Origin: Streptomyces marispadix
GTDB lineage: Bacteria; Actinomycetota; Actinomycetes; Streptomycetales; Streptomycetaceae
Assembly (NCBI RefSeq): GCF_022524345.1
Contig: NZ_JAKWJU010000002.1
Location: 6,613,321 to 6,677,320 of the forward strand
Direction of reading: 5' to 3'
Length of the DNA stretch: 64,000 bases
Part shown: piece by piece, positions 1 to 64,000 of the stretch
How the letters are laid out: every line of letters starts with the position of its first letter
Position numbering within the stretch: the first letter of the stretch is position 1
Position numbers and translations under genes: made by a program
Notes under the pieces: generated by a model
Seen by the model: the letters and a program-made list of their open reading frames with translations, nothing else
What the model was told of the DNA's origin: nothing
Database searches by the model: none

Positions 1-1
1 A

Positions 2-664
2 CGTGAGGCCGTGCCCGACGCCCACATCCTGATCGCCGACGACAACAGCCCCGACGGCACCGGCAAGATCGCGGACGAACTCGCCGCCCAGGACGGGCAC
101 ATCCACGTGATGCACCGCCCCGGCAAGCAAGGGCTGGGGGCCGCCTACCTCGCCGGTTTCCGCTGGGGCATCGACAACGGGTACGGCGTACTGGTCGAGA
201 TGGACGCCGACGGCTCCCACCAGCCCGAGGAGCTGCCGCGGCTGCTGACTGCCCTCAAGGGCTCCGACCTGGTGCTCGGATCACGCTGGGTCCCCGGCGG
301 ACGGGTCGTCAACTGGCCGCAGTCGCGGCGTCTTATCTCCCGCGGCGGCAGCATGTACTCGCGTGTCATGCTCGGCCTTCCGCTGCGCGACATCACCGGC
401 GGCTTCCGCGCCTTCCGCAGCGAGACACTCAAGGGGCTGGGCATGGACGCGGTGGCCTCGCAGGGCTACTGCTTCCAGGTCGATCTCGCCAACCGCGCGG
501 TGCGCGCCGGATACCACGTGGTCGAGGTCCCCATCACCTTCGTCGAACGGGTGCGGGGCAACTCGAAGATGAGCCGCGACATCATGGTCGAGGCGCTGTG
601 GCGGGTGACCGCGTGGGGAGTCGAGGGCCGTGTGAAGCGCGCCCTCGACCGCAGGCACACTTGA
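2..664 (+). CDS. ppm1: polyprenol monophosphomannose synthase, 5' end outside window
   Basis: GT-A fold glycosyltransferase family 2. It transfers mannose from GDP-mannose to polyprenyl phosphate, the lipid donor for protein O-mannosylation at the membrane. The visible part opens just before the ADDNSPDGTG motif and contains MDADGSHQP (metal-binding DxD region) and the ITGGFRAFR and GNSKMS motifs typical of dolichol-phosphate-mannose synthases. There is no C-terminal membrane domain, as in Streptomyces Ppm1. The frame is open from base 2, and the GTG at 11 is internal because family members have about 30 more N-terminal residues. fxsA follows after 3 bp, so the two are probably cotranscribed. 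Ppm1 of S. coelicolor (SCO1423) is needed for glycoprotein synthesis and phage phiC31 infection. Confidence 0.9.
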   Translation, partial: REAVPDAHILIADDNSPDGTGKIADELAAQDGHIHVMHRPGKQGLGAAYLAGFRWGIDNGYGVLVEMDADGSHQPEELPRLLTALKGSDLVLGSRWVPGGRVVNWPQSRRLISRGGSMYSRVMLGLPLRDITGGFRAFRSETLKGLGMDAVASQGYCFQVDLANRAVRAGYHVVEVPITFVERVRGNSKMSRDIMVEALWRVTAWGVEGRVKRALDRRHT

Positions 665-667
665 AGC

Positions 668-1303
668 ATGACGAGCCGCGCACCGTATCCGTATGAGCCG
701 CCGCACGACGAGCAGGGCCGCGGCGGCGGGGGAGAGCAGGGCCGGGGCGGCGGTCCGCGCCGCTCGCGGGCCCGTACGTTCCTTCCGCTGGCGGTCGCCG
801 CATGGGCGCTGCTGGAGATCTGGCTGCTGACGCTCATCGGGGAGGCCGCCGGGGGACTGGTGGTGCTGGTGCTGCTGGTCGCGGGTTTCCTGCTCGGCGT
901 CTTCGTCATCAAGCGCGCCGGGCGCCGTGCCTGGCGGCGGCTCGCGGAGAGCGTCCAGCAGGCGCAGACCGCCGCGCAGACGGGACAGGCTCCCGCGGCA
1001 TCCACGGAGAGTACGGAGCGGTCCGGCGGCAACGCCCTGGCGATGCTCGGCGGCCTGCTGATCATGGTGCCGGGGGTCGTCTCCGACGCGGCCGGGCTGC
1101 TGTGCCTCTTCCCGCCGACCGCCGCGCTGATGAGGCAGACCACGCGGCGCTATCTGGAGCGGCGTTCCGGCTTCGCTCCGGGCACCATCGGCGACGCCTA
1201 TCAGCAGGCGCGCAGGGCGGAGGAGCAGATGCGCATGCACAGGCCGGACGGGAAGGTCGTCGAGGGCGAGGTCGTACGCGACGACGAGCCGCCCTCCCGC
1301 TGA
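668..1303 (+). CDS. fxsA: FxsA family membrane protein
   Basis: 211 aa. A Gly/Arg-rich N-terminal tail (about 35 aa) is followed by two adjacent hydrophobic segments (residues about 37-55 and 60-80), then an amphipathic region and a third hydrophobic stretch around LGGLLIMVPGVVSD, which is the conserved FxsA signature. A charged C-terminus follows. FxsA overproduction in E. coli relieves F-plasmid exclusion of phage T7; the bacterial role is otherwise unknown. It begins 3 bp after ppm1 and ends before a strong hairpin, so ppm1-fxsA is one transcription unit. The SD sequence is weak, suggesting translational coupling. Confidence 0.85.
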   Translation: MTSRAPYPYEPPHDEQGRGGGGEQGRGGGPRRSRARTFLPLAVAAWALLEIWLLTLIGEAAGGLVVLVLLVAGFLLGVFVIKRAGRRAWRRLAESVQQAQTAAQTGQAPAASTESTERSGGNALAMLGGLLIMVPGVVSDAAGLLCLFPPTAALMRQTTRRYLERRSGFAPGTIGDAYQQARRAEEQMRMHRPDGKVVEGEVVRDDEPPSR

Positions 1304-1350
1304 GCGCGATACGGCACGAAACCGCGTGCCGGTGTCGGCGGTGGGACAGC

Positions 1351-1395
1351 ACAGCGCGGGCCGGTGACCTGCTTGAGGTCACCGGCCCGCGCTGT
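1351..1395. terminator. 20-bp perfect stem, bidirectional terminator between fxsA and rbpA
   Basis: Bases 1351-1370 and 1376-1395 are exact reverse complements around the 5-base loop GCTTG. The element lies between the convergent ends of fxsA (+) and rbpA (-). There is no U-run, which is usual for streptomycete terminators. The stem is long enough to serve both strands. Confidence 0.85.
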
Positions 1396-1466
1396 CGTGT
1401 CTGGGGAGCGGTCGGTGCGCCCGGACCGGCGATTCGATCGCTCGGCCCGAGGCGCTCACCGCCCGC

Positions 1467-1850
1467 CTACGCGGACTTACGCTTGTTGTTGCCGTCGCGC
1501 GGATGCACCGCGAGGTTCATCGTGCCGGACCTGAGAACGGCCAGCCGCTCCGCGAGGACCTCTTCCAGCTCCTCACGGGTGCGCCGCTCCATGAGCATGT
1601 CCCAGTGCGTGCGCGCGGGCTTGCCCTTCTTCTCCTCCGGCCCCTCGCCGTCCACCAGAAGTGCCTGGGCGCCGCACACCTTGCACTCCCATTCCGGCGG
1701 GATCTCGGCCTCGACAGAGAACGGCATCTCGAATCGATGGCCGCTCTCACATGCGTACTCCACGGCCTGGCGGGGTGCCAGGTCGATACCGCGGTCGGTC
1801 TCGTAGCTGGTCACCACGAGTCGCGTGCCGCGAAGAGCTCGCTCACTCAT
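1467..1850 (-). CDS. rbpA: RNA polymerase-binding protein RbpA
   Basis: 127 aa. Actinobacteria-specific general transcription factor that binds the group 1/2 sigma subunit and stabilises the open promoter complex. The sequence begins MSERALRGTRLVVTSYETD (N-terminal tail contacting the RNA exit channel), has a core domain with a CxxC pair (ECKVCG; a single upstream Cys-His pair ACESGH), and ends with the basic linker and sigma-interaction region KPARTHWDMLMERRTREEL. The ATG at 1850 is preceded by GGGAGG at good spacing, so the upstream in-frame GTG at 1880 is not the start. A sigma-R-type promoter lies upstream. Ortholog of SCO1421 by recall. Confidence 0.95.
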   Translation of the reverse strand: MSERALRGTRLVVTSYETDRGIDLAPRQAVEYACESGHRFEMPFSVEAEIPPEWECKVCGAQALLVDGEGPEEKKGKPARTHWDMLMERRTREELEEVLAERLAVLRSGTMNLAVHPRDGNNKRKSA

Positions 1851-1909
1851 GAATTCGTGCCTCCCGGGCTTGTCGCCCACAGGACAGGTGTCGCTGTCGT
1901 CGTCATCTG

Positions 1910-1939
1910 CTCAACGTCCGGTCGGCGGTGAAGATTCCC
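1910..1939 (-). promoter_or_regulatory. sigma-R-type (oxidative stress) promoter for rbpA
   Basis: On the minus strand GGGAAT (1939-1934) and GTTGAG (1915-1910) are separated by exactly 18 bases, matching the sigma-R consensus GGGAAT-N18-GTT. It sits about 60 bp upstream of the rbpA start. In S. coelicolor rbpA is a known member of the disulfide-stress sigma-R regulon, so the site agrees with established knowledge. A second vegetative promoter probably exists further upstream in 1960-2060, but I cannot define it. Confidence 0.75.
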
Positions 1940-2104
1940 GAATTGGGGATGCGTCGCCCGTCGTGCCGCCCTACGTGTACCCACCAATGACCGGTTTGTC
2001 ACAACTGACAGGAGATGTCACCCAGCGTTCTCATCTCTTTGGCGTGCAGTAACGGTCCATCCGGCGAGCCGAGGGCGTACACTACCGCGCCGCCCCCACA
2101 AGTC

Positions 2105-3454
2105 CTAAATCCGGTCCGGGACGGGGTTGCCGGCGGCCGCGGCGGCCCGCTCGACCGGTACGCGCAGCAGCAGTACGAAGCCCACTACGAAGAAGACGAC
2201 CAGCGAGATGATCGCTGCACGGTAGCTTTCCGTGAGCTGATACGCGAGTCCGAAGACGAGGGGGCCCAGCCAGCTCGTGCCGCGGTCGCTCACCTCGTAG
2301 AGCGAGAAGAACTCCGCCTCCTTCCCCGCGGGCACCAACTGCGCGTACAGCGACCGCGAGAGGGCCTGGCTGCCGCCCATCACCAGGCCGATGCCCGCCG
2401 CCAGCGCGAAGAAGAAGACGGGGGCTCCGGCGGGCAGGAAGTACCCGGCGGAGACGATCGCCGTCCAGGCGACGAGCGAGCCGAGCACGGTGCGCTTCGC
2501 GCCGTGGCGGGCCGCGAGCCGCCCCATCAGCAGCGCGCCGGCGACGGCCAGCACCTGCACGAGCAGCACCGCGCCGATGAGCGTCGTCTGGTCCACGCCC
2601 AACTCCTCCGAGCCGAAGACCGACGCCTGGGTGATCACGGTCTGCACGCCGTCGTTGTAGACGAGATACGCCAGCAGGAAGAGCATCGTCAGGCGGTAGC
2701 GCCTCAATTCACGGAAAGTACCGGCCAGTTGGCGCCAGCCGGTGAGCAGCGAGAAGCCGGAACCGGCCACCGCACCGGGGCGTTCGCGCAGCCGCAGCAG
2801 CGGCACGACCGTGAAGAGAGCCCACCACAGACCGGCCGACGCGAGGCAGATCCGCACCGCCGACCCCTCCGTCACGCCGATCTCCTCGTGCTGGAGGAAC
2901 AACGCGAGATTCGCGACCAGCACCACAGAGCCCGCGGCGTAGCCGAAGGCCCAGCCGCGGGAGGAGACCGCGTCACGCTCCTCGGGCCCGGCGATCTGCG
3001 GGAGGAAGGCGTTGTAGATGACGGCCGACGTCGCGAAGGACACGTTCGCCACCACCAGCAGTGCGCCGCCCAGCAGATAGCGGTCCCCGTCGAGGAAGAA
3101 CATCGCTGCCGTGGCGCCCGCGCCGATGTACGCGAACAGTCCCAGGATCGGCTTCTTGCGGCCCGTATGGTCCGCTATCGCGCCTACCAGCGGCATAACC
3201 AGCACCGACAGCAGCACCGACAGGGACACCGCGTAGGCGAAGTAGGAGCCCGCGCGCACATCGAGACCCAGCGGATGCACATAACCCTCGGCGTCCGCCG
3301 CGGACTTGGCGACCTCCGTCAGATAGGGACCGAGGAAGACGGTCAGCACGCTGGTGGAGAAGACGGAGTTCGCCCAGTCGTAGAAGTACCAGCCCTGCTG
3401 CTCCCGGCGGCGCTCGGCGGTGCCGTCCCCGGCACCGGTAACGACAGCACTCAC
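2105..3454 (-). CDS. MFS transporter, UMF1/Atg22 family
   Basis: 449 aa integral membrane protein with about 12 hydrophobic segments. The N-terminal QQGWYFYDWANSVFSTSV motif is diagnostic for the UMF1 (vacuole effluxer Atg22-like) branch of the major facilitator superfamily, and the cytoplasmic loop DHTGRKKPIL is the usual MFS loop 2-3 motif. The substrate is unknown in bacteria; amino-acid efflux is the role of yeast Atg22. The GTG at 3454 has GAGGGGG 8 bases upstream, so the longer open frame to 3556 is unlikely to be used. It is 74 bp downstream of the GDPD gene and probably in the same operon. Confidence 0.85.
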   Translation of the reverse strand: MSAVVTGAGDGTAERRREQQGWYFYDWANSVFSTSVLTVFLGPYLTEVAKSAADAEGYVHPLGLDVRAGSYFAYAVSLSVLLSVLVMPLVGAIADHTGRKKPILGLFAYIGAGATAAMFFLDGDRYLLGGALLVVANVSFATSAVIYNAFLPQIAGPEERDAVSSRGWAFGYAAGSVVLVANLALFLQHEEIGVTEGSAVRICLASAGLWWALFTVVPLLRLRERPGAVAGSGFSLLTGWRQLAGTFRELRRYRLTMLFLLAYLVYNDGVQTVITQASVFGSEELGVDQTTLIGAVLLVQVLAVAGALLMGRLAARHGAKRTVLGSLVAWTAIVSAGYFLPAGAPVFFFALAAGIGLVMGGSQALSRSLYAQLVPAGKEAEFFSLYEVSDRGTSWLGPLVFGLAYQLTESYRAAIISLVVFFVVGFVLLLRVPVERAAAAAGNPVPDRI

Positions 3455-3528
3455 GGTCGTCCCCCTCGTTACGGCGGCGCCGCCGCGGCTGTGTGCGTAC
3501 GCGGACGCCGGGGCGCCCGGCCGCCGCT

Positions 3529-4398
3529 CTACCGGGGTCCGGGCCCGGGCATCCACGCACCCCGCTCGGTGAGGACGTCGCGCAGTGTCTCGATGTGATC
3601 GGTCACAATGCCGTCAACTCCCAGGTCGAGCAACTCCCGCATCCGGTTTCTCTCGTTCACTGTCCAAACGTGCACCTGCATCCAGCGCGCGTGCGCCGCC
3701 CGTACGAAGGCCCGGTCGACCACGCGGATCCCCGACCGGTGCTCCGGAACCTGCACGCACACGGCGCTGGCGCGCACCGCCCGCGCCGGTACCAGTCCGT
3801 ACGAACGCAGCCTCAGCCGCACCACGCCCCGGGTGCCGAGCGACGTCGCGAGCCGCGGCCCGGCCAGGGCCTGTGCCCTGGCGACCCGCTCCTCCTCGAA
3901 GGAGCCGACGCATACGCGCGGCCACGCGTCCTGCTCGTCCAGCAGCTCCAGCAGCGGTACGAGCGCGGCCTCCGATTTCACGTCGATGTTCCAGCGCGCG
4001 CCGGGGAAGGCCCGCAGCAACTCCCGCATCAGCGGCAGCGGTTCACGGCCTCCGACGAGGGCCTGGCGCACCTGCGACCAGGGGAGTCCGGCGATGGGGC
4101 CGCTCGCGTCCGTCATCCGGTCCAGGGTCTCGTCGTGGAAGGCGACGAGCCGGCCGTCGGCGGTGGCGTGCACGTCCGTCTCCAGATAGCGGTAGCCGAG
4201 GGCGACGGCGCGGGCGAAGGCGCTGTGGGTGTTCTCCAGCCCGTCGGCCGCGCCGCCGCGGTGCGCGAGGGCCAGCGGGCCGCGGTGGTCGAGGAACGGA
4301 TGGCGCGGCACGCGCCGCACCGCGGCCGTGTGCACGGGAAGCGGGGCGGGCCGGTGACGCGGGCCGTGCGCGGTGGAAGGTCGCGGGTCGGTGGTCAT
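3529..4398 (-). CDS. glycerophosphodiester phosphodiesterase
   Basis: 289 aa, cytoplasmic (no signal peptide). GDPD TIM-barrel enzyme that hydrolyses glycerophosphodiesters to glycerol 3-phosphate and an alcohol. Catalytic motifs are visible: HRGG with ENTHSAF (metal Glu), LETDVH (Glu/Asp) and FHDETLDR (second His), and the C-terminal VWTVNERN and DGIVTDH. The ATG at 4398 overlaps the yczE stop in an ATGA arrangement, so translation is probably coupled. The N-terminal 45 residues before the barrel are Pro/Arg-rich and poorly conserved. Confidence 0.9.
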   Translation of the reverse strand: MTTDPRPSTAHGPRHRPAPLPVHTAAVRRVPRHPFLDHRGPLALAHRGGAADGLENTHSAFARAVALGYRYLETDVHATADGRLVAFHDETLDRMTDASGPIAGLPWSQVRQALVGGREPLPLMRELLRAFPGARWNIDVKSEAALVPLLELLDEQDAWPRVCVGSFEEERVARAQALAGPRLATSLGTRGVVRLRLRSYGLVPARAVRASAVCVQVPEHRSGIRVVDRAFVRAAHARWMQVHVWTVNERNRMRELLDLGVDGIVTDHIETLRDVLTERGAWMPGPGPR

Positions 4399-5261
4399 CG
4401 CCGCAGTATCGCGCCCCCGCGCCACCATGGGCGCCGCTGCCCCAGAACCGGCGCACCTTCTCCCTCTCCCTCTCCCTCTCCTTGTCTGTCGCCGTCGCCG
4501 TCGCCGTCGCCTTGTCCGTCGCCTTCCGGGCGGCGGGCGCCGCGTGCCACCACGCGTGAGCCGGGTGCGGGACCGCCGGTTCCGCCCCTGCCGCCCGTGC
4601 CGCCCGGCTCCCGTTGTCCCGGCATGCCGAAGACGCGGAGGAAGAGCTGTGAGAGCGGGCCGATGGCGACGGCGTAGACCACGGTGCCCGCGCCCGCCGT
4701 GCCGCCCAGCAGCAGACCGGAGACGAGCACGGACGCTTCGATCGCGGTGCGCACCAGACGTACCGAACGGCCGGTGACCCGGTGCAGTCCCGTCATCAGC
4801 CCGTCCCTGGGGCCGGGCCCGAAGCGGGCGGAGATATACAGCCCGGTGGCGACGCCGTTGAGCACCACGGCGGCGGTCACCAGCAGAATCCGCAACGTCA
4901 GGGACTGCGGCGCGGGAGCGAGGCGGATCGTCGCGTCCATGGCCAGCCCTACGAGCACGACGTTGGAGACGGTGCCCAGACCGGCGCGCTGCCGCATCGG
5001 CAGCCACAGCAGCAGTACGACGGCGCCCGCCGCGATCGAGACCGTGCCGATGGACAGGCCGGTGAGCCGCGCGAGGCCCTGATGCAGCACGTCCCACGGG
5101 GGAAGTCCCAGACCGGAGCGCACCATCAGGCCGATGCTGGCCCCGTACAGCAGCAGACCCGCGTAGAGCATCACCAGCCGCCGTGCCAGTCGCCGGGGAG
5201 GGCGCCCGCCCGTAGCCGGAGTGCCTTCGGGGCGCGGCCTGCGAGGCGTCGAAGGTGTCAA
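4395..5261 (-). CDS. yczE: YczE-family membrane protein
   Basis: 288 aa with five predicted membrane segments. Conserved features are SGLGLPPWDVLHQGL near TM1-2 and FGPGPRDGLMTGL between TM3 and TM4, typical of the YczE/YitT-like DUF family. The function is unknown. YczE genes are commonly found next to a dedicated MocR regulator (YczR), as here in divergent orientation. The TTG at 5261 has AAGGAG 5 bases upstream. The C-terminal 70 residues are not part of the family: they are Gly/Arg-rich and include the GDGDGDGD/GEGEGEG stretch encoded by a hexamer repeat. First gene of the yczE-GDPD-MFS operon. Confidence 0.8.
   Translation of the reverse strand: MTPSTPRRPRPEGTPATGGRPPRRLARRLVMLYAGLLLYGASIGLMVRSGLGLPPWDVLHQGLARLTGLSIGTVSIAAGAVVLLLWLPMRQRAGLGTVSNVVLVGLAMDATIRLAPAPQSLTLRILLVTAAVVLNGVATGLYISARFGPGPRDGLMTGLHRVTGRSVRLVRTAIEASVLVSGLLLGGTAGAGTVVYAVAIGPLSQLFLRVFGMPGQREPGGTGGRGGTGGPAPGSRVVARGARRPEGDGQGDGDGDGDRQGEGEGEGEGAPVLGQRRPWWRGGAILRR
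4458..4523. repeat. hexanucleotide microsatellite inside yczE
   Basis: Plus-strand copies of CTCCCT followed by copies of CGTCGC. On the coding (minus) strand this reads as alternating Gly-Asp and Gly-Glu codons in the yczE tail. The number of copies is probably variable between strains. Confidence 0.85.
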
Positions 5262-5378
5262 CGGGGGCTCCTTCCCTGCCGGTTGCGGCACCGGCAGGGC
5301 TGCCGCTGGCGCCGGTGAAGCGTTGCGTGGCAGTCTGAAACCACGAACCAGGCCACATCCATGGCCAATCAGCGGAAG

Positions 5379-5406
5379 GTGGACCGCAAACATGGTGCAG
5401 TGGACC
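5379..5406. promoter_or_regulatory. candidate MocR operator, direct GTGGACC repeat
   Basis: GTGGACC occurs at 5379-5385 and again at 5400-5406, exactly 21 bp apart (two helical turns). The second copy lies just inside the mocR coding start. MocR proteins typically bind direct repeats on one helical face, and the site is in the yczE/mocR divergent region, so it may serve autoregulation and control of yczE. Confidence 0.45.
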
Positions 5407-6891
5407 TCTGCCGTCGGCGCGCCACAGCTTGCCCGGCTGCTGGCGTCGCAGCGCGCGGCGACCGCCGCCGACGCGGGACACCGGGTACCGGCGTACCGTT
5501 CGCTGGCCGACGGCGTGCGGCTGCTCGTACTGGAGGGCCGCATCCCCGTGGCCGCCCGCCTGCCCGCGGAGCGGGAACTCGCCGCGGCGCTGCGCGTCAG
5601 CCGTACGACCGTTGCCGCCGCCTTCGAGGCGCTGCGCAACGACGGATTCCTCGCGTCACGCCGCGGCTCGGGAAGCTGGACCGCCGTGCCCGCGGGAAAG
5701 CCGCTGCCCACCCGCGGGCTGGAGCCGCTGCCGCCCGAGTCCGCCGGGTCCGTCATCGATCTGGCCTGCGCCACCTTCCTGGCGCCCGAACCCCATCTCA
5801 CCGACGCCTTCCAGGGCGCCGTCCGGGACCTCGCGCCCTATACCGACACCCACGGCAACTACCCGGGCGGACTGCCCGCGCTGCGTGAGGCGCTGGCCGC
5901 GCGCTACACCGCACGCGGCGTCCCGACGATGCCCGAGCAGATCATGGTCACCACCGGTGCGATGGGCGCGGTCGCCGCCCTGGCACGGCAGTTGGTGCCC
6001 CGCAGCGAACGCGTCGCCGTCGAGCACCCCTCGTACGCCAATGTGCTGCACCTGCTGCGCGACGCCGGTGCCCGCCTCGTGCCGGTGCCCATGGCCGGCG
6101 AACTGGCCGGCTGGGACCTTCCCACCTGGCGTCAGGCGTTCCGTGAGAGCGCGCCGCGCATGGCGTACGTCATCGCCGACTACCACAACCCCACCGGCGC
6201 CCTCGCCCCCGACGAGCAGCGGCGCGAGATGGTCGAGGCGGCACGCGCGGCCGGTACGGTCCTCGTCGCCGACGAGTCGATGACCGACCTGACGCTGGAC
6301 GAGGACGTCCGACTGCCCCGTCCCATGGCCTCGTTCGACCCCGGCGGCTCCACCGTCATCACCGTCGGCTCCGTCAGCAAGGCGGTCTGGGCGGGCCTGC
6401 GCATCGGCTGGGTGAGGGCGTCGCCCGAGATGATCCGCAGCCTCGTCGCCGCCCGCGTCTACGCCGACTTGGGCAGCCCCGTACTCGAACAGCTCGCCGT
6501 GGCACGGCTGATGACGGGCGACGGCTGGGAGTCGGCCGTCGCCGCGCGCCGCGCCGGAGCCCGCGCCAACCGCGACGCGCTCGTCGCCGAACTCCACGAC
6601 CGGCTGCCCGACTGGGAGTTCAGCGTCCCGCGCGGCGGGCTGACGCTGTGGGCACGCACCGGCGGCCTGTCCGGTTCACGCATCGCCGACGCGGGCGAGC
6701 GCATCGGCGTACGCGTGCCCGCGGGCACCCGCTTCGGCGTCGACGGTGCCTTCGAGGGCTACGTGCGGCTGCTGTTCACCGTGGCGGGCCCGGTCGTGGG
6801 CGAGGCGGTCGCCCGTCTGGCCAAAGCGGCAGACCTCGTACGCGCGGGCGCGGTCGCCGACGGGGACGTGCCGCGCACCTACGTCGCCTGA
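5392..6891 (+). CDS. yczR: MocR/GntR-family PLP-dependent transcriptional regulator (YczR type)
   Basis: 499 aa. The N-terminal winged helix (about residues 35-105, with LRVSRTTVAAAFEALRNDG) is joined to an aminotransferase class I/II-like domain. The PLP fold motifs are present: YHNPTGA, VADESM and the Schiff-base lysine motif SVSKAVWAGLRIGW. MocR proteins sense PLP or an amino-PLP ligand. This one is divergent from yczE, and a MocR subgroup (YczR) is known to be linked to that membrane-protein family, so control of yczE is the likely job. ATG 5392 was chosen because the extra upstream frame to 5221 overlaps yczE. Confidence 0.8.
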   Translation: MVQWTSAVGAPQLARLLASQRAATAADAGHRVPAYRSLADGVRLLVLEGRIPVAARLPAERELAAALRVSRTTVAAAFEALRNDGFLASRRGSGSWTAVPAGKPLPTRGLEPLPPESAGSVIDLACATFLAPEPHLTDAFQGAVRDLAPYTDTHGNYPGGLPALREALAARYTARGVPTMPEQIMVTTGAMGAVAALARQLVPRSERVAVEHPSYANVLHLLRDAGARLVPVPMAGELAGWDLPTWRQAFRESAPRMAYVIADYHNPTGALAPDEQRREMVEAARAAGTVLVADESMTDLTLDEDVRLPRPMASFDPGGSTVITVGSVSKAVWAGLRIGWVRASPEMIRSLVAARVYADLGSPVLEQLAVARLMTGDGWESAVAARRAGARANRDALVAELHDRLPDWEFSVPRGGLTLWARTGGLSGSRIADAGERIGVRVPAGTRFGVDGAFEGYVRLLFTVAGPVVGEAVARLAKAADLVRAGAVADGDVPRTYVA

Positions 6892-6946
6892 GCCCCCGCC
6901 ACCGGACTCGCATCCCGCCCGGGTCCACGCCCGGCGGTCCCGGTCC

Positions 6947-8602
6947 TCAAGTGCCGGACGTACGCAGCGACTTGGGCGGCGTCGCCGTGCGGGCGGCCGG
7001 TCCCGCCTCCGTGCGCTCTGCCTTGGCCGCCTGCGCCTGCGTCTCCGCCGTGGCCTGCCCCGCCAGGGCCTTGGCCTGCGTCGCGGCGAGCGGCGGCAGC
7101 AGCCCCAGCACGGCCTGGCGCCCGGCGTCGTCCGCCGCTTCGTCGAGCGGATCGGGCGCCCCGGGCACCTGTAGCCGCAGCACCGCCCCCGCCCCGAGCC
7201 GAGCGAAGCCCCGCCCCGGCGGAGCCTGCGGGCCCGGCGGCGAGACCGTCGCCGCACCGAGCACCGCCCAGGTCTCCTCGGGCGTCGCGGCGCCGAGCAG
7301 CACCCGCGCCCTGGCGTACGAACGCAGCGCCCCGCCCAGTTCGTCCACGCAGTCGAAGTGCTCGGCCACCACCACCGTCACCCGCGCGGACCGGCCGTGC
7401 GCCAGCGGCGCCCCAAGCAGCTCGCGCAGATCCTGCCGCCCCTCCGTACGGGCCAGATGGCTCAGCGCCGACGGCCGGTCGAGGACGACCCACAGCGGCC
7501 GCCGCACATCGTCCGGCACCGGCCGCGCCGCCTGCCGTGCCCGGCTCGCCTCCGACAGGCGCCGCTGCGTCTCGTGCACCACCCACTCCAGCGCGGCGAC
7601 CGCCCCGGACGGCGACGTCTCCACGGCCAGAACGCCCTGCCGCCCCGTCAGACACGCATGGCCGCCCGAGCCGTCCCCGTCGACGACGACCACGTCACCG
7701 TGCTCAAGGGCCTGGATCATCACCGACCGCAGCAGCGTGCTCGACCCCGCCCCGGGCGCGGCGGCGACCAGCAGATGCGGCTCCGCGGAGCGCGTGCCCG
7801 TGCGCCACACCACCGGCGGGACGTCACGGGGCCGCCCGCCGTCGGTGACGGGAATGCGCCGAGGCACCGCCTCGGCATCGGTGAAGCCCAGCACGATCTC
7901 GCCGGGCGCCGTCACGAAACGCTGCGCGCGGATGCCCTGCGGCAGCGGCCCGGGTGCCGTCATCTCCAGCCGGTTGCGTTCCTCGTCCCATACGAAGCGG
8001 TACTCGCGATCCCGCCCGGACTTGGCACACAGCCGCTGCTCGACGGCCAACCGGTGCGACGGGTCGCTGTCGGCGAAGTGGGCGGGATAGCGCACCAGCA
8101 GACGCGCGATGCGCCCGTCGTCGCCGAACTCCGCCTCCTCGAAGGCCCGTTCCCATGCGCCGTCGTGTGCGTACAGCGGCTCGCGGTCCGGGTCGTCCCG
8201 CAGCGCGAAGCACGGCACCAGCGCTTCGTAGACCGCCTGGAGCCGGGCGTTCTCCGCCTCCTCACGTGCGGCGCCGCCCGCACGCGCACCCTCGCGCCCA
8301 TGCCAGGCGGCGGCGCCCACCACCACGGCAACGGCGAGCACCGGCCCCCACGGCAGCAGCCCCACCGCCATCAAGGCCACCGCGGAGAGGAAGACCACCG
8401 GCCCGCGCCGCTCCTTCGGAGCCCGCGCCCACCAGCGCAGCGCCAGCACCGTCAGCCGGATCAGGCCGCGCAGGAGGACGATCAGCGGATGCAGTACGTC
8501 CAGCAGACCGTCGGCGCCGGCCCGTACGACGTCGCGAACCGGACGTACGGACGCGCCCGTACTCGCCGGCTGCCGGGAGAGGATCGGCCAACGCACCACC
8601 AC
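6947..8602 (-). CDS. membrane-anchored FtsK/TraB-like ATPase with altered Walker A
   Basis: 551 aa. Two hydrophobic segments lie near residues 40-58 and 70-98, followed by a coiled region and a P-loop-like domain. The P-loop reads VAAAPGAGSSTLLRS, so the Walker A lysine position is a serine. A Walker B-like stretch is PLWVVLDRP. The overall plan (two N-terminal TMs plus a RecA-like domain) resembles FtsK/TraB pumps, but I know no characterised homolog. Start GTG 8602 follows AGGAGG. It lies downstream of a 64-aa membrane protein on the same strand (81 bp gap), so the two may form a pair. ATP hydrolysis is doubtful without the lysine. Confidence 0.6.
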   Translation of the reverse strand: MVVRWPILSRQPASTGASVRPVRDVVRAGADGLLDVLHPLIVLLRGLIRLTVLALRWWARAPKERRGPVVFLSAVALMAVGLLPWGPVLAVAVVVGAAAWHGREGARAGGAAREEAENARLQAVYEALVPCFALRDDPDREPLYAHDGAWERAFEEAEFGDDGRIARLLVRYPAHFADSDPSHRLAVEQRLCAKSGRDREYRFVWDEERNRLEMTAPGPLPQGIRAQRFVTAPGEIVLGFTDAEAVPRRIPVTDGGRPRDVPPVVWRTGTRSAEPHLLVAAAPGAGSSTLLRSVMIQALEHGDVVVVDGDGSGGHACLTGRQGVLAVETSPSGAVAALEWVVHETQRRLSEASRARQAARPVPDDVRRPLWVVLDRPSALSHLARTEGRQDLRELLGAPLAHGRSARVTVVVAEHFDCVDELGGALRSYARARVLLGAATPEETWAVLGAATVSPPGPQAPPGRGFARLGAGAVLRLQVPGAPDPLDEAADDAGRQAVLGLLPPLAATQAKALAGQATAETQAQAAKAERTEAGPAARTATPPKSLRTSGT

Positions 8603-8682
8603 GGAACCTCCTGTGACGAAAGCACCGCGCGGCGCGGGACACGAGACGGCGATGCGCCCGGTGCCCCGCGCCGCGCGGCGCG

Positions 8683-8877
8683 CTAGAACTTCAGACCGCC
8701 CAGCAGCCCTGCCAGGCTGGCGCCGCCCGCCTTGATGCTGGGCGCGATAGCGGTGCCCGCCAGATAGAAGCCGAAGAGGGCGCAGACCAGGGCGTGGGAG
8801 ATCTTGAGCCCGTCCTTGCGGGTGAAGAGGAAGATGATGAAGCCGAGCAGGAGGACGCCGGAGACACTGAGGATCAT
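8683..8877 (-). CDS. small membrane protein, 64 aa
   Basis: Two hydrophobic helices (residues about 3-19 and 27-46) flank a short polar turn TRKDGLK. A Gly/Ala-rich tail follows. ATG 8877 is preceded by AGGAG at 6 bases, so the longer open frame to 9126 is not used. The size and topology resemble the small membrane proteins that accompany TraB-like ATPases on actinobacterial plasmids, and the adjacent gene encodes a TraB/FtsK-like ATPase. Function unknown. Confidence 0.65.
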   Translation of the reverse strand: MILSVSGVLLLGFIIFLFTRKDGLKISHALVCALFGFYLAGTAIAPSIKAGGASLAGLLGGLKF

Positions 8878-9221
8878 GGGGGACTCCTGATGTAGGGGAT
8901 TCTCACCCTGAGTTCTCCCAGAGTCACAGAAAGTGGCTGAGCTGGGAAACTGGCACACGGGTGATTCGGCGGCCCGTGCGGCCGCGGAGACCCCGCGTGA
9001 CCGCCGAAGTCCCGTAGCCACGGCGCGAGTTGGCGTCGCGGGCGGATGCCGGTGCCGGGCGGTACTCCCGCAGGTCCCCGCCCCGTCGGATCCCGCCTTC
9101 GGGTCCGCGGGCGAGCCAGGGCCCACGCCCGCTGCGCGCCGCCACCCCTGCCCGTAGCGCCCCCTGGCCGCAGGGTGCTTCGTCCGCAGATTGACTGATT
9201 CGTCATGGAATCATCTGCGCT
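8878..9221. other. 344-bp intergenic region, divergent promoters
   Basis: Lies between the minus-strand small membrane protein gene and the mrp operon on the plus strand, so it must hold promoters for both. TTGACT at 9191-9196 could be a -35 element for mrpA, but no convincing -10 follows at normal spacing. No ORF or repeat supported. Confidence 0.4.
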
Positions 9222-12200
9222 GTGCTGTCGCTGATCCTCCTCCACTTCGCCGGGGCGTGCTCCGCTCCGCTCCTGGTGCGGTGGCTGGGCCCAAGGGCCT
9301 TCCTCGTACTGGCCCTTATCCCGGCGGCGGCACTGGCCTGGGCCGTACGGCACTACGGGGACGTGACGGCAGGCGAGGCCGTCGTCGAGCGGTGGCCGTG
9401 GATGCCGGTGCTCGGCGTGGAGCTGGAGCTGCGCTGCGATGCGCTGGCCCTGCTGATGGTCGCCGTCGTCGGCGGCGTCGGCGCGCTCGTACTGGTCTAC
9501 TGCGCGGGCTACTTCGCCCGGCCCGCGTTCTCCCTCGGGCAGTTCGCGGGGACGCTCACCGCGTTCGCCGGCGCGATGCTCGGCCTCGTACTCGCTGACG
9601 ACCTGATCGTGCTGTACGTGATGTGGGAGCTGACCACCGTCTTCTCCTTCCTCCTCATCGGCCACGTCCCCGAACGGCGCCCCAACCGGCTCGCCGCGCT
9701 CCAGGCGCTGATGGTGACCGTCACCGGCGGACTCGCCATGCTGGTGGGCTTCCTGATGCTCGGCCACGCCGCAGGCACCTACCGCCTCTCCGGCATCCTC
9801 GCCGACCCGCCGTCGGCCGACGCTCCCGTGGTCGCGGCACTGGTGCTGATCCTCGCCGGTGCCCTGTCGAAGTCCGCGCTGTGGCCCTTCAGTTTCTGGC
9901 TGCCCGGCGCGATGGCCGCACCCACACCCGTATCCGCGTATCTGCACGCCGCGGCCATGGTCAAGGCCGGGGTCTACCTCGTCGCGCGACTCGCACCGGC
10001 CTACGCGCACGTCCCCGCCTGGCGCACGATCGTCCTCACCCTCGGCGCCGCGACGATGCTGCTCGGCGGCTGGCGCGCACTGCGTGAGAAGGACCTCAAG
10101 CGGCTGCTCGCCTACGGCACCGTCAGCCAGCTCGGCTACCTCACCGTGCTGACCGGCACGGGCACCCGCGTCGCGGCCCTCGCAGGTGCCGCGGCGCTGC
10201 TCGCACACGCCCTGTTCAAGGCGCCGCTCTTCCTCGTCGTCGGCATCGTCGACCACGCCACCGGCACCCGGCAGACCGACCGCCTCTCAGGGCTGGCCCG
10301 TGCGATGCCAGGCGTGTGCGCAGTGGCCGTAGCCGCGGGCGCGTCGATGGCGGGACTGCCGCCGCTGCTCGGTTTCGCCGCGAAGGAGGCCGCGTTCACG
10401 GCGCTGCTGCACCCCGGATCGGACGGGCCGCCCGCATCCGCTTCGGCCGCCGTAGTGGTCGCCCTCACGGCGGGCACGGCACTGACGACGGCGTACACGC
10501 TGCGATTCCTGTGGGGCGCCTTCGGTACGAAGACCTCCGGGGTCGCCACCAGCGCCCCGACCGCCGTACGCACGCCCGTCAGCCCGCTGCTGACCGTGCC
10601 GGCGGCCGTCTGCGCACTGGCGGGAGCCGCACTCGGTCCGGGCGCCTTCAGCCTCGGACCGCTGCTCGGCGACTACGCCCGCGCCTTCCCGCCGTCCAGG
10701 GCCGTGCCTTCCGCGCCCTACGAACTGGCGATGTGGCACGGAGCGAGCGCCGCACTCGCGCTGTCCCTCCTCACCTGGGCCGCGGGTGCGGTGCTCTTCT
10801 GGAAGACCCGCCCGATGGAACGCCTCGGCAGGCGCCTCGCCGTGACCGACGGCCGCCACATCTTCGCCCGCTCGCTGTGGGCACTGGAACGCACCGCCCT
10901 CGAAGTCACCGGCGCCGTGCAGCGTGGATCGCTGCCCGTCTACCTCGGGACCGTCCTCGGCGTGCTCATCACCGCGCAGAGCATCGCCATGATCGTCGAC
11001 CCGCCGTGGCGGCACGTGGGCCGGGTCCGCTGGTACGACTCCGTGCCGCAGCTCGGCGTCGCCGTCGTCGTCTGCATGGTCGGCGCACTGTGCGTGACGT
11101 CCCGTCAGCGCATGACCGCCGTCGTACTCGCCGGAGTCACCGGCTACGGAACGGCCGTGCTGTACGTGCTGCACGGCGCGCCCGATCTCGCGCTGACCCA
11201 GTTCGCCGTGGAGACCGTCTCCGTAGTGGTCTTCGTCCTGGTGCTGCGCAGACTGCCCGCCCGCTTCCCCGACGAGCGTCGCAGCAGCATGCTCCGCCGG
11301 GTGACCCGGCTGGTGACGGGCCTGGCGGCGGGAGGGTTCGCCGCCGTGCTGACATACGTCGCCGGAGCCGCAAGGGAGAGCCGGCCGTCCGGTCCCAACC
11401 TGACGTTCGCCACCCAGAATCACGGGCTGAAGAACGTCGTCTCCACCACCCTCGTCGACCTGCGCTCCTGGGACACCCTCGGCGAGTCGGCGGTGCTCGG
11501 CGTCGCCGCCGTCGGCGTCACGAGCCTCGTCTTCCTGCGCCGCCGCACCGGCAGCCCCGTCACGGCCTGGCCCTCCGCGGCCGAGTCCGTGCCCGGGGCG
11601 ACGCCGTCCGGCGCCCCGCAGGCGCCCGCGCGCCGCCCGCCCCACGGAACCGAGGGCCGGGGCACCCACCGTGCCGGGCACGTATGGCCTCTGCGGGCGG
11701 AGACCGGCGGAAGGGCGGGACTCCCACGGCGCGGAGCGGGCGCCGTACCCCGCCGCACGTGGCTCACCGGCAGCGGCACCCTCGACCCCGAACGCCGCTC
11801 GGTGATCTTCGAGGTGCTGGCCCGTCTCGTCTTCCACCCCATCGTGGTGCTCTCCCTCTATCTGCTCTTCTGCGCCGAGAACCTGCCGGGCGGCGGCTTC
11901 AGCGCGGGCCTCGTCGCGGGGCTGGCCCTCGCCGTGCGCTATCTCGCGGGCGGACGCTACGAACTGGACGCCGCCGCCCCCGTCGACGCCGGCTTCCTGC
12001 TCGGACTCGGCCTGATGACGATGACCGGCACGGGCCTCGTGGGGCTGGTGCTGAGCGGTTCGGTGCTCCAAGCAGGCACGTTTCACGGGGAGTTGCCCGT
12101 CGTGGGCAAGTTCCACGCGGCCAGCCCCGTGCTCTTCGACACCGGCATCTATCTGCTCGTACTGGGAGTCGTACTGGACGTGCTGCGCAGCCTCGGCTCC

Positions 12201-12326
12201 GAGATCGACCGGCGCGTGGAGAGAGCCCTCGGTGAGGAGGCCCGCGGCCCGGCCACGACCGGAGCCCCGGCGGGCGGCGGCCCGGCAGGCGGGAGCCCGG
12301 CCACCGGCGGGGAGGCCGCACGATGA
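9222..12326 (+). CDS. mrpA: Na+/H+ antiporter subunit A fused to subunit B (MrpAB)
   Basis: 1034 aa. The largest subunit of the Mrp cation/proton antiporter, related to NuoL of complex I. The N-terminal part is the NADH-quinone oxidoreductase-like proton channel with the conserved MWELTTVFSFLLIGH (Glu of TM5) and a Lys-rich LLAYGTVSQLGYL segment. A DUF4040-like region follows (LYVLHGAPDLALTQFAVET). After a basic Pro/Arg linker at about residues 790-850 comes an MnhB domain (FHPIVVLSLYLLFCAENLPGGGFSAGL). There is no separate mrpB in the operon, consistent with an A-B fusion. Start GTG 9222 has no clear SD. The stop overlaps mrpC (ATGA). Confidence 0.92.
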   Translation: MLSLILLHFAGACSAPLLVRWLGPRAFLVLALIPAAALAWAVRHYGDVTAGEAVVERWPWMPVLGVELELRCDALALLMVAVVGGVGALVLVYCAGYFARPAFSLGQFAGTLTAFAGAMLGLVLADDLIVLYVMWELTTVFSFLLIGHVPERRPNRLAALQALMVTVTGGLAMLVGFLMLGHAAGTYRLSGILADPPSADAPVVAALVLILAGALSKSALWPFSFWLPGAMAAPTPVSAYLHAAAMVKAGVYLVARLAPAYAHVPAWRTIVLTLGAATMLLGGWRALREKDLKRLLAYGTVSQLGYLTVLTGTGTRVAALAGAAALLAHALFKAPLFLVVGIVDHATGTRQTDRLSGLARAMPGVCAVAVAAGASMAGLPPLLGFAAKEAAFTALLHPGSDGPPASASAAVVVALTAGTALTTAYTLRFLWGAFGTKTSGVATSAPTAVRTPVSPLLTVPAAVCALAGAALGPGAFSLGPLLGDYARAFPPSRAVPSAPYELAMWHGASAALALSLLTWAAGAVLFWKTRPMERLGRRLAVTDGRHIFARSLWALERTALEVTGAVQRGSLPVYLGTVLGVLITAQSIAMIVDPPWRHVGRVRWYDSVPQLGVAVVVCMVGALCVTSRQRMTAVVLAGVTGYGTAVLYVLHGAPDLALTQFAVETVSVVVFVLVLRRLPARFPDERRSSMLRRVTRLVTGLAAGGFAAVLTYVAGAARESRPSGPNLTFATQNHGLKNVVSTTLVDLRSWDTLGESAVLGVAAVGVTSLVFLRRRTGSPVTAWPSAAESVPGATPSGAPQAPARRPPHGTEGRGTHRAGHVWPLRAETGGRAGLPRRGAGAVPRRTWLTGSGTLDPERRSVIFEVLARLVFHPIVVLSLYLLFCAENLPGGGFSAGLVAGLALAVRYLAGGRYELDAAAPVDAGFLLGLGLMTMTGTGLVGLVLSGSVLQAGTFHGELPVVGKFHAASPVLFDTGIYLLVLGVVLDVLRSLGSEIDRRVERALGEEARGPATTGAPAGGGPAGGSPATGGEAAR

Positions 12327-12979
12327 ACGAGACCCTCGCACTCGTGATCACCGGCGGCGCGCTCGTCGCTGCGGGCACGGTGCTGCTGCTCAGCCGCCCC
12401 CTCACCCGCATCGTGCTGGGCACCGTCGTGATCGGCAACGGCGTCAGTCTGCTGCTGCTCGCCACCTCCGGAGCGGCCTCGCGGGCACCGCTGCTCTACC
12501 GGGTCTTCGGGCCGAAACGCATCTCCGACCCGCTGCCGCAGGCGTTCGTGCTGACCGCGATCGTCATCACCCTGGCCCTTACCGCCTTCCTGTCCGCCAT
12601 GGCCTACCGCGCGTGGCAGCTCTCCGGCACCGACGACGTACAGGACGACGTGGAGGACCTCCGGGTGGCCCACCGCGCCGAGTACGGAGAGGAACACACG
12701 GAGGACACCGGGCCCCGGCAGCCCAGGGAGCGTGAACGCCGCGCCCGTAGGCGGGAGATGCTCGGCACCGGCGCGGGGGAGGCACGGCGGCCCTCCCGGC
12801 ACGGCGGCGCCCGGGTCGCCGCACCACGCCCCCGCCGCTCAGCCAGGCACTTCCACGAGGCCCGGCGCCGTGCCCGCGCGGAGACCAGGTCCCACCATGC
12901 GCGCGAAGTACGCATGGAGACGGAACAGGAAGCCGCGGACGAGGACCTGTGGGAGACCATCCTCGGGGCGGACCGTTGA
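12323..12979 (+). CDS. mrpC: Na+/H+ antiporter subunit C (NuoK-like)
   Basis: 218 aa. Three transmembrane helices in the first 110 residues match MnhC/NuoK (LVVIGNGVSLLLLATSG-like core and DPLPQAFVLTAIVITLA, the family signature). The remaining roughly 100 residues are a charged Arg/Glu-rich cytoplasmic tail not found in most homologs (usual length 110-160 aa). ATG overlaps the mrpA stop by 4 bp. Part of the membrane arm that exchanges external H+ for internal Na+. Confidence 0.9.
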   Translation: MNETLALVITGGALVAAGTVLLLSRPLTRIVLGTVVIGNGVSLLLLATSGAASRAPLLYRVFGPKRISDPLPQAFVLTAIVITLALTAFLSAMAYRAWQLSGTDDVQDDVEDLRVAHRAEYGEEHTEDTGPRQPRERERRARRREMLGTGAGEARRPSRHGGARVAAPRPRRSARHFHEARRRARAETRSHHAREVRMETEQEAADEDLWETILGADR

Positions 12980-12989
12980 ACGCCCCCGT

Positions 12990-13130
12990 TCACGGTCTCA
13001 GTCCCGGTCCCGGTCTCAGTCCCGGTCCCCGTCGCGGTCCCGGCCCCGGTCTCGGTCGGGAGCCGGTTCGCAGCCCCGGTCCCGCCGCCCGTCGCCATCC
13101 CGGTCCCGCCGCAGGTCCCAAATCCCGCGC
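12990..13130. repeat. degenerate CGGTCC/CGGTCT hexamer repeats between mrpC and mrpD
   Basis: About 140 bp of imperfect hexamer repeats built on CGGTCC and CGGTCT, filling most of the 163-bp gap between mrpC and mrpD. This is the only non-overlapping junction in the operon. It ends just before the GGAG ribosome-binding site of mrpD. Confidence 0.8.
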
Positions 13131-13142
13131 CGGAGCCCAGCG

Positions 13143-14858
13143 TTGATCGCCGCGTCCTCGGCCGGCGCCGACGGCCCGGCCTCGGCACTCGTGGCCCTTC
13201 CCGTAGTGCTCCCGCTCTTCGCCGCCGGGCTGAAGCTCGGCATCGGCGTACGGCTGCGCCGCGCGCAGCGCGTCATCAGCACCGCCGTACTCGCGACCGT
13301 CCTGGCCGTGGCACTGGTCCTGCTGGTCGACGCCGACCGCTACGGCCCGCAGGTCATGTACGCCGGAGGCTGGCGGCCCCCGGTCGGCATCGTCCTCGTC
13401 GCGGACCGGCTCTCCGCGCTGATGCTGGTGGTCTCCTCGGCGGTGACGCTGTGCGTGCTGCTCTACTCCATCGGACAGGGCATGGCCGACCAGGAGGAGA
13501 CCACCCCGATGTCGGTCTTCCACCCCGCGTATCTGGTCCTGGTCGCCGGGGTCTCCAACACGTTCCTCGCCGGTGATCTCTTCAACCTCTACGTCGGCTT
13601 CGAGATCATGCTGACCGCCAGCTATGTGCTGCTGACCCTCGGCGGCACCGTCACCCGCATCCGTGCGGGAGCGACGTATGCGATCGTCTCGCTGCTGTCC
13701 TCTGTGCTCTTCCTCGCCGCCGTAGCGGTCGTCTACGCGGCGACGGGCACCGTGACGATGGCCGAACTCGCCCTCAGATTCGACGAGTTGCCCGCAGGCA
13801 TCGCCGTACTGGCACAGATCTCGCTGCTGGCGGTCTTCTGCACCAAGGCCGCGGTCTTCCCCCTCGCCGCGTGGCTCCCCGACTCCTATCCGACGGCGCC
13901 CGCCCCCGTGACGGCCGTGTTCGCGGGGCTGCTGACGAAGGTCGGCATCTACGCGATGCTGCGCACCCAGACGCTGCTCTTCCCCGGAGGGCGACTCAGC
14001 GGGGTGCTGATGGTCCTCGCGCTGCTGTCGCTCCTCGTCGGCATCCTCGGGGCGGTGGCACAGACCGACCTCAAAAGGCTGCTGTCCTTCACCCTCGTCA
14101 GCCACATCGGCTACATGATCTTCGGCATCGCGCTGGCCACCCGCGCCGGATTCGCGGGCTCCGTCTTCTACGTCGTGCACCACATCACGGTGCAGACGAC
14201 GCTCTTCCTCGTCGTGGGGCTCGTCGAACGACGCGGCGTCACCACCGATCTGCGGCGTCTCGGCGGCATCGCGAAGCTCTCGCCGATCCTCGGCATCGTC
14301 TTCTTCGTCCCCGCGATGAACCTCGCCGGGGTGCCGCCACTGCCGGGATTCCTGGGCAAGTTCGGGCTGCTGCGCGCGGGCGTCGCACACGGTGGGGCGC
14401 TGGTCTACGTGCTGATCGCGGCCGGAGCCGCCACCAGTCTGCTCACGCTCTACGCCCTCGCGAAGGCGTGGAACCTGGGCTTCTGGCGGGCGGCGCCGCC
14501 GCAGCTCTACGTGGTGGGCGTGGTGCTCGACACCGTCGAGACGGACGAGGAGACCGAGGAGGCACCGGGCGCCACGGGCGCTGCCGCCGGTGCCGGCGGC
14601 AGCGCGGCCGCAGCCTCCGGCGGCACGGGAGCCGTCGACGTCGATGTGCTCGCCGGCCGTGGCGAGGCGGCCAGCTTCGGCGGCCGGTCCATCACCACCG
14701 GACAGCCGCCCGCCGCGATGCTCGTACCGACCGCGGCCCTCGTCGCCTCCGGGCTGGTGTTCACCGTGCTCGCCGGTCCGCTGTCGTCGCTGACGGGCCG
14801 TGTCGCACAGGAGATGACCGCCCGCACCCCCTATGTGAAGGCGGTGACCGGCAGATGA
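13143..14858 (+). CDS. mrpD: Na+/H+ antiporter subunit D (NuoN-like)
   Basis: 571 aa, proton-translocating NuoL/M/N-like subunit. Recognisable motifs are LYVGFEIMLTASYVLL (Glu in TM5), FPLAAWLPDSYPTAPAPVTAVFAGLLTKVGIYAM (TM7-8) and QTDLKRLLSFTLVSHIGYM. The predicted start is TTG 13143, with GGAG 7 bases upstream; the open frame further upstream overlaps the repeats. An Ala/Gly/Glu-rich insertion of about 55 residues (around 460-515) before the last helix explains the extra length over the usual 490-510 aa. The stop is embedded in ATGA at 14855. Confidence 0.88.
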   Translation: MIAASSAGADGPASALVALPVVLPLFAAGLKLGIGVRLRRAQRVISTAVLATVLAVALVLLVDADRYGPQVMYAGGWRPPVGIVLVADRLSALMLVVSSAVTLCVLLYSIGQGMADQEETTPMSVFHPAYLVLVAGVSNTFLAGDLFNLYVGFEIMLTASYVLLTLGGTVTRIRAGATYAIVSLLSSVLFLAAVAVVYAATGTVTMAELALRFDELPAGIAVLAQISLLAVFCTKAAVFPLAAWLPDSYPTAPAPVTAVFAGLLTKVGIYAMLRTQTLLFPGGRLSGVLMVLALLSLLVGILGAVAQTDLKRLLSFTLVSHIGYMIFGIALATRAGFAGSVFYVVHHITVQTTLFLVVGLVERRGVTTDLRRLGGIAKLSPILGIVFFVPAMNLAGVPPLPGFLGKFGLLRAGVAHGGALVYVLIAAGAATSLLTLYALAKAWNLGFWRAAPPQLYVVGVVLDTVETDEETEEAPGATGAAAGAGGSAAAASGGTGAVDVDVLAGRGEAASFGGRSITTGQPPAAMLVPTAALVASGLVFTVLAGPLSSLTGRVAQEMTARTPYVKAVTGR

Positions 14859-14960
14859 GCGAACAGCCCGCCCCGTGGCGGGGCACGACGGGCGCACCGG
14901 ACGGGAGCCCCGGCGGGCGGGCCCCGGCGCCGCAGCCGGATCCGCGCCGCACAGTGGCCC

Positions 14961-15518
14961 ATGGTTCTGGGCCTGACCGTGTTGTGGGTACTGCTGTGGG
15001 GGACGCTCACCGCCGCCAACGTCGTCACCGGCGTCGTCGTCGGCGTCGTCGTGTGCGTGATCTTCCCGCTGCCGCCGATCGAGACACAGGTGCGGCTGCG
15101 TCCCGTGGGCATCGTGCGCTTCACCGTACGGTTCGTGCTCGACATGGCCGCGTCGAGCTGGCGCCTCAACCGCTACATCCTCGGGCCGCGCCCGCCGCTG
15201 TGCGCGGTGCTGGCCGTACGGATGCGCAGCCCCAGCGATCTGATGCTGACGGCCACGTCCGTCGCGGTCGCGGCCGTGCCCGGCAGCAACGTCCTCGATG
15301 TGCACAGGGCTTCGGGAACGATGTACGTGCATGTGATGGGCGCCGAGGGGGAGGCCGAACTGGAACGGGCGCGATATGAGGTGCTGCGCCTGGAGGACCG
15401 CGTCGTGCGGGCCTTCGGTACCCGCGCCGACGTCGCCGCCCTCGACGCACGCGGTGGCAACGGCGGCGCGGCCGCGGGCAGTTCGGGCGGAAGGGGCGGT
15501 CCGTGGAAGCGGCCCTGA
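14961..15518 (+). CDS. mrpE: Na+/H+ antiporter subunit E, N-terminus disrupted by an apparent frameshift
   Basis: 185-aa frame. MnhE domain: two N-terminal helices, then the soluble domain with TPGTxVLDV-like region VAAVPGSNVLDVHRASGTMYVHVM. The ATG at 14961 has no SD. By contrast an ATG at 14855 overlaps the mrpD stop in the ATGA form used at the A/C and F/G junctions, and its frame (MSEQPAPWRG...) would lead into this one if one base were removed (or two added) at about 14937-14955. The true gene is therefore probably 14855-15518. Sequencing error or a real lesion are both possible. Confidence 0.8.
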   Translation: MVLGLTVLWVLLWGTLTAANVVTGVVVGVVVCVIFPLPPIETQVRLRPVGIVRFTVRFVLDMAASSWRLNRYILGPRPPLCAVLAVRMRSPSDLMLTATSVAVAAVPGSNVLDVHRASGTMYVHVMGAEGEAELERARYEVLRLEDRVVRAFGTRADVAALDARGGNGGAAAGSSGGRGGPWKRP

Positions 15519-15931
15519 GCGTCGTCGTCGCGTTGCTGCTCGCCTCCGGGGTGCTCGTGACCGTACGGCTGGTTCTCGGGCCCTCGACGCTCGACCGCGC
15601 CGTGGCGCTCGACGCGCTGGTCGCGGTGGTGATGGCGGGGATCGGCGTGCTCACCGCCGCCCGGCAGATCCCGTACTACCTCCCTGCGCTGCTGGTCCTC
15701 TCCTTCCTGGGCTTCACCGGATCGGTCAGCATCGCCCGCTTTCTCGCCCTGAGGGACGAGGCAGGAGGCGAGGACCCGGACGCGAACTACGGGCCTGAGG
15801 AGGGGAGTCGGGGCGGGCACGGTCGCGGCGGTCGGCGCGGCGACCGGGACGGCGAGGAGCGCGGGAGCACGGCGGACGACGGGCGCGGCGGCAGGCGCGG
15901 TGGCGGACCGGAGCAGGGGAGCGGCGGATGA
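15503..15931 (+). CDS. mrpF: Na+/H+ antiporter subunit F
   Basis: 142 aa. Three helices in the first 85 residues, including the MnhF signature RLVLGPSTLDRAVALDALV and a final helix LLVLSFLGFTGSVSIARFL. The last 55 residues are a hydrophilic Gly/Arg/Asp tail outside the family domain. GTG 15503 has GGAAGGGG upstream and overlaps the end of mrpE by 16 bp. The stop overlaps mrpG (ATGA). Confidence 0.9.
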   Translation: MEAALSVVVALLLASGVLVTVRLVLGPSTLDRAVALDALVAVVMAGIGVLTAARQIPYYLPALLVLSFLGFTGSVSIARFLALRDEAGGEDPDANYGPEEGSRGGHGRGGRRGDRDGEERGSTADDGRGGRRGGGPEQGSGG

Positions 15932-16293
15932 ACTGGTCGGGGGCCGCCGATGCCGCGGCCATGATCTGCATGATCGCGGGCGCGGTGCTGTGTCTGCTCG
16001 CGGGCATCGGACTCGTGCGGCTGCCGGACGTGCTGACGCGGATGCACGCCGCCACGAAGCCGCAGGCGCTGGGCCTGCTGCTGGTACTGATCGGCGCCGG
16101 GCTGAGGCTGCGCAGCGCCGCCGACCTGGGGACGCTGATCCTCGTCGGCATCTTCCAGTTGCTGACCGTCCCCGTGGCGGCGCACATGGTCGGCAGGGCC
16201 GCGTACCGCACGGGCAGGACCGACCGTGAGCATCTCGTGGTCGACGAACTCGGCGCGGAGGCGCCCAACTCGTCCGGCGGGGAGAGACGTTGA
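15928..16293 (+). CDS. mrpG: Na+/H+ antiporter subunit G
   Basis: 121 aa. MnhG/PhaG family with three helices and the signature GIGLVRLPDVLTRMHAATKPQALG. Last gene of the operon, coupled to mrpF through ATGA. Together A-G form the heteromeric antiporter that keeps cytoplasmic Na+ low and pH neutral under alkali or salt stress. Confidence 0.92.
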   Translation: MNWSGAADAAAMICMIAGAVLCLLAGIGLVRLPDVLTRMHAATKPQALGLLLVLIGAGLRLRSAADLGTLILVGIFQLLTVPVAAHMVGRAAYRTGRTDREHLVVDELGAEAPNSSGGERR

Positions 16294-16507
16294 GGAGGGC
16301 GGGCAGGGCGGCCGGAGGGCGGCGAGAGACCGGCAGGGAGACCGTGCCGCCCTGCTGCGCCTCTGACTCATATGGTCCTGAACTCTCCCCGCAGCGCGGT
16401 GAATGCCCCGATTCGAGACGGGAAGACGGAACAGCAGGTCTCGATTCGCGTAGCCGGCCGCACCGTTCAGCCCGGACGTGCGTCGGCCCGGAGGGGAAGT
16501 GAACGTC

Positions 16508-16924
16508 ATGCGCGCGAGTCCGCACCGCACGCGGCGCACCGCACGCGTCGAGTACACATTGCCGCGCAGGGCCGTATCGGCCTGCTGGGCCCGCCAGTTG
16601 ACCACCGGGTTCCTCACGGGCTCGCGAACTCCGCCTCAGGCGGCGGAGCATGTGGAGGAGGCGAGACTGGTCGTCTCCGAACTCGTCACCAACGCCGCAC
16701 TCCACGGCCAGGGCCGCTGCCGCCTCCGGCTGAGCAGCGACGACGGCACCGTCACCGTCGAAGTCCGCGACGACGGCCTGCGGTTGCCCCATGTGCGGCG
16801 GCCCGGACGCGACAGCGAGAGCGGCAGGGGCATCGCGATGGTCCGCGGACTCGCCCGGCGGATGGACGTCACGGCGGCACCCGGCGGAGGCAAGACCGTC
16901 AGCGCCGTACTGGACGCGGCCTGA
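16508..16924 (+). CDS. anti-sigma-type ATP-binding protein (HATPase_c_2)
   Basis: 138 aa. Serine-kinase/anti-sigma fold (RsbW/SpoIIAB-like). N-box ELVTNAALHG, G1 box VRDDGLRLP and a G2-like GRGIAMV are in place, so ATP binding is likely. Streptomyces have dozens of such stand-alone domains, which partner anti-sigma antagonists or SpoIIE phosphatases. The ATG at 16508 is preferred over the GTG at 16478 because GAGGGG lies 11 bases upstream. A STAS-like protein is encoded convergently next door and could be its antagonist. Confidence 0.8.
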   Translation: MRASPHRTRRTARVEYTLPRRAVSACWARQLTTGFLTGSRTPPQAAEHVEEARLVVSELVTNAALHGQGRCRLRLSSDDGTVTVEVRDDGLRLPHVRRPGRDSESGRGIAMVRGLARRMDVTAAPGGGKTVSAVLDAA

Positions 16925-16932
16925 ACGAACCT

Positions 16933-16981
16933 CCCCGGCCTGCCGCCGTCCGCTGAGACCGCGTTCTGGAACCGGCCGGGG
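16933..16981. terminator. weak bidirectional hairpin
   Basis: CCCCGGCC at 16933-16940 pairs with GGCCGGGG at 16974-16981 across a 32-base loop, between the convergent ends of the ATPase gene and the STAS-like gene. The long loop makes it weak. Confidence 0.35.
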
Positions 16982-17020
16982 TGACTCGCGGGCGTCAACT
17001 GCCGTAGCGCCAAGGACGGT

Positions 17021-17368
17021 TCACGGCTGCCGCGACCACTCCGACCACGCGGACGCTATGTCGGAGTGGAACCGGCACCGAACGTCCGAGCCCAACTGCC
17101 CCCTTAAGCTCACGGGTGCGCCGACGATGTGGAAACGCAGCCGCCCGCCCGGCGGCAGCAGCCGGGGGAGTTCCGCGGCTGGAAGGTTCTCGTCCCAGCG
17201 CACGGCGTTGAAGTCGAGGTAGAACTCGGTCCGTTCGTCCGTGACACGGGCGCACAGGTTGTAGTGCAGGACCCTGAGCGTGGCCGCGGACAGCGTCCCG
17301 CTCACCGCCACCCACACCCGCCGGCCCGCGACGGCCAGGACTCGCACCTGTATGGTCGCCGTCCCCAT
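17021..17368 (-). CDS. STAS-domain-like protein (anti-sigma antagonist-like)
   Basis: 115 aa. The pattern VWVAVSGTLSAATLRVLHYNL followed by FYLDFNAVRWDE resembles the STAS beta-alpha core (G-x-L-D-x-A-T..., then D-F/L-S-x-V) of anti-anti-sigma factors. The phosphorylatable Ser/Thr after the second motif is not evident, so it may not be regulated by phosphorylation. ATG 17368 has AAGGG upstream. It converges on the anti-sigma-like ATPase gene. Confidence 0.5.
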   Translation of the reverse strand: MGTATIQVRVLAVAGRRVWVAVSGTLSAATLRVLHYNLCARVTDERTEFYLDFNAVRWDENLPAAELPRLLPPGGRLRFHIVGAPVSLRGQLGSDVRCRFHSDIASAWSEWSRQP

Positions 17369-17651
17369 GAAAGCCCTTGTCCAGACTGTACGTTCCGGCG
17401 CGGAGCGGGCAACACCCGTACCGCTCGGGCCCGTACGGATGATTCGGTACGGCCGCAGTTCTCCCGCCGACGCACAGAAGTATCACGACCCGCACCGCGT
17501 TTGGGCAGGTGGGTGATCGAACGGCACGTTCTCCCCGCAATTCCTCACGAGAAAACGCTCTTTCCGTCCCGCCGGTTTTCCGGGTGGGCCGCGCCGAAAC
17601 CCCGTATAACCGCTTGGTGGCCTGCCACCAGGCACGACAGGATGACCGGCC

Positions 17652-18434
17652 ATGGCAGAACGCGGTTGCTTCACGCAGCACGGCTACGGTGTCCGCTTCG
17701 AGTGGGGACCGCAGGGTGCACGCCAACTCGCCCCGGAAACGGCCTGCTTGGTGGTCGTCGACGTGCTGTCGTTCACGACCTCGGTCACGGTCGCAGTGGA
17801 GCGCGGCATCCGTATCGTTCCCTGCCGCTGGGGCGACGAGCGTGCCGCGGCACTGGCGGCGGAGTTCGCGGCCCGCCTCGCGGTGGGACGCCGCGAAGTC
17901 ACCGCCGAGGCACCCTGGTCGCTCTCGCCCGCGGCCCTGCGGCGTGCGCCGTTCGTGCCACGGTTGGTGCTTCCGTCGCCCAACGGGGCCACCGTCGCCG
18001 TCGCCGCCGCGGAGTCCGGAGCCGTCGTGGCCGCCGCGTCCCTGCGTAACGCCCACGCGGTGGGGGAGTGGCTGGCCGCGAAGAGGTACGGAACGAGCGA
18101 GCGGCCCGTGGGCGTCGTCGCCGCGGGGGAGCGCCGCGCCGACGGCAGCCTCCGTCCGGCCGCCGAGGACCTGCTCGGCGCGGGCGCGGTCATCGCGGCA
18201 CTGGCCGCGACGGCGGACCGCACCCTCTCGCCGGAGGCCGCCCTTGCTGCCGCCGCCTACACCGGCACCGCCGATATCGCGCAGGCCGTCAACTGCTGTG
18301 CGTCCGGCAGGGAGTTGACCGAGGACGGCTTCGCGGAGGACGTCGCCGTCGCCACCGAGCCCGTCCCCGAGCCCGACTCCGCGTCCGGCGCGGTCCCCGT
18401 ACTCACCGAAGGAGCCTTCACCGCCGCGGACTGA
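17652..18434 (+). CDS. 2-phosphosulfolactate phosphatase (ComB) family protein
   Basis: 260 aa. The N-terminal motif VVVDVLSFTTSVTVAVERG and the central PSPNGATVAVAAA and SLRNAHAV segments match the Mg2+-dependent acid phosphatase ComB. Methanogens use ComB in coenzyme M synthesis. Streptomyces do not make coenzyme M, so the substrate here is unknown. ATG 17652 stands alone with promoters probably in the AT-richer 17440-17640 stretch. No enzyme of sulfolactate metabolism is nearby. Confidence 0.8.
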   Translation: MAERGCFTQHGYGVRFEWGPQGARQLAPETACLVVVDVLSFTTSVTVAVERGIRIVPCRWGDERAAALAAEFAARLAVGRREVTAEAPWSLSPAALRRAPFVPRLVLPSPNGATVAVAAAESGAVVAAASLRNAHAVGEWLAAKRYGTSERPVGVVAAGERRADGSLRPAAEDLLGAGAVIAALAATADRTLSPEAALAAAAYTGTADIAQAVNCCASGRELTEDGFAEDVAVATEPVPEPDSASGAVPVLTEGAFTAAD

Positions 18435-18609
18435 CGGCTGGGCCGGACTACGCGCCGCTCCACGGGCGTACGCATCCCTCAGATACACGTCGGCACGAGA
18501 GCAGGCGATGGCCGGGCCCAACGGCGCCGCGCCCACGCGTACTTGACGCGCCACGCGCCCGGCAGCAGGCTCCATGCGTCGGATACGGCGGGGGAACCGG
18601 GGGTGCCGA

Positions 18610-20178
18610 GTGGCTGATACGGATGCCGGACCGGCGCGGCCCGCACAGCCCCCGCGCAAGTCCGTGCTCGCCGTCGAGACCAACGGCCTCGACGTCATCG
18701 GCGACGCCGAACGCAAGGGCCGCCCCGCGCAGCTCTTCTGGCCCTGGTTCGCCTCCAACGTCTCGGTGCTGGGCCTGAGTTACGGCTCCTTCGCCCTCGG
18801 ATTCGGCATCGGCTTCTGGCAGGCGCTCGCGGCCGGAATCGCGGGCATCGTCTTCTCGTTCCTGCTGTGCGGACTCGTCTCCGTAGCGGGAAAACGCGGA
18901 TCCGCACCCACGATGGTGCTCAGCCGCGCCGCGTTCGGAGTGCGCGGCAACAGGCTGCCCTCGGCCGTCTCCTGGGTGCTGACCGTCGGCTGGGAGACCG
19001 TGCTGGTGATCCTCGCGACGCTCGCCACGGCCACGGTCTTCGACCGGCTCGGCTGGGGCGGCGGCACCGCCACGAAGATCGCGGCCCTCGCCGTCGTCTC
19101 CGTACTCACCGTCCTCGCGGGCGTCGTCGGCTTCGACCTGATCATGCGGATGCAGACGGCCATCACCGTCGTGACGGCGGCGCTGACGGCCGTCTACATC
19201 GTGCTGTCCGCGGACGGCATCCACTGGAAGACGGTGCAGGCGCTGCCCGACGGATCCGCCCAGGACGTCATCGGCGCCCTGGTCTTCCTGATGACGGGCT
19301 TCGGACTCGGCTGGGTCAACGCCGCGGCGGACTACGCCCGTTACCTGCCGCGACGCACCCCGGGCACGGCGGTCGCGGGCTGGACCACGCTCGGCGCCTC
19401 CGCCGCCCCGGTCGTGCTCTTCGTCTTCGGGCTGCTGCTCGCGGGCTCCTCGAAGGACCTCAGCGAAGCGATCGCGGCCGACCCGGTGGGCGCGCTCACC
19501 GCGGCCCTTCCTGCCTGGTTCCTCGTGCCGTACGCCCTCGTCGCCGTCCTCGGCCTGGTCGGCGGCGCCGTGCTCGACATCTACTCGTCGGGGCTGGCGC
19601 TGCTGGCGGTGGGCGTACGACTGCCCCGCTACGCCGCCGCAGCCGTCGACGGAGTCCTGATGATCGCGGGAACCGTCTACATCGTCTTCTTCTCCGAGGG
19701 GTTCCTCAGCGCGTTCACGGGCTTCCTCACCACACTCGGCGTCCCCGTCGCGGCCTGGTGCGGCATCATGCTCGCCGACATCGCCCTGCGCTCCCGCCCG
19801 TACGACGACGCAGCCCTCTTCTACCGCGAGGGACGCTACGGCGACATACGCCGACTGCCCATCGCGGTCCTCATCGCCGCCACGGCGGCGGGCTGGGGCC
19901 TCGTCACCAACTCGGCCGCGCACTGGCTCTCCTGGCAGGGCTATCTGCTCGGCCCCCTCGGCCTCGGCGGCACCACGGGCAGATGGGCATCCGCCAACCT
20001 CGGGGTCCTGGCGGCTCTGATCCTCGCTTTCGCAGCGACGGCGGTACTTCAGCGCGGCCGCGTCGCGAGGCAGGAGGAGCGGCAGCGGGACGCGCCGGGG
20101 AGTAGGGCGGGGAGCGCGGCGACCGGGATGGCGCAAGGCTCGCAAGGCCCCGACTCGCCTGCGCCTCAGCGGACTTGA
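18610..20178 (+). CDS. NCS1-family permease (cytosine/purine type)
   Basis: 522 aa with about 12 membrane segments. Sodium or proton symporter for nucleobases, allantoin, hydantoins or thiamine-type substrates. The family features are the N-terminal ERKGRPAQLFWPWFASNVSVL and GWVNAAADYARYLPR in the middle. GTG 18610 follows GGGGG at 6-7 bases. Its last 13 bp overlap the 3' end of the convergent reductase gene. No catabolic partner is adjacent, so the substrate is not deducible. Confidence 0.82.
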   Translation: MADTDAGPARPAQPPRKSVLAVETNGLDVIGDAERKGRPAQLFWPWFASNVSVLGLSYGSFALGFGIGFWQALAAGIAGIVFSFLLCGLVSVAGKRGSAPTMVLSRAAFGVRGNRLPSAVSWVLTVGWETVLVILATLATATVFDRLGWGGGTATKIAALAVVSVLTVLAGVVGFDLIMRMQTAITVVTAALTAVYIVLSADGIHWKTVQALPDGSAQDVIGALVFLMTGFGLGWVNAAADYARYLPRRTPGTAVAGWTTLGASAAPVVLFVFGLLLAGSSKDLSEAIAADPVGALTAALPAWFLVPYALVAVLGLVGGAVLDIYSSGLALLAVGVRLPRYAAAAVDGVLMIAGTVYIVFFSEGFLSAFTGFLTTLGVPVAAWCGIMLADIALRSRPYDDAALFYREGRYGDIRRLPIAVLIAATAAGWGLVTNSAAHWLSWQGYLLGPLGLGGTTGRWASANLGVLAALILAFAATAVLQRGRVARQEERQRDAPGSRAGSAATGMAQGSQGPDSPAPQRT

Positions 20179-21008
20179 AGGAACTCCCGTGCTCCGCGCA
20201 GCCGTGTGCGCAGGCGGCTCTGGCTGGCGTGCGTGTCGAGGCGGACGTCCAAAGCCCCTGCAATTCCGGCGTCCGCGCGCCGCCCCGCAGGCAACCGGGT
20301 CGCGTCGAGTCCGTCGCGCCGGGCGATGAGAACGCCGAGTTCATAACGGCTGAGGGCGTCTCCACCGGCGAGGTGGAACACCCCTGTCTGGTCGGACAAC
20401 GCGAGTTCCCACAGAGCTGACGCCAGGTCCTCGACATGAACCGGGCAGCGGACGTCATCAGTGAACAGGGTGCCGTCGTGGGCACCGGAACTCAGTGCGT
20501 GGACCATCCGCTCATGCTCGGATCTCCCGACGGGTCCGGATCCACCGCGCCCGATGATCAACGACGTGCGTGCGACCACAGCCGTCGGCGCCAGAAGCCG
20601 AACTGCGGTTTCTGCGGCGGCCTTTGCCGCGCCATACGGGGTGACAGGATCGGGCAGACAGGACTCGTCGTAGTGCACCCGGGAACCAGAGAACACGGCG
20701 TCGCTGGAGACATGGACCAGGTGGCAGCCGCGCTTCGCTGCGGCCATTGCCACGTGGACCGAGCCGTCGGCGGTGACCGCCCAGTCGCTCATCCCGCTCG
20801 TCGCATTGACGACGGCGCTTGGTGCGACCGCCGTAAGCACCTCGTCGATGTGTCCCGGCGTGCGAAGGTCGAGCCGATGCCACGAGACCCCGCGGACGCG
20901 GCCGGGCCGCGAGTGGTAGGTCGCGGCCGCCTCCCATCCCGCAGCAGTCGCCTGGCGCAATAGTTCGGTCCCCAGCAGCCCGCTGCCGCCCATGATCAGC
21001 ACCTTCAT
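20166..21008 (-). CDS. RmlD-like NAD(P)-dependent sugar-nucleotide reductase (extended SDR)
   Basis: 280 aa. Rossmann start MKVLIMGGSGLLGTELL, catalytic YGAAKAAAE (Tyr-x3-Lys) and the HVSSDAVFSG motif of dTDP-4-dehydrorhamnose reductases. It is solitary: no rmlABC genes nearby, so it may act on another nucleotide sugar or on a small molecule. Converges on the NCS1 permease with a 13-bp overlap. Confidence 0.8.
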   Translation of the reverse strand: MKVLIMGGSGLLGTELLRQATAAGWEAAATYHSRPGRVRGVSWHRLDLRTPGHIDEVLTAVAPSAVVNATSGMSDWAVTADGSVHVAMAAAKRGCHLVHVSSDAVFSGSRVHYDESCLPDPVTPYGAAKAAAETAVRLLAPTAVVARTSLIIGRGGSGPVGRSEHERMVHALSSGAHDGTLFTDDVRCPVHVEDLASALWELALSDQTGVFHLAGGDALSRYELGVLIARRDGLDATRLPAGRRADAGIAGALDVRLDTHASQSRLRTRLRGAREFLQVR

Positions 21009-21090
21009 GGCGCTCGACGATAGGCGGCGTGCTGCCCTCGTCGCCGGCGCCGGGCCGTCGCACCGTGCGCCGGTGAGCAGGACGAACCGC

Positions 21091-22029
21091 CTAGCGTCCG
21101 CTGCCTTCGCTCGCGCGGCCGCCGCTCTGCACCCCGCTCGTTCCCTTCGCCCCGATGACGACCGCAGCCCCCGACTCCTCGCAGTGCGCCGTACGCGCCG
21201 ACAGCCCGCAGCGTTCCAACACCCCGGTCGCCGCGGCGACTTGGGGCTCGCTCGTCTCCGTCAGCACATGGCCGCCCGGTGCCAGCCACTGCCGGGACTG
21301 GGCCGCCACCCGGCGCAGCACGTCGAGCCCGTCCGGGCCGCCGTCCAGGGCGGTACGCGGCTCGTGGTCGCGTGCCTCCGGCGGCAGCAGGCTCATCGAA
21401 TCCGTCGGTACGTACGGCACATTGGCCAGCAGCACATCGATATGTCCTCGAAGCTCGGGCGGCAGCGCCGCGCAGAGGTCGCCCTCGTGGACCCGGCCGT
21501 GAGCGGCGGCCACGTTGCGGCGGGCGCAGCGCACCGCTGCCGGATCGATGTCGGCGGCGTGCAGTTCGACGAGGCCGTGGCTCTCGCGGTGCGCCGGACC
21601 GGCACGAGCCACGTCCGCCACGGCAGCCGCGAGCGCCGCACCCAACGCGCCCGAGCCGCAGCACAGATCGACGACGACGCTCCCGGGCCGCGTCACGTCC
21701 AGGGCCTGCCGTACGAGGAACTCGGTGCGTCTGCGCGGCACGAACACCCCCGGCTCCACGGCGATCCGCAGGCCGCAGAACTCCGCCCAGCCCAGGACGT
21801 GTTCGAGGGGAAGACCCTCCGCGCGGCGTTCGGCCATCGCGGCGAGTTCGGCTGCCGTACCGGCCGAGGAGATCATCAACTGGGCCTCCTCCTCGGCGAA
21901 TACGCAACCTGCCGCACGCAGCCGGGCGGCGAGCGCCGAGCAGGAGACCGACGAGGGGGACGGCTCGGCTGCCGACGGAGGCCGAGTAGCCGAAGACGTC
22001 GAGGAATCGGGCAGGGGAGGAATGGACAT
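21091..22029 (-). CDS. HemK-like protein N5-glutamine methyltransferase
   Basis: 312 aa. SAM-dependent class I methyltransferase with GLPLEHVLGWAEFCG (substrate region), the SAM loop VVDLCCGSGALGAAL and the catalytic motif NVPYVP replacing NPPY. The NVPYVP variant marks the putative PrmC/HemK paralogs of actinobacteria rather than the canonical release-factor enzyme. ATG 22029 has GAGAGG upstream. The first 40 residues are Ser/Pro-rich. Confidence 0.8.
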   Translation of the reverse strand: MSIPPLPDSSTSSATRPPSAAEPSPSSVSCSALAARLRAAGCVFAEEEAQLMISSAGTAAELAAMAERRAEGLPLEHVLGWAEFCGLRIAVEPGVFVPRRRTEFLVRQALDVTRPGSVVVDLCCGSGALGAALAAAVADVARAGPAHRESHGLVELHAADIDPAAVRCARRNVAAAHGRVHEGDLCAALPPELRGHIDVLLANVPYVPTDSMSLLPPEARDHEPRTALDGGPDGLDVLRRVAAQSRQWLAPGGHVLTETSEPQVAAATGVLERCGLSARTAHCEESGAAVVIGAKGTSGVQSGGRASEGSGR

Positions 22030-22201
22030 ACGGGTGTGCCTCTCGGAGTTCCGGAGTGGGCTCCCGGCTCCCGGGCGTGGCCGCGTCAGCGGGACGCGGC
22101 GTCCGCGGCGCGGAACTCGTGGCACGGGAGGGGGACGCCCTCTTCCACAGCGGTGATCGGTCCCACCTCCCAGGTCGTCGTGTGTGCTGAGCGCGGCAAC
22201 C

Positions 22202-23350
22202 CTACCGGAGCCCCGCCGGAGGCGCGGTCGCCCCCGCCTCCCAGGCGGAATCGGCCTTCTCGTCCGTGACGAAGCCGACGACGGCGGTGAACGCCTTCTC
22301 GCCGCGCTGCGTGATGTCCACCGACAGCGTGCGCTCACCGCGTAGGGGCTCCGCATCCGCCGCGGCGGGAGGACCGGGCGAGGTCTCGACCCAGCTCGGC
22401 ACGTCCAGGTCCACGTAGTGGTGGAAACCGGCGTCAAGGCGAGTCAACCGGGGGCGCAGCGGTCCGGCGGCGAGGTGGACCGCCTGGCGTGCGGCCTCCA
22501 TCAGCAGCATGCCGGGTACGTGATCGACGGGGTGGTCGAACAGCCAGGGACTCGTGGTCAGCACGCGCAATTGCCTGCGGCTCCAACTCCCGCCCACCGC
22601 CGCGTCGCTGGGAGCGCCCTGCACGCCAGCGCCCCCATGCTCGAGCGCGACGCCACCCTCGGCCTTGCCCCGGGCCTCGGCTCCGGGCGCGCCGACGCCC
22701 CCGTCGTTCCCGCCGCCGTCCTCCGCCGCCGCGAGCACCACCTCTCGTTCGCTCTCCCGTCCCACCAGCGAGGGCGCCAGCGGCGGCGGAGGTAACACCG
22801 CGGCAGTCATGGCCTCCGGCGGCGCGGGCGTGTCCGGGCCTCGCAGCCGCGCGTAGACCCGGGGGCTGTGCGCGCTGTAGACCGTGGAGACGGTGGCGAG
22901 GACGCGGTCCGCGCAGCGCACCGTCATCGTCAGGGCGATCTGGCGCAGCCGGGCGCCGTGTTCCGGGGAACGGGAGGCCGACAGCCGTAGCAACACCTCG
23001 GCGGGACTGCCGGCCACGGGTAAGAACGGCACCGAGAACGCACAGTGGTAGTGGCCCCATATGAGCTGGTGCCCGACCGGCACCCCGAAGCCCATGTGGG
23101 CGATCAGCGGCAGCACCTGCCGGGTCGTCTCGACCAGCAGCATCGGATCCTGCACGCCGTCTGCGTCCGTACGCCAGAAACCGTGGTCGCGCGGCCACTG
23201 GGCTCCCACCTCGAACTCCCCCTCGCCGCACTGCCGCCAGCCTGTCAACAACACCTCTGTGTGCGCTGCCTTGTGCACCAGCTCCCGCGGCACAGGCCAC
23301 GAGTACGCTGTGTTCTCCGGCAGATGGGGCACAGCGGGGGTGAATGCCAT
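22202..23350 (-). CDS. AfsA-family gamma-butyrolactone biosynthesis protein
   Basis: 382 aa. Catalyses condensation of dihydroxyacetone phosphate with a beta-ketoacyl chain, the key step to A-factor-type signalling lactones. Two AfsA repeats: first with VHKAAHTEVLLTGW and QWPRDHGFW, second with DHVPGMLLMEAARQA, separated by a long low-complexity Gly/Ala/Glu linker (about residues 205-270). ATG 23350 has GGAGG 7 bases upstream. It is divergent from a TetR receptor gene with an 88-bp intergenic space, the classic AfsA/receptor layout. Confidence 0.9.
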   Translation of the reverse strand: MAFTPAVPHLPENTAYSWPVPRELVHKAAHTEVLLTGWRQCGEGEFEVGAQWPRDHGFWRTDADGVQDPMLLVETTRQVLPLIAHMGFGVPVGHQLIWGHYHCAFSVPFLPVAGSPAEVLLRLSASRSPEHGARLRQIALTMTVRCADRVLATVSTVYSAHSPRVYARLRGPDTPAPPEAMTAAVLPPPPLAPSLVGRESEREVVLAAAEDGGGNDGGVGAPGAEARGKAEGGVALEHGGAGVQGAPSDAAVGGSWSRRQLRVLTTSPWLFDHPVDHVPGMLLMEAARQAVHLAAGPLRPRLTRLDAGFHHYVDLDVPSWVETSPGPPAAADAEPLRGERTLSVDITQRGEKAFTAVVGFVTDEKADSAWEAGATAPPAGLR

Positions 23351-23391
23351 GTGCGGTCCTCCGGGTGGGAGTCGGTCCGAAGAAAGTGACA

Positions 23392-23419
23392 GTGACCTGT
23401 GCCTGAAAAACGATAGAAC
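23392..23419 (+). promoter_or_regulatory. candidate promoter for the TetR receptor gene
   Basis: GTGACC (23392-23397) and TAGAAC (23414-23419) with a 16-base spacer, ending 20 bp before the start codon. It lies in the 88-bp divergent space that must also carry the afsA promoter. No clear autoregulatory palindrome was recognised here. Confidence 0.4.
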
Positions 23420-23438
23420 CTTATGGGGGCGAGGTCGG

Positions 23439-24080
23439 ATGGCTGCGGCAAGAGCGAAACCCATGCAGCAACGAGCCGTGGAGACACGACAGTTGATCCT
23501 GGAGGCGGCGGCTGAGGTTTTCGACGAGGGAGGCTACAAGGCGGCGCGGATCACGGAGATCATGCACCGGGCCGGCATCACTCAGGGAGCCCTCTACTTC
23601 CACTTCTCCTCGAAGCTCGAACTCGCCCGCACCGTCATGCTCGCCCAGCGCGACGCCGTCGTACTGCCCCCGGGCCCCGACGGTCTTCAGCGCCTCATCG
23701 ACACGACCCTCCTCCTCGCCCACGAGCTGCAGACCAACAAGCTTCTGCGCGCCGGGGTCCGGCTGGCCGTGGAGCAGGAGGAGATAGGCTTCCACGACGA
23801 CGCGCCCTACCTGGAATGGGCGGAGGTCTTCCGCGGCCAGCTCGCCGCGGCGGAGGCACGCGGCCAGCTACGCAACGGAGTCGAGGTCGAACGGCTCGCG
23901 GTGCTCCTCGTCGGCTGCTACACCGGCGTGCAGCACTTCTCCAAACTCTCCTGCCGCCGCGAGGACTTGCCCGACCGCATCGCCGACCTGTGGCAGTACA
24001 TGCTGCTGGGCATCGCCCCGCCGCAGGTGGCCGCGGAACTCGTCGTCAATCCGGAGACCCCGCTGCTGGCGGCCGGATGA
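23439..24080 (+). CDS. TetR-family gamma-butyrolactone receptor (ScbR/ArpA-like)
   Basis: 213 aa. HTH region near residues 35-60 with EIMHRAGITQGALYFHFSSK, closely matching the receptor signature (VTKGALYFHF). The C-terminal ligand domain has RAGVRLAVEQEEIG and LVGCYTGVQHFSKLSCRREDL, also as in ScbR. It would repress afsA and/or the adjacent reductase until lactone binds. ATG 23439 is chosen; the open frame upstream to 23061 overlaps afsA. The stop overlaps the next start (ATGA). Confidence 0.88.
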   Translation: MAAARAKPMQQRAVETRQLILEAAAEVFDEGGYKAARITEIMHRAGITQGALYFHFSSKLELARTVMLAQRDAVVLPPGPDGLQRLIDTTLLLAHELQTNKLLRAGVRLAVEQEEIGFHDDAPYLEWAEVFRGQLAAAEARGQLRNGVEVERLAVLLVGCYTGVQHFSKLSCRREDLPDRIADLWQYMLLGIAPPQVAAELVVNPETPLLAAG

Positions 24081-25030
24081 CCGTACCGGTGGTGCTGACG
24101 GGCGCGAGCGGCTTCATCGGCTCGGCGGTGCTGCGGCGCCTGACGCAGCACGACGTTCACATACGAGTCGTCACCCGCCGGGACCTTCCGCTGCCCGCGC
24201 AGGCCGAACAGGTCCGCGCCGACCTCTCACGCCCGTCGACCCTCGCGGGGGTCTGCTCCGGGGCGCGCGTGCTCGTGCACGCCGCCTCCCACGTCGGCTC
24301 CGACGAGCGACTGTGCACGCAGGTCAACGAGGCGGGCACCGCCGCGCTGATGCGTGAGGCGGAGCGCGCGGGCGTCGAACGCATCGTGTCGCTGTCCACC
24401 ACCGCCGTCTACGGGCGCGGACCTCACCGGGGCGCCGCCGTAGGGGAGTTGGAGCCCGACCCAGGTTCGCCCGCCAGCCGCAGCAGACTCGCGGGCGAGG
24501 CGCACGCCCTCCGCCAGGGCGCCCTCGTACTGCGGGCGGGTCTGATCACCGGAGCGGGGGACCGCTGGGTCGTGCCCGCCCTGGCCGAACTGGTATGCCG
24601 CGTACCGGGGTTGTGGCGTGGCGGCCATGCCCTGCTGTCCCTGATCGACGTGGACGACCTGGCGCGGCTGGTCGCTGCCGCCGCGCTCACCACGACGGGC
24701 CCCGGCGGCTCAGGCGAAGCGCCCCGGGGCGTCCACCACGCCGTACACCCCGAGCCCGTACGCAACCGGGACCTTCTGGACAGGCTCGCCCGGCTCGGCG
24801 TACTGCCGCCGCTCACAAGGGAGTTGACGTGGCGGGAGTGCCTGGAGCTGATGGAGGAGAACCCCGGGCGCATCGGTGAACGCCGGCTCAGGCTGCTGGC
24901 GTTCGACCACCACTACGCCACCGGCGTGTGGCAGGCATGCGGAACCGCCCCCGGCCAGGGCCCGTTGGCCGCACTCGACGGAGCGGCCCCCTGGTACCGC
25001 GCCCATCTGCTGCGCTCCGCCGCCACCTGA
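24077..25030 (+). CDS. NAD(P)-dependent reductase, BprA-like (butyrolactone pathway)
   Basis: 317 aa extended SDR. Rossmann motif LTGASGFIGSAVL and the STTAVYGRG segment; the classic Tyr-x3-Lys is not obvious (SRSRLAGEA stands near its position). In the A-factor pathway BprA reduces the butenolide phosphate made by AfsA, and a gene of this family usually lies beside afsA. ATG 24077 overlaps the receptor stop, so the two are coupled. Assignment to the lactone pathway rests on position. Confidence 0.75.
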   Translation: MTVPVVLTGASGFIGSAVLRRLTQHDVHIRVVTRRDLPLPAQAEQVRADLSRPSTLAGVCSGARVLVHAASHVGSDERLCTQVNEAGTAALMREAERAGVERIVSLSTTAVYGRGPHRGAAVGELEPDPGSPASRSRLAGEAHALRQGALVLRAGLITGAGDRWVVPALAELVCRVPGLWRGGHALLSLIDVDDLARLVAAAALTTTGPGGSGEAPRGVHHAVHPEPVRNRDLLDRLARLGVLPPLTRELTWRECLELMEENPGRIGERRLRLLAFDHHYATGVWQACGTAPGQGPLAALDGAAPWYRAHLLRSAAT

Positions 25031-25212
25031 ATCGCCTCAAGCCTGGTTCGGCGGCCTGATTCGCGGTCAAGTACGCGGCCAGAGGCCGAAGTCAGGCCCC
25101 CGGCCGGTCACACCCCGCCGCTCCGCCCGTCCCTTGTTCGCTGCTGCCCCCGCCTTACGGCAACGCGCTTGCGCATCTGTCAGCAAGCTCTGTCGTCCCT
25201 TCCGGAGCAAAA

Positions 25213-25234
25213 AAACAGAACACTTTGTATGTTT
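25213..25234. promoter_or_regulatory. ARE-like palindrome upstream of second TetR gene
   Basis: 22-bp imperfect palindrome with outer arms AAACA and TGTTT, AT-rich in an otherwise GC-rich region. It fits the layout of autoregulator-responsive elements bound by gamma-butyrolactone receptors. It is 92 bp before the gene. A second inverted repeat, GTGGGGA/TCCCCAC, lies at 25235-25260. Confidence 0.55.
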
Positions 25235-25325
25235 GTGGGGACGACAGTTCAGCTCCCCACAGCACTGCCGTTCCTGACGGTCCGTCTCCCCGCGGACCGG
25301 ATCGCATGAAGGGAAAGAAAGCCGA

Positions 25326-25997
25326 ATGAGGCAAGAGCGCGCAGAACTCACCCGGCAGGCACTGACGATGGCGGCTGCGAAATCGTTCGACCGCCTCGGC
25401 TACCAGCGCACCACCCTGTTCGAGGTCAGCCGCGGCGCAGCGATGAGCAAGGGCGCTCTGTCCTTCCACTTCGGAAGCAAGGAGGAACTGGCGGACACCG
25501 TGCGACGCGAGGCGTGCGCCCGGTCCTGCCGAGCCGCCGAACTGCTGCGGGAGAAAGAGCAGCCCGCGTTGCAGACTCTCATAGACCTCACGCATCTGGT
25601 GGCCCATCAGCTCGAACACGACCATCTGGCAAGAGCAGCCGTGAAGTTGGCGCGCGAGCTGGACACCCCGCCCGACCCGGAGGTCAACCCGTTCGCCTGC
25701 TGGCAGCAGGTGTTCACGGACGTGGCCCGCGAGGCGGAGAAGGAAGGAACGCTGCGCGGCGAGGCCACCACCGAGGCCGTCGCCGAGCTGGCCTTCTGCC
25801 TCGCCTCCGGAGCACATTCGCAACAGACCAGCCGTACGGGCGACTCGGGCGTCGACGTGCATCAACGCCTCGCCGCTCACTGGCAGTTGCTGCTGCACGG
25901 ACTCGTCACACAGCCCGCCCCGGGTCTGTGGAGCGCCGGCACCGAGACGGACTGGCTGCGGACCGTGGAACGCCAGCAGGTCACTCCCGCGGACTGA
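25326..25997 (+). CDS. TetR-family regulator, gamma-butyrolactone receptor-like
   Basis: 223 aa. HTH with VSRGAAMSKGALSFHFGSKEEL, the receptor-family pattern. It is more diverged in the ligand half (ELAFCLASGAHSQQTSRTG), suggesting a pseudo-receptor that may bind other ligands such as antibiotics. A probable ARE lies upstream, so it is likely controlled by the neighbouring receptor and/or itself. AAGGGA is the ribosome-binding site. The acidic C-terminus is unlike ScbR. Confidence 0.8.
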   Translation: MRQERAELTRQALTMAAAKSFDRLGYQRTTLFEVSRGAAMSKGALSFHFGSKEELADTVRREACARSCRAAELLREKEQPALQTLIDLTHLVAHQLEHDHLARAAVKLARELDTPPDPEVNPFACWQQVFTDVAREAEKEGTLRGEATTEAVAELAFCLASGAHSQQTSRTGDSGVDVHQRLAAHWQLLLHGLVTQPAPGLWSAGTETDWLRTVERQQVTPAD

Positions 25998-26014
25998 GCG
26001 ACGCCGTCCGCTCA

Positions 26015-26031
26015 CCGGACCTCACGTCCGG
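26015..26031. terminator. hairpin after the second TetR gene
   Basis: CCGGAC (26015-26020), loop CTCAC, GTCCGG (26026-26031), starting 17 bp after the stop. Short but perfect. Confidence 0.5.
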
Positions 26032-26044
26032 CGTACCCGGGAAT

Positions 26045-26072
26045 GCGGTCACGCGACCGGTCACGTGACCGC
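26045..26072. promoter_or_regulatory. nested palindromes of unknown role
   Basis: GCGGTCAC (26045-26052) pairs with GTGACCGC (26065-26072), and the perfect palindrome GGTCACGTGACC sits at 26059-26070. It lies in the 398-bp gap between the TetR gene and doxX. Could be an operator for doxX or part of a terminator; the rest of the gap holds nothing else I recognise. Confidence 0.4.
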
Positions 26073-26395
26073 AACCCCCTATCGCCCCACGGAAGTCACG
26101 CTCACGGTCCGCACCCGCCTCGACACCATACGTAGGCGAGGCCCCAAGCGAATACGGCGCTGCGCCGGGCCACACACGAGCCCCTGAGCCGGATGTTGAC
26201 CATGATGGACAAGTGTCTGCGCTGCGTACCGGGCACGTGATACGGATTCCACAGGCCCCGGCGCTCTGCGCGGGGGCGCCCTCGCTGCTTCCTCCGTGGC
26301 GGGGGAGTTCCGCCGAGGGTGCGCCGGTGGTAGATGTCGGCTGCCGGGCCGCCCCCGGACAACCGCGAGTGCACCGTCCGCAGAAGGAGTCCATC

Positions 26396-26866
26396 ATGGC
26401 GAACGCGAGCGGCAACCCGCCGACCTCCCACGCCGGTCCCTCGGCCGCGCGTCCATCCCGTCCCCAAGGGCCGGCCCGTATCGCGCTCGAAGTCGCCTTG
26501 TGGGCCGTGCAGTTGTACCTCGCGTACTTCATGGTCACGGTCGGCTCGCTGCCCGCCCTGACCGCGGACTCCGGTGCCAAGGGGACCTTCGAGGACATCG
26601 GCTTCGGCCTGTGGTTCATGTACCTCACCGGCGCGCTGGAACTGCTCGGCGCGATCGGCCTCATCACCCCCTGGTTCTCGGGCCTTGCCGCACTGGGCCT
26701 GATGTTCGTGATGTCGGGCGCGTGCCTCACACATCTGACCCTCTACGACGGCCGCGGCGTCGAGACCCCGGCGATGATCCTCATCCCGCTCGCCCTCGTC
26801 GTCATAGGCCGGTGGTCGACGGTGCGGAAGCTCGGCACGTGGCTCACGGGCGGGCACCGGGACTGA
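26396..26866 (+). CDS. DoxX family membrane protein
   Basis: 156 aa. After a Pro/Ser-rich tail (about 28 aa), four transmembrane helices with the DoxX-like pattern (LYLAYFMVTVGSLPAL, GALELLGAIGLI). The role is uncertain; DoxX-like proteins are linked to redox and thiosulfate metabolism. ATG 26396 has AAGGAG 6 bases upstream. Monocistronic. Confidence 0.8.
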   Translation: MANASGNPPTSHAGPSAARPSRPQGPARIALEVALWAVQLYLAYFMVTVGSLPALTADSGAKGTFEDIGFGLWFMYLTGALELLGAIGLITPWFSGLAALGLMFVMSGACLTHLTLYDGRGVETPAMILIPLALVVIGRWSTVRKLGTWLTGGHRD

Positions 26867-27010
26867 ACGGAACGCTGCCGCGGATCTCCTGGCCCAGCAG
26901 GCCCTTCACGGAGAGCCGCGCAGCCATCGCCCCCGGCGAGCGCAGAAGCAGAAACCCGGCGTTCGGCGCGGCGCGAGCCGGGCTCCTGACAGAGCCGCCG
27001 GTCCCCGGAT

Positions 27011-28633
27011 TCATCGGAGCTGGTGGACGCACTCACCGCCGACGTATGCCGCTTCCACGGGAATCGAGCCGATGGTGCGGGCGTCGACGGCGAGTGGATC
27101 TTCGCCGAGGACGGTGAAGTCGGCGAGGTAGCCGGGGGCGAGGCGCCCCTTCAGTGTGCGGTGCCTTCGGCTTCCGCGGAGCCGAGGGTGAAGACGGCCA
27201 GAGCCTCGCGTGCGCTGACGCGTTGCGACGGGCCGACGGGCACGGCGTCCTCGACGGCCTCGCGGGTGACCATCGACTGGATTCCGAGCAGCGGCTGGTA
27301 GGGACCGCACGGGTAGTCCGACGAACCCGCGACCGTGATGCCCGCGTCGAGGAAGGAACGGTGTGCGAACATCCGCTCCGTCCGCTCTTTTCCGTACCAG
27401 CGGTTCAGCGCACCGCCGTGATAGCCCACGTAACCCGCGAACGGCACGGCTATCGCGTCCAGTTCCCGCATCCGCCGGAGGATGTCCGCGTCGATGACGC
27501 TGCAATGCTCGATGCGGTGCCGCAGCCCCGGCCGCGGCGTCTCCCGCTGCGCCGCCTCGATGGCGTCGAGGACGATACGGATGGCCGCGTCGCCGTTGGC
27601 GTGGACGCCGATCCGGTTGCCGTCGGCGTGGACGGTGCGGACCTGGGAGAACAACTCCTCGGTGGAGGTGGTTTGCAGCCCCTGCTGTGAGGTGTCGGCG
27701 CAGGGCTCGCTGAGCAGGCAGGTACGTCCGCCGATGGCGCCGTCGACGAACGCCTTGACGCCGACCAGCCGCAGCAGATCGTCACCGAAGCCGCTGCCGG
27801 CGCCCAGCGCCTGTGCCGCCGGATAGTGGTCGATGGACAGCAACATGCCGAGCGGAGGGTCAGTTCGCCCTGCGCGCGTGCCCGGCGCAGCAACGCGATG
27901 TCCTCGGGGGCGATGAGCGCGTCGCATATGGACGTCAACCCCGCGGCGTGCCACTGCCGTTGGGCCCGCGCCAGGCCGCGCAGCCTCTCCTGCGGCGAAC
28001 TCGGTCGCAGCGGAGAGGCGCCGCGGGCGGTGGCGGGATAGACGACGTTCATCAGGGCGCGCTCGACGAGCCTGCCGTCGAGTCGTCCGTCCGTGCCGCG
28101 CCCGAATTCGCCGCCGGGGGAGGGGAGGTGTCCTCGTCGATGTGAAGGGCTTGCAGCGCCGCGGAGTTGGCGACGCCCCAGTGCCCGGCGACCTGTACGA
28201 CGAGGACGGGGTGCGCGGGCGCGGCACGGTCGAGGTCCCAGCGGGTGAGCGTGCCGGTCTTGGTGTCGTCGTAGCGGCTTCCGCGTATCCATTCGCCGGG
28301 GGCCGCCCGCGTGGCCTCGGCCCGGACCTGGCCGAGGAGTTCCCCTACGCTGCCGACGGCGCCGGCCGAGAGGTCCAGGTGGAGCAAGTCCTCGGCGGCG
28401 ATGGCCAGATGGATGTGGGCGTCGTTCAGCCCCGGTACGACGGTCGCGTCGCCGAAGTCGACTTCTTCGGCCGTGGGGAAGCGTTCCCGCAGCCGGGCCG
28501 CCGTGCCGGTGGCGGCGATGCGTCCGCCGGCGACCGCGATCGCCTCCGGTTCGGGTCCGCCGTCCCGACGCTGGCTGACGATCCGGGCGGCCCGATAGAC
28601 CACGGGTGTGAGCTCTTCGAAGTCGGGGCTCAC
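27011..28633 (-). pseudogene. amidohydrolase (YtcJ-like) with three frameshifts
   Basis: Amidohydrolase family 3, metal-dependent hydrolysis of C-N bonds. Pieces in successive frames join perfectly: residues from GTG 28633 contain PGLNDAHIHLA (HxH metal site), then frame changes near 28113-28128, 27846-27860 and 27150-27165, with later motifs GVHANGDAAIRI, RIEHCSVID and AGSSDYPCGPY, and the terminal GYLADFTVLGEDPL before the stop at 27011. Every break needs one added base; the first is in a G5/G4 run. The start overlaps the symporter stop (GTGA), so the gene belongs to the symporter operon. Real decay or sequence error. Confidence 0.85.
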
Positions 28634-30153
28634 GGGGCGCCTCCGGCGGCGGACGCGGCCTCGGCGGCGCCGTCCCTCCCGGACGCGGCGGGCGGGCCGG
28701 CGGGTGCGGGGCGCAGCCAGGTGACGGCGCCGGTGACGGCGAGGTTCGCCGCCAGGGCGATGATGCCGCCGTTGACGCCGTTCCACGGGTCGTTGCCCGT
28801 GGCCCACAGCGCCGTCATCACCGCCAGCCCGACCAGCATGCCCGCGACGGCGCCGACGGCGGGCATGCGCCGCCAGTACAGCGCCAGGAGCACCGCGGGC
28901 ACGAGCTGCGCCAGGCCCTCGTAGGAGAGAACGGAAAGCTGCACGAGGGTGTTGGGGAAGAACAGACTTCCGGCCAGCGCCAGCAGCCCTGCCAGGAGGC
29001 ACACAAGCTGGGACAGCTTCTTGGTGCGCATGTCGTCGGCGGGCGCCGAGCCGCTGCGGCTGCGCGGGTCGGCGCCGTTGCCGCCGCCCAGCAGGGTGCG
29101 GCCCCACATCGTGCCGATGGCCAGCATGAACACGCTCATCGGCACGATCGCCGACAGGGCGCCTGCCACCCCGATCACCGCGACCAGCGGGGCCGGCAGC
29201 GCGTCGGTGACGAGGGAGAACAGCGCAAGGTCGGGGTTCTTCAGACCGGGGACGACGAACAGCGCGGTGGCGCCGACCATCATCGGAATGAACAGCAGCA
29301 ACTGGTACCAGGGCAGCAGGATGGCGTTGCTGCGCAGGGCGTTGGGGGACTTGGCGCTGAGGTAGCCGGCGACCGTCGTCGGGACGACGGTGATGGTGAC
29401 GGCGTTCAGCAGCAGCGTGGTGACGAACCACGTGCCGTCCAGGCCGCCCGAGTCGTGGCCCGGGAAGGTCAGCCACTCCGGCTTCTCCGTCACCATGCGG
29501 TGCATGAAGTCGCCCAGCCCGTCCACGAAATGGAGCGGAACGTACACCGCGAGGAACACCACGACGGCGATGACCAGTACGTCTTTCAGCGCGCTGACCC
29601 ACGCCGAACCTCGCAGGCCCGAGACCAGGATGAACACCTCGGCGACGACGAAGGAGATCACGGCGGCGACGCGCAGATCGACGCTGCCGTAGGTCATCGC
29701 GTTGACGACCACGCCCATGCCCTGAATCTGCACCTGGATGTAGGGAACGATGAACACGGTCGCCACGACGGCGACGAGCATGCCCAACGGCCGTGAGCGG
29801 AAGCGGTGTTCGGCCATGTCGGCGATGGAGATCAGCCGGTGCCTGCTGGCGTAGGTCCACAGGGCAGGACCCACGACGTATGCGACGGCGAAGCCTGTCG
29901 TCAGATACGCCACCAGGTACAGGATCGGGACGCCGAAGGAGAACGACCAGCCGGCCGTGCCCAGGAAGGAGAAGCTGGTGTAGGTCTCCCCGGCCATCAG
30001 CAGCCAGATGAACAGCATGCCCAGGCCGCGGCTGGAGACCGACCACTCCGCAAGCCCCTTGTCACGGCCGCGTGCGCTGAGGAGGCCCACGGCGATGGTC
30101 GCCACCATCGCCAGGCCGAAGATCGTCGTGGCGATCGCCGCGGAGGAAGTCAT
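28630..30153 (-). CDS. sodium:solute symporter (SSS family)
   Basis: 507 aa with about 13 membrane helices. LeuT-fold sodium-coupled transporter with the characteristic AGETYTSFSFLGTAGW (TM2) and GLRGSAWVSALKDVLV (TM5). DUF3311 partners are normally found next to this subclass (monocarboxylate/solute uptake, MctP-like), as here. Coupled to the upstream DUF3311 gene and to the downstream amidohydrolase by overlaps, so it probably imports the substrate of that hydrolase. Confidence 0.87.
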   Translation of the reverse strand: MTSSAAIATTIFGLAMVATIAVGLLSARGRDKGLAEWSVSSRGLGMLFIWLLMAGETYTSFSFLGTAGWSFSFGVPILYLVAYLTTGFAVAYVVGPALWTYASRHRLISIADMAEHRFRSRPLGMLVAVVATVFIVPYIQVQIQGMGVVVNAMTYGSVDLRVAAVISFVVAEVFILVSGLRGSAWVSALKDVLVIAVVVFLAVYVPLHFVDGLGDFMHRMVTEKPEWLTFPGHDSGGLDGTWFVTTLLLNAVTITVVPTTVAGYLSAKSPNALRSNAILLPWYQLLLFIPMMVGATALFVVPGLKNPDLALFSLVTDALPAPLVAVIGVAGALSAIVPMSVFMLAIGTMWGRTLLGGGNGADPRSRSGSAPADDMRTKKLSQLVCLLAGLLALAGSLFFPNTLVQLSVLSYEGLAQLVPAVLLALYWRRMPAVGAVAGMLVGLAVMTALWATGNDPWNGVNGGIIALAANLAVTGAVTWLRPAPAGPPAASGRDGAAEAASAAGGAP

Positions 30154-30527
30154 GCCGCACCTCCCGCGGTCGGACCGGGCTCACCGTCGCGCCCGGCGCC
30201 GCCACTGCCCGCATCATCCGGCGGGTCGTCGGCGGGTATCGGTTCGAGCGCATTCGCGCGGTAGGCCGGATCGAGTCGTGCTGCCGCCCAGATGATCAGG
30301 GGGCTGACGACGGACGCCATGATGATCCACGCCAGCAGGAACGGAACCCCCAGGATGCGCGGCTCGATGCTGTTGGCCACCAGCGGCGCCGCGCAGTACA
30401 ACACGCCGGGTATCACCAGCAGCCACAGCGAGCGGCGGCGCCTGTGCGCGGCAGGCAGGGCCGGGAAGGAGAGCGGCCCGGCCTCGCCGGGGCCCTCCCG
30501 TCGTGCGTGGGAAACGCCGTCAGACAT
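30150..30527 (-). CDS. DUF3311 small membrane protein, symporter partner
   Basis: 125 aa. Two transmembrane helices (LWLLVIPGVLYCAAPLVAN and GVPFLLAWIIMASVVSPLIIW) with the DUF3311 motif EPRILGVPFLLAW. Family members accompany SSS symporters and probably act as an accessory subunit. ATG of the symporter overlaps its stop (ATGA). Acidic/Gly-rich C-terminus. Confidence 0.82.
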   Translation of the reverse strand: MSDGVSHARREGPGEAGPLSFPALPAAHRRRRSLWLLVIPGVLYCAAPLVANSIEPRILGVPFLLAWIIMASVVSPLIIWAAARLDPAYRANALEPIPADDPPDDAGSGGAGRDGEPGPTAGGAA

Positions 30528-30662
30528 ATGTCTCCTTCCGTGCTCTGCCCGGCTGCTGTGCGCCCGGCCCCTGCTCCTGCCCGGTTCCGGTTTCCGGTGG
30601 TCAGCGGTTCCGGTGTCCCGGCCCTTCCTGTCGCCGAGCTCTCCGGCCCGGCCCGAACCGCG

Positions 30663-31463
30663 TCACACGGACGGTTCGTAGCGGCCGTCGACCGCCGTCC
30701 AGCCCCCGTCGACCGTCAGCACACTGCCCGTGACGAACGTCGAGGCGTCGGAGACGAGATAGGCCACCGCGCCGGCGATCTCCTCCGGGCCCGCCCACCG
30801 GCGAAGCGCCGAGGCCTGCGCGTAGGCCTCGTACCACTGAGGATCGGCGGCGATCTGATCCGTGAGCGGCGTACGCACCACCCCGGGGGCGACCGCGTTG
30901 AAGCGCACCCCGCGCGGACCCCACTCCGCCGCCGCGGTACGCAGCAGCTGCACCAGCCCCGCCTTCGACGCGGCATAGACGCTCTGCCCGGCCTCCACTT
31001 GGAAAGCCCGCATCGAAGCCAGCCCGACGACACTGCCCCCGCCCCGCTCCGCCATCGCCGGCACCGTCGTCTGTACAAGCGTGAGATACGCCCGCAGGTT
31101 GAGCGCGAGCACACGGTCGAAGTCGGAAAGCGTGTAGTCGGCGATCCGCTTGCGCACGTTGGCGCCGACCGTGACGACGAGACCGTCCAACGCGCCCCAC
31201 CCGGACGCGGTCTGACGCGCGGCGGCCTCGTCCAGCACGTCGAGGACGTCCACGCTGACCGGCCCGGTACGCGAGCCGGGCGCCGGAGTCTCCCCGGCGG
31301 CGAGCCGCGCCGTCTCCTCGGCGCCCTGGCTGTCACGGTCGGCGACCAGCACCTCGGCGCCATGCGCGGCGAGCGCCCGCGCCGCCTCCCTGCCGATGCC
31401 GCTTGCCCCGCCGACCACGGCCACCCTGCGGCCGTCCAGACGGAACAGATCCGCGTATCCCAC
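30663..31463 (-). CDS. short-chain dehydrogenase/reductase
   Basis: 266 aa classical SDR. Nucleotide motif VVGGASGIGREAA (the usual Thr is Gly), catalytic Ser in GLASMRAF, YAASK, and a C-terminal DGGWTAVDG. GTG 31463 is preceded by AGGAGG at 7 bases; an alternative GTG 31490 overlaps the aldehyde dehydrogenase stop, but the SD would then lie inside the gene. Third gene of the M20-ALDH-SDR operon. Confidence 0.85.
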   Translation of the reverse strand: MGYADLFRLDGRRVAVVGGASGIGREAARALAAHGAEVLVADRDSQGAEETARLAAGETPAPGSRTGPVSVDVLDVLDEAAARQTASGWGALDGLVVTVGANVRKRIADYTLSDFDRVLALNLRAYLTLVQTTVPAMAERGGGSVVGLASMRAFQVEAGQSVYAASKAGLVQLLRTAAAEWGPRGVRFNAVAPGVVRTPLTDQIAADPQWYEAYAQASALRRWAGPEEIAGAVAYLVSDASTFVTGSVLTVDGGWTAVDGRYEPSV

Positions 31464-31486
31464 CCTTGTCTCCTCCTGCCCGGCCG

Positions 31487-32971
31487 TCACCTGCGGAAGA
31501 CCGCCATCCGCGTCACCGTCAGCTCCTCGATCGCGAACCGCGGCCCCTCCCGCCCGACTCCCGAGTCCTTCACGCCCCCGTACGGCGCGATGTCGCAGCG
31601 GTAGCCGGGCACGTCGTTGACGACGACGCCGCCGGTCTCCAGCTCCTCCACCGCCTCGAACGCCGCTCCCAGGTCACGCGTGAAGACCGCCGCGTGCAGC
31701 CCGTACCGGCTGGCGTTGACCGCCGCGTACGCCGCCGCCAGATCCGGCACCGGCCGCAGGCACACCACCGGCCCGAAGATCTCCTCGTCCCACGCGGGTT
31801 CACCGTCGGGAACGTCCGCGAGCAGCGTCGGCATGACGCACGGGCCGCTGCGTCCCCCGCCGTGCACCAGCCGAGCCCCCGCCGCCAGTGCACGATCTAT
31901 CCACGAACACACCCGCTGCGTCGCGGCCTCGTCGATGAGCGCCGCCACCCTCGTCTCAGGCTCGCGCGGATCACCGACCACCACGCCCGGCAGCCGCTCC
32001 GCGATCTTCGCCTCCAGCTCGGCGGCGATCTCCTCGACGGCGATCACTCGCTGCACGGAGATGCATGCCTGCCCCGAGGCATAGAGACCGCCGCGCACCA
32101 CGGCGTCGGCCGCCGCATCCAGATCGGCGTCCGCCGCGACCACCAACGCCGCGTTGGACCCCAGCTCCAGCACCACCTTCCGCGGCGCCGCCTCGCGGGC
32201 GATGCGGTGCCCGATCTCCGCCGACCCCGTGAAGGAGACCGCGGCCACCTCGGGATGCGTCGTCAGCGCACGCCCCACCCCGGCATCGCCGGTGACCAGC
32301 TGCACCGCACCGGCGGGGGCACCGGCGGCCGCCAGCTGCTCGCGTACGAGCGCCACCAGCCACAGCGTCGCCAACGGCGTCGCCGGCGCCGGTTTGACGA
32401 TGACGGGACAGCCCGCGGCGAGCGCCGGGGCGATCTTGTGAGAGGCAAGCATCATCGGGTAGTTGAACCCGGCGACCCCGACGACGACCCCCACGGGACG
32501 CCGCGTCCAGAACCCGGTCATCCCGTCTCCGGAGGGCAGCCCGTCCAACGGGACCGTCTCGCCGTGCACATGGGACGCCTCGTCGGCGGCCGCCTCCCAC
32601 GTGGCCACCGCCCGCACCACCTCGGTGCGGCAGTCCGCCCGGGGCTTGCCCGTCTCCAGCACGAGCAGGTCCTCCATGCCGCCCGCGACCGACTCCAGCG
32701 CCGCGGCGACACCGGCCAGGACCTGCCGACGCACCCGCGTCGCCAGCTTCGCGACCTGCCGGCGCAGCCCGGCCGCATGCGAGCACGCCTGCCGCGCGAG
32801 CGTCTCGTCGCCGACGGGCGCGAGGGCGACACGGCTCCGGTCGTACGGGAAGATCACGGGTTCCCGCCGCGCGGCGGGAACCCACGACTCCCCGACGGGC
32901 AGGCAGCCGGTGACGCCCTCCGGCAGGAGGCCGTCCCGCAGCAGACCGTCCGACGTCGGTGAAGCGCTCAA
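31487..32971 (-). CDS. aldehyde dehydrogenase
   Basis: 494 aa NAD(P)+-dependent aldehyde oxidation to the acid. Features: GVAGFNYPMMLASHKIAPALAAG with catalytic Asn, FTGSAEIG (cofactor), ELGSNAALVV (Glu base), SGQACISVQR (catalytic Cys), and EEIFGPVV. TTG 32971 has GAGGGGG 7 bases upstream and overlaps the M20 stop (TTGA). With the hydrolase and SDR it suggests catabolism of an amide/amino-aldehyde substrate. Confidence 0.88.
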   Translation of the reverse strand: MSASPTSDGLLRDGLLPEGVTGCLPVGESWVPAARREPVIFPYDRSRVALAPVGDETLARQACSHAAGLRRQVAKLATRVRRQVLAGVAAALESVAGGMEDLLVLETGKPRADCRTEVVRAVATWEAAADEASHVHGETVPLDGLPSGDGMTGFWTRRPVGVVVGVAGFNYPMMLASHKIAPALAAGCPVIVKPAPATPLATLWLVALVREQLAAAGAPAGAVQLVTGDAGVGRALTTHPEVAAVSFTGSAEIGHRIAREAAPRKVVLELGSNAALVVAADADLDAAADAVVRGGLYASGQACISVQRVIAVEEIAAELEAKIAERLPGVVVGDPREPETRVAALIDEAATQRVCSWIDRALAAGARLVHGGGRSGPCVMPTLLADVPDGEPAWDEEIFGPVVCLRPVPDLAAAYAAVNASRYGLHAAVFTRDLGAAFEAVEELETGGVVVNDVPGYRCDIAPYGGVKDSGVGREGPRFAIEELTVTRMAVFRR

Positions 32972-34203
32972 CGGGCGCCCCCCTCGGCACCGGCGACGAG
33001 AAAGTGCCTGGCCGCGGCCGCGTAGACCCTCGCGTACTCGCCGATCTCGGCCACCTCCACGTACTCGTCCTTCTGATGCGCGATCCACTTGCCACCCGGG
33101 CCGTAGACCACCGTCGGCAGACCCGCGTCCCGCGTGAGGATGGTCCCGTCCGTGGTGCCGGGCACGGCCCCGAAAGCGGGCGCCGCCCCGTGTTCCGCGC
33201 GGTGACCCTCCACCAGGGCCGCGACCACGGGATGGTCCTCGTCGATCTCGACGGCCGGACGGTCGTCGACCACGGTCGTCGCGACCGTCACCCCCACCGT
33301 CCCGGCCGCGTCCTCCGCCGCCTGCCGCACCCGGGCGATCAGCTCCTCGTGGTCGGTACCGGGCACGGTACGCACATCGACCCCGACCAGCCCGTGGGCG
33401 GGAATGACGTTGAGCTGGGCGGGATCCCCGGCGTGCAGCACGGTCGGCGTGACGGTCACCGCCCCTGCATGCGGGTGCGTGCCGAACCGCCGTACCGCCC
33501 ACTCCTCGACGCCGGCCAGCGCCTCGACGATCCGCGCCCCGGCCACCAGCGGCGACCGCGCCTCCTGCGGCATCGCCCCGTGCGCCATCACGCCCGTGAG
33601 CTCCAGCCGGATACGGATGCCGCCGCGAGCCGACGTGCACACCTCATAGCCCTCGGGTTCGCAGACGACGACGCCGTCGACCTCGGCCGCCAGCTCGGAG
33701 GCCGCGAACGCCTTGGCGCCGAGCATCATGCCCTCTTCATCGCACAGCACGCCGAGCACGACCCGGCCGGGGAAGGGACCCGCAAGCTGGAGCCCCCGCA
33801 CGCCCCAAATCATCGCCGCCAGACCGGACTTCATATCTGCCGAACCCCGGCCCCACAGCCTGCCGTCGCGGATCTCGCCCCCATAGGGGTCCACGCTCCA
33901 GTCCTCGCGGCGCCCCTCCGTCACGACATCGGTGTGCCCTTCGAACATCAGCGTCGGCCCCTCGCCGCCCCCGCCCTCGACGACCGCCACGAGGTTCTTG
34001 CGGCCCGGCGCCACCTCGATCACCTCGTGCTCCCATCCGAACTCGGTGAACAGCCGCGCGAGCAGGTCCGCCGCCGGGCCCTCCACCTCGCTCGCGCCCG
34101 GATCGCTCACGGTGCGCAGCCGCACCAGATCGCGAGTGAGACGCACGGCGGCCTCCGCGTCGACCACGGAGTCCCGCAGCGGAGAACCGGTAGTGGAATG
34201 CAT
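32968..34203 (-). CDS. M20 family metallopeptidase (ArgE/DapE-like)
   Basis: 411 aa zinc hydrolase of N-acyl amino acids or peptides. Zn motifs: FEGHTDVV (His, Asp), GRGSADMKSGLAAM, LCDEEGM (Glu-Glu) and a C-terminal GPGGKWIAHQKDEYVEV (His). The dimerisation domain lies in the middle. Start ATG 34203 has GGGAGGG upstream. First gene of the operon; a GntR operator is 39 bp upstream. Confidence 0.87.
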   Translation of the reverse strand: MHSTTGSPLRDSVVDAEAAVRLTRDLVRLRTVSDPGASEVEGPAADLLARLFTEFGWEHEVIEVAPGRKNLVAVVEGGGGEGPTLMFEGHTDVVTEGRREDWSVDPYGGEIRDGRLWGRGSADMKSGLAAMIWGVRGLQLAGPFPGRVVLGVLCDEEGMMLGAKAFAASELAAEVDGVVVCEPEGYEVCTSARGGIRIRLELTGVMAHGAMPQEARSPLVAGARIVEALAGVEEWAVRRFGTHPHAGAVTVTPTVLHAGDPAQLNVIPAHGLVGVDVRTVPGTDHEELIARVRQAAEDAAGTVGVTVATTVVDDRPAVEIDEDHPVVAALVEGHRAEHGAAPAFGAVPGTTDGTILTRDAGLPTVVYGPGGKWIAHQKDEYVEVAEIGEYARVYAAAARHFLVAGAEGGAR

Positions 34204-34241
34204 GCAACCCTCCCAAAGACCTGGCCAGGAGGGGCCAGGAG

Positions 34242-34256
34242 ACTGGTCAGACCAGT
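34242..34256. promoter_or_regulatory. FadR-type GntR operator
   Basis: ACTGGTCAGACCAGT is a 15-bp palindrome with the TGGT-N3-ACCA core used by FadR-subfamily regulators (for example PdhR, TTGGTNNNACCAA). It sits between the divergent M20 operon and the GntR gene, so it probably controls both. Confidence 0.7.
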
Positions 34257-34372
34257 TGATTTCCCGTACTCTCCTAGGGCCCTCAGGTACAGGTCAAGGG
34301 GGTGGATGGTCTTTGTTGTGGTGAGCTGGTTCTACGGGCGGGGAGCGCAGTCGACTACAGAGGGGGAGTCAC

Positions 34373-35143
34373 ATGTCCGCTGAAGGCGCGGTGTTCCGAC
34401 CGGTGGAGCCGGTACGTGCTTACCAGCGCGTCGCTGAGCAGATCGAAGAGCGCATTCTCAACGGCGACCTTCCGCCAGGAGCACGTCTTCCCGGGGAGCG
34501 AGAACTCGTCAGCCAGTTCGCTGTCGGACGCTCCACCGTCCGCGAAGCGCTACGCGTCCTGCAGTCGGCCGGACTCATCCGCTCCCGTCCAGGCGATCCG
34601 CTGGGTGCGGAAGTTCTGGGTGTCTCCCCGGACAACCTGAGCCGCCCCCTGGGACGACTCGCTCGGTCCCGCCTCTCGACGCTCGGTGAACTCGTGCAGT
34701 TCCGCATGGTGTTGGACGCCGAGAGCAACCGGCTGGCCGCACGGCTGCATTCGCAGAACGACCTGCGACGCATGGAAGAGCAGATCGACCGTATGGCGGC
34801 GGTGAGTTCGGGTGCCGGCGGGCTGCACGCTTTCAGTGAGGCGGATGCGCTGTTCCATCAGGCCGTCGCCGAGGCCAGCGGTAATTCCCTGCTGGGGTTG
34901 TGTGCTCGTGCGGTGCATGACGCCGTGGTCGAGGTGATCGAGGAGAAGATCGCTGCGGCCGGTGACGCGGTGGTGTGGATGGAGCGTTCCATCGCCCATC
35001 ACCGGCAGGTGCTGGCCGCCATCCGGGACGGCGACGGTGCTCTTGCCGCCCGTCTCGCTCGTCAGGCGCTCTTCGACTACTACGCCGACCATGTGGAAGA
35101 GGGCACGCGCCGCTTGCTGAGTGCGGCTGTCGAAGAGGGGTGA
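34373..35143 (+). CDS. FadR/FCD-subfamily GntR transcriptional regulator
   Basis: 256 aa. N-terminal winged helix with GARLPGERELVSQFAVGRSTVREALRVL split across residues 37-64, and a helical FCD ligand domain (FHQAVAEASGN, HHRQVLAAI). Likely a repressor of the divergent catabolic operon responding to its substrate. GAGGGGGAG is the ribosome-binding site. Confidence 0.85.
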   Translation: MSAEGAVFRPVEPVRAYQRVAEQIEERILNGDLPPGARLPGERELVSQFAVGRSTVREALRVLQSAGLIRSRPGDPLGAEVLGVSPDNLSRPLGRLARSRLSTLGELVQFRMVLDAESNRLAARLHSQNDLRRMEEQIDRMAAVSSGAGGLHAFSEADALFHQAVAEASGNSLLGLCARAVHDAVVEVIEEKIAAAGDAVVWMERSIAHHRQVLAAIRDGDGALAARLARQALFDYYADHVEEGTRRLLSAAVEEG

Positions 35144-35182
35144 CGATACGGGCGCTGGGCGGTTGACTTTCCTGGCGCGGCC

Positions 35183-35209
35183 CAACGCACCGGCCGAGAC
35201 GGTGCGTTG
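35183..35209. terminator. 10-bp perfect hairpin after gntR
   Basis: CAACGCACCG (35183-35192), 7-base loop, CGGTGCGTTG (35200-35209). It starts 40 bp after the gntR stop. Confidence 0.75.
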
Positions 35210-35693
35210 ACTCCGACGATGAGCGGCAGCCAGGCAAAGTCTTCCGCTCGACGCTGCCTTCGCCGTGTGACGTCCGCACGCTGCGCCGACCTGAACGCCG
35301 CGTGCCTCCAGCGGCGGCGCCACGATCGCAGTCGTCGGTAGAGCCAGGACACGGTGGGTGCGGGCGGGTTCCCAGCGAACCCCGTCTTCTGGTGCAACTC
35401 CCGCCTCCGGGCTCCATGATCGGACGACGTGGGAGTCGGCGACCTGATCGTCTCCGTTCCGCGCGGTCATGAGATGGTCGGTGCCGTGCTCGGTCCGATT
35501 CGCCGACGTCCGCCGGCCGCACCGTCGTCGAGCACGGGCATGCCGCGGTTGCGAGGGTGGGAGCCGCAGGTGTCCGGGCTCATGCGGCAGCGGCCCCGGG
35601 CGGTGAACTCCCGTTGCCCGCCTCGCGGTTCACCGCCGACGCACACAGCTCGTAAGCCCGGTCCGATCAGGAGCCTGATCAGGAGTACGCCCG
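35210..35693. other. intergenic, no gene recognised
   Basis: 484 bp between the gntR terminator and the CHAT gene. Open frames on both strands look like antisense noise. The end must contain the CHAT promoter; a CAGGAGT sequence lies close before the start. No insertion-sequence ends seen. Confidence 0.4.
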
Positions 35694-38600
35694 ATGATTG
35701 ACGCCTCCTACCCGGAAGGTCTGCCCGACGTCGGCAACCTCACGGACACCGAACTCCGCGCGGAGCGCGACCGTCTGCTGTCCGTCCTCGGCGGCCACGG
35801 CCACGGTCCGGGCGGCCCCGGGCGCGGCCTCGACACCGCGGCGGCGTGGGGTGTCGCCGGTGAGTGGAGTCTGGCGCTCTATATGCGCGAAGGCGAGACC
35901 GAGGACCTGGCGCAGGCCGCCGCCGCGCTGGAGCGCGCGGTGAGCGAGACGGCCGGGTCGCCCGCGCGTGGTGCCTGGCGCGTACTGCTCGGGCACGTCC
36001 AGGCCCTCGGCCATGATCTGCAACCCGGCCCCGAGCGGGCGCGGCAGGCCTACGACACGCTGCTCCTCGGCGTGAGCGAGCTGGAGGAAGGCGGAGAACC
36101 CACGGGGTACGAGGAGTTGCTGCACGTGGGGCGGCTGCAACTCGCGTACGTGATGCGGGTGCGCTGCGAGCGGTTCGAGGACCAGGACGAGTGCGTGCGG
36201 CTCCAGGAAGAGGTGCTGCCGCGATTGCAGGCCGCCTTCGGCCGTGGCGGGGCCGGAAGCGTCAGAGCCGCCGAACTGCGTCTCCAACTCGCCGACCTGT
36301 ACTGCGAACGCGGAGCCCGGACCGGCGACCCCGAGGACTTCCACCTCTCCGCAGGCCACTCACGCGCGGCGCTCGCCGTTCAGCCTCCGGACGCGGACGT
36401 CGCACACTTGCGTTTCGCGCTCGCGAAGGCCCAGATGCTGGGTGGACTGACGGGCGCGGACCGGGAGTTGCTGAAGGAAGCCGGCTCGGAATTCGCGATG
36501 GCCCTGGACGAGGCGGGCGGTGAAGGCGAAGCCGAGGACGAGCCGGAGTGGGGCCTGGAGGCACGGGCACGGCGCGCCTTCATCACGGCAGGACTCGGGC
36601 TGGAGCGCGGCGACACCCAGGAGATGGCGCTCGCCGAGCACGGCGTCGAAGAGGTCCTTGCCGAACCGGACTTCACCGAGACCGCTCCCGCCGGCTTTCT
36701 CGATCTCTTCGCCCGGCTGCTCTACGAGCTGGCCGCGGACCGCTTGGACGGGGCGGGCCGCGAACGTGCGCTCGGGCTGCTCAGACACGTCGCCGAGACC
36801 CGGGACCCCGTACACGACGACGGCACATGGCACGCCGCGCTGGTACTGGCCGCGCTCCAGCAGGACCGCTACGGGGACGACGCAGATCCCGCCCGGCTCA
36901 CGGACGTCGACCTCGGGGCCCGCGTCGTCCTGGAGAGCCCGGACTGCGACGAGTACGTCCGCCACGTATGCCGGATGATGCGAGCCTGGGCGCACAAGGA
37001 GCGAATCCACCGGGGGCTGCCCGGGGACCACGGCGGCGGGGGCGACGAACACGCCCGCGCGGACGGGCAGTTGACGCTCTCCCGCGAGTCGCTGCGCACC
37101 CTGCTGGAGAACTACGTCGACGGGCGCAGCTATCTCGGCTTCCCCCGGCCCGCCGGGACCGGTGCCACGGCAGGCGGGCCCGCCGCCGACGCGGAGAGGC
37201 TGCGCGGCGTACTCGACGAGATGTACGCGCGGTGGGAGCAGCAGGAGCCGGGCAGCGACACCCGTGCCGAATTCGCCTGGACCATCCTGGGCTTGCTCCC
37301 GTGGCTCGAAGCACACGGTACGTACCTCACCGGACAGCAGAAGCGGGCACTCATCGACTCTGCCGTCAACGCGCCCGCGAACGACGGCGGTTGGGGCGCT
37401 CACGAACACATCCTGGCGGCCTCGTCGCAGACTGCCGGGGACCGGATCACCGGCGCTCCCGTACGGCTGGAGCAGCTCCACGGCCCCATCGACGGCGACC
37501 CGGCCCGGCCCGGCCCGGACGCCCCCGGCAGGCCGGAGCCGGAGGGCCGTCCCGGCGCGTATCAGAGCCGTCTGGCCGAGGCCCAGAACGCGGCCGTGGA
37601 CGGAGTGCGCGCTCTGCGGTCGGGAGACCTCGCACGTGCCGACGCCGCGATCGCCCGGCTCAGCGACGTCCACGCCGGGCTGGGGCGCGAGGACCGCTCG
37701 CGTGTCGAGCTGTGGGCGGTGCTGGAGAACCTGATCCTGGAACGCGACCAGATGGCCGGGCAGTTGGGGCTGCCGCGGCTCCAGCGGCCCCGCGGCCGTC
37801 CGTCCACCGCCGAACTGAGGCGGGGCGCGGCCGAACTTCCCCGCGGCCAGCGTGCCTGGGTGCTCGGCTCGGCGGGTCTCGTACGCGGCGGCCGTGCGGC
37901 CGTGAAGGGGGACTTCAAAGGGCTGACCGAGGCCACCGAACTGCTGGAAGAGGCGCTTGAACTCGTCCGGGAGGGGAGCGACGAGTGGCTGCGTTACGCG
38001 GGTGCGCTGGGCGTCGACTACTGCTGTCTGGGCGCGGGCGAGACCCGGCTTTCTCATCGCCGTCAGCGGCTGGCTCAGGGGGTCGGTCTGCTGGAGGAGT
38101 GCGTCCGCCTCATGCAGGGGCCGTCGCACCGCTTCTGGACCAGCACCAACTTCGCGCTGGCGCGCGCTTATCGCGCACGCGGCGAGGGCGACGACCGTGA
38201 GCGCAGCCGCCGTACGGGCTTGGACGCCCTGCGTGGACACGCCTGGTCGGCGCTGCTGCGGTCGGGTACGCCTCACGCCGCGGAAGCCGCCGCCGCGGCG
38301 ACCGCCGGGGCGCTGGGCGTGGCGGCGTGGTGTGTGACGGACGGCGCGCCCGATGAGGCGGTCCGGGCGCTGGAATCCGGCCGTGGAGTGGCGCTGCACT
38401 ACGCACTCACCTCGGCGTCGGTCCCCGAACTGCTGCTGGGGGCGGGGTTCGAGGACATGGCGCGGGAATGGCTCGCGGCGGGCGGCGGCGAAGGCGGCAG
38501 CGCATCGTTCCGCGAGGCCGCGGGGCGGGACAGCGGTCTGCGCGGGCGGGTGGTCGAGGCGCTCACGAGCCCCGGCGGCAGCGCGCGGTCGCAGAGCATC

Positions 38601-39872
38601 CTGTTGCGGCCTCCTTCCCGGGAGGAGATCTGCCGCGCGCTGAGCGCGATGGAGACCGACGCGCTCGTCTACCTGGTGCCTGCCTCGGACGAGGAAGGTG
38701 GCGGTGTGGCCGTGCTCGTCACTGCGGATGGGTGGGTCGGTTCGGTACCGCTGCCCTTGCTGAGCGAGGACGCGGCGCCGTTGAGGGCGTACCGCTCGGG
38801 GGGTCATGAGGCCGGTGCGGCGGGCCTTGTACCGGGGGGTGGTGCGGCTCCTGATCCGGCGCCGTTGCGGGGGCGATTGGACCGGCTGTGCTCGTGGGCG
38901 TGGTACGCGGCGATGGAGCCGCTGGTCTCGGCGCTGGGGTCCCTTCTGCCGGGCGGCGGTGGCCTGCCCCGGGTGGTGCTGGTTCCGGTGGGTGGGCTCG
39001 GGGCCGTTCCCTGGCATGCGGCATGGGGCCCGGTGGACGAAAGCGCGGAGGGCGGCGCGAGGCGGTATGCGATCGAGGCCGCGGAGATCTCGTACGCGGC
39101 TTCGGCGCGGCTGCTGTGCGAGGTCGCCGCCCGTGGGGCGCCCGCGCTCACGGACAGCGCGCTCGTCGTGGGTGACCCGACGGGCGGGTTGCGTCACGCC
39201 GTCGAGGAAGCCGACGCGGTGCAGCGGCTGCTGTATCCCGGCGCCCGCTTCCTCGGCTGGCGGGAGTCGGACCCTGCGGACGGCGCGGGCACACCGCAGG
39301 AAGTTCTGGACTGGCTGACGGGGAAGGAGAGCGAGAGTGGGGTGCTCCATCTCGCCTGCCCCGGGACGGACGGCGAACCCGCCCGGCTCGCCGAGCTTGC
39401 CGGGCACCCCGGACGCGCCGTAGGCGGGCGCCGTTCCGCTTTCCTTTCTCTGGCCGGCGGCGAGTTGACGGCTGAGCAGATCACCGCGGCGGGGGGCCGT
39501 GGGGCAGCGGGTGAAGGGGGCGGGCCTGGTCTGGTTGTGCTGGCAGGTTCCAGCGACGGCGTCTCCCGGCGGGGGCAGAGCGACGCGTACAGCCTCTCCA
39601 CCGCGTTCCTCGCCGCCGGAGCCCGGTCGGTGGTGGGCTCGCTCTGGCCGGTGCCGGACCACGCGGCGTCCGTGCTGATGTTCATGACCCACTGGTTTCT
39701 GCGCCGGGGGCACGAGCCCCCGGAACGGGCGTTGCGGCGGGCGCAGTTGTGGATGCTGGACCCGGCGCGCACCGTCCCGGCGGGGATGCCTGCGTGGTTG
39801 GCCGACCGTGCCCGTACGGCCGATCCGGATGATCTGGCGGCCTGGGCGGGCTTCACACACCTGGGCTGGTGA
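35694..39872 (+). CDS. giant TPR-CHAT domain protein with altered catalytic dyad
   Basis: 1392 aa. N-terminal two thirds are helical TPR-like repeats (for example AAAALERAVSE, ARQAYDTLLLGVSELEE) with an acidic insertion. The C-terminal third is a CHAT (caspase HetF associated with TPRs) domain: LVPVGGLGAVPWHAAW, then LHLACPG at residues about 1219-1224 and VVLAGSSDGVSRRGQSDAY, ending with ARSVVGSLWPVPDHAA. The canonical motifs are HG at the first and LSAC at the second site; here they read Pro1223 and Ser1286. Cytoplasmic. Streptomyces CHAT proteins are usually associated with defence or signalling; the partner is not visible here. Confidence 0.85.
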   Translation: MIDASYPEGLPDVGNLTDTELRAERDRLLSVLGGHGHGPGGPGRGLDTAAAWGVAGEWSLALYMREGETEDLAQAAAALERAVSETAGSPARGAWRVLLGHVQALGHDLQPGPERARQAYDTLLLGVSELEEGGEPTGYEELLHVGRLQLAYVMRVRCERFEDQDECVRLQEEVLPRLQAAFGRGGAGSVRAAELRLQLADLYCERGARTGDPEDFHLSAGHSRAALAVQPPDADVAHLRFALAKAQMLGGLTGADRELLKEAGSEFAMALDEAGGEGEAEDEPEWGLEARARRAFITAGLGLERGDTQEMALAEHGVEEVLAEPDFTETAPAGFLDLFARLLYELAADRLDGAGRERALGLLRHVAETRDPVHDDGTWHAALVLAALQQDRYGDDADPARLTDVDLGARVVLESPDCDEYVRHVCRMMRAWAHKERIHRGLPGDHGGGGDEHARADGQLTLSRESLRTLLENYVDGRSYLGFPRPAGTGATAGGPAADAERLRGVLDEMYARWEQQEPGSDTRAEFAWTILGLLPWLEAHGTYLTGQQKRALIDSAVNAPANDGGWGAHEHILAASSQTAGDRITGAPVRLEQLHGPIDGDPARPGPDAPGRPEPEGRPGAYQSRLAEAQNAAVDGVRALRSGDLARADAAIARLSDVHAGLGREDRSRVELWAVLENLILERDQMAGQLGLPRLQRPRGRPSTAELRRGAAELPRGQRAWVLGSAGLVRGGRAAVKGDFKGLTEATELLEEALELVREGSDEWLRYAGALGVDYCCLGAGETRLSHRRQRLAQGVGLLEECVRLMQGPSHRFWTSTNFALARAYRARGEGDDRERSRRTGLDALRGHAWSALLRSGTPHAAEAAAAATAGALGVAAWCVTDGAPDEAVRALESGRGVALHYALTSASVPELLLGAGFEDMAREWLAAGGGEGGSASFREAAGRDSGLRGRVVEALTSPGGSARSQSILLRPPSREEICRALSAMETDALVYLVPASDEEGGGVAVLVTADGWVGSVPLPLLSEDAAPLRAYRSGGHEAGAAGLVPGGGAAPDPAPLRGRLDRLCSWAWYAAMEPLVSALGSLLPGGGGLPRVVLVPVGGLGAVPWHAAWGPVDESAEGGARRYAIEAAEISYAASARLLCEVAARGAPALTDSALVVGDPTGGLRHAVEEADAVQRLLYPGARFLGWRESDPADGAGTPQEVLDWLTGKESESGVLHLACPGTDGEPARLAELAGHPGRAVGGRRSAFLSLAGGELTAEQITAAGGRGAAGEGGGPGLVVLAGSSDGVSRRGQSDAYSLSTAFLAAGARSVVGSLWPVPDHAASVLMFMTHWFLRRGHEPPERALRRAQLWMLDPARTVPAGMPAWLADRARTADPDDLAAWAGFTHLGW

Positions 39873-39880
39873 GCGGCGGC

Positions 39881-39899
39881 CGGCGCCGGGGTGGCGCCG
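39881..39899. terminator. hairpin after CHAT gene
   Basis: CGGCGCC (39881-39887), loop GGGGT, GGCGCCG (39893-39899), 8 bp after the stop codon. Confidence 0.65.
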
Positions 39900-39967
39900 T
39901 GCCCCCTCCCGCAGCCCTGCGGAGCATTCCTTTCTCACCGGCCGAGACCGTGGCGCTGGGCATCGGT

Positions 39968-39998
39968 GCCAACACGGGTTCGTTCAGCGGGTGTTGGC
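39968..39998. terminator. hairpin downstream of ABC operon
   Basis: GCCAACAC (39968-39975) and GTGTTGGC (39991-39998) lie 50 bp past the end of the minus-strand ATPase gene. Possibly bidirectional with the CHAT terminator. Confidence 0.5.
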
Positions 39999-40047
39999 GG
40001 TCTTTACCCGGGGGCGGGTGTGCCTGATCGGGCTGCGGCCGCACCTG

Positions 40048-40842
40048 TCAGGCCGTCGGCGTGCCGTCCTCCGTGACCCCGGCGGCAGCCGGGTCGAGGA
40101 CACGGGAGAGGAAGGTGCGGGTGCGCTGGTGCTGCGGGTCGCCGATCACCCGGCTCGGGGGGCCCTCCTCGACGATGACGCCGCCGTCCATGAAGACCAC
40201 GCGGTCCGCGACTTCGCGGGCGAAGCTCATCTCGTGGGTGACGACCATCATCGTCATCCCCTCGTCGGCGAGACGGCGCATGACGGCGAGGACGTCGCCG
40301 ACGAGTTCGGGGTCGAGCGCGGACGTCGGCTCGTCGAAGAGCATCAGCTCCGGGTCCATGGACAGAGCGCGGGCGATGGCCACACGCTGCTGCTGGCCGC
40401 CGGAGAGCTGGGCGGGATAGGCCGACTCCTTCTCCGAGACCCCAACCCGCCGCAGATTGGCCCGACCGATCCGCTCGGCCTCGTCCTTGGTGCGCCCGAG
40501 CACACGCCGCTGCGCGATGGTCAGGTTGTTCAGCACGGACAGGTGCGGGAAGAGGTTGAAGCTCTGGAAGACGATGCCGATACGGCGACGGACCCGGTCG
40601 ATGTCCACGTCCGGGTCGGTCAGTTCGGTGCCGGACACGTTGACGGTGCCCGCCGTAGGCTCCTCCAGGAGGTTCACGCACCGAAGCAGTGTCGACTTGC
40701 CCGAGCCGGACGGGCCGATGACGCACACGACCTCACCCCGGCGCACCGTGAAGTCGATGCCCTTGAGGACCTCCAACTCGCCGAAGGACTTGTGCAGCCC
40801 CTCGACGCGTATCGCGGCCTCGTCTGCCTTGTGGTCGGTCAC
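40048..40842 (-). CDS. polar amino-acid ABC transporter ATP-binding protein
   Basis: 264 aa, GlnQ-like. Walker [10 protein letters not shown]-loop FQSFNLFPH, signature LSGGQQQR, Walker [12 protein letters not shown], His switch VVTHEM. Supplies energy for uptake of glutamate/glutamine-type amino acids. Third gene of the substrate-binding/permease/ATPase operon, 6 bp after the permease stop. Confidence 0.93.
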
Positions 40843-40848
40843 CTTCGG

Positions 40849-41634
40849 TCACCTGGCCTTCGCGGTACGGGCCTCGAGCCGCCGGACAAGGTGGCCGAGC
40901 GGGAGGGTGATGATCAGGTAGCACAGCCCGGCGACGAGAATCGGGGTCAGGCTGCGGTTCTCGTTCAGCGCGTCGCGGCCGAACTTGGCCAGCTCGTACT
41001 GGCCGAGGGAGAGACCGAGCAGATAGACCAGCGAGGAGTCCTTGGTCAGCAGGATCAACTCGTTGGTCAGCGGCGGCAGGACGATCCGGAACGCCTGCGG
41101 AATGACGATCGAGCGCATGGCCCGGCCCTGCGACATGCCCAGCGAACGGGCCGCCTCCACCTGGCCCTTGGGCACGGCCTGGATTCCGGCCCTGATCGTC
41201 TCCGCCATGTAGGCGGCGCCGACGAGGCCGAGGGCGAGCATGACGGTGACGTACTGGTTGATGACGACCTGGAAGGCGATCGGTACGCCGAAGCCGAGCG
41301 CGATGAAGACCAGCAGGGCCGGGACGCCGCGGAAGAACTCGATGTACGCGGTCGCCAGCCACCGGTAGGGCGGCACCGACGACAGCCGCATCAGCGCGAG
41401 GATCAGGCCCAGCGCGAGGCCGAAGCCGAACCCGAGGAGGGTGTAGACGACGGTGTTGACCAGGGCGGTGGTGATGATGTCGGGGAACTGGGCCTGAGCG
41501 ACGTCGACGTCGAAGAAGGCGCGGCGTATCTCGCCCCAGTTCGCACCGAAGGCCACGGCTGCCACGACGAGAGCCAGTACCCCGTACTGGACGCCCCGGA
41601 CGGTCCGCGTCCGCTGTCGGCGGGACATGGACAT
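40849..41634 (-). CDS. polar amino-acid ABC transporter permease
   Basis: 261 aa. HisM/GlnP-type permease with about five helices and the EAA loop PKGQVEAARSLGMSQ. One permease gene only, so it probably works as a homodimer. An alternative in-frame ATG is at 41628. Preceded by a double hairpin. Confidence 0.9.
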   Translation of the reverse strand: MSMSRRQRTRTVRGVQYGVLALVVAAVAFGANWGEIRRAFFDVDVAQAQFPDIITTALVNTVVYTLLGFGFGLALGLILALMRLSSVPPYRWLATAYIEFFRGVPALLVFIALGFGVPIAFQVVINQYVTVMLALGLVGAAYMAETIRAGIQAVPKGQVEAARSLGMSQGRAMRSIVIPQAFRIVLPPLTNELILLTKDSSLVYLLGLSLGQYELAKFGRDALNENRSLTPILVAGLCYLIITLPLGHLVRRLEARTAKAR

Positions 41635-41654
41635 GTGGTGTGCAACTCCTCAAC

Positions 41655-41694
41655 TGCCGCCTGTCCGGCGGCACTTCGCGGCCTTCGGGCCGCG
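41655..41694 (-). promoter_or_regulatory. intercistronic double hairpin between binding protein and permease
   Basis: TGCCGCC/GGCGGCA (41655-41673, 5-base loop) and CGCGGCC/GGCCGCG (41677-41694, 4-base loop), both perfect. In ABC operons such structures give partial termination or 3' stability, raising binding-protein expression over the membrane subunits. Confidence 0.65.
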
Positions 41695-41708
41695 GCCGGA
41701 TCAGAGGT

Positions 41709-42518
41709 CTACTTCTCGGGCGCGGTGCCGAACCACTTCTTGTAGATCTTGTCGTACGTGCCGTCGGACTTGGCCTTCTTCAGCGCCTCGTCGATCTGCT
41801 TGCGCAGGGCGGCGTTCCCCTTGCGCACACCGAAGCCGTACTGCTCGCCCGTGTCGAACTCCGTCGTGACCTCGGTGTCCCGGTTCGTCTTGACGTAGTC
41901 GTAGAGCACGCCGTTGTCGTTGATGCCCGCGGCGACCTGGCCGGACTTGACCGCGGTGAGCAGCAGCGCGACGTCCTCGAACTGGACGAGCTCGACGCCC
42001 TTCGGGGCCTTCTTCTTGGCGTACTCCTCACCGGTGGTGGATGCCTGCACGCCGAGCTTCTTGCCCTTGAGGTCCTTCAGCGAGGAGTACTTGGCGCCCT
42101 TCTTGGCGATCAGAGCCTGAGTGGCGTCGAAGTACGGCGCGGAGAAGTCCAGGTTCTTCTTGCGCACGTCGTTGATGGTCATGCCGGCGGCGGCAGCGTC
42201 GCACTTGTTGGCGTTGAGGTCCTCGCCGGACTGGATGCCCTCCCAGGGCGTGTCCACGATCTTCTGGTCGACCTTGAGTTCCTTGGCCACCAGATCCATC
42301 AGATCGACGTCGAAGCCGACGATTTCACCGGACTTCTTGAACTGGAAGGGCGCATAGGGCAGATGCGTGCAGACCGTCAGCTTGCCCTTCGCGACGAGCT
42401 GGACGTCCGAAGCTCCCGCACCCGAAGACTTGGTGCTCGTGCAACCGGCCAGCAGACCGGACGCCAGGACAAAGGGGAGAGCAACCGCGAGCGGACGAAG
42501 CGGGGTACGCGCAGACAC
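41709..42518 (-). CDS. amino-acid ABC transporter substrate-binding lipoprotein
   Basis: 269 aa, SBP family 3. Lipoprotein signal peptide with lipobox LLAG-C (Cys26) and TSTKSSG linker. Binding motifs FQFKKSGEIVGFDVDLMD, DAAAAGMTINDVRKK (typical ...DxxxxGMxxTxxR) and GVQASTTGEEYA. GTG 42518 has GGAGG at 7 bases; the frame further upstream is not used. First gene of the operon. Confidence 0.9.
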   Translation of the reverse strand: MSARTPLRPLAVALPFVLASGLLAGCTSTKSSGAGASDVQLVAKGKLTVCTHLPYAPFQFKKSGEIVGFDVDLMDLVAKELKVDQKIVDTPWEGIQSGEDLNANKCDAAAAGMTINDVRKKNLDFSAPYFDATQALIAKKGAKYSSLKDLKGKKLGVQASTTGEEYAKKKAPKGVELVQFEDVALLLTAVKSGQVAAGINDNGVLYDYVKTNRDTEVTTEFDTGEQYGFGVRKGNAALRKQIDEALKKAKSDGTYDKIYKKWFGTAPEK

Positions 42519-42961
42519 CTTCGAGCCTCCAGGAGGGTTGTTCGGCAAAGCCGCACCCGAAAGGGCGAGTTGCGCTGCATCCTCGCAGCACGCGGCAACG
42601 TTGTCGCTGGTGGAAGAGTTGCGACCGGATAACGACCTTGAACGCCGGTGGGTCCGGCGCGGGGCCAAGAGGGACTGCTTCAGCGGCGGAATGCCGACCG
42701 CACGGAAGGCCAGGGCGGGATGAAGGCGACGTCGCCATGCGCGTCCGACGACGTCGATCCTGGTGATCCGTGTGGCTGTTCGCAGGATGAATGGCGGGGG
42801 ATGAGAGGCGCCCGGCCGAACTGACGGTGGGCCGGGCCCGGTTGGACGACCGTGCCGCCCGCGTCGGCGAGCCCGTCCAGTTCGATCGTCACGGCCTGGC
42901 ACGCCGCCGCACGGGACGCCCGGCTACGTACGCCTCTCGCCGCGCATCCACGACGTCGCTA
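42519..42961. other. regulatory gap of 443 bp
   Basis: Must carry the promoter of the binding-protein operon (minus). A small frame here (minus, ELDGLADAGGTVVQ...) has no SD and no recognisable homology; it may be a gene remnant. No other feature supported. Confidence 0.4.
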
Positions 42962-43022
42962 TTCAACCGACCGGTTGACGAGTCCGGTCCCTGGTCGTAA
43001 GGTATTTAACCAATCGGTTGAA
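42962..43022 (+). promoter_or_regulatory. arsR-type promoter with two flanking operators
   Basis: Near-consensus promoter TTGACG (42975-42980), 17-base spacer, TAAGGT (42998-43003). Operator 1 TTCAACCGACCGGTTGA (42962-42978) overlaps the -35; operator 2 TTAACCAATCGGTTGAA (43006-43022) covers the expected transcription start. Both are imperfect palindromes with the same half-site TTNAACC. Layout suggests ArsR autorepression. Confidence 0.8.
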
Positions 43023-43037
43023 TATGAGAGGTGCGAG

Positions 43038-43400
43038 GTGGCCGACGACCGGCTGTCGCTGGTGTTCTCCGCACTGGCCGACCCCACTCGGCGCGACATC
43101 GTGGCCCGGCTCGCCGCCGGGGACGCCACGGTCAACGAACTGGCCGAACCGTACGACGTCACGGTGCAGGCCGTGTCCAAGCACATCAAGACCCTGGAGG
43201 ACGCCGGACTGGTCAGTCGCAGCAGAGACGCCCAGCGGCGGCCCTGCCACCTTGAGGCAGAAGTCTTCGACCTGATGACGAAGTGGATCGAGCGTTATCG
43301 ACGCGAGGCGGAGGACCGTTTCCGTCGTCTCGACGCTCTCCTTGAACAGATGGGCGAGCAACCGGCAACGGGCTCCCCCGAGGAAGAGGCGGCATCATGA
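43038..43400 (+). CDS. ArsR-family transcriptional regulator
   Basis: 120 aa winged helix: FSALADPTRRDIVARLAAGD and the recognition helix VNELAEPYDVTVQAVSKHIKTLEDAGL. No Cys metal-site motif (CxC) is present, so it is of the metal-independent type often found with SRPBCC genes. GTG 43038 has GAGAGG upstream. The stop overlaps the SRPBCC start (ATGA). Confidence 0.88.
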   Translation: MADDRLSLVFSALADPTRRDIVARLAAGDATVNELAEPYDVTVQAVSKHIKTLEDAGLVSRSRDAQRRPCHLEAEVFDLMTKWIERYRREAEDRFRRLDALLEQMGEQPATGSPEEEAAS

Positions 43401-43930
43401 GCACCCCCGACAAGCACCACCGCAACGAGACGCAGATCGTGGCCGAACCGGATCTGCCGTCGATCCTGATCACCCGCGAGTTCGAAGCTCCGCCGGAGCT
43501 CGTGTTCCGCGCCTACACCGACCCCGATCTGGTCGTCCAGTGGCTGGGCCCGCGCCGGCTCACGATGCGGATCGACCAGTACGACGCTCGCAGCGGTGGC
43601 TCCTATCGCTATGTGCATCGCGACGAGGACGGAACCGAGTACGGCTTCCACGGTGTGTTCCACGAGGTGCGCCCCGACGAGCGCATCGTGCAGACGTTCA
43701 CCTACGACGGCTTTCCGGACAGCGTCAGCCTGGAGACGGCCGTCTTCGAGGACCTCGGCGGCCGCACCCGGGTCACCTCCAAGTCGCTGATGGACTCCGT
43801 CGAAGCCCGCGATTCGATGCTCAAGAGCGGCATGGATCACGGCGTACGCGAAGGCTACGAGCGGCTTGACGAACTGCTCGGCGGTCAGCAGGGCAACGGC
43901 CTCGACCCGCACACCGGGACAGGATCTTGA
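43397..43930 (+). CDS. SRPBCC (AHSA1-like) ligand-binding domain protein
   Basis: 177 aa. Aha1/START-like fold: ITREFEAPPELVFRAYTDPDLVVQWLGP, YVHRDEDGTEYGFHGVFHEV, SGMDHGVREGYERLDELL. The ArsR+SRPBCC pair is widespread in actinobacteria; the protein may bind a hydrophobic ligand. Coupled to arsR; the next gene starts about 2 bp later. Confidence 0.88.
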   Translation: MSTPDKHHRNETQIVAEPDLPSILITREFEAPPELVFRAYTDPDLVVQWLGPRRLTMRIDQYDARSGGSYRYVHRDEDGTEYGFHGVFHEVRPDERIVQTFTYDGFPDSVSLETAVFEDLGGRTRVTSKSLMDSVEARDSMLKSGMDHGVREGYERLDELLGGQQGNGLDPHTGTGS

Positions 43931-43932
43931 CC

Positions 43933-44490
43933 ATGGCGAGAACGGCAGCCGACGAGCACCGCGCCGTGGCACGCGTATTCACCGACCGCGTACGCGGAAC
44001 GGACCCGGAGGCATGGGACAACCCGGCGCCGTGCGAGGGGTGGGCGGCCCGGGACGTCGTCCGCCACCTCGTCGAGTGGTTCCCCGCCTTCCTGAAAGCC
44101 GGCGCCGGAGTCGAACTGCCGACAGGGCCCTCGGTGGACGAAGACCCGGTGGCCGCCTGGGCGACGCACCGCGACGGAGTGCAGGCACTCCTGGACGATC
44201 CGGCCACCGCAGACGAGAGGCTGTCGAACCCGCACATCGGTGAGATCCCGCTGGACCAGGCGGTCGACCGGTTCTACACCGCCGACGTCTTCATGCACAC
44301 CTGGGACCTGGCGCGGGCCACCGGCCAGGAAGAACACCTCGATCCCGCCAAGTGCGCCCAGTTGCTCGACGGGATGCTGCCGCTCGACGAAGTGCTCCGT
44401 GCGAGCGGACAGTACGGACCGCGGGTCGAGGTGCCGGAGAGCGCCGACGTCCAGACTCGGTTGCTCGCCTTCATCGGCCGCAGGCCCTGA
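43933..44490 (+). CDS. TIGR03086/DinB-like metal-binding protein
   Basis: 185 aa. Four-helix DinB/maleylpyruvate-isomerase-like fold with the N-terminal PCEGWAARDVVRHLVEWFPAF (first metal His) and VFMHTWDLARATGQ (second His-x3-Asp). Such proteins use mycothiol or are thiol-transferase-like. The ATG 43933 has AGGAT 8 bases upstream; a TTG 43927 overlapping the stop is less likely. Third gene of the ArsR operon. Confidence 0.85.
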   Translation: MARTAADEHRAVARVFTDRVRGTDPEAWDNPAPCEGWAARDVVRHLVEWFPAFLKAGAGVELPTGPSVDEDPVAAWATHRDGVQALLDDPATADERLSNPHIGEIPLDQAVDRFYTADVFMHTWDLARATGQEEHLDPAKCAQLLDGMLPLDEVLRASGQYGPRVEVPESADVQTRLLAFIGRRP

Positions 44491-44606
44491 CGAGCCGGAA
44501 GGCCCCGTCCGCGGGGTCGGCGCAAGTTGCAGCAGCAGGTACTCGTCGATCAGGTCGGCCGCCATCGGTGAGTTTCGAAGGCCCTTCGTCGATGCCGCGG
44601 GATTCG

Positions 44607-44647
44607 TGTATCGGGGGCGTATCGAAAAACGCATACGCCGCGGCAAC
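44607..44647 (+). promoter_or_regulatory. TATCG direct repeat upstream of vanZ, candidate response-regulator site
   Basis: TATCG at 44609-44613 and 44620-44624, an 11-bp period as used by OmpR-type regulators. A very similar 41-bp element (about 31 identical positions) occurs at 47277-47317 beside the response-regulator gene. Infers control of vanZ by that regulator. Confidence 0.6.
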
Positions 44648-44670
44648 GGTCCTTCGCCTTCAGTGGACGC

Positions 44671-45360
44671 ATGGACCACAGCCCATCACTGTCAGCCCCG
44701 GCCCGTCGTACGCGCAGGATCGTGATCGCCGGTCTGGCGATCCTCGGTGCGGCGATCCTCGGTGTAGCCATCGCCGCGTTCGGCCCGGTCGACGCGGTAC
44801 TGAAGATCTTGTCCATGCCGATGCACAGACCGGTCTGGCACGTCTGGGTCGGTACGTTCAACGGCGTGGCACTGATCACGGTGGCCGCACTGCCGTTGGC
44901 CGCGCTGTCGGTGTGGGCTCTGGCACGCCGTCGGCGCGCCACCGGCGTCACATCGGCTTGGCGGATGTCGCTGGCGGAGGTCGGCATCGTCTACGGGACG
45001 GTGCCGTGGGTATGGATGATCATGCTGCCGGGCGACGAGGCCGGTGCCGTCGTGAGCCCGGTGCCGCTGCGGGACCTGCTCACGATGGATACGGGCCAGG
45101 TCGTCGGCAACCTGCTGGTGTTCGCGGCGCTGGGATTCTTCGCCCCGCTGCGGTTCACGGCACTGGCGTCGCTGCCACGGATTCTGGCGCTCGGGGCTGG
45201 ATGCTCGGTCCTGGTCGAGGTCGCGCAGTACGTCTTGCATCTGGACCGGGTGTCGTCTGTGGACGACGTTCTGCTCAACGCCTCCGGCGCCGGCCTGGCC
45301 GCGCTTGCGTCGCGCCCCTGGTGGCGAGCTACGGCCACCTCGCCGTCGGGCCGGTCCTGA
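44671..45360 (+). CDS. VanZ-like membrane protein
   Basis: 229 aa. Four to five transmembrane helices with the VanZ-family pattern (TGQVVGNLLVFAALGFFAPL, GAGCSVLVEVAQYVLHLDRVSSVDDVLLNASGA split over the last helices, with VEVAQ and the final DD). VanZ gives low-level teicoplanin resistance in enterococci; the Streptomyces family role is not established. A conserved two-component system is next to it. Confidence 0.8.
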   Translation: MDHSPSLSAPARRTRRIVIAGLAILGAAILGVAIAAFGPVDAVLKILSMPMHRPVWHVWVGTFNGVALITVAALPLAALSVWALARRRRATGVTSAWRMSLAEVGIVYGTVPWVWMIMLPGDEAGAVVSPVPLRDLLTMDTGQVVGNLLVFAALGFFAPLRFTALASLPRILALGAGCSVLVEVAQYVLHLDRVSSVDDVLLNASGAGLAALASRPWWRATATSPSGRS

Positions 45361-45451
45361 CCAGCCCGCGGCCGAGTAGTGCGCGGTGGACCGAGAGCAC
45401 GGCGCGGACGCGAAATCTACTGTGGTGGCCGCGCATGAATTCCCTGATTCT

Positions 45452-46556
45452 TCACCTGTCGGTGCGTGGGGATGTTGCGGGGAGTTCCACGGTGATACGG
45501 ATTCCGCCGGCGGAGCGCGGGGTGAGGGTGAGCGTTCCGCCGTGTGCTCGGGCGATGGTTTTGACGATTGCCAGGCCGAGGCCGACGCCGGCGTGGTCGG
45601 TGTGAATGCGTTCGGTGCCGCGCCGGAATGGTTCGGCGAGGGTCGAGACCAGCTGTGGGGTGAGTTTCTCGCCGGTGTTTTCGACAGTGAGCCGAACTGC
45701 CGTGGGGCGGACGCTGGTACTCACCCACACCGTGCCCTGTTCACGCAGGTTGTGGACGATCGCATTGTGGACGAGATTCGTGGTCAGTTGCAGCAGGAGC
45801 GCTTGCGATCCGATCACGGGGGAGATGTCACCCGAGGTCTCGATGGTGACGCCGCGTTTTTCTGCCAGGGGGAGGAGTGTTTCGGTGGCTTCTTCCGCAA
45901 TCAGGGACAGGTCGACGCTTTCCCGGGTGAAGGACCGCTGCTCAGCGCGGCTGAGCATGAGCAGTGCCTCAGTAAGGTCGGTCGCTCGTGTGTTGACGGC
46001 GTGGAGGCGGTCGATGATTTCGCCTGTGTCGCGGTTCGGATCGGTGCGGGCCACGTCGAGAAGCGTCTTCGAGATCGCCAGCGGAGTGCGCAACTCGTGA
46101 GAGGCGTTGGCTGCGAATCTCTGCTGTTCCGCGACGTGCGCTTCGAGCCGCTCGAGCATGCCGTCGAAGGCGTCGGCCAGAGCGCGGAACTCATCGTTGC
46201 GGCCCGGTAGCCGGATCCGGTGGGAGAGCGATCCGTACGTGGCCAAGTGCGTTGCGTCGGTGATGCGAGTCAGAGGGGCGAGCATCCTCCCGGCGAGGAT
46301 CCACCCTCCCACGAGGCCGAACACCAGCAGGAACGCCAACACTGCGGCCGCCCTCGGAGCGAAAACGTCCAGGAGCGCGGACCGGACGGGGAAAACACCG
46401 TTCGCGGGCTTGTCATCGGGGTTGATGAGCATCGCACGGTCGGGGACGTAACGCAGGAGGAACACCCACACCGCCCCGAGCAGCAGAACGCCGGCGAACA
46501 TGAGGAACCCGACGTAGCTGAGGGTGAGTCTGAGGCGAACGCTCAACCCAGGCGCC

Positions 46557-46564
<8 letters not shown>
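45452..46564 (-). CDS. sensor histidine kinase (VanS-like type)
   Basis: 370 aa. Two helices (about residues 14-35 and 66-90) flank a short extracytoplasmic loop; HAMP follows. Catalytic boxes: ASHELRTPL (His), TNLVHNAIVHN (N), VENTGEKL (G1-like), HAGVGLGLAIV (G2). GTG 46564 overlaps the end of the response regulator, so both are cotranscribed. Cotranscription and the nearby vanZ suggest a cell-envelope signal. Confidence 0.88.
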
Positions 46565-47252
<688 letters not shown>

Positions 47253-47276
47253 GCTCCGAATGCTACGAGTGGGCGC

Positions 47277-47317
47277 ATATCGTCGGCGTATCGAAAACCA
47301 CACACGTGCTGGCAACG
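47277..47317. promoter_or_regulatory. second copy of TATCG direct-repeat element
   Basis: TATCG at 47278-47282 and 47289-47293 (11-bp period), then the shared GGCAACG (47311-47317). About 76% identical to the element upstream of vanZ. It sits 25 bp upstream of the response-regulator start and faces the decayed vanZ-like fragment on the plus strand. Confidence 0.6.
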
Positions 47318-47339
47318 CCGCGCTGCCTTGACTGGCGGT

Positions 47340-47523
47340 ACGACTCGAAGCCCACCGTCAGCACGAACAAGGCCCGCCGGATTCGCTGGCTCCTTGTCGT
47401 CGGCCCGACAGTCGTCATAGCAGTGATCACCGCAGACTTCGGCTACCGAGTGCCGAAGTCCTCGTCCTCCCCGGCCACATCACTCCCCTCGGGCCCATCG
47501 CCAACTATCGGCACAGACCGCAC
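47340..47523 (+). pseudogene. decayed vanZ-like 5' fragment
   Basis: The DNA downstream of the element continues to resemble the 5' end of vanZ: position of its ATG is ACG here (47340), with an AGCCCA...GTCAGC match and a translated ARRIRWLLVVGPTVVIAV resembling ARRTRRIVIAGLAILGAA. Similarity ends after about 180 bp. Interpreted as a truncated, frame-disrupted duplicate of the vanZ promoter and start. Weak similarity; could be coincidence. Confidence 0.4.
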
Positions 47524-47596
47524 GGGTGCGGGAACGGAACAGGGGACGGGGCGCCTGCTCTCGTCGACGCGACTGAATCGGCGTCTCCCGAACGCG

Positions 47597-48535
47597 TCAC
47601 CATGGGCCGCCGTGCTCCTTCACCTCCCGCCAGACACGGGGGTCGCACCTCGCCACGAAGCGCCGGAACTCCCAGTAGGAGACCTTGCGTGTGGGAGACA
47701 GTTCGAGCCAGCTGTCGTGCTCCCCCGCGGCGCCCCACGAAGTGGTGGAGATGCGGGCATAGTTGCGGTGACTGCTCTTGTCGACACTGGTGATCTTCAG
47801 TACCTCGGCGTGGCTGCCGAGCGTGCGCACCACAAGACATGGACGGTCCTTGGAACCCGTGCCCTCATCGAACGGCACCTCGGCGAACCATATGTCGCCC
47901 GGCGCGGGCGGCGTCCGGCCGTCGAACAACTTGGAGGGCGGTGCCTCGGACTCCCGGCGAACGGGCCGAGGCGAAGTGAACCTGCCCCGCGGACCCGCCG
48001 AGCCCGGCCTGCCCCGCGGACCTGCCGGGCCCGGCCTGCCCCGTGGACGTACTGAGCCGGGTCGTCCACTCCTGCCGGGCGCTGGGGTGGAGGTACGCCG
48101 CGGCGGGTCGGGCGCGGGTGGCGGTGGCAGGGTGCGCACCCAGCCGGTCACCCGGAGGCCTGTGATCAGGCTGGAGACTCCGGCCCCGACGAGTGACGCG
48201 TCGATGAGGCCGTCCCCGGCCACGACGGCCAGGAACGCGACGCCCAGGCATTCGGCCGCCATCAGAGCCACTTGGGCGCGTGTCCGGGGGCCGGTAACGG
48301 GGCCTTCGGCGCCGACGAAGGCACGTACCCGGGCGACCAGCCCGGCAACGACCAGAAAAGCGACCACCGTCGGAAGTTCGGAGAGCCTCATCGACTTGGT
48401 GTCCTCGAACCCCTCACGCACACCGAAGGCGTAGAGAACCATCGCGGTCAGGGCGGCGAGCGGGACATACGACACGACGAGGCCGACCACCAGGGCCGTG
48501 TACGCCCTTCTGCGGTCCCGGAGAAGCCCCTTCAA
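47597..48535 (-). CDS. MazF/PemK toxin domain fused to N-terminal membrane domain
   Basis: 312 aa. First about 135 residues have three to four hydrophobic helices, then a Pro/Gly/Arg-rich linker (triplicated GRPG units, residues about 145-200), then a MazF/PemK-like domain: PAPGDIWFAEVPFDEGTGSKDRPCLVV and SSHRNYARISTTSWGAAGEHDSWLEL. MazF cleaves mRNA at specific sequences. No antitoxin gene is next to it, so the domain may be regulated or be non-toxic. TTG 48535 has GGGGGTGG upstream. Near the start of the repeat-rich region. Confidence 0.72.
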   Translation of the reverse strand: MKGLLRDRRRAYTALVVGLVVSYVPLAALTAMVLYAFGVREGFEDTKSMRLSELPTVVAFLVVAGLVARVRAFVGAEGPVTGPRTRAQVALMAAECLGVAFLAVVAGDGLIDASLVGAGVSSLITGLRVTGWVRTLPPPPAPDPPRRTSTPAPGRSGRPGSVRPRGRPGPAGPRGRPGSAGPRGRFTSPRPVRRESEAPPSKLFDGRTPPAPGDIWFAEVPFDEGTGSKDRPCLVVRTLGSHAEVLKITSVDKSSHRNYARISTTSWGAAGEHDSWLELSPTRKVSYWEFRRFVARCDPRVWREVKEHGGPW

Positions 48536-48920
48536 CAGCCACCACCCCCATGGCGTCCCCAGCGACGGACTCCATTCCGGCCCAAGTCCGATGCAGCGAT
48601 AGCTAGTTGCCGCCGTGCCGGTCGTCGCGGAGTGTACGGCGGCTGCCGGGTGGTGGGAACGGGACCGACTGGTCGTAGTGCCGCGTGCCGCGTGGGGGGC
48701 TGTGGGGGTGTGCCGGGTTTGTGTTTGGGGGTGGGTGATGAGTTTTGTGGGGTGTATTGGTCTGTTGAGGGGTGCGTGCGTGTTGTGTGTGTTTTTGAGA
48801 GGGGATTGTTGTGGACCAGTCGTCTGGTGTGTCGTCTGCGGGCGCCGCTCCTGTCCGTGGGCCGGCCCGGTTTCCTTCGGTGCGTGGCGGGCGTGGCGGG
48901 CATATCGTGGCTGCGGGGCT
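48536..48920. other. GT-rich intergenic strand, no gene recognised
   Basis: Plus strand strongly G+T-rich (GGGTGGGTGATG-type runs), unlike the balanced coding regions. Contains the promoter for the MazF-fusion gene on the minus strand. No ORF with an SD seen. Confidence 0.4.
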
Positions 48921-49975
48921 CAACGGCTGTCATGGCGCTGCTGGTTGAGCAGACCCGGGGGGGTCGGCCGGTGACGTCCGGACCTCCTCGGTCGAGTGCC
49001 GGCTTTCGCCGGTTCCGGTGGGCGGCCTGCCGCATCTGTTCCTGTCGTCTGTGGTGTTGGTTGGGGGCTGGGATCGCAGGGGGCGGGCCGTCGTCCGTCA
49101 TAGCGTTAACGGCCGTCATGACGCTGCTGGTTGAGCGGCCCGGGGTGGTTTCGGCCGGTGACGTCCGGACGGTCTGGGGTGGGGTGGCGGCTTTCGCCGG
49201 TTCCGGTGAGCGGCCTGCCGCACCTGTTCCCGTCGTCTGCGGTGATGGTCGGGGGCTGGGATCGCAGGGGGCGGGCCGTCGTCCGTCATAGCGTCAACGG
49301 CCGTCATGACGCTGCTGGTTGAGCAGACCCGGGGGGGGTCGGCCGGTGACGTCCGGACGGTCCGGGGTGGGGTGGCGGCTTTCGCTGTTTCTGGTGGGTG
49401 GCCTGCGGCATCTGTTCTCGTCGTCCGCGGTGATGTTGGTTGGGTGCTGGGAGCAGGTGCTGGCTTCGCCGGTGCCGCGCTTCGTGGGACTGCTGCGGGG
49501 CCTCAACAGCCGTAAAAGCGCTGCTGGTTGAGCAGACCCGGGGGGTCGGCCGGTGACGGCCGGACCGTCTCGGTCGAGTACGGACGTCACCGATTCCGGT
49601 GACGGTGTGCCGCATCTGTTGTCGTTGTGTGCGGTGTTGGTCGGGTGCTGGGAGCAGGGGGTGGGCCGCTGGTGCCGTGCTTTGTGGGGCTGGGATCGCA
49701 GGGGGCGGGCCGTCGTCCGTCATAGCGTCAACGTCGGTTATGGCGCTGCTGGTTGAGCGGCTCGGGGTGGTTTCGGCCGGTGACGTCCGGACGGTCTGGG
49801 GTGGGGTGGCGGCTTTCGCCGGTTCCGGTGAGTGGTGTGTCGCATCTGTTGTTGTTGTGTGCGGTGTTGGTGGGGTGCTGGGGTCGCAGGGGTGGGCCGC
49901 CGCCGGTCATAGCGTCAACGGCCGTCGCAGCGTCAACGTCGGTCATGGTGCTGCTGGTTGAGCGGCCCCCCGGGG
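48921..49975 (+). repeat. six degenerate ~200-bp tandem repeats
   Basis: The anchor GCTGCTGGTTGAGC recurs at 48937, 49123, 49311, 49520, 49745 and 49950 (spacing 186, 188, 209, 225 and 205). Units share CGGCCGGTGACGTCCGGAC and a CTGCT/AGCAG hairpin around GGTTG; compensating changes keep its stem (AGCAG versus AGCGGC). Five of six contain ATG-(A/G)CG-CTG-CTG-GTT-GAG on the plus strand, giving MxLLVE peptides. Between units the ends differ. Function unknown. Confidence 0.75.
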
Positions 49976-49988
49976 GTTTCTGTATCTG

Positions 49989-50076
49989 TCGGGTGCTTGT
50001 CTGGGGGTTCTGTATCGGTTGGGTGCTTGTCCGCGTCTGTTGGGTGTTTGTGTGGGGGTTTTAGTTGGGTGTTTGT
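49989..50076. repeat. TTGGGTGTTTGT minisatellite
   Basis: Four imperfect copies of a TTGGGTG(C/T)TTGT core, about 22-29 bp apart, immediately downstream of arsC (minus). In the minus frame they read KHPTDTE-like peptides. Confidence 0.65.
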
Positions 50077-50441
50077 GGTGTGTCGTGTTGGAGTGCGGTT
50101 TTCACTGTTTGTGGTGTGCGGGCTATGACGGTGGTTCCGTCGTGGGCGGTGATGATGGGGCGTTGGATGAGGGTGGGGTGGGCGGCGAGTGTTTCGATCC
50201 AGCGTGTGCGGTTGTCTGGGGTGCGTGGCCAGGAGGCGAGGTCGAGGTCTGTGGCGGCGGGTTCGTGGGTGCGGGTGATGTCCCAGGGTTCCAGTTCCAG
50301 TCGTGTGAGGACGTCTTCCAGTTCGGTGGTGGTGGGGGGGTGTTCGAGATAGCGCCGTACGGTGTAGTGGGCGCCTTCCGCGTCCAGCAGTGACAGTGCG
50401 GAACGGCATTTGGAACAGTGGGGGTTGATCCAGATCTCCAT
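50061..50441 (-). CDS. ArsC/Spx-like thioredoxin-fold protein
   Basis: 126 aa. ArsC-family (arsenate reductase-like) fold with N-terminal WINPHCSKCRSAL (the CxxC-type motif HCSKC) and a C-terminal PTLIQRPIITAHDGTTVI loop. No other arsenic genes are nearby, so activity on arsenate is unproven. ATG 50441 has GGAG 8 bases upstream. Its 3' end carries the minisatellite. Confidence 0.8.
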   Translation of the reverse strand: MEIWINPHCSKCRSALSLLDAEGAHYTVRRYLEHPPTTTELEDVLTRLELEPWDITRTHEPAATDLDLASWPRTPDNRTRWIETLAAHPTLIQRPIITAHDGTTVIARTPQTVKTALQHDTPQTPN

Positions 50442-50579
50442 GTTCTTCTCCGGTCCCTTCCTCGGCTGGTGCGCCCATCATCCCTTTTTGCTCATCCCTT
50501 TTTGCTCATTCCTGTTGTGGCTGCGCGGGCCGCTTCAGGCCGGGGGCTGCGTCCCGCCTGGGGGTCTAGCCTGGGCCCT

Positions 50580-51011
50580 GTGAGCGGTACTTGGGATCCG
50601 GCGGGAGGCGGGGTGGTGCGTCTTCCCTCGGGGCGTCTGTTGCGTGGACGGGCGCTGCGCCGTCCGTTGCCGCCGGGGCCTGTCCCGGCGTTTTCGGTGT
50701 TCTTGCTGGGCAAGGAGCCGTCTCATGTGCCGTGGGATTTCTGCTGGTTGCGCTGGCCCGATTTCCGGCTGCCCGTGAGCCGTCCTCAGGCGTTGGCGGT
50801 GTTGAGTGAGGCGTGGTCGCGGGCCGGGGCGGAGCGGGTGGAGGTCGCGTGCGGTGGGGGCCGGGGTCGTACCGGTACCGCGCTGGCGTGTCTGGCTGTC
50901 CTCGACGGTGTCCCGGCGGCCGAGGCCGTGGCCTTTGTGCGGCGCCATTACGATCCCCGTGCGGTGGAGACGCCCTGGCAGCGCCGCTACGTTCTGCGTT
51001 TCACGGAGTGA
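50580..51011 (+). CDS. protein tyrosine phosphatase-like protein
   Basis: 143 aa. Cx5R motif ACGGGRGRTGTALACL with Cys91 and Arg97; the conserved His before Cys is Ala. C-terminal HYDPRAVETPWQRRYVLRF is typical of an actinobacterial PTP family. The start GTG 50580 has no SD, but TAGCCT lies 7 bases upstream, fitting a leaderless promoter -10. Divergent from arsC. Its stop opens an 18-bp tandem repeat. Confidence 0.75.
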   Translation: MSGTWDPAGGGVVRLPSGRLLRGRALRRPLPPGPVPAFSVFLLGKEPSHVPWDFCWLRWPDFRLPVSRPQALAVLSEAWSRAGAERVEVACGGGRGRTGTALACLAVLDGVPAAEAVAFVRRHYDPRAVETPWQRRYVLRFTE

Positions 51012-51121
51012 GCGTTCTGCGTTTCCTCGCGTGAGCCCGCCTCTTCGCGTGAGCCCGCCTCTTCGCGTGAGCCCGCCTCTTCGCGTGAGCGCGTTTCCTC
51101 GTGTGAGCGCGCTTCGTTGTG
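51012..51121 (+). repeat. 18-bp tandem repeats after the PTP gene
   Basis: About six copies of TGAGCCCGCCTCTTCGCG and variants, starting directly after the PTP stop codon. Three central copies are identical. Possibly 3' UTR structure. Confidence 0.75.
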
Positions 51122-51146
51122 TGCGCGTCGTGCGGGGAGGGGCTTG

Positions 51147-51934
51147 TCAGGTGTTGGTGGTCTGCAGCGGTTCGGGGTCGTGGCCGAGGATGGTTCGTCC
51201 GCCGTCGACGGGCAGGGTGACGCCGGTGATGTAGGCGGCCTCGGTGGAGAGCAGGTGCGTCACGGCTGCGGCGACTTCTTCGGGGAGGCCGGTCCTGCCG
51301 AGTGGGTGCAGTGCCCGCATCCCGGCTTCTACGGCCTGCGCTGTGTGGGGTTCCTGGGCGGCGAGGAGTGATGTGTAGCGCTCGGTCGCGATCGATCCGG
51401 GTGCTACGGCGTTGACCCTGATGCCGCGGGGTCCGTATTCGACGGCGAGTGCCCGTGTCAGTCCTTCGACGGCCGCCTTCGCGGTGGCGTACGGGGCGCA
51501 TCCCGGTACGGGCCGACGGGCTTGGTGCGAGGTGATGTTGACGATCGCCCCGGGCGAGTCGGCCTTCAGGAACCGGCGTAGGGCGGTGGCGCATCCCGTG
51601 ACGGCGGGACCATGACGGCCTCGATCAGTTCGATGACCGCCGGGGTGGGGGAGATGCCGGGTGACGCGTCGCGGAAGACGGCGGCGTTGTTGACCCAGCC
51701 GTCCAGCACGCCGGCTGATTCGGCGAGGTCCGCCGCGTGCTCCGCCACGGCCTCTTCGCGGGCGTCGCCGGTGACGGCCGAGGCGCGAGCGGCGTGCGCA
51801 GGGTGCTCCAGCCACTCCACCGCCTCCGGGTCGGCCTCGATCACCACCACGAAGTGGCCTTCGGCGAGCAGCCGTTCGGCCACGGCCCGTCCGATGCCGC
51901 GGCCTCCTCCTGTCACCACGTGGCTGCTGCGCAC
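51147..51934 (-). pseudogene. short-chain dehydrogenase, single frameshift
   Basis: SDR from GTG 51934 with SD GGAGAC; frame 1 carries VVTGGGRGIGRAVAERL and WVNNAAVFRD, then breaks near 51600-51625, and frame 2 continues with GAIVNITSHQARRPV, YATAKAAVEG and a C-terminal VDGGR. One base is missing (or two extra) between them. The active-site Tyr-x3-Lys and Ser are in place, so a sequencing error would restore a normal enzyme. Confidence 0.8.
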
Positions 51935-52052
51935 GGCGTCTCCGTTCTTCCAGGCCGATGGGTCACCGGCAGCCTCACGCCCCCCTCCCGCCCTGTCAAC
52001 AGCATTCGTCGAAGCACTTCGACACTCCGGGTCGGTTGCCGGTCGCGGGTTG

Positions 52053-52098
52053 CCGGTGGTCCGGTGGTCCGGTGGTCCGGTGGTCCGGTGGTCGGTGG
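52053..52098. repeat. CCGGTGGT minisatellite
   Basis: Five perfect copies of CCGGTGGT (52053-52092) plus a partial copy, in the gap between the SDR and LacI genes. Confidence 0.8.
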
Positions 52099-52125
52099 TT
52101 CTGTGTCCGGCTTCCGCGTGGCTTT

Positions 52126-53128
52126 TCAGGTGGAGTGCCGGGGGAGGAGTTCCAGTTTGAGGGTGGTCTCCCGTGTGGCCGTGGGGCCGTGGGTGATGCG
52201 CTGGATCAGCAGGTCGGCTGCGGTGTGGCCGGATTCTTCCAGGGGTTGCCGGACGGTGGTGAGTTCCAGTGCACGGGCCAGTTCGCTGTCGTCGAATCCG
52301 GCCAGTGCGAGGTCGCCGGGGACGGCCAGTCCCAGTGAACCGGCCGCGCGCAGGGCCCCGGCGGCGAGTGTGTCGTCTGCGGCGAACAGTGCCCGCGGCC
52401 GGTCCGGGCTGGCCAGCAGTTCTTTCGCTGCTTTGGTGGCCTGTTCCAGTCCGTGGGGGGTGTGGCGCACGCGCTCTGCTTCAAGTCGGTGGCCCGCGCT
52501 GGCCAGTGCGGTACGGAATCCGGCCAGGCGGCGCTGTCCCGGCGACTGGTACGCCTGCGACATCTGTTCCTCGCCGAGGAAGCCGAAGCTGTGGTAGCCG
52601 CGTTCCAGCAGATGTTCGGCTACCAGCCGTCCGCCGTCGGCGTCGTCGGTGTGCACGGAGTCGAAGCCGTCCCGCCGCGCGTCGACCAGTACCGCGGGCA
52701 GCCGGGAGTCGGTGAGGCGGCGGGCGGCATGGTCCTCCAGCGGCAGGCTCATCACGATGAGTCCGTCGAGCCAAGCCGGTCAGCGGCAGAGTCTCCAGCA
52801 GGGGTGAGGCGGAATGTGCCGCTGAGGCGTGGTCGAAGACGACGACTTCCAGCGGCCCGTCGCCCACCGCTTTCAGTACACCGCTCAGCCGCCGTGCCAC
52901 CGAGGGGTAGGAGGTGTAGGGGGCGAGCACGCCGATCCGCCCGACTCCCTTGCGGGCCTTGGCGACGGCCTCCGTCTTGGGTGTGTAGCCGAGTGCGTCC
53001 GCGGCCTTCAGCACGCGCTGCCGTGTGCGCTCGCTGACCCGGGCTGGGGTGTTGAGCGCGAGTGAGACGGTGGAGATGCTCACTCCGGCTTGGGAGGCGA
53101 CGTCGTAGATGGTGATCCGGCGCGGCAA
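52126..53128 (-). pseudogene. LacI-family regulator, one frameshift
   Basis: N-terminal HTH TIYDVASQAGVSISTVSLALN and a periplasmic-binding-type ligand domain. The first frame ends near 52770; after removal of one base (or addition of two) the second frame begins with LDGLIVMSLPLEDHAAR and continues to the C-terminus (AGFDDSELARALELTTVRQP). Start TTG 53128. It probably controlled the neighbouring arabinan-degrading gene; the palindrome at 56379-56390 is a plausible operator. Confidence 0.82.
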
Positions 53129-53527
53129 CTGGCTTCAGTTCTCCTCGGCCTGGCCGCTGCTCGGCCCCCGGTAGGTGATGCCCGCATCGTACCGGGGTGC
53201 CCGGCGCGCGAAGGACGTGTTCCTGGCGGTCTGTTCGGCGGGGGAGGGCGTGTGCTCTGCGGCCTGTCCGGCCCCGGGGAGGGGCGGGGGCTGCTGCGCG
53301 TCGAACGCTTCCCGGCCGGGTGTCGTGAGGGGTCGCTGTCCCGCGTCGGCCGGTCTGGGGACAGGGCTTTCGCGCCGGGTTTCCCCTGGCCGCGGCGCTT
53401 CGGCGTCCCGGCGTAGCCGGCGGTTTCCCGCTCGTGGGCCGTTCGCTCGTGGGTCGTGGGTCGTTCGGTGGTGCCGGTGTGGGCGGGGGACGGCGGGCGG
53501 GTGCCGGGGGGCTGGGTGTGGTGGGGG
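53129..53527. other. intergenic, no gene recognised
   Basis: 399 bp of GC-rich sequence, no SD-preceded ORF or known motif. It should carry the lacI promoter (minus). Confidence 0.35.
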
Positions 53528-54199
53528 TCAGGGCAGGTGGTGGCCTTCGGCGTGTGCTTCGGCGGTGTTGAGGAACCATTCGCGTGCTGCGGCGGCGACC
53601 TGTTCCAGGGCGCCGGGTTCTTCGAAGAGGTGTGTTGCTCCGGGGATGACCTGGAGCTGGTGGTCCGCGGGCAGGAGCTGGGCGGCTTCCTGGTTCAGTT
53701 CCAGTACCTGGGGGTCGCGTCCGCCGACGAGGAGCAGTACGGGGACTTCTACCTGTTTGAGGGCGTCGCCGGCGAGGTCGGGGCGGCCTCCGCGGGAGAC
53801 GACGGAGACGACCGGTCCGGCCTGGGCTGCGGCGACGAGGGCGGCTGCTGCGCCGGTGCTGGCTCCGAAGAGGTGCACGGGCACGCCGTGGGTCACGGGG
53901 TATTTGCTCAGCCACTCGATGGCGGTGGCCGTCCGTTCGCTGAGCAGGGCGATGTCGAAGCGGTGCTGCCCGGTCGCCGCGTCGGTCTTCTCCTCGTCCT
54001 CGCTGAGGAGGTCGATCAGCAGGGTGCCCCATCCGTGGCGTTGTAGTTCGGCGGCGACGGCGCGGTTGCGCGGGCTGTGCCGGGAGCTGCCGCTTCCGTG
54101 GACGAACAGCACCATCCCGCGCGGGGAGGGCGGCATGTCGAGGTCCCCGGGGAGGTCGACGTTGCCGGGCACCGCCACCGAGATCTGCTCCGAGATCAT
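53528..54199 (-). CDS. alpha/beta hydrolase (dienelactone hydrolase-like)
   Basis: 223 aa. Nucleophile motif FGASTGAAAA (Ser), acid VGGRDPQ (Asp), base ATHLFEEP (His). N-terminal FVHGSGSSRHSPRN resembles the oxyanion loop of the YqiA/dienelactone-like group. GGGGAGAA is the SD of ATG 54199. Substrate unknown; it follows the arabinan gene on the same strand. Confidence 0.8.
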   Translation of the reverse strand: MISEQISVAVPGNVDLPGDLDMPPSPRGMVLFVHGSGSSRHSPRNRAVAAELQRHGWGTLLIDLLSEDEEKTDAATGQHRFDIALLSERTATAIEWLSKYPVTHGVPVHLFGASTGAAAALVAAAQAGPVVSVVSRGGRPDLAGDALKQVEVPVLLLVGGRDPQVLELNQEAAQLLPADHQLQVIPGATHLFEEPGALEQVAAAAREWFLNTAEAHAEGHHLP

Positions 54200-54509
54200 C
54201 AGCGTTCTCCCCTTTCCGGCTTGTGGTTGCTGCCTTCCGGGGTAGCCGCCGCGCGGCCGGGTCATGCCCGGCGTGATGCGTCGCGCAGCGCAGGACCTGG
54301 TGCACGGCTGGGCAGAAGCGGGCTCGGGGGTCTGCGGCACCCGGGCCCGCTCTGCCGCCGGGTCATGCCTCGCGTGGTGCCGGCCCGGCGCGCGGCCCGC
54401 CTGGAGCCGCCCGGTACCCGTGCTCCGTCCTGCCCGTCTCCTGCTCGCCCGCTGCCCGGGTTCTGCTCGCCTGCTGCCCGCTGTCCGGGTTCTGTTTGCT
54501 GTGGTGCTG
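54200..54509. other. 310-bp gap with short repeats
   Basis: Two similar GGGTCATGCC-type copies near 54260 and 54358, and CTGCCCG/CGGGTTCTG repeats near 54460-54490. No ORF supported. Perhaps 3' UTR of the arabinanase gene. Confidence 0.35.
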
Positions 54510-56323
54510 TCAGTGCCGGTAGAGGCGGTAGTAGTCGAATTTCGCCGTGGCTCCGTCGCCGCCGAGGGATACGAGTCCGTAGCGCAGCCGGTGTTTTCCG
54601 GGGATGGTCCATGTGCCGCCGGCGGTCCACTGTGTTCCGTCGCGGCTGGTGAGGGCCTGCACGTGGTGTTCCCCGTGAGAGGTGGTGTGCCGCAGCCGCA
54701 GCCATGTGGTCCGTGCGGGAGGGCCGACCGAGGCCGAGCCGTAGGCGATGTCTCCGGCATACGGCTGCTCCTTGCCGTATTCGGTCTGCCGGGTGTTCCA
54801 GATGGCGGTGTGCGCGAGGCGCAGGTACCGGTCGTCGTAGGCGTAGGCGACCAGTCCGGCCTGCTGGTAGTTGCGTACGGTCTCCACGCCGAGGTCGATG
54901 CTGAGTTTCGTCTCGACGGTGAAGTCGCCCCGCGGCGCCTGACGCAGCATGACGGACGCGGTGTTGGTCTTCTTGTGCAGCTCCGCGTCCTGGGTCCGCC
55001 ACACGTACTGCCCGTCCCTCACGCTTCCCGCCGGGTGACGTACCCACTGCCATCCGGGGCGGGGCCGTTCACCGTCGAACTCGTCGCTGCGGGCGGGGTC
55101 GAGGGATCCGGGATCGCCGGGCGGTAGCTGTCCCCGCCGGCAGGGACGGCCGGCCGCTTCTGCGCTTTCGTGCGGGGAGAGGTCACCGGTGCGGGCTGCC
55201 GCCCGGCCGAGGCGCCCTTCCCGCCTCGCACCACCGGCCATCCGTTCTTCCAGTCGAGCCGGTCGATGAGCATGGGGCGCCGGTTGATGCCGTAGGGCTT
55301 GTCGAGGTACGGGTTCGAGCGGTCGATGGCGTGGTAGAGCATCCAGTCCTGCCCGGCGAGGTCGGTGACGACCGCGTTGTGGCCGGTTCCCACCCACCGG
55401 TTGCCGTTGGGGGTCAGCGTGATGGAGCCTCCGGTGCGCGACGCGGTCAGCGGTACGCCGTCGCGGTCGGTGAAGGGGCCGCGGACGGAGCGGGAGCGGC
55501 CTGCGAACACCGAGTAACCCGTGGTCGGCCCGGCGCAGCAGTCGCCGGAGGAGGCGAAGAGGTACCACCAGCCGCCGCGGCGGATCACATACGCGCCTTC
55601 GAAGCGGTTGTCGGTGGCGACCAGGGTGGGGCGGCCCGCCCGCCGGGTGCCGTCGGGGGAGAGCGCGGTGACTTCGATGCCGCCGTTGTAGGAGCCGTAG
55701 TAGAGGTAGCGGCGGCCGTCGGTGTCGGTGACGTGGGCGGGGTCGAAGGTCCATTTGAAGCCGTTGTCGCCGCGGCGGGGCGGCACGACCGGTTCGCCGT
55801 GGGTCTTCCACGGTCCGGCGGGGCTGGAGGCGGTGGCGACGCCGATGGCGCTGTCGTCCTTCTCGTCGGTGGCGTCGGTCTGCGTGACCACGAAGTACAG
55901 CCAGTAGCGGCCGTCGTGGTAGGTGATGTCGGGGGCCCAGTAGGCGGCGTCTTCCGCGGCCCAGCCGGGCGCGTTGTCCTTGCCGAGCGCGTCGGTGACG
56001 TACTTCCACTCCACCAGGTCGCGGGAGCGGGCGACGGGAAGCGAGTGGGGTTTCCCGCCGCTGCGCAGGGGGTCGGTGGTGCCGAACGCGTACCAGTAGC
56101 CGTCTTTTCCGCGGACGACGGCGGGGTCGGCGAAGGTGTCGGCGAAGCCGCGGGAGACGGGGTTGACGTAGGTCTTCCCCGAAGCCGGGCTCTCAGAAGC
56201 CGGGTTCCGGGAGTCGGCGGAGGCGAACGTGCCGTAGGCCCCGGGCGCGGCGGCGAGGACGGCGAGCAGGGCCGATCCTGCGACGGCGGTGCGGATCCGG
56301 GATCCGGCGGTGGTTGCGGTCAC
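54510..56323 (-). pseudogene. GH43 family arabinanase-like secreted enzyme, one frameshift
   Basis: Start GTG 56323 (SD GGAGGGG) with a Sec signal peptide. The five-bladed propeller has DTFADPAVV (Asp), TFDPAHVTDTDGRRYLYYGS (pKa modulator) and EGAYVIRRGGWWYLF (Glu), as in arabinan endo-1,5-alpha-L-arabinosidases. The frame breaks at about 55085-55140 by a missing base, and the second frame provides a C-terminal DUF1080-like domain (DEFDG, VWRTQDAEL..., LRYGLVSLGG). An operator for LacI lies upstream. Confidence 0.82.
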
Positions 56324-56378
56324 GTACGTGTCCCCTCCCTGGGCGCTGACGGCGGCAGAGCATGTGTACTGCGCCCGC

Positions 56379-56390
56379 TACAACGTTGTA
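56379..56390. promoter_or_regulatory. LacI-type operator
   Basis: TACAACGTTGTA is a perfect 12-bp palindrome with the central CG typical for LacI-family sites; it lies 56 bp upstream of the arabinanase start. Confidence 0.7.
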
Positions 56391-56621
56391 AAGGAGGGGG
56401 GTGCTGTTCGTTGCCCTGTTGACAAACGCCGCCCGGGGCGAGGTCGCCGACCGGACGCCGGAGGAGCCGGGAGTGCTGGGGGTGCTGGGGATGTCGGGGG
56501 TGCCGGAGGTTCTGGGTGCGGGGCAGCCGCCCGCCCCCGGGGCGCCCGGGGTAGGGGCGGCGGGGGCGGGCGGCTGCCGGGTGCGGCGTGCGCCGGTGGG
56601 GTGCGGGTGTGCGGTGGTGGT

Positions 56622-56699
56622 TCAGGTCTGGGGCTTGCGGCCGTGGTTGGCCGCGTTCTTACGGCGTGCCTTCTTCTTACGGCGGCGCTTCGACGACAT
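56622..56699 (-). CDS. ribosomal protein bL37 (25 aa)
   Basis: 25 aa, MSSKRRRKKKARRKNAANHG, then RKPQT. Highly basic; the C-terminal NHG(K/R)(R/K)P motif matches the tiny actinobacterial large-subunit protein bL37 described in mycobacteria. ATG 56699 has AGAGGAG 6 bases upstream. Too short for standard gene callers; the longer open frame to 56816 is not used. Confidence 0.7.
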   Translation of the reverse strand: MSSKRRRKKKARRKNAANHGRKPQT

Positions 56700-58173
56700 G
56701 TCGACTCCTCTGCAAGGGGGTTGGTTTCTTTTCCTGGTGGTTGCCCTGGCCGGCTGCTGCGGGCGTGCGCACGGGGCGCGGCCTGCCCGGGGGCAGCGGC
56801 TCGGCGCATCGCCCATGGTGGCAGTGATCGCGCGGCGGGGCTAACCGCGGTCGCCCGGCGCCGGGGTCTCTGGCGCCGGGGGTCGGCGGCCGGTGAAGGC
56901 GCCGGTGTGGGCGGTGTGTTGACGTCGCGTAGACGGCGCGATCGCGCCCGCGTCACAGGGGGCGAGGCGGCGGTAGCCGGTCGCGGCATGGGCGTCGGCC
57001 GGGAGGTCCTTTCCCGGGGCGGGGCCGTAGGGAGGGCCGGGCCCGGCGGCTGGTTGCGGGCCGGGGGTGGGGAACGGGCTGTCGTGGCGGGGGAGTTGTG
57101 CCGGGTGCGCGGGGGCCGGGGCGGTGGTGGTTCCGGCGGCAGCGCGCGGGCGGGGCTGGCGGCGGATGCCGGTGCTCACTGATCGCTCGCACCGGCCACG
57201 TGCTGTACGGGCGCGAGGCGTTTCGCCGGACCACCCGCGCATTTTGGGCGGGCCCCGGGCCCCGGGCGCTGGGGTGTGGGGTCGTGCGGCGGCGCGGGGG
57301 CGTCGGGAGGTGAGTGAACTGGCGGAGAAGGGGCGGTTGTTGCTGTCTCAGGGGTGCGCCTGTCGGGCGGGCCGAAGTTCTGGCGTGCGGCGTACGGCAC
57401 GCGTGGTGGGCGTAGAGCGTGGCCGCTGGTGATCGGGCGCTTCGCCGGGGTGGGGTGGGGTGTTGGCGGGACGGCGGTGAACCAGGCGGGCCGGTGCCCG
57501 GGGGCGCGTCGTGCGGGTGGTATGTGTGCCGGTCGGTGGGGGGCCGGTCTCGTCCCGGGAGAGCGGGAGAGTGTGGGGTGTGGGGGCTGTGGGGCCGGGC
57601 TTTGTGTTCATCGGGTCCGGGGGCGGGTGGTGGCCGAGTCCCCTTCACATCCCCGGCCCCAGGCACTCCGCTACCCGCCCGGCCGCCCCGCCCGACCGGA
57701 CACCGGCCTGCGCCAAGTGCCCGCCTGGAGCCAGGACTTCGCCGGGCGCACGAAGGGGTGCGCCCGGGTGTTGTCCGCGGGGTTGTGCCGACGACGGAGG
57801 TCTCGTTGGGGGCGGGGGTGCCTGGTCTCGTCCGGTGGGGCAACGCTGCGGTGTCTGCGGGTGTGCGGCGTGCTCGCCGCCCGTAGCGGGCCGTGTGGGA
57901 TCGGACGGCCTGCTGTTCGTCGCCGTACGGGGCGGGTGGGGGCCGGTAGTTCGGGACGGTTGCTGAGGTGCTGCCTCACCGGCCGAGACCGAGACCGAGA
58001 CCGAGACCGCGGTCGAGGTCGAGGCCGGGACCGGCCCCGGGGGCGGGGCGGGATCGGTGTCCCGGGGCGGGGTGCGGGTGTGGGCCGGTGGTGCTGGGGG
58101 GTGGTGTTCTCGCCCCGGCGCCCGGGGCGTTGGCCTGCCCGCTGCCCGCTGCCCGCTGCCTGGTGTGTGGGGG
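56700..58173. other. 1.5-kb GC-rich region without recognised genes
   Basis: The plus strand is G-rich with long antisense-type open frames (for example 56953-57843 on minus, rich in Pro/Arg/Thr) but no SD or conserved motif. Contains GAGACC hexamers at 57984-58030. I see nothing else. Confidence 0.4.
57984..58030. repeat. GAGACC hexamer repeat
   Basis: Four exact GAGACC units (57985-58008), followed by a degenerate inverted version (GGTCGAGGTCGAGG). Related in sequence to the GGTCTC/GGTCCC repeats at 12990-13130. Confidence 0.7.
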
Positions 58174-59563
58174 TCAGGGGGCGGGTTTGATGTTGTGGTT
58201 GAGGCGGAAGGTGTTGTCGGGGTCGTAGTGGGCCTTGATGCGGGCCAGGCGCTGGTAGTTGTGGCGGCCGAGGCCGGCGATGATGCGGTCTTCGCCTTCG
58301 TGGCCGATGAAGTTGAGGTAGACGGCGCCGCTTGCCCAGGGGGAGAGGTCCTCGCGCAGGCCGCGGGCCCATTGTTTGCCGCGGGTGTCGTCGGCGGGGT
58401 CGTTCCACAGTCCGAAGGGGTGGACGATCCAGGGGGCGTGCCGCCAGGGCAGGGGGTAGCGGTCGGCGTCGCGGGCGACCGCGCCGCCCTGGGGGAAGAG
58501 GACGTGCTGGGAGGGGAGGGGACGATCATGTCGTGGGCCCGTGCGCAGAACAGGTCGACGGCGTCGTCGGGGAAGGCGTCGAGGTGTTCCGCGGACCAGT
58601 AGTTGCGGTAGCCGGGCGGGTCGTCGAGCATGCTCTGCAGCTGCGCGTAGGGGAGTTGGGCGATCATCGCTCCGGCGTGGCCGAGCCGCAGCATCGGGGC
58701 CATGACCTCACGGGCCTGCGCCTCCTGCCCGGTGTAGGTGATCAGTACCGCGCACACCAGCTTCCCCACCAGCCCGCGGGGGACGAAGGGCTCCTCCCCG
58801 GCGGTCAGGTAGATCAGCCCGCCCCCGACCTGGTCCGGGGCGCCGGCGATGAACTCCCGGTAGGCGCGCGCCACTTCCCCACCCGACTCCGGCGGCCACA
58901 CCAGCAGCGCGGCCGTCAGCGCGGGCAGCGGATGCAGCCGCAGCGTCAGCACGTCAGCGAGGTGACCGGGCCGAAGTTGCCGCCGCCGCCGTGCAGCGCC
59001 CAGAACAGTTCGCTGTGGGTGTGCGGCGTGGCCCGTACGAGATCACCGCCGGCGGTGACGACCTCGGCCGCCAGCAGGTTGTCGCAGGCCAGGCCGAAGG
59101 CCCGCTCCAGCCACCCCGAACCCCCGCCGAGCACGAACCCGCCGACCCCCGTCGTCGAGACCCGCCCGCCCGTCGTGGCCAGCGCATACGGCTGGGTCGC
59201 ACGGTCGAGATCGGCCATGGTGGCACCGCCGCCCACCCGCACCGCCCGCGCGTCCGGATTCACCGTGACGCCGTTCATCAGCCGCAGATCCACCACCACC
59301 CCGTCGGTCGTGGAATTCCCCGCCACGCTGTGCCCGCCGCCGCGCACCGCGATCTGCAGCCCCTCGGCACGCCCGTAGGCCACGGCCCGGGCCACCTCGG
59401 CCTCGTTACGGGGCAGAGCTATCAGCGCGGGCGAGCGGTCGATCATGGCGTTGAAGACATGCCGCCGCTCCTCATACGAGGGATCACCGGGAGTCAGCAG
59501 AACGCCGGTGAAACCCCTCCGCAGATCGTTGAGTGCGCTCTCATGCACCATCCGGGACGACAT
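58174..59563 (-). pseudogene. FAD-binding (BBE-type) oxidoreductase, two frameshifts
   Basis: Berberine-bridge-like FAD oxidase (PF01565 plus C-terminal BBE domain). N-terminal frame from ATG 59563 (SD GGAAGGGG) includes VRGGGHSVAGNSTTDGVVVD (His FAD site), LGGGSGWLERAFGLACDNL and HGGGGNFGPVTS. It breaks near 58950 at an 8-base duplication of GCTGACGT/GCTGACGC and again near 58510 in a G-run; the last frame ends NYQRLARIKAHYDPDNTFRLNH, the typical BBE C-terminus, at 58174. Restoring 8 and 1 bases gives a full enzyme. Confidence 0.85.
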
Positions 59564-60206
59564 AGTGTCCCCTTCCGCGCAGCTTTTACCTACTTTCGAC
59601 CGTAACGCCCGGAAGAAACGGAGCCGGAGGCGACGGCCGGGACACCGGAGGGTCTGGGAAGGGCTGGAAGGCTGGAGGGGACGCAGAGGTAACGGGCACA
59701 GGGAGAAGCAGCGGGAGCGGGAACGGGGGTGGCGGCGTCGGCCGGGAGGGTGCGCTCCGCGCCGTCGGGCCCGGCCCCCCGGGGGGTGGGGAACGCGCAG
59801 ACAGGAGCGCCCAGTTCGACACCCGGCCGAACCTCCCGGCCGAACCTCTCTGTGTCGCGCTGTCTCCATGTCCCGCCCACAGACGGGAAGTTGAGATGAC
59901 GGCCGGGGGAAGGCGGTGCCAGCTTCGCTACGCCTGCGGCCCAACCCTGCGCGGGGGAGGGCCCGGTTCACGCTTTGGTGCCTCCTTTGGTGCCCCCTGG
60001 GGCGGCGGCGGCGACGGCGACGGCGCTGCCGTTGAAATGCCCGGGGCGAAACGCTGGCCGACGACCGGCGCGTGCGGACGACCGCCGCCCGCGGAGAGCC
60101 GGCACTCCCGCGGCCCGTGTCTCGGCGAGCGGGCGGGGGGTGAACCGGGTTCCGGCGGGAACCCGGATCGGGCCGAGGACCGCCACGAAGTGGGGACGAA
60201 CGCGCG
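59564..60206. other. 643-bp gap, no gene recognised
   Basis: Contains a GGAAGGGG SD at the edge of the oxidase and nothing else I can support. A short tandem TTTGGTGCC pair lies near 59975. Confidence 0.35.
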
Positions 60207-60647
60207 ATGGCACGGCTACTCGTCGAAGACGACGACCTGATCGTCCGGCTGCCCTGGTGGGAGAAGGCCGCAGCGCGGCACGGCGACGTGCGGGTACCGC
60301 TCGCCGCGGTACGGCGCGTGAGGACCGAGCGTGACTGGTGGCGTGCTCTGCGCGGAGTCGCACGCCGCGGCGTGTGGATCTCGGGGGCGCTGTACGCCGG
60401 CACCCGCCGAGACCACGAGGAGGACGACTTCGTCGCCTTCCGGCCCGGCCGTCCCGTGGTGTGCGTCGAGGTGCGGCCCGGTACGCCGTGGAGGCTGCTC
60501 TCCGTCTCCGTGGCGGACCCCGAAGCCACAGCCCGGTGGCTCCGCAGGCGGGCCCCGGACCTCGACCCCCGCGGAGCCGGCAAGAGCGCACAGGCCGGGG
60601 TGTGGGACTGGGTCACCGACCGCCTCACCCTGTGGCCGAGTCCCTAG
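60207..60647 (+). CDS. conserved actinobacterial protein, PH-like domain
   Basis: 146 aa. MARLLVEDDDLIVRLPWWEKAAARHGDVRVPLAAVRRV resembles the beta-sheet start of bacterial PH domains (DUF family common in Streptomyces); DWWRALRGVARRGVWISGAL and VRPGTPWRLLSVSV also conserved by recall. No membrane segments, function unknown. GTGGGGA is upstream at about 11 bases. Confidence 0.6.
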   Translation: MARLLVEDDDLIVRLPWWEKAAARHGDVRVPLAAVRRVRTERDWWRALRGVARRGVWISGALYAGTRRDHEEDDFVAFRPGRPVVCVEVRPGTPWRLLSVSVADPEATARWLRRRAPDLDPRGAGKSAQAGVWDWVTDRLTLWPSP

Positions 60648-61038
60648 AACCCCGCCAGGCACCGACCGCCGAACGACCTGCCGCCGAACGGTGCGGCCCC
60701 GGCGGCCGGCCGACGCGGCCGGGCCCGAACAGCCGCTCAGGAAGCGGATGACGCCGTCGGCGAACCCCAACAGGCATGGAAACACAGCCATCTGAGCCCA
60801 CAGTGACAAACCGGTGCGGCACCGGCCCGCGGAGAAGCCCGGCCCGCATCGCGGCGGGAGCCGTCCGGCCCGGACGGTACTCCGCGTACTCCGCACAGCA
60901 CCGTCCGCGCCGGTGCCTGTACGTGCCGGCTAACTGGGCTGTCAGGTCCGGCCGTTCGGCCCCTTCCGGAAACAAGACGGCAGGCGCCCGCGACCGGCAC
61001 CTGCCGCCTCTTCCCCTTGGTGTCCGTCACCGCTCCTG

Positions 61039-61060
61039 ACATGACGACGTCTCGTCATGT
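61039..61060. promoter_or_regulatory. 9-bp-arm inverted repeat (operator candidate)
   Basis: ACATGACGA (61039-61047), spacer CGTC, TCGTCATGT (61052-61060). It lies 41 bp upstream of a strong promoter, so it may be an operator for the replication-type operon. Confidence 0.6.
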
Positions 61061-61100
61061 TGGTGAAAGCGCCTGTTCCGGCGCATAGTTGGGACACGTC

Positions 61101-61129
61101 TTGATAGGTTTGCTCTCACTGCTTACACA
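61101..61129 (+). promoter_or_regulatory. promoter of the Tap-like operon
   Basis: TTGATA (61101-61106), 17-base spacer, TACACA (61124-61129). Start of transcription expected near 61136, so the 5' UTR is about 30 bases and includes AGGAGGT (61154-61160), a perfect SD for GTG 61169. Confidence 0.75.
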
Positions 61130-61168
61130 TCAAGGTGTGAGGTCGAAACCGTGAGGAGGTGACCCCGC

Positions 61169-63437
61169 GTGCCCACACACGGCGTCGCCACAGGGCCGTA
61201 CGGGACGGAGGCCGCTCGTAAGGCCCTGTTCCAACTGCTCGATGCCGGAAAGCCCGTGGTCATCACGCGGGAGTCCGGCGACACGGTCGTACGGGCCGTC
61301 CTGACACCGCTGAACGCCCTCACCGAACAGCAGCACGCCGTGCTGGAGTCCTGGCCCGCGCACGGACTCACCCAGGCCCGCCAGCAGTTGGGCAGCCTCG
61401 TCACCGCAGCCGCCGCCGGCGCTCCCCAGCGGCTGCGGAAGCGCACCCGCGACGTCGCCGTACTCCTCCCCGCCGACGTCCCCGCCGAGGCGACGGTCCC
61501 GGCGCCCACGCCCCCGTCGCCCGCCGAAACCGCAGCGACCAGGCCCGTCGACGAGGCGCCCGCCCCGCCCGCCGAGGCCGCACCGCCCCAGACCCCGCGG
61601 CCTGCTCGCCGGGCACGGACACTGACCGGACCCGCCGCGGTGCTGGAGAGCATCACCAGCACCGCCCGCGCCGCACTCTCCTACGGACTCGCCGCCCTCG
61701 ACGACGCGACCGGCGGCGGACTCCTCCCGGGCCGCCTCGCCCTCATCGCCGCCGCACCCCGGCGCCGGCGGCAGCCTCCTCGCCGCGAGCGCGGCCCGCG
61801 ACACCGCCGTCGTCCACGGCCGCCCCGTCCTCTACGCCGCCTCCGGCCCCTCCGCCGCGGACGTCGTCGCCCGCATCACCGCCGCACACGCCGGCGCCGA
61901 CTACCAACGACTGCGATCGGGCCTGCTGGACCCCCCGCCACACCTCGCCGCACGACTCGCCGAACCCCGCCAAGCCCCCCTGTACGTCGACGACGGAGAC
62001 GACCTCGACACCGGCGCCATCGAGTCCACCCTCGCCGACGTCGACGGCCTGGCCCTCCTCGTCGTCGACCGCCTCCAAACCGCCGCGGACCCGGCCGTAC
62101 CGCTGTCCGGCGACACCCTCCCCGCCGCGACCCGCGACCTGATGCGCCTCGCCCGCACCCACCACCTGCCGGTACTCGCCGTCGTCGACACCGACGACCC
62201 CACCCTCCTCGACACCCTCCGCGCCGACGTCGTACTCCGCCTGGAGCGCACCGGCGACACGGCCCGACTCGCCGTAGCCGACGACGACATCGGCATGGGC
62301 GACGTGACGCTCTACCCCGACTTCGTACACGCCCGCTTCCTCGACACCCCCGACCCGCACACACCCCCACAACCCCCTCCACCGCCGCCTGCACCCCGCA
62401 CAAAGCAGCCACCACCCCACCCCCCGGCAGAGCACGCCAACCGAGCCACCACAGCTCCCAAGTCCCGCCCCGCCGCGGCGCGTTCAGGATCACTCGACGC
62501 CGACGTCATCGAACAGATCCACGCCACCGTCGCCGACGCCCTGCACGCCGCGGGCGGCGACGCCGACGCCGCGGCCAGAACACTCATCAAGCGGGCCGTG
62601 CCGGACGTCATGGCCTGGTTCGACCACACCCGCAAAGGCTCCCGCTACGAACACAGCTCGTTCCCGCCGGTACTGGACCTGCTGAAGAAGACCGGCCAGA
62701 AATCCGGCGCCGACGCCATCTGGGAAGGCCGCCAGAACTGGAAGAACACCGCCGTACGCGCCGACGCCACCCCACGCGAGACCATCGCACTCGATGCGAA
62801 CGCCGCCTACCTCGCCGCATTCAAGACACACCTGCCCATCGGCCAACTCACCTGGAACGACAGCCAAGTCCACGACCCCAAACGCGCCGGCATCCACCAC
62901 ATCACCCCACCCGCCTGGCCCCACGAGGACCTGCCCTCACCACTCGGAGACCGCCGCAAAACCGGCGACGTCTGGATCACCGAACCCACCCTGCGCCTCC
63001 TCCAGCGCTGCACCCAGGACGGCCTGTGCGACCCGCCCCTCATCCACGAATCATGGACCTCCGGCGCGACGGAGAACGTCCTGGAGAAGCTGCGCCGCAC
63101 CCTCGCCCAAGTACGCCGGGAAGCCATCGAAAACGGAGACGACGTCACGGTGGAATACCTCAAATCCGCGTACTCCAAGTTCATCTCCACCATGGGAGAG
63201 TCCACCTACAACCGCGAGATCCGCCGCCCCGACTGGATGCACATCCTCCGCAGCCAGGCATACGCGAACCTCTGGCTCAAGGCCCGCAAAGCACACCAGG
63301 CCGGACTCGTGGTCGTCGAAGTCACCGGCACCGACGAGCTGCACGTCCACGGCGACTGGCAGCAGGTATTCACAGAAGGACGAGACCTGTCCGACATGAA
63401 ACCCAAGCGCACCTACACGCTGGGAGCCGACCGGTGA
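61169..63437 (+). pseudogene. DnaB-like RecA fold plus Tap/DNA-polymerase-B-like fusion, one frameshift
   Basis: From GTG 61169. N-terminal 90 residues resemble a Phd-like domain (KPVVITRESGDTVVRAVL). Then a RecA/DnaB-like domain with an altered Walker A (APGAGGSLL after correction; Lys replaced by Gly) and Walker B LALLVVDRLQTA. A Pro-rich linker (CDPHTPPQ...-like) leads to a polymerase-B-like domain: motif A ALDANAAYLAAF, motif B region EYLKSAYSKFISTMGE and motif C VTGTDELHVHGD. The break is an extra C in a CCCC run near 61757. The N-terminal and C-terminal parts otherwise read as one gene of about 755 aa. The polymerase-like part resembles the Streptomyces telomere-associated protein Tap. 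Confidence 0.65.
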
Positions 63438-64000
63438 CCGCACGCGAGGAATGGGGCGAATTCTCCAAATACCACGCCCAAGGCATCCCCGGCGCCGAAG
63501 CCCTCGCCGCAGAACTGGACCGGATCATCCGCGACACCGGCATCCGCAGCCCCATCGACACCCGCCGCGGCCTCCACGCCCGCCTCCACTACCTCGACAG
63601 CCCCGCCTACCGCACCGCCCTCAAAAACGCCGGCGTACGCCCCGCCACACTCCGCCGCTGGCAGACCGGCAAAGCAACACCCTCCCGGAAAAGCCGCCAA
63701 CGCATCGAAAAGGCCTACCGCACCCTGCGCAGCCACAACATGCTCCGCTCCGGCGCACTGACAAAACGCCTCAACCGAGCAGGCGCCGGAACCCGCGTAG
63801 AGATCTACCCCGTCAACCAGACCGCGGTACGCCCCCCACACCGCCGCGACGTACAACAGCGCTCCCTCCAGATCCGGGACTGGCACGACATCGTCTCCGC
63901 CTGGGACGCCCGCGACACCGCCAGACTCGACGCCGCCTGGGACGACATCATCACCGACCTGGGCTCGGAGTACGACGCATACGCCTACGTCTCCGGCGTC
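63434..64000 (+). CDS. terminal-protein-like (Tpg-like) HTH protein, 3' end outside window
   Basis: 189 residues visible. GTG 63434 overlaps the stop of the upstream gene (GTGA), so translation is coupled. Contains an HTH-like LKNAGVRPATLRRWQTGKATPS and basic regions, then a C-terminal WDDIITDLGSEYDAYAYVSG. In Streptomyces tap and tpg form an operon and Tpg is covalently attached to linear telomere ends. The layout and size (about 190-200 aa) agree, but sequence identity to the classical Tpg is low by eye, so the assignment is tentative. An alternative is a plasmid transcriptional regulator. Confidence 0.5.
   Translation, partial: MTAREEWGEFSKYHAQGIPGAEALAAELDRIIRDTGIRSPIDTRRGLHARLHYLDSPAYRTALKNAGVRPATLRRWQTGKATPSRKSRQRIEKAYRTLRSHNMLRSGALTKRLNRAGAGTRVEIYPVNQTAVRPPHRRDVQQRSLQIRDWHDIVSAWDARDTARLDAAWDDIITDLGSEYDAYAYVSGV

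Follow-up and report, generated by a model that had tools for sequence, protein, structure and literature searches.

A candidate end-patching gene pair, with Phd-like, DnaB-like and polymerase-like parts fused in one protein, at the end of a Streptomyces chromosome contig

The window analysed here, 64,000 nucleotides from Streptomyces marispadix, comprises bases 6613321-6677320 of contig C2, its last base being the last base of that contig, and it closes with a two-gene module whose role is very probably to copy and cap the ends of the chromosome. The first-pass annotation had suspected a non-canonical end module of a linear replicon, and this reading is supported. Computation shows the fold, the collinearity of the motifs, the arrangement of the fused gene and the terminal-protein-like (TP-like) gene, and their place next to the contig end. 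We assign a probability of roughly 0.8 to the explanation as a whole, namely that the two genes patch the ends of a linear, Streptomyces-type chromosome whose telomere is non-archetypal: a Phd part would hold the end, a DnaB-like part would clamp it and a family-B polymerase (PolB) part would prime synthesis. The features, in window coordinates, are:

48685..64000, no strand: right terminal inverted repeat, as assembled; 99.7% identical to contig C1 and, up to 62190, also matching the left end of C2
61153..61159, plus strand: GAGGAGG, 9 nt upstream of the GTG start and likely its ribosome-binding site
61169..63437, plus strand: fused Tap-like gene made up of tandem Phd units, a DnaB-like pseudo-ATPase, a linker and a domain like protein-primed PolB; its frame breaks at 61760 and is intact, with 755 aa, in C1
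61193..61477, plus strand: two tandem Phd/YefM-like units, about aa 9-103, by profile matches; aa 9-46 and 63-100 in the model of orthologue L028
61661..62339, plus strand: DnaB-like RecA-fold domain, aa 165-390, by Pfam, alignments and predicted fold
61745-61775, plus strand: Walker-A motif with the lysine replaced by Gly, by alignment
62055-62078, plus strand: Walker-B motif LLVVDRLQ, kept, by alignment
62478..63434, plus strand: protein-primed family-B polymerase-like domain, aa 437-755, by alignments and predicted fold
62793..62795, plus strand: motif A aspartate (LDANAAY; aa 542), equivalent to phi29 Asp249, invariant in 33/33 rows
63162..63182, plus strand: motif B-like KSAYSKF, aligned to phi29 NSLYGKF; Tyr in 20/33 rows, Ala in 13/33
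63327..63341, plus strand: motif C GTDEL; Asp at 63333-63335 (aa 722) corresponds to phi29 Asp458, Asp in 33/33 rows
63434..64000, plus strand: TP-like gene, cut by the window end, 193 aa in C1; its start overlaps the fused-gene stop by 4 nt
63965..63967, plus strand: Ser178 of the TP, a candidate site of DNA attachment, Ser in 46/46 aligned TPs

In the window copy an additional base within a run of C breaks the frame at 61760. The C1 copy (L008:3087-5354, minus strand) is intact, the incomplete copy with which C2 begins is also free of the extra base, and four close orthologues (L028-L031), with polymerase domains 79-83% identical to the window type, each consist of one unbroken ORF of 739-791 aa; the split frame is thus an assembly error in one copy or a recent change. 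Two separate genes are ruled out by the intact C1 copy and the single-ORF orthologues, and the proposal that a Phd-like N-terminus, a DnaB-like middle and a PolB-like C-terminus belong to one gene holds. Searched against Pfam at E 1, the full protein matched DnaB_C, Phd, AAA_25 and KaiC and no HTH or exonuclease model. Structure prediction, one of the checks suggested at the outset, was carried out on orthologue L028 and returned two Phd-like units, a RecA-like domain and a C-terminal domain with disordered linkers between them (mean pLDDT 81.7); since the pTM is 0.47, the mutual placement of the domains is not given by the model.

The Phd fold of the N-terminus is indicated by profile matches and by the secondary structure in the L028 model. 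In the full protein the Pfam Phd model scores 24.6 bits and the NCBIfam Phd model 19.6, below their cut-offs of 29.8 and 20.8, respectively; the N-terminal piece alone scores 23.5 with the latter, above its cut-off, and the relative L019 lies above both, with 41.3 bits in two stretches for Pfam. Public annotation calls some relatives prevent-host-death family antitoxins, which agrees with the Phd matches, but the Phd part makes up about 100 of 755 residues, is tandem and is fused to DnaB-like and polymerase domains, and in 72 of the 75 loci with a complete 3' end (from the best 80 of 96) a TP-like gene comes next. The domain fusion and the TP-like neighbor speak against a toxin-antitoxin gene, a rejected reading that we consider scarcely credible.

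The middle domain shares its RecA-like fold with the C-terminal domain of the DnaB replicative helicase (DnaB_C 53.7 bits, E 2.5e-14, Pfam cut-off 27), and a search of PDB sequences with this part found no homologue at an E limit of 1. The RecA/DnaB-like ATPase fold read from the sequence earlier therefore survives as a fold but is probably no working ATPase: Lys occupies the Walker-A position in none of the 80 relatives (best 80 of 96 loci) and in 0/9 rows of alignment A1, and the catalytic Glu position is Gly in 81/81 rows, so that neither residue occurs in any of the 81 rows, unlike in DnaB, of which the host's own copy keeps both. The RecA fold is kept and the residues of ATP catalysis are lost, an instance of a DnaB domain retained after loss of its ATPase residues. 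A working helicase, which might strip Tap or open hairpins during end patching, is very improbable and is rejected on the missing lysine and glutamate. Stand-alone DnaB-like proteins with no polymerase domain also occur (L017 4728-5894 on pFRL3, L088 and L105), again with the Walker-A lysine absent, and one long relative (L011 1775-5818) carries two extra N-terminal AAA_22-like stretches.

The C-terminal domain is predicted to adopt the palm and fingers fold of PolBs. Motifs A (DANAAY) and C (GTDEL), picked out from the sequence alone in the first-pass annotation, align with the phi29 aspartates listed above and keep Asp in every row. The predicted fold and the co-linear motifs A-B-C speak for a relationship to PolB, and the sequence match is weak: the window-type profile reaches only Prob 12.8 against phi29, and hhalign in -glob mode aligned three columns only. 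The polymerase profile found no polymerase among PDB sequences (one irrelevant match, E 0.21), viral contigs gave 10 pattern matches and no relative, and phage records yielded two records of one phage only, at E 0.4. The domain aligns to phi29 from 124-189 to about 495, where the protein ends; from this and the lack of a Pfam exonuclease match, the 3'-5' exonuclease and the thumb appear to be absent. Judged from motif spacing, there may be room for most of TPR1 and less for TPR2. The first position of the motif-C DTD is Gly in 20 and Asn in 13 of 33 rows (alignment A3), and Gly in the window protein. The fused protein thus resembles phi29 DNA polymerase and other protein-primed PolBs in its predicted palm and fingers, its A-B-C motif order and its TP partner, and differs from them in having no exonuclease, thumb or first motif-C Asp; phi29-type enzymes copy a phage genome, whereas the fused pair stands at the end of a cellular chromosome. 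Fold and motif evidence together group the domain with protein-primed family-B enzymes and name candidate key residues. A phage-like PolB-like polymerase with relatives in actinomycetes has been described on a Curtobacterium plasmid (excerpt of PMC8929003), which lessens the novelty.

The lost motif-C Asp, together with a motif B that is degraded in one subclass, could mean that the domain is a dead polymerase fold that only holds the TP. This we regard as improbable, because the motif A Asp and the second motif-C Asp are invariant in 33/33 rows and in 10/10 rows of the archetypal type, and the same domain occurs in archetypal Tap, which is active in vitro together with its TP (excerpt of PMC4513846).

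The relation to archetypal Tap was examined with examples from plasmid loci L024, L026 and L027, found via the Tpg HTH peptide of PMC3572947. Although blastp gave no match between the fused protein and archetypal Tap (best E 0.44), a profile of ten diverse archetypal-type C-termini, Rhodococcus and Brachybacterium proteins included, matched the window type with Prob 99.4 and E 1.4e-21 in a single comparison, which answers the earlier call for an HMM test against Tap; a profile of three near-identical archetypal rows matched weakly (Prob 45.6). Directly against phi29 the ten-row profile is weak (Prob 0.6), so the link from Tap to phi29 runs through the fused family. The fused and archetypal systems have in common the operon order, Tap upstream of Tpg, the location near a replicon end, the C-terminal domain by profile with its motif A and C Asp, and a related TP HTH stretch; they differ in that the HTH of Tap is replaced by tandem Phd units, that a DnaB-like domain is added and that neither protein shows blastp-level similarity. 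Synthesis by Tap and Tpg on their own is reported to reach 13 nt, with no polymerase motif recognised (excerpt of PMC4513846); both points would agree with a diverged protein-primed PolB that lacks a thumb. Three proteins, from Brachybacterium, Rhodococcus and a Streptomyces plasmid (L118, L119 and L120), have the archetypal C-terminus after long N-termini of other kinds, and the Rhodococcus one is annotated as a telomere-binding protein.

Several other systems share features with the window pair. On linear plasmids of Streptomyces, short Tap-like pairs of the HTH type (L015, L016, L021-L023; 450-544 aa) have polymerase domains 53-63% and TPs 46-53% identical to the window pair, among the matches listed, and, unlike it, have an HTH N-terminus and no DnaB-like domain. 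Arthrobacter pAL1.101, which Kolkenbrock is said to have described in 2010, is reportedly a large telomere-associated protein of 1707 aa that acts on a TP, with a helicase-like part and partial PolB motifs; its other parts are said to be SF2 helicase and topoisomerase-primase-like, not DnaB or Phd. By that description it pairs helicase-like with PolB-like parts as the fused protein does, and it is one precedent for helicase-plus-polymerase telomere proteins. The other is pRL2, where one candidate telomere protein is similar to Tap plus a helicase and the other to Tpg, a make-up like that of the fused pair when compared by description only (excerpt of PMC8743542). Tac/Tpc of SCP1 is likewise, by its description, a non-archetypal end-patching pair, which primes in vitro (excerpt of PMC4513846).

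The second gene begins with a GTG at 63434, overlapping the TGA of the fused gene at 63435-63437. Among the 72 loci with a TP-like ORF (from the best 80 of 96), this ORF overlaps the fused-gene stop by one base in 41. A profile of 46 TPs matched archetypal Tpg with Prob 87.5 and E 3.6e-6 over 61 columns, confined to the HTH part; this match and the 4-nt overlap agree with the earlier description of an HTH protein that resembles a telomere TP and is coupled to the fused gene. By blastp the window TP did not match the archetypal 185-aa Tpg (best E 5.1). It is 46-53% identical, among the matches listed, to proteins on plasmids of Streptomyces and related genera, which at the inspected loci stand after Tap-like genes. 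Two residues are candidates for DNA attachment on the basis of conservation: Ser178, in the context D-S-D in 33/46 TPs and G-S-E in the window protein, with Asp or Glu next in 40/46, and, as a rival, Thr120, which is Thr in 40/46. The D-S-D context is reminiscent of the Asp-Ser-Glu of the phi29 TP (excerpt of PMC3572947). Archetypal Tpg has Thr/Ser114 followed by Asp/Glu115; the profile match to the window TPs covers only the HTH part, and no counterpart of this residue pair was identified in them. Residue 59 (63608-63610) is Tyr in the window and Gly in C1 and in 93% of aligned rows.

The terminal inverted repeats sought as a check are present. Window 48684-62190 recurs in inverted orientation as the left end of C2 (1-13515), and a third copy, covering 48685-64000, is provided by contig C1 (17.8 kb) of that assembly. 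The two genes thus lie inside a terminal repeat, and the chromosome, of about 6.7 Mb, is probably linear. The rbpA gene named in the first-pass annotation is in the window (1530-1841, on the minus strand), 62 kb away from where the contig ends, and a second rbpA-like locus is found at C2:964303-964613. The copies of the repeat differ by 16 gap openings in 15.3 kb, suggesting poor consensus at this contig end. Within the repeat, one gene at 57645-60628, presumably an FAD-linked oxidase, is split in the window and open over 546 aa in C1, and imperfect repeats of about 200-800 bp cluster at 48910-49977, just inside its inner border.

In the host genome we found no match to archetypal Tap or Tpg, and the polymerase profile matched only at the terminal copies; further telomere proteins, Tac/Tpc among them, may still be present. 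The Tpg query works, as it matches in 11/18 other carriers of the fused gene; it is absent from 7/18, co-occurrence having been tested with the Tpg query only. In those 11 the fused pair may serve another replicon, which would fit a rival reading of the window pair as a captured end module of a linear plasmid, carried as a passenger while other host proteins patch the ends. Plasmid relatives (148 records when the whole protein is searched at E 1e-5, and 30 with its N-terminal half at E 1e-3) and a proposed telomere exchange with plasmids (excerpt of PMC8743542) would fit as well. Against this stand the lack of an archetypal Tap or Tpg match in the host, the position of the genes in the very inverted repeats that close the chromosome contig on both sides and the intact frames of orthologues; we consider a mere passenger unlikely, and plasmid origin is compatible with present function of the pair.

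The DnaB-like domain was detected in 19/150 genomes of the genus, this one included (E 1e-30). In a scan of genome contigs with this domain, of which the best 80 of 96 confirmed loci were taken, the polymerase domain lies in the same ORF in 74/80, four of the other six being cut by a contig end and two standing alone, and a Phd-like match occurs in 71/80. Complete fused ORFs range from 733 to 1947 aa among those seen. The domain occurs close to either end of a single contig, in outward orientation, in the present genome, G025 (contig C2), G049, G068, G089 and G129, as inferred from symmetry with rounded genome sizes; the copies in G089 are cut or interrupted. On contigs of at least 1 Mb, 5/7 loci (from the best 80 of 96) point towards a contig end no more than 8 kb away, and L042 and L101 lie deeper. 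There are two C-terminal subclasses, the window type and one with motif A LIDRNGSYPSA and a much diverged TP. The latter (L019, L020 and many of L035-L102) has LIDRNGSYPSA or SFPSA and a different partner of 190 aa; its motif A is closer in look to that of textbook PolBs.

As far as our searches show, the fused class is a widespread variant of the Tap/Tpg kind with no description in the literature searched, and no assignment of Streptomyces Tap to phi29-like PolBs appeared among the search results consulted. Linear chromosomes without archetypal tap/tpg likely use end systems still undiscovered (excerpt of PMC8743542), and the pair is a candidate end-patching machine for them. We infer the following steps. 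The tandem Phd units would hold the protein on telomeric palindromes, replacing the HTH of archetypal Tap, and the DnaB-like domain would probably clamp or scaffold the 3' overhang without the use of ATP. The C-terminal domain, a minimal protein-primed PolB by its predicted fold, would link the first nucleotide to a TP hydroxyl, perhaps on Ser178, and add a short primer that cellular polymerases would extend. A broader proposal, which we hold with slightly better than even confidence on sequence and model evidence, is that Tap-kind proteins, archetypal ones included, may be minimal phi29-type PolBs minus the exonuclease, the thumb and one motif-C Asp, and that the window class may be a further telomere-replication system, in which a conserved dead DnaB domain would hold ssDNA independently of ATP and tandem Phd units would read the telomere, and which may maintain part of the Streptomyces chromosomes whose end-patching proteins are reported as undiscovered.

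The assembly apparently stops short of the true telomere: its outermost 302 bases, in C1, fold no better than shuffles (z -0.53, 27/100 as good), and telomere palindromes were not found there. The outer end of C1 (L008 1-2519) repeats the 3' part of the operon in direct and inverted order, as either a fold-back chimera or a real telomere rearrangement, and holds a 0.86-kb stretch with no other match in the assembly. The extreme end of a complete Streptomyces chromosome (L034 15316-15615), which carries the fused gene about 4 kb away, forms a strong hairpin (z -5.76), possibly a telomere of the fused-gene class.
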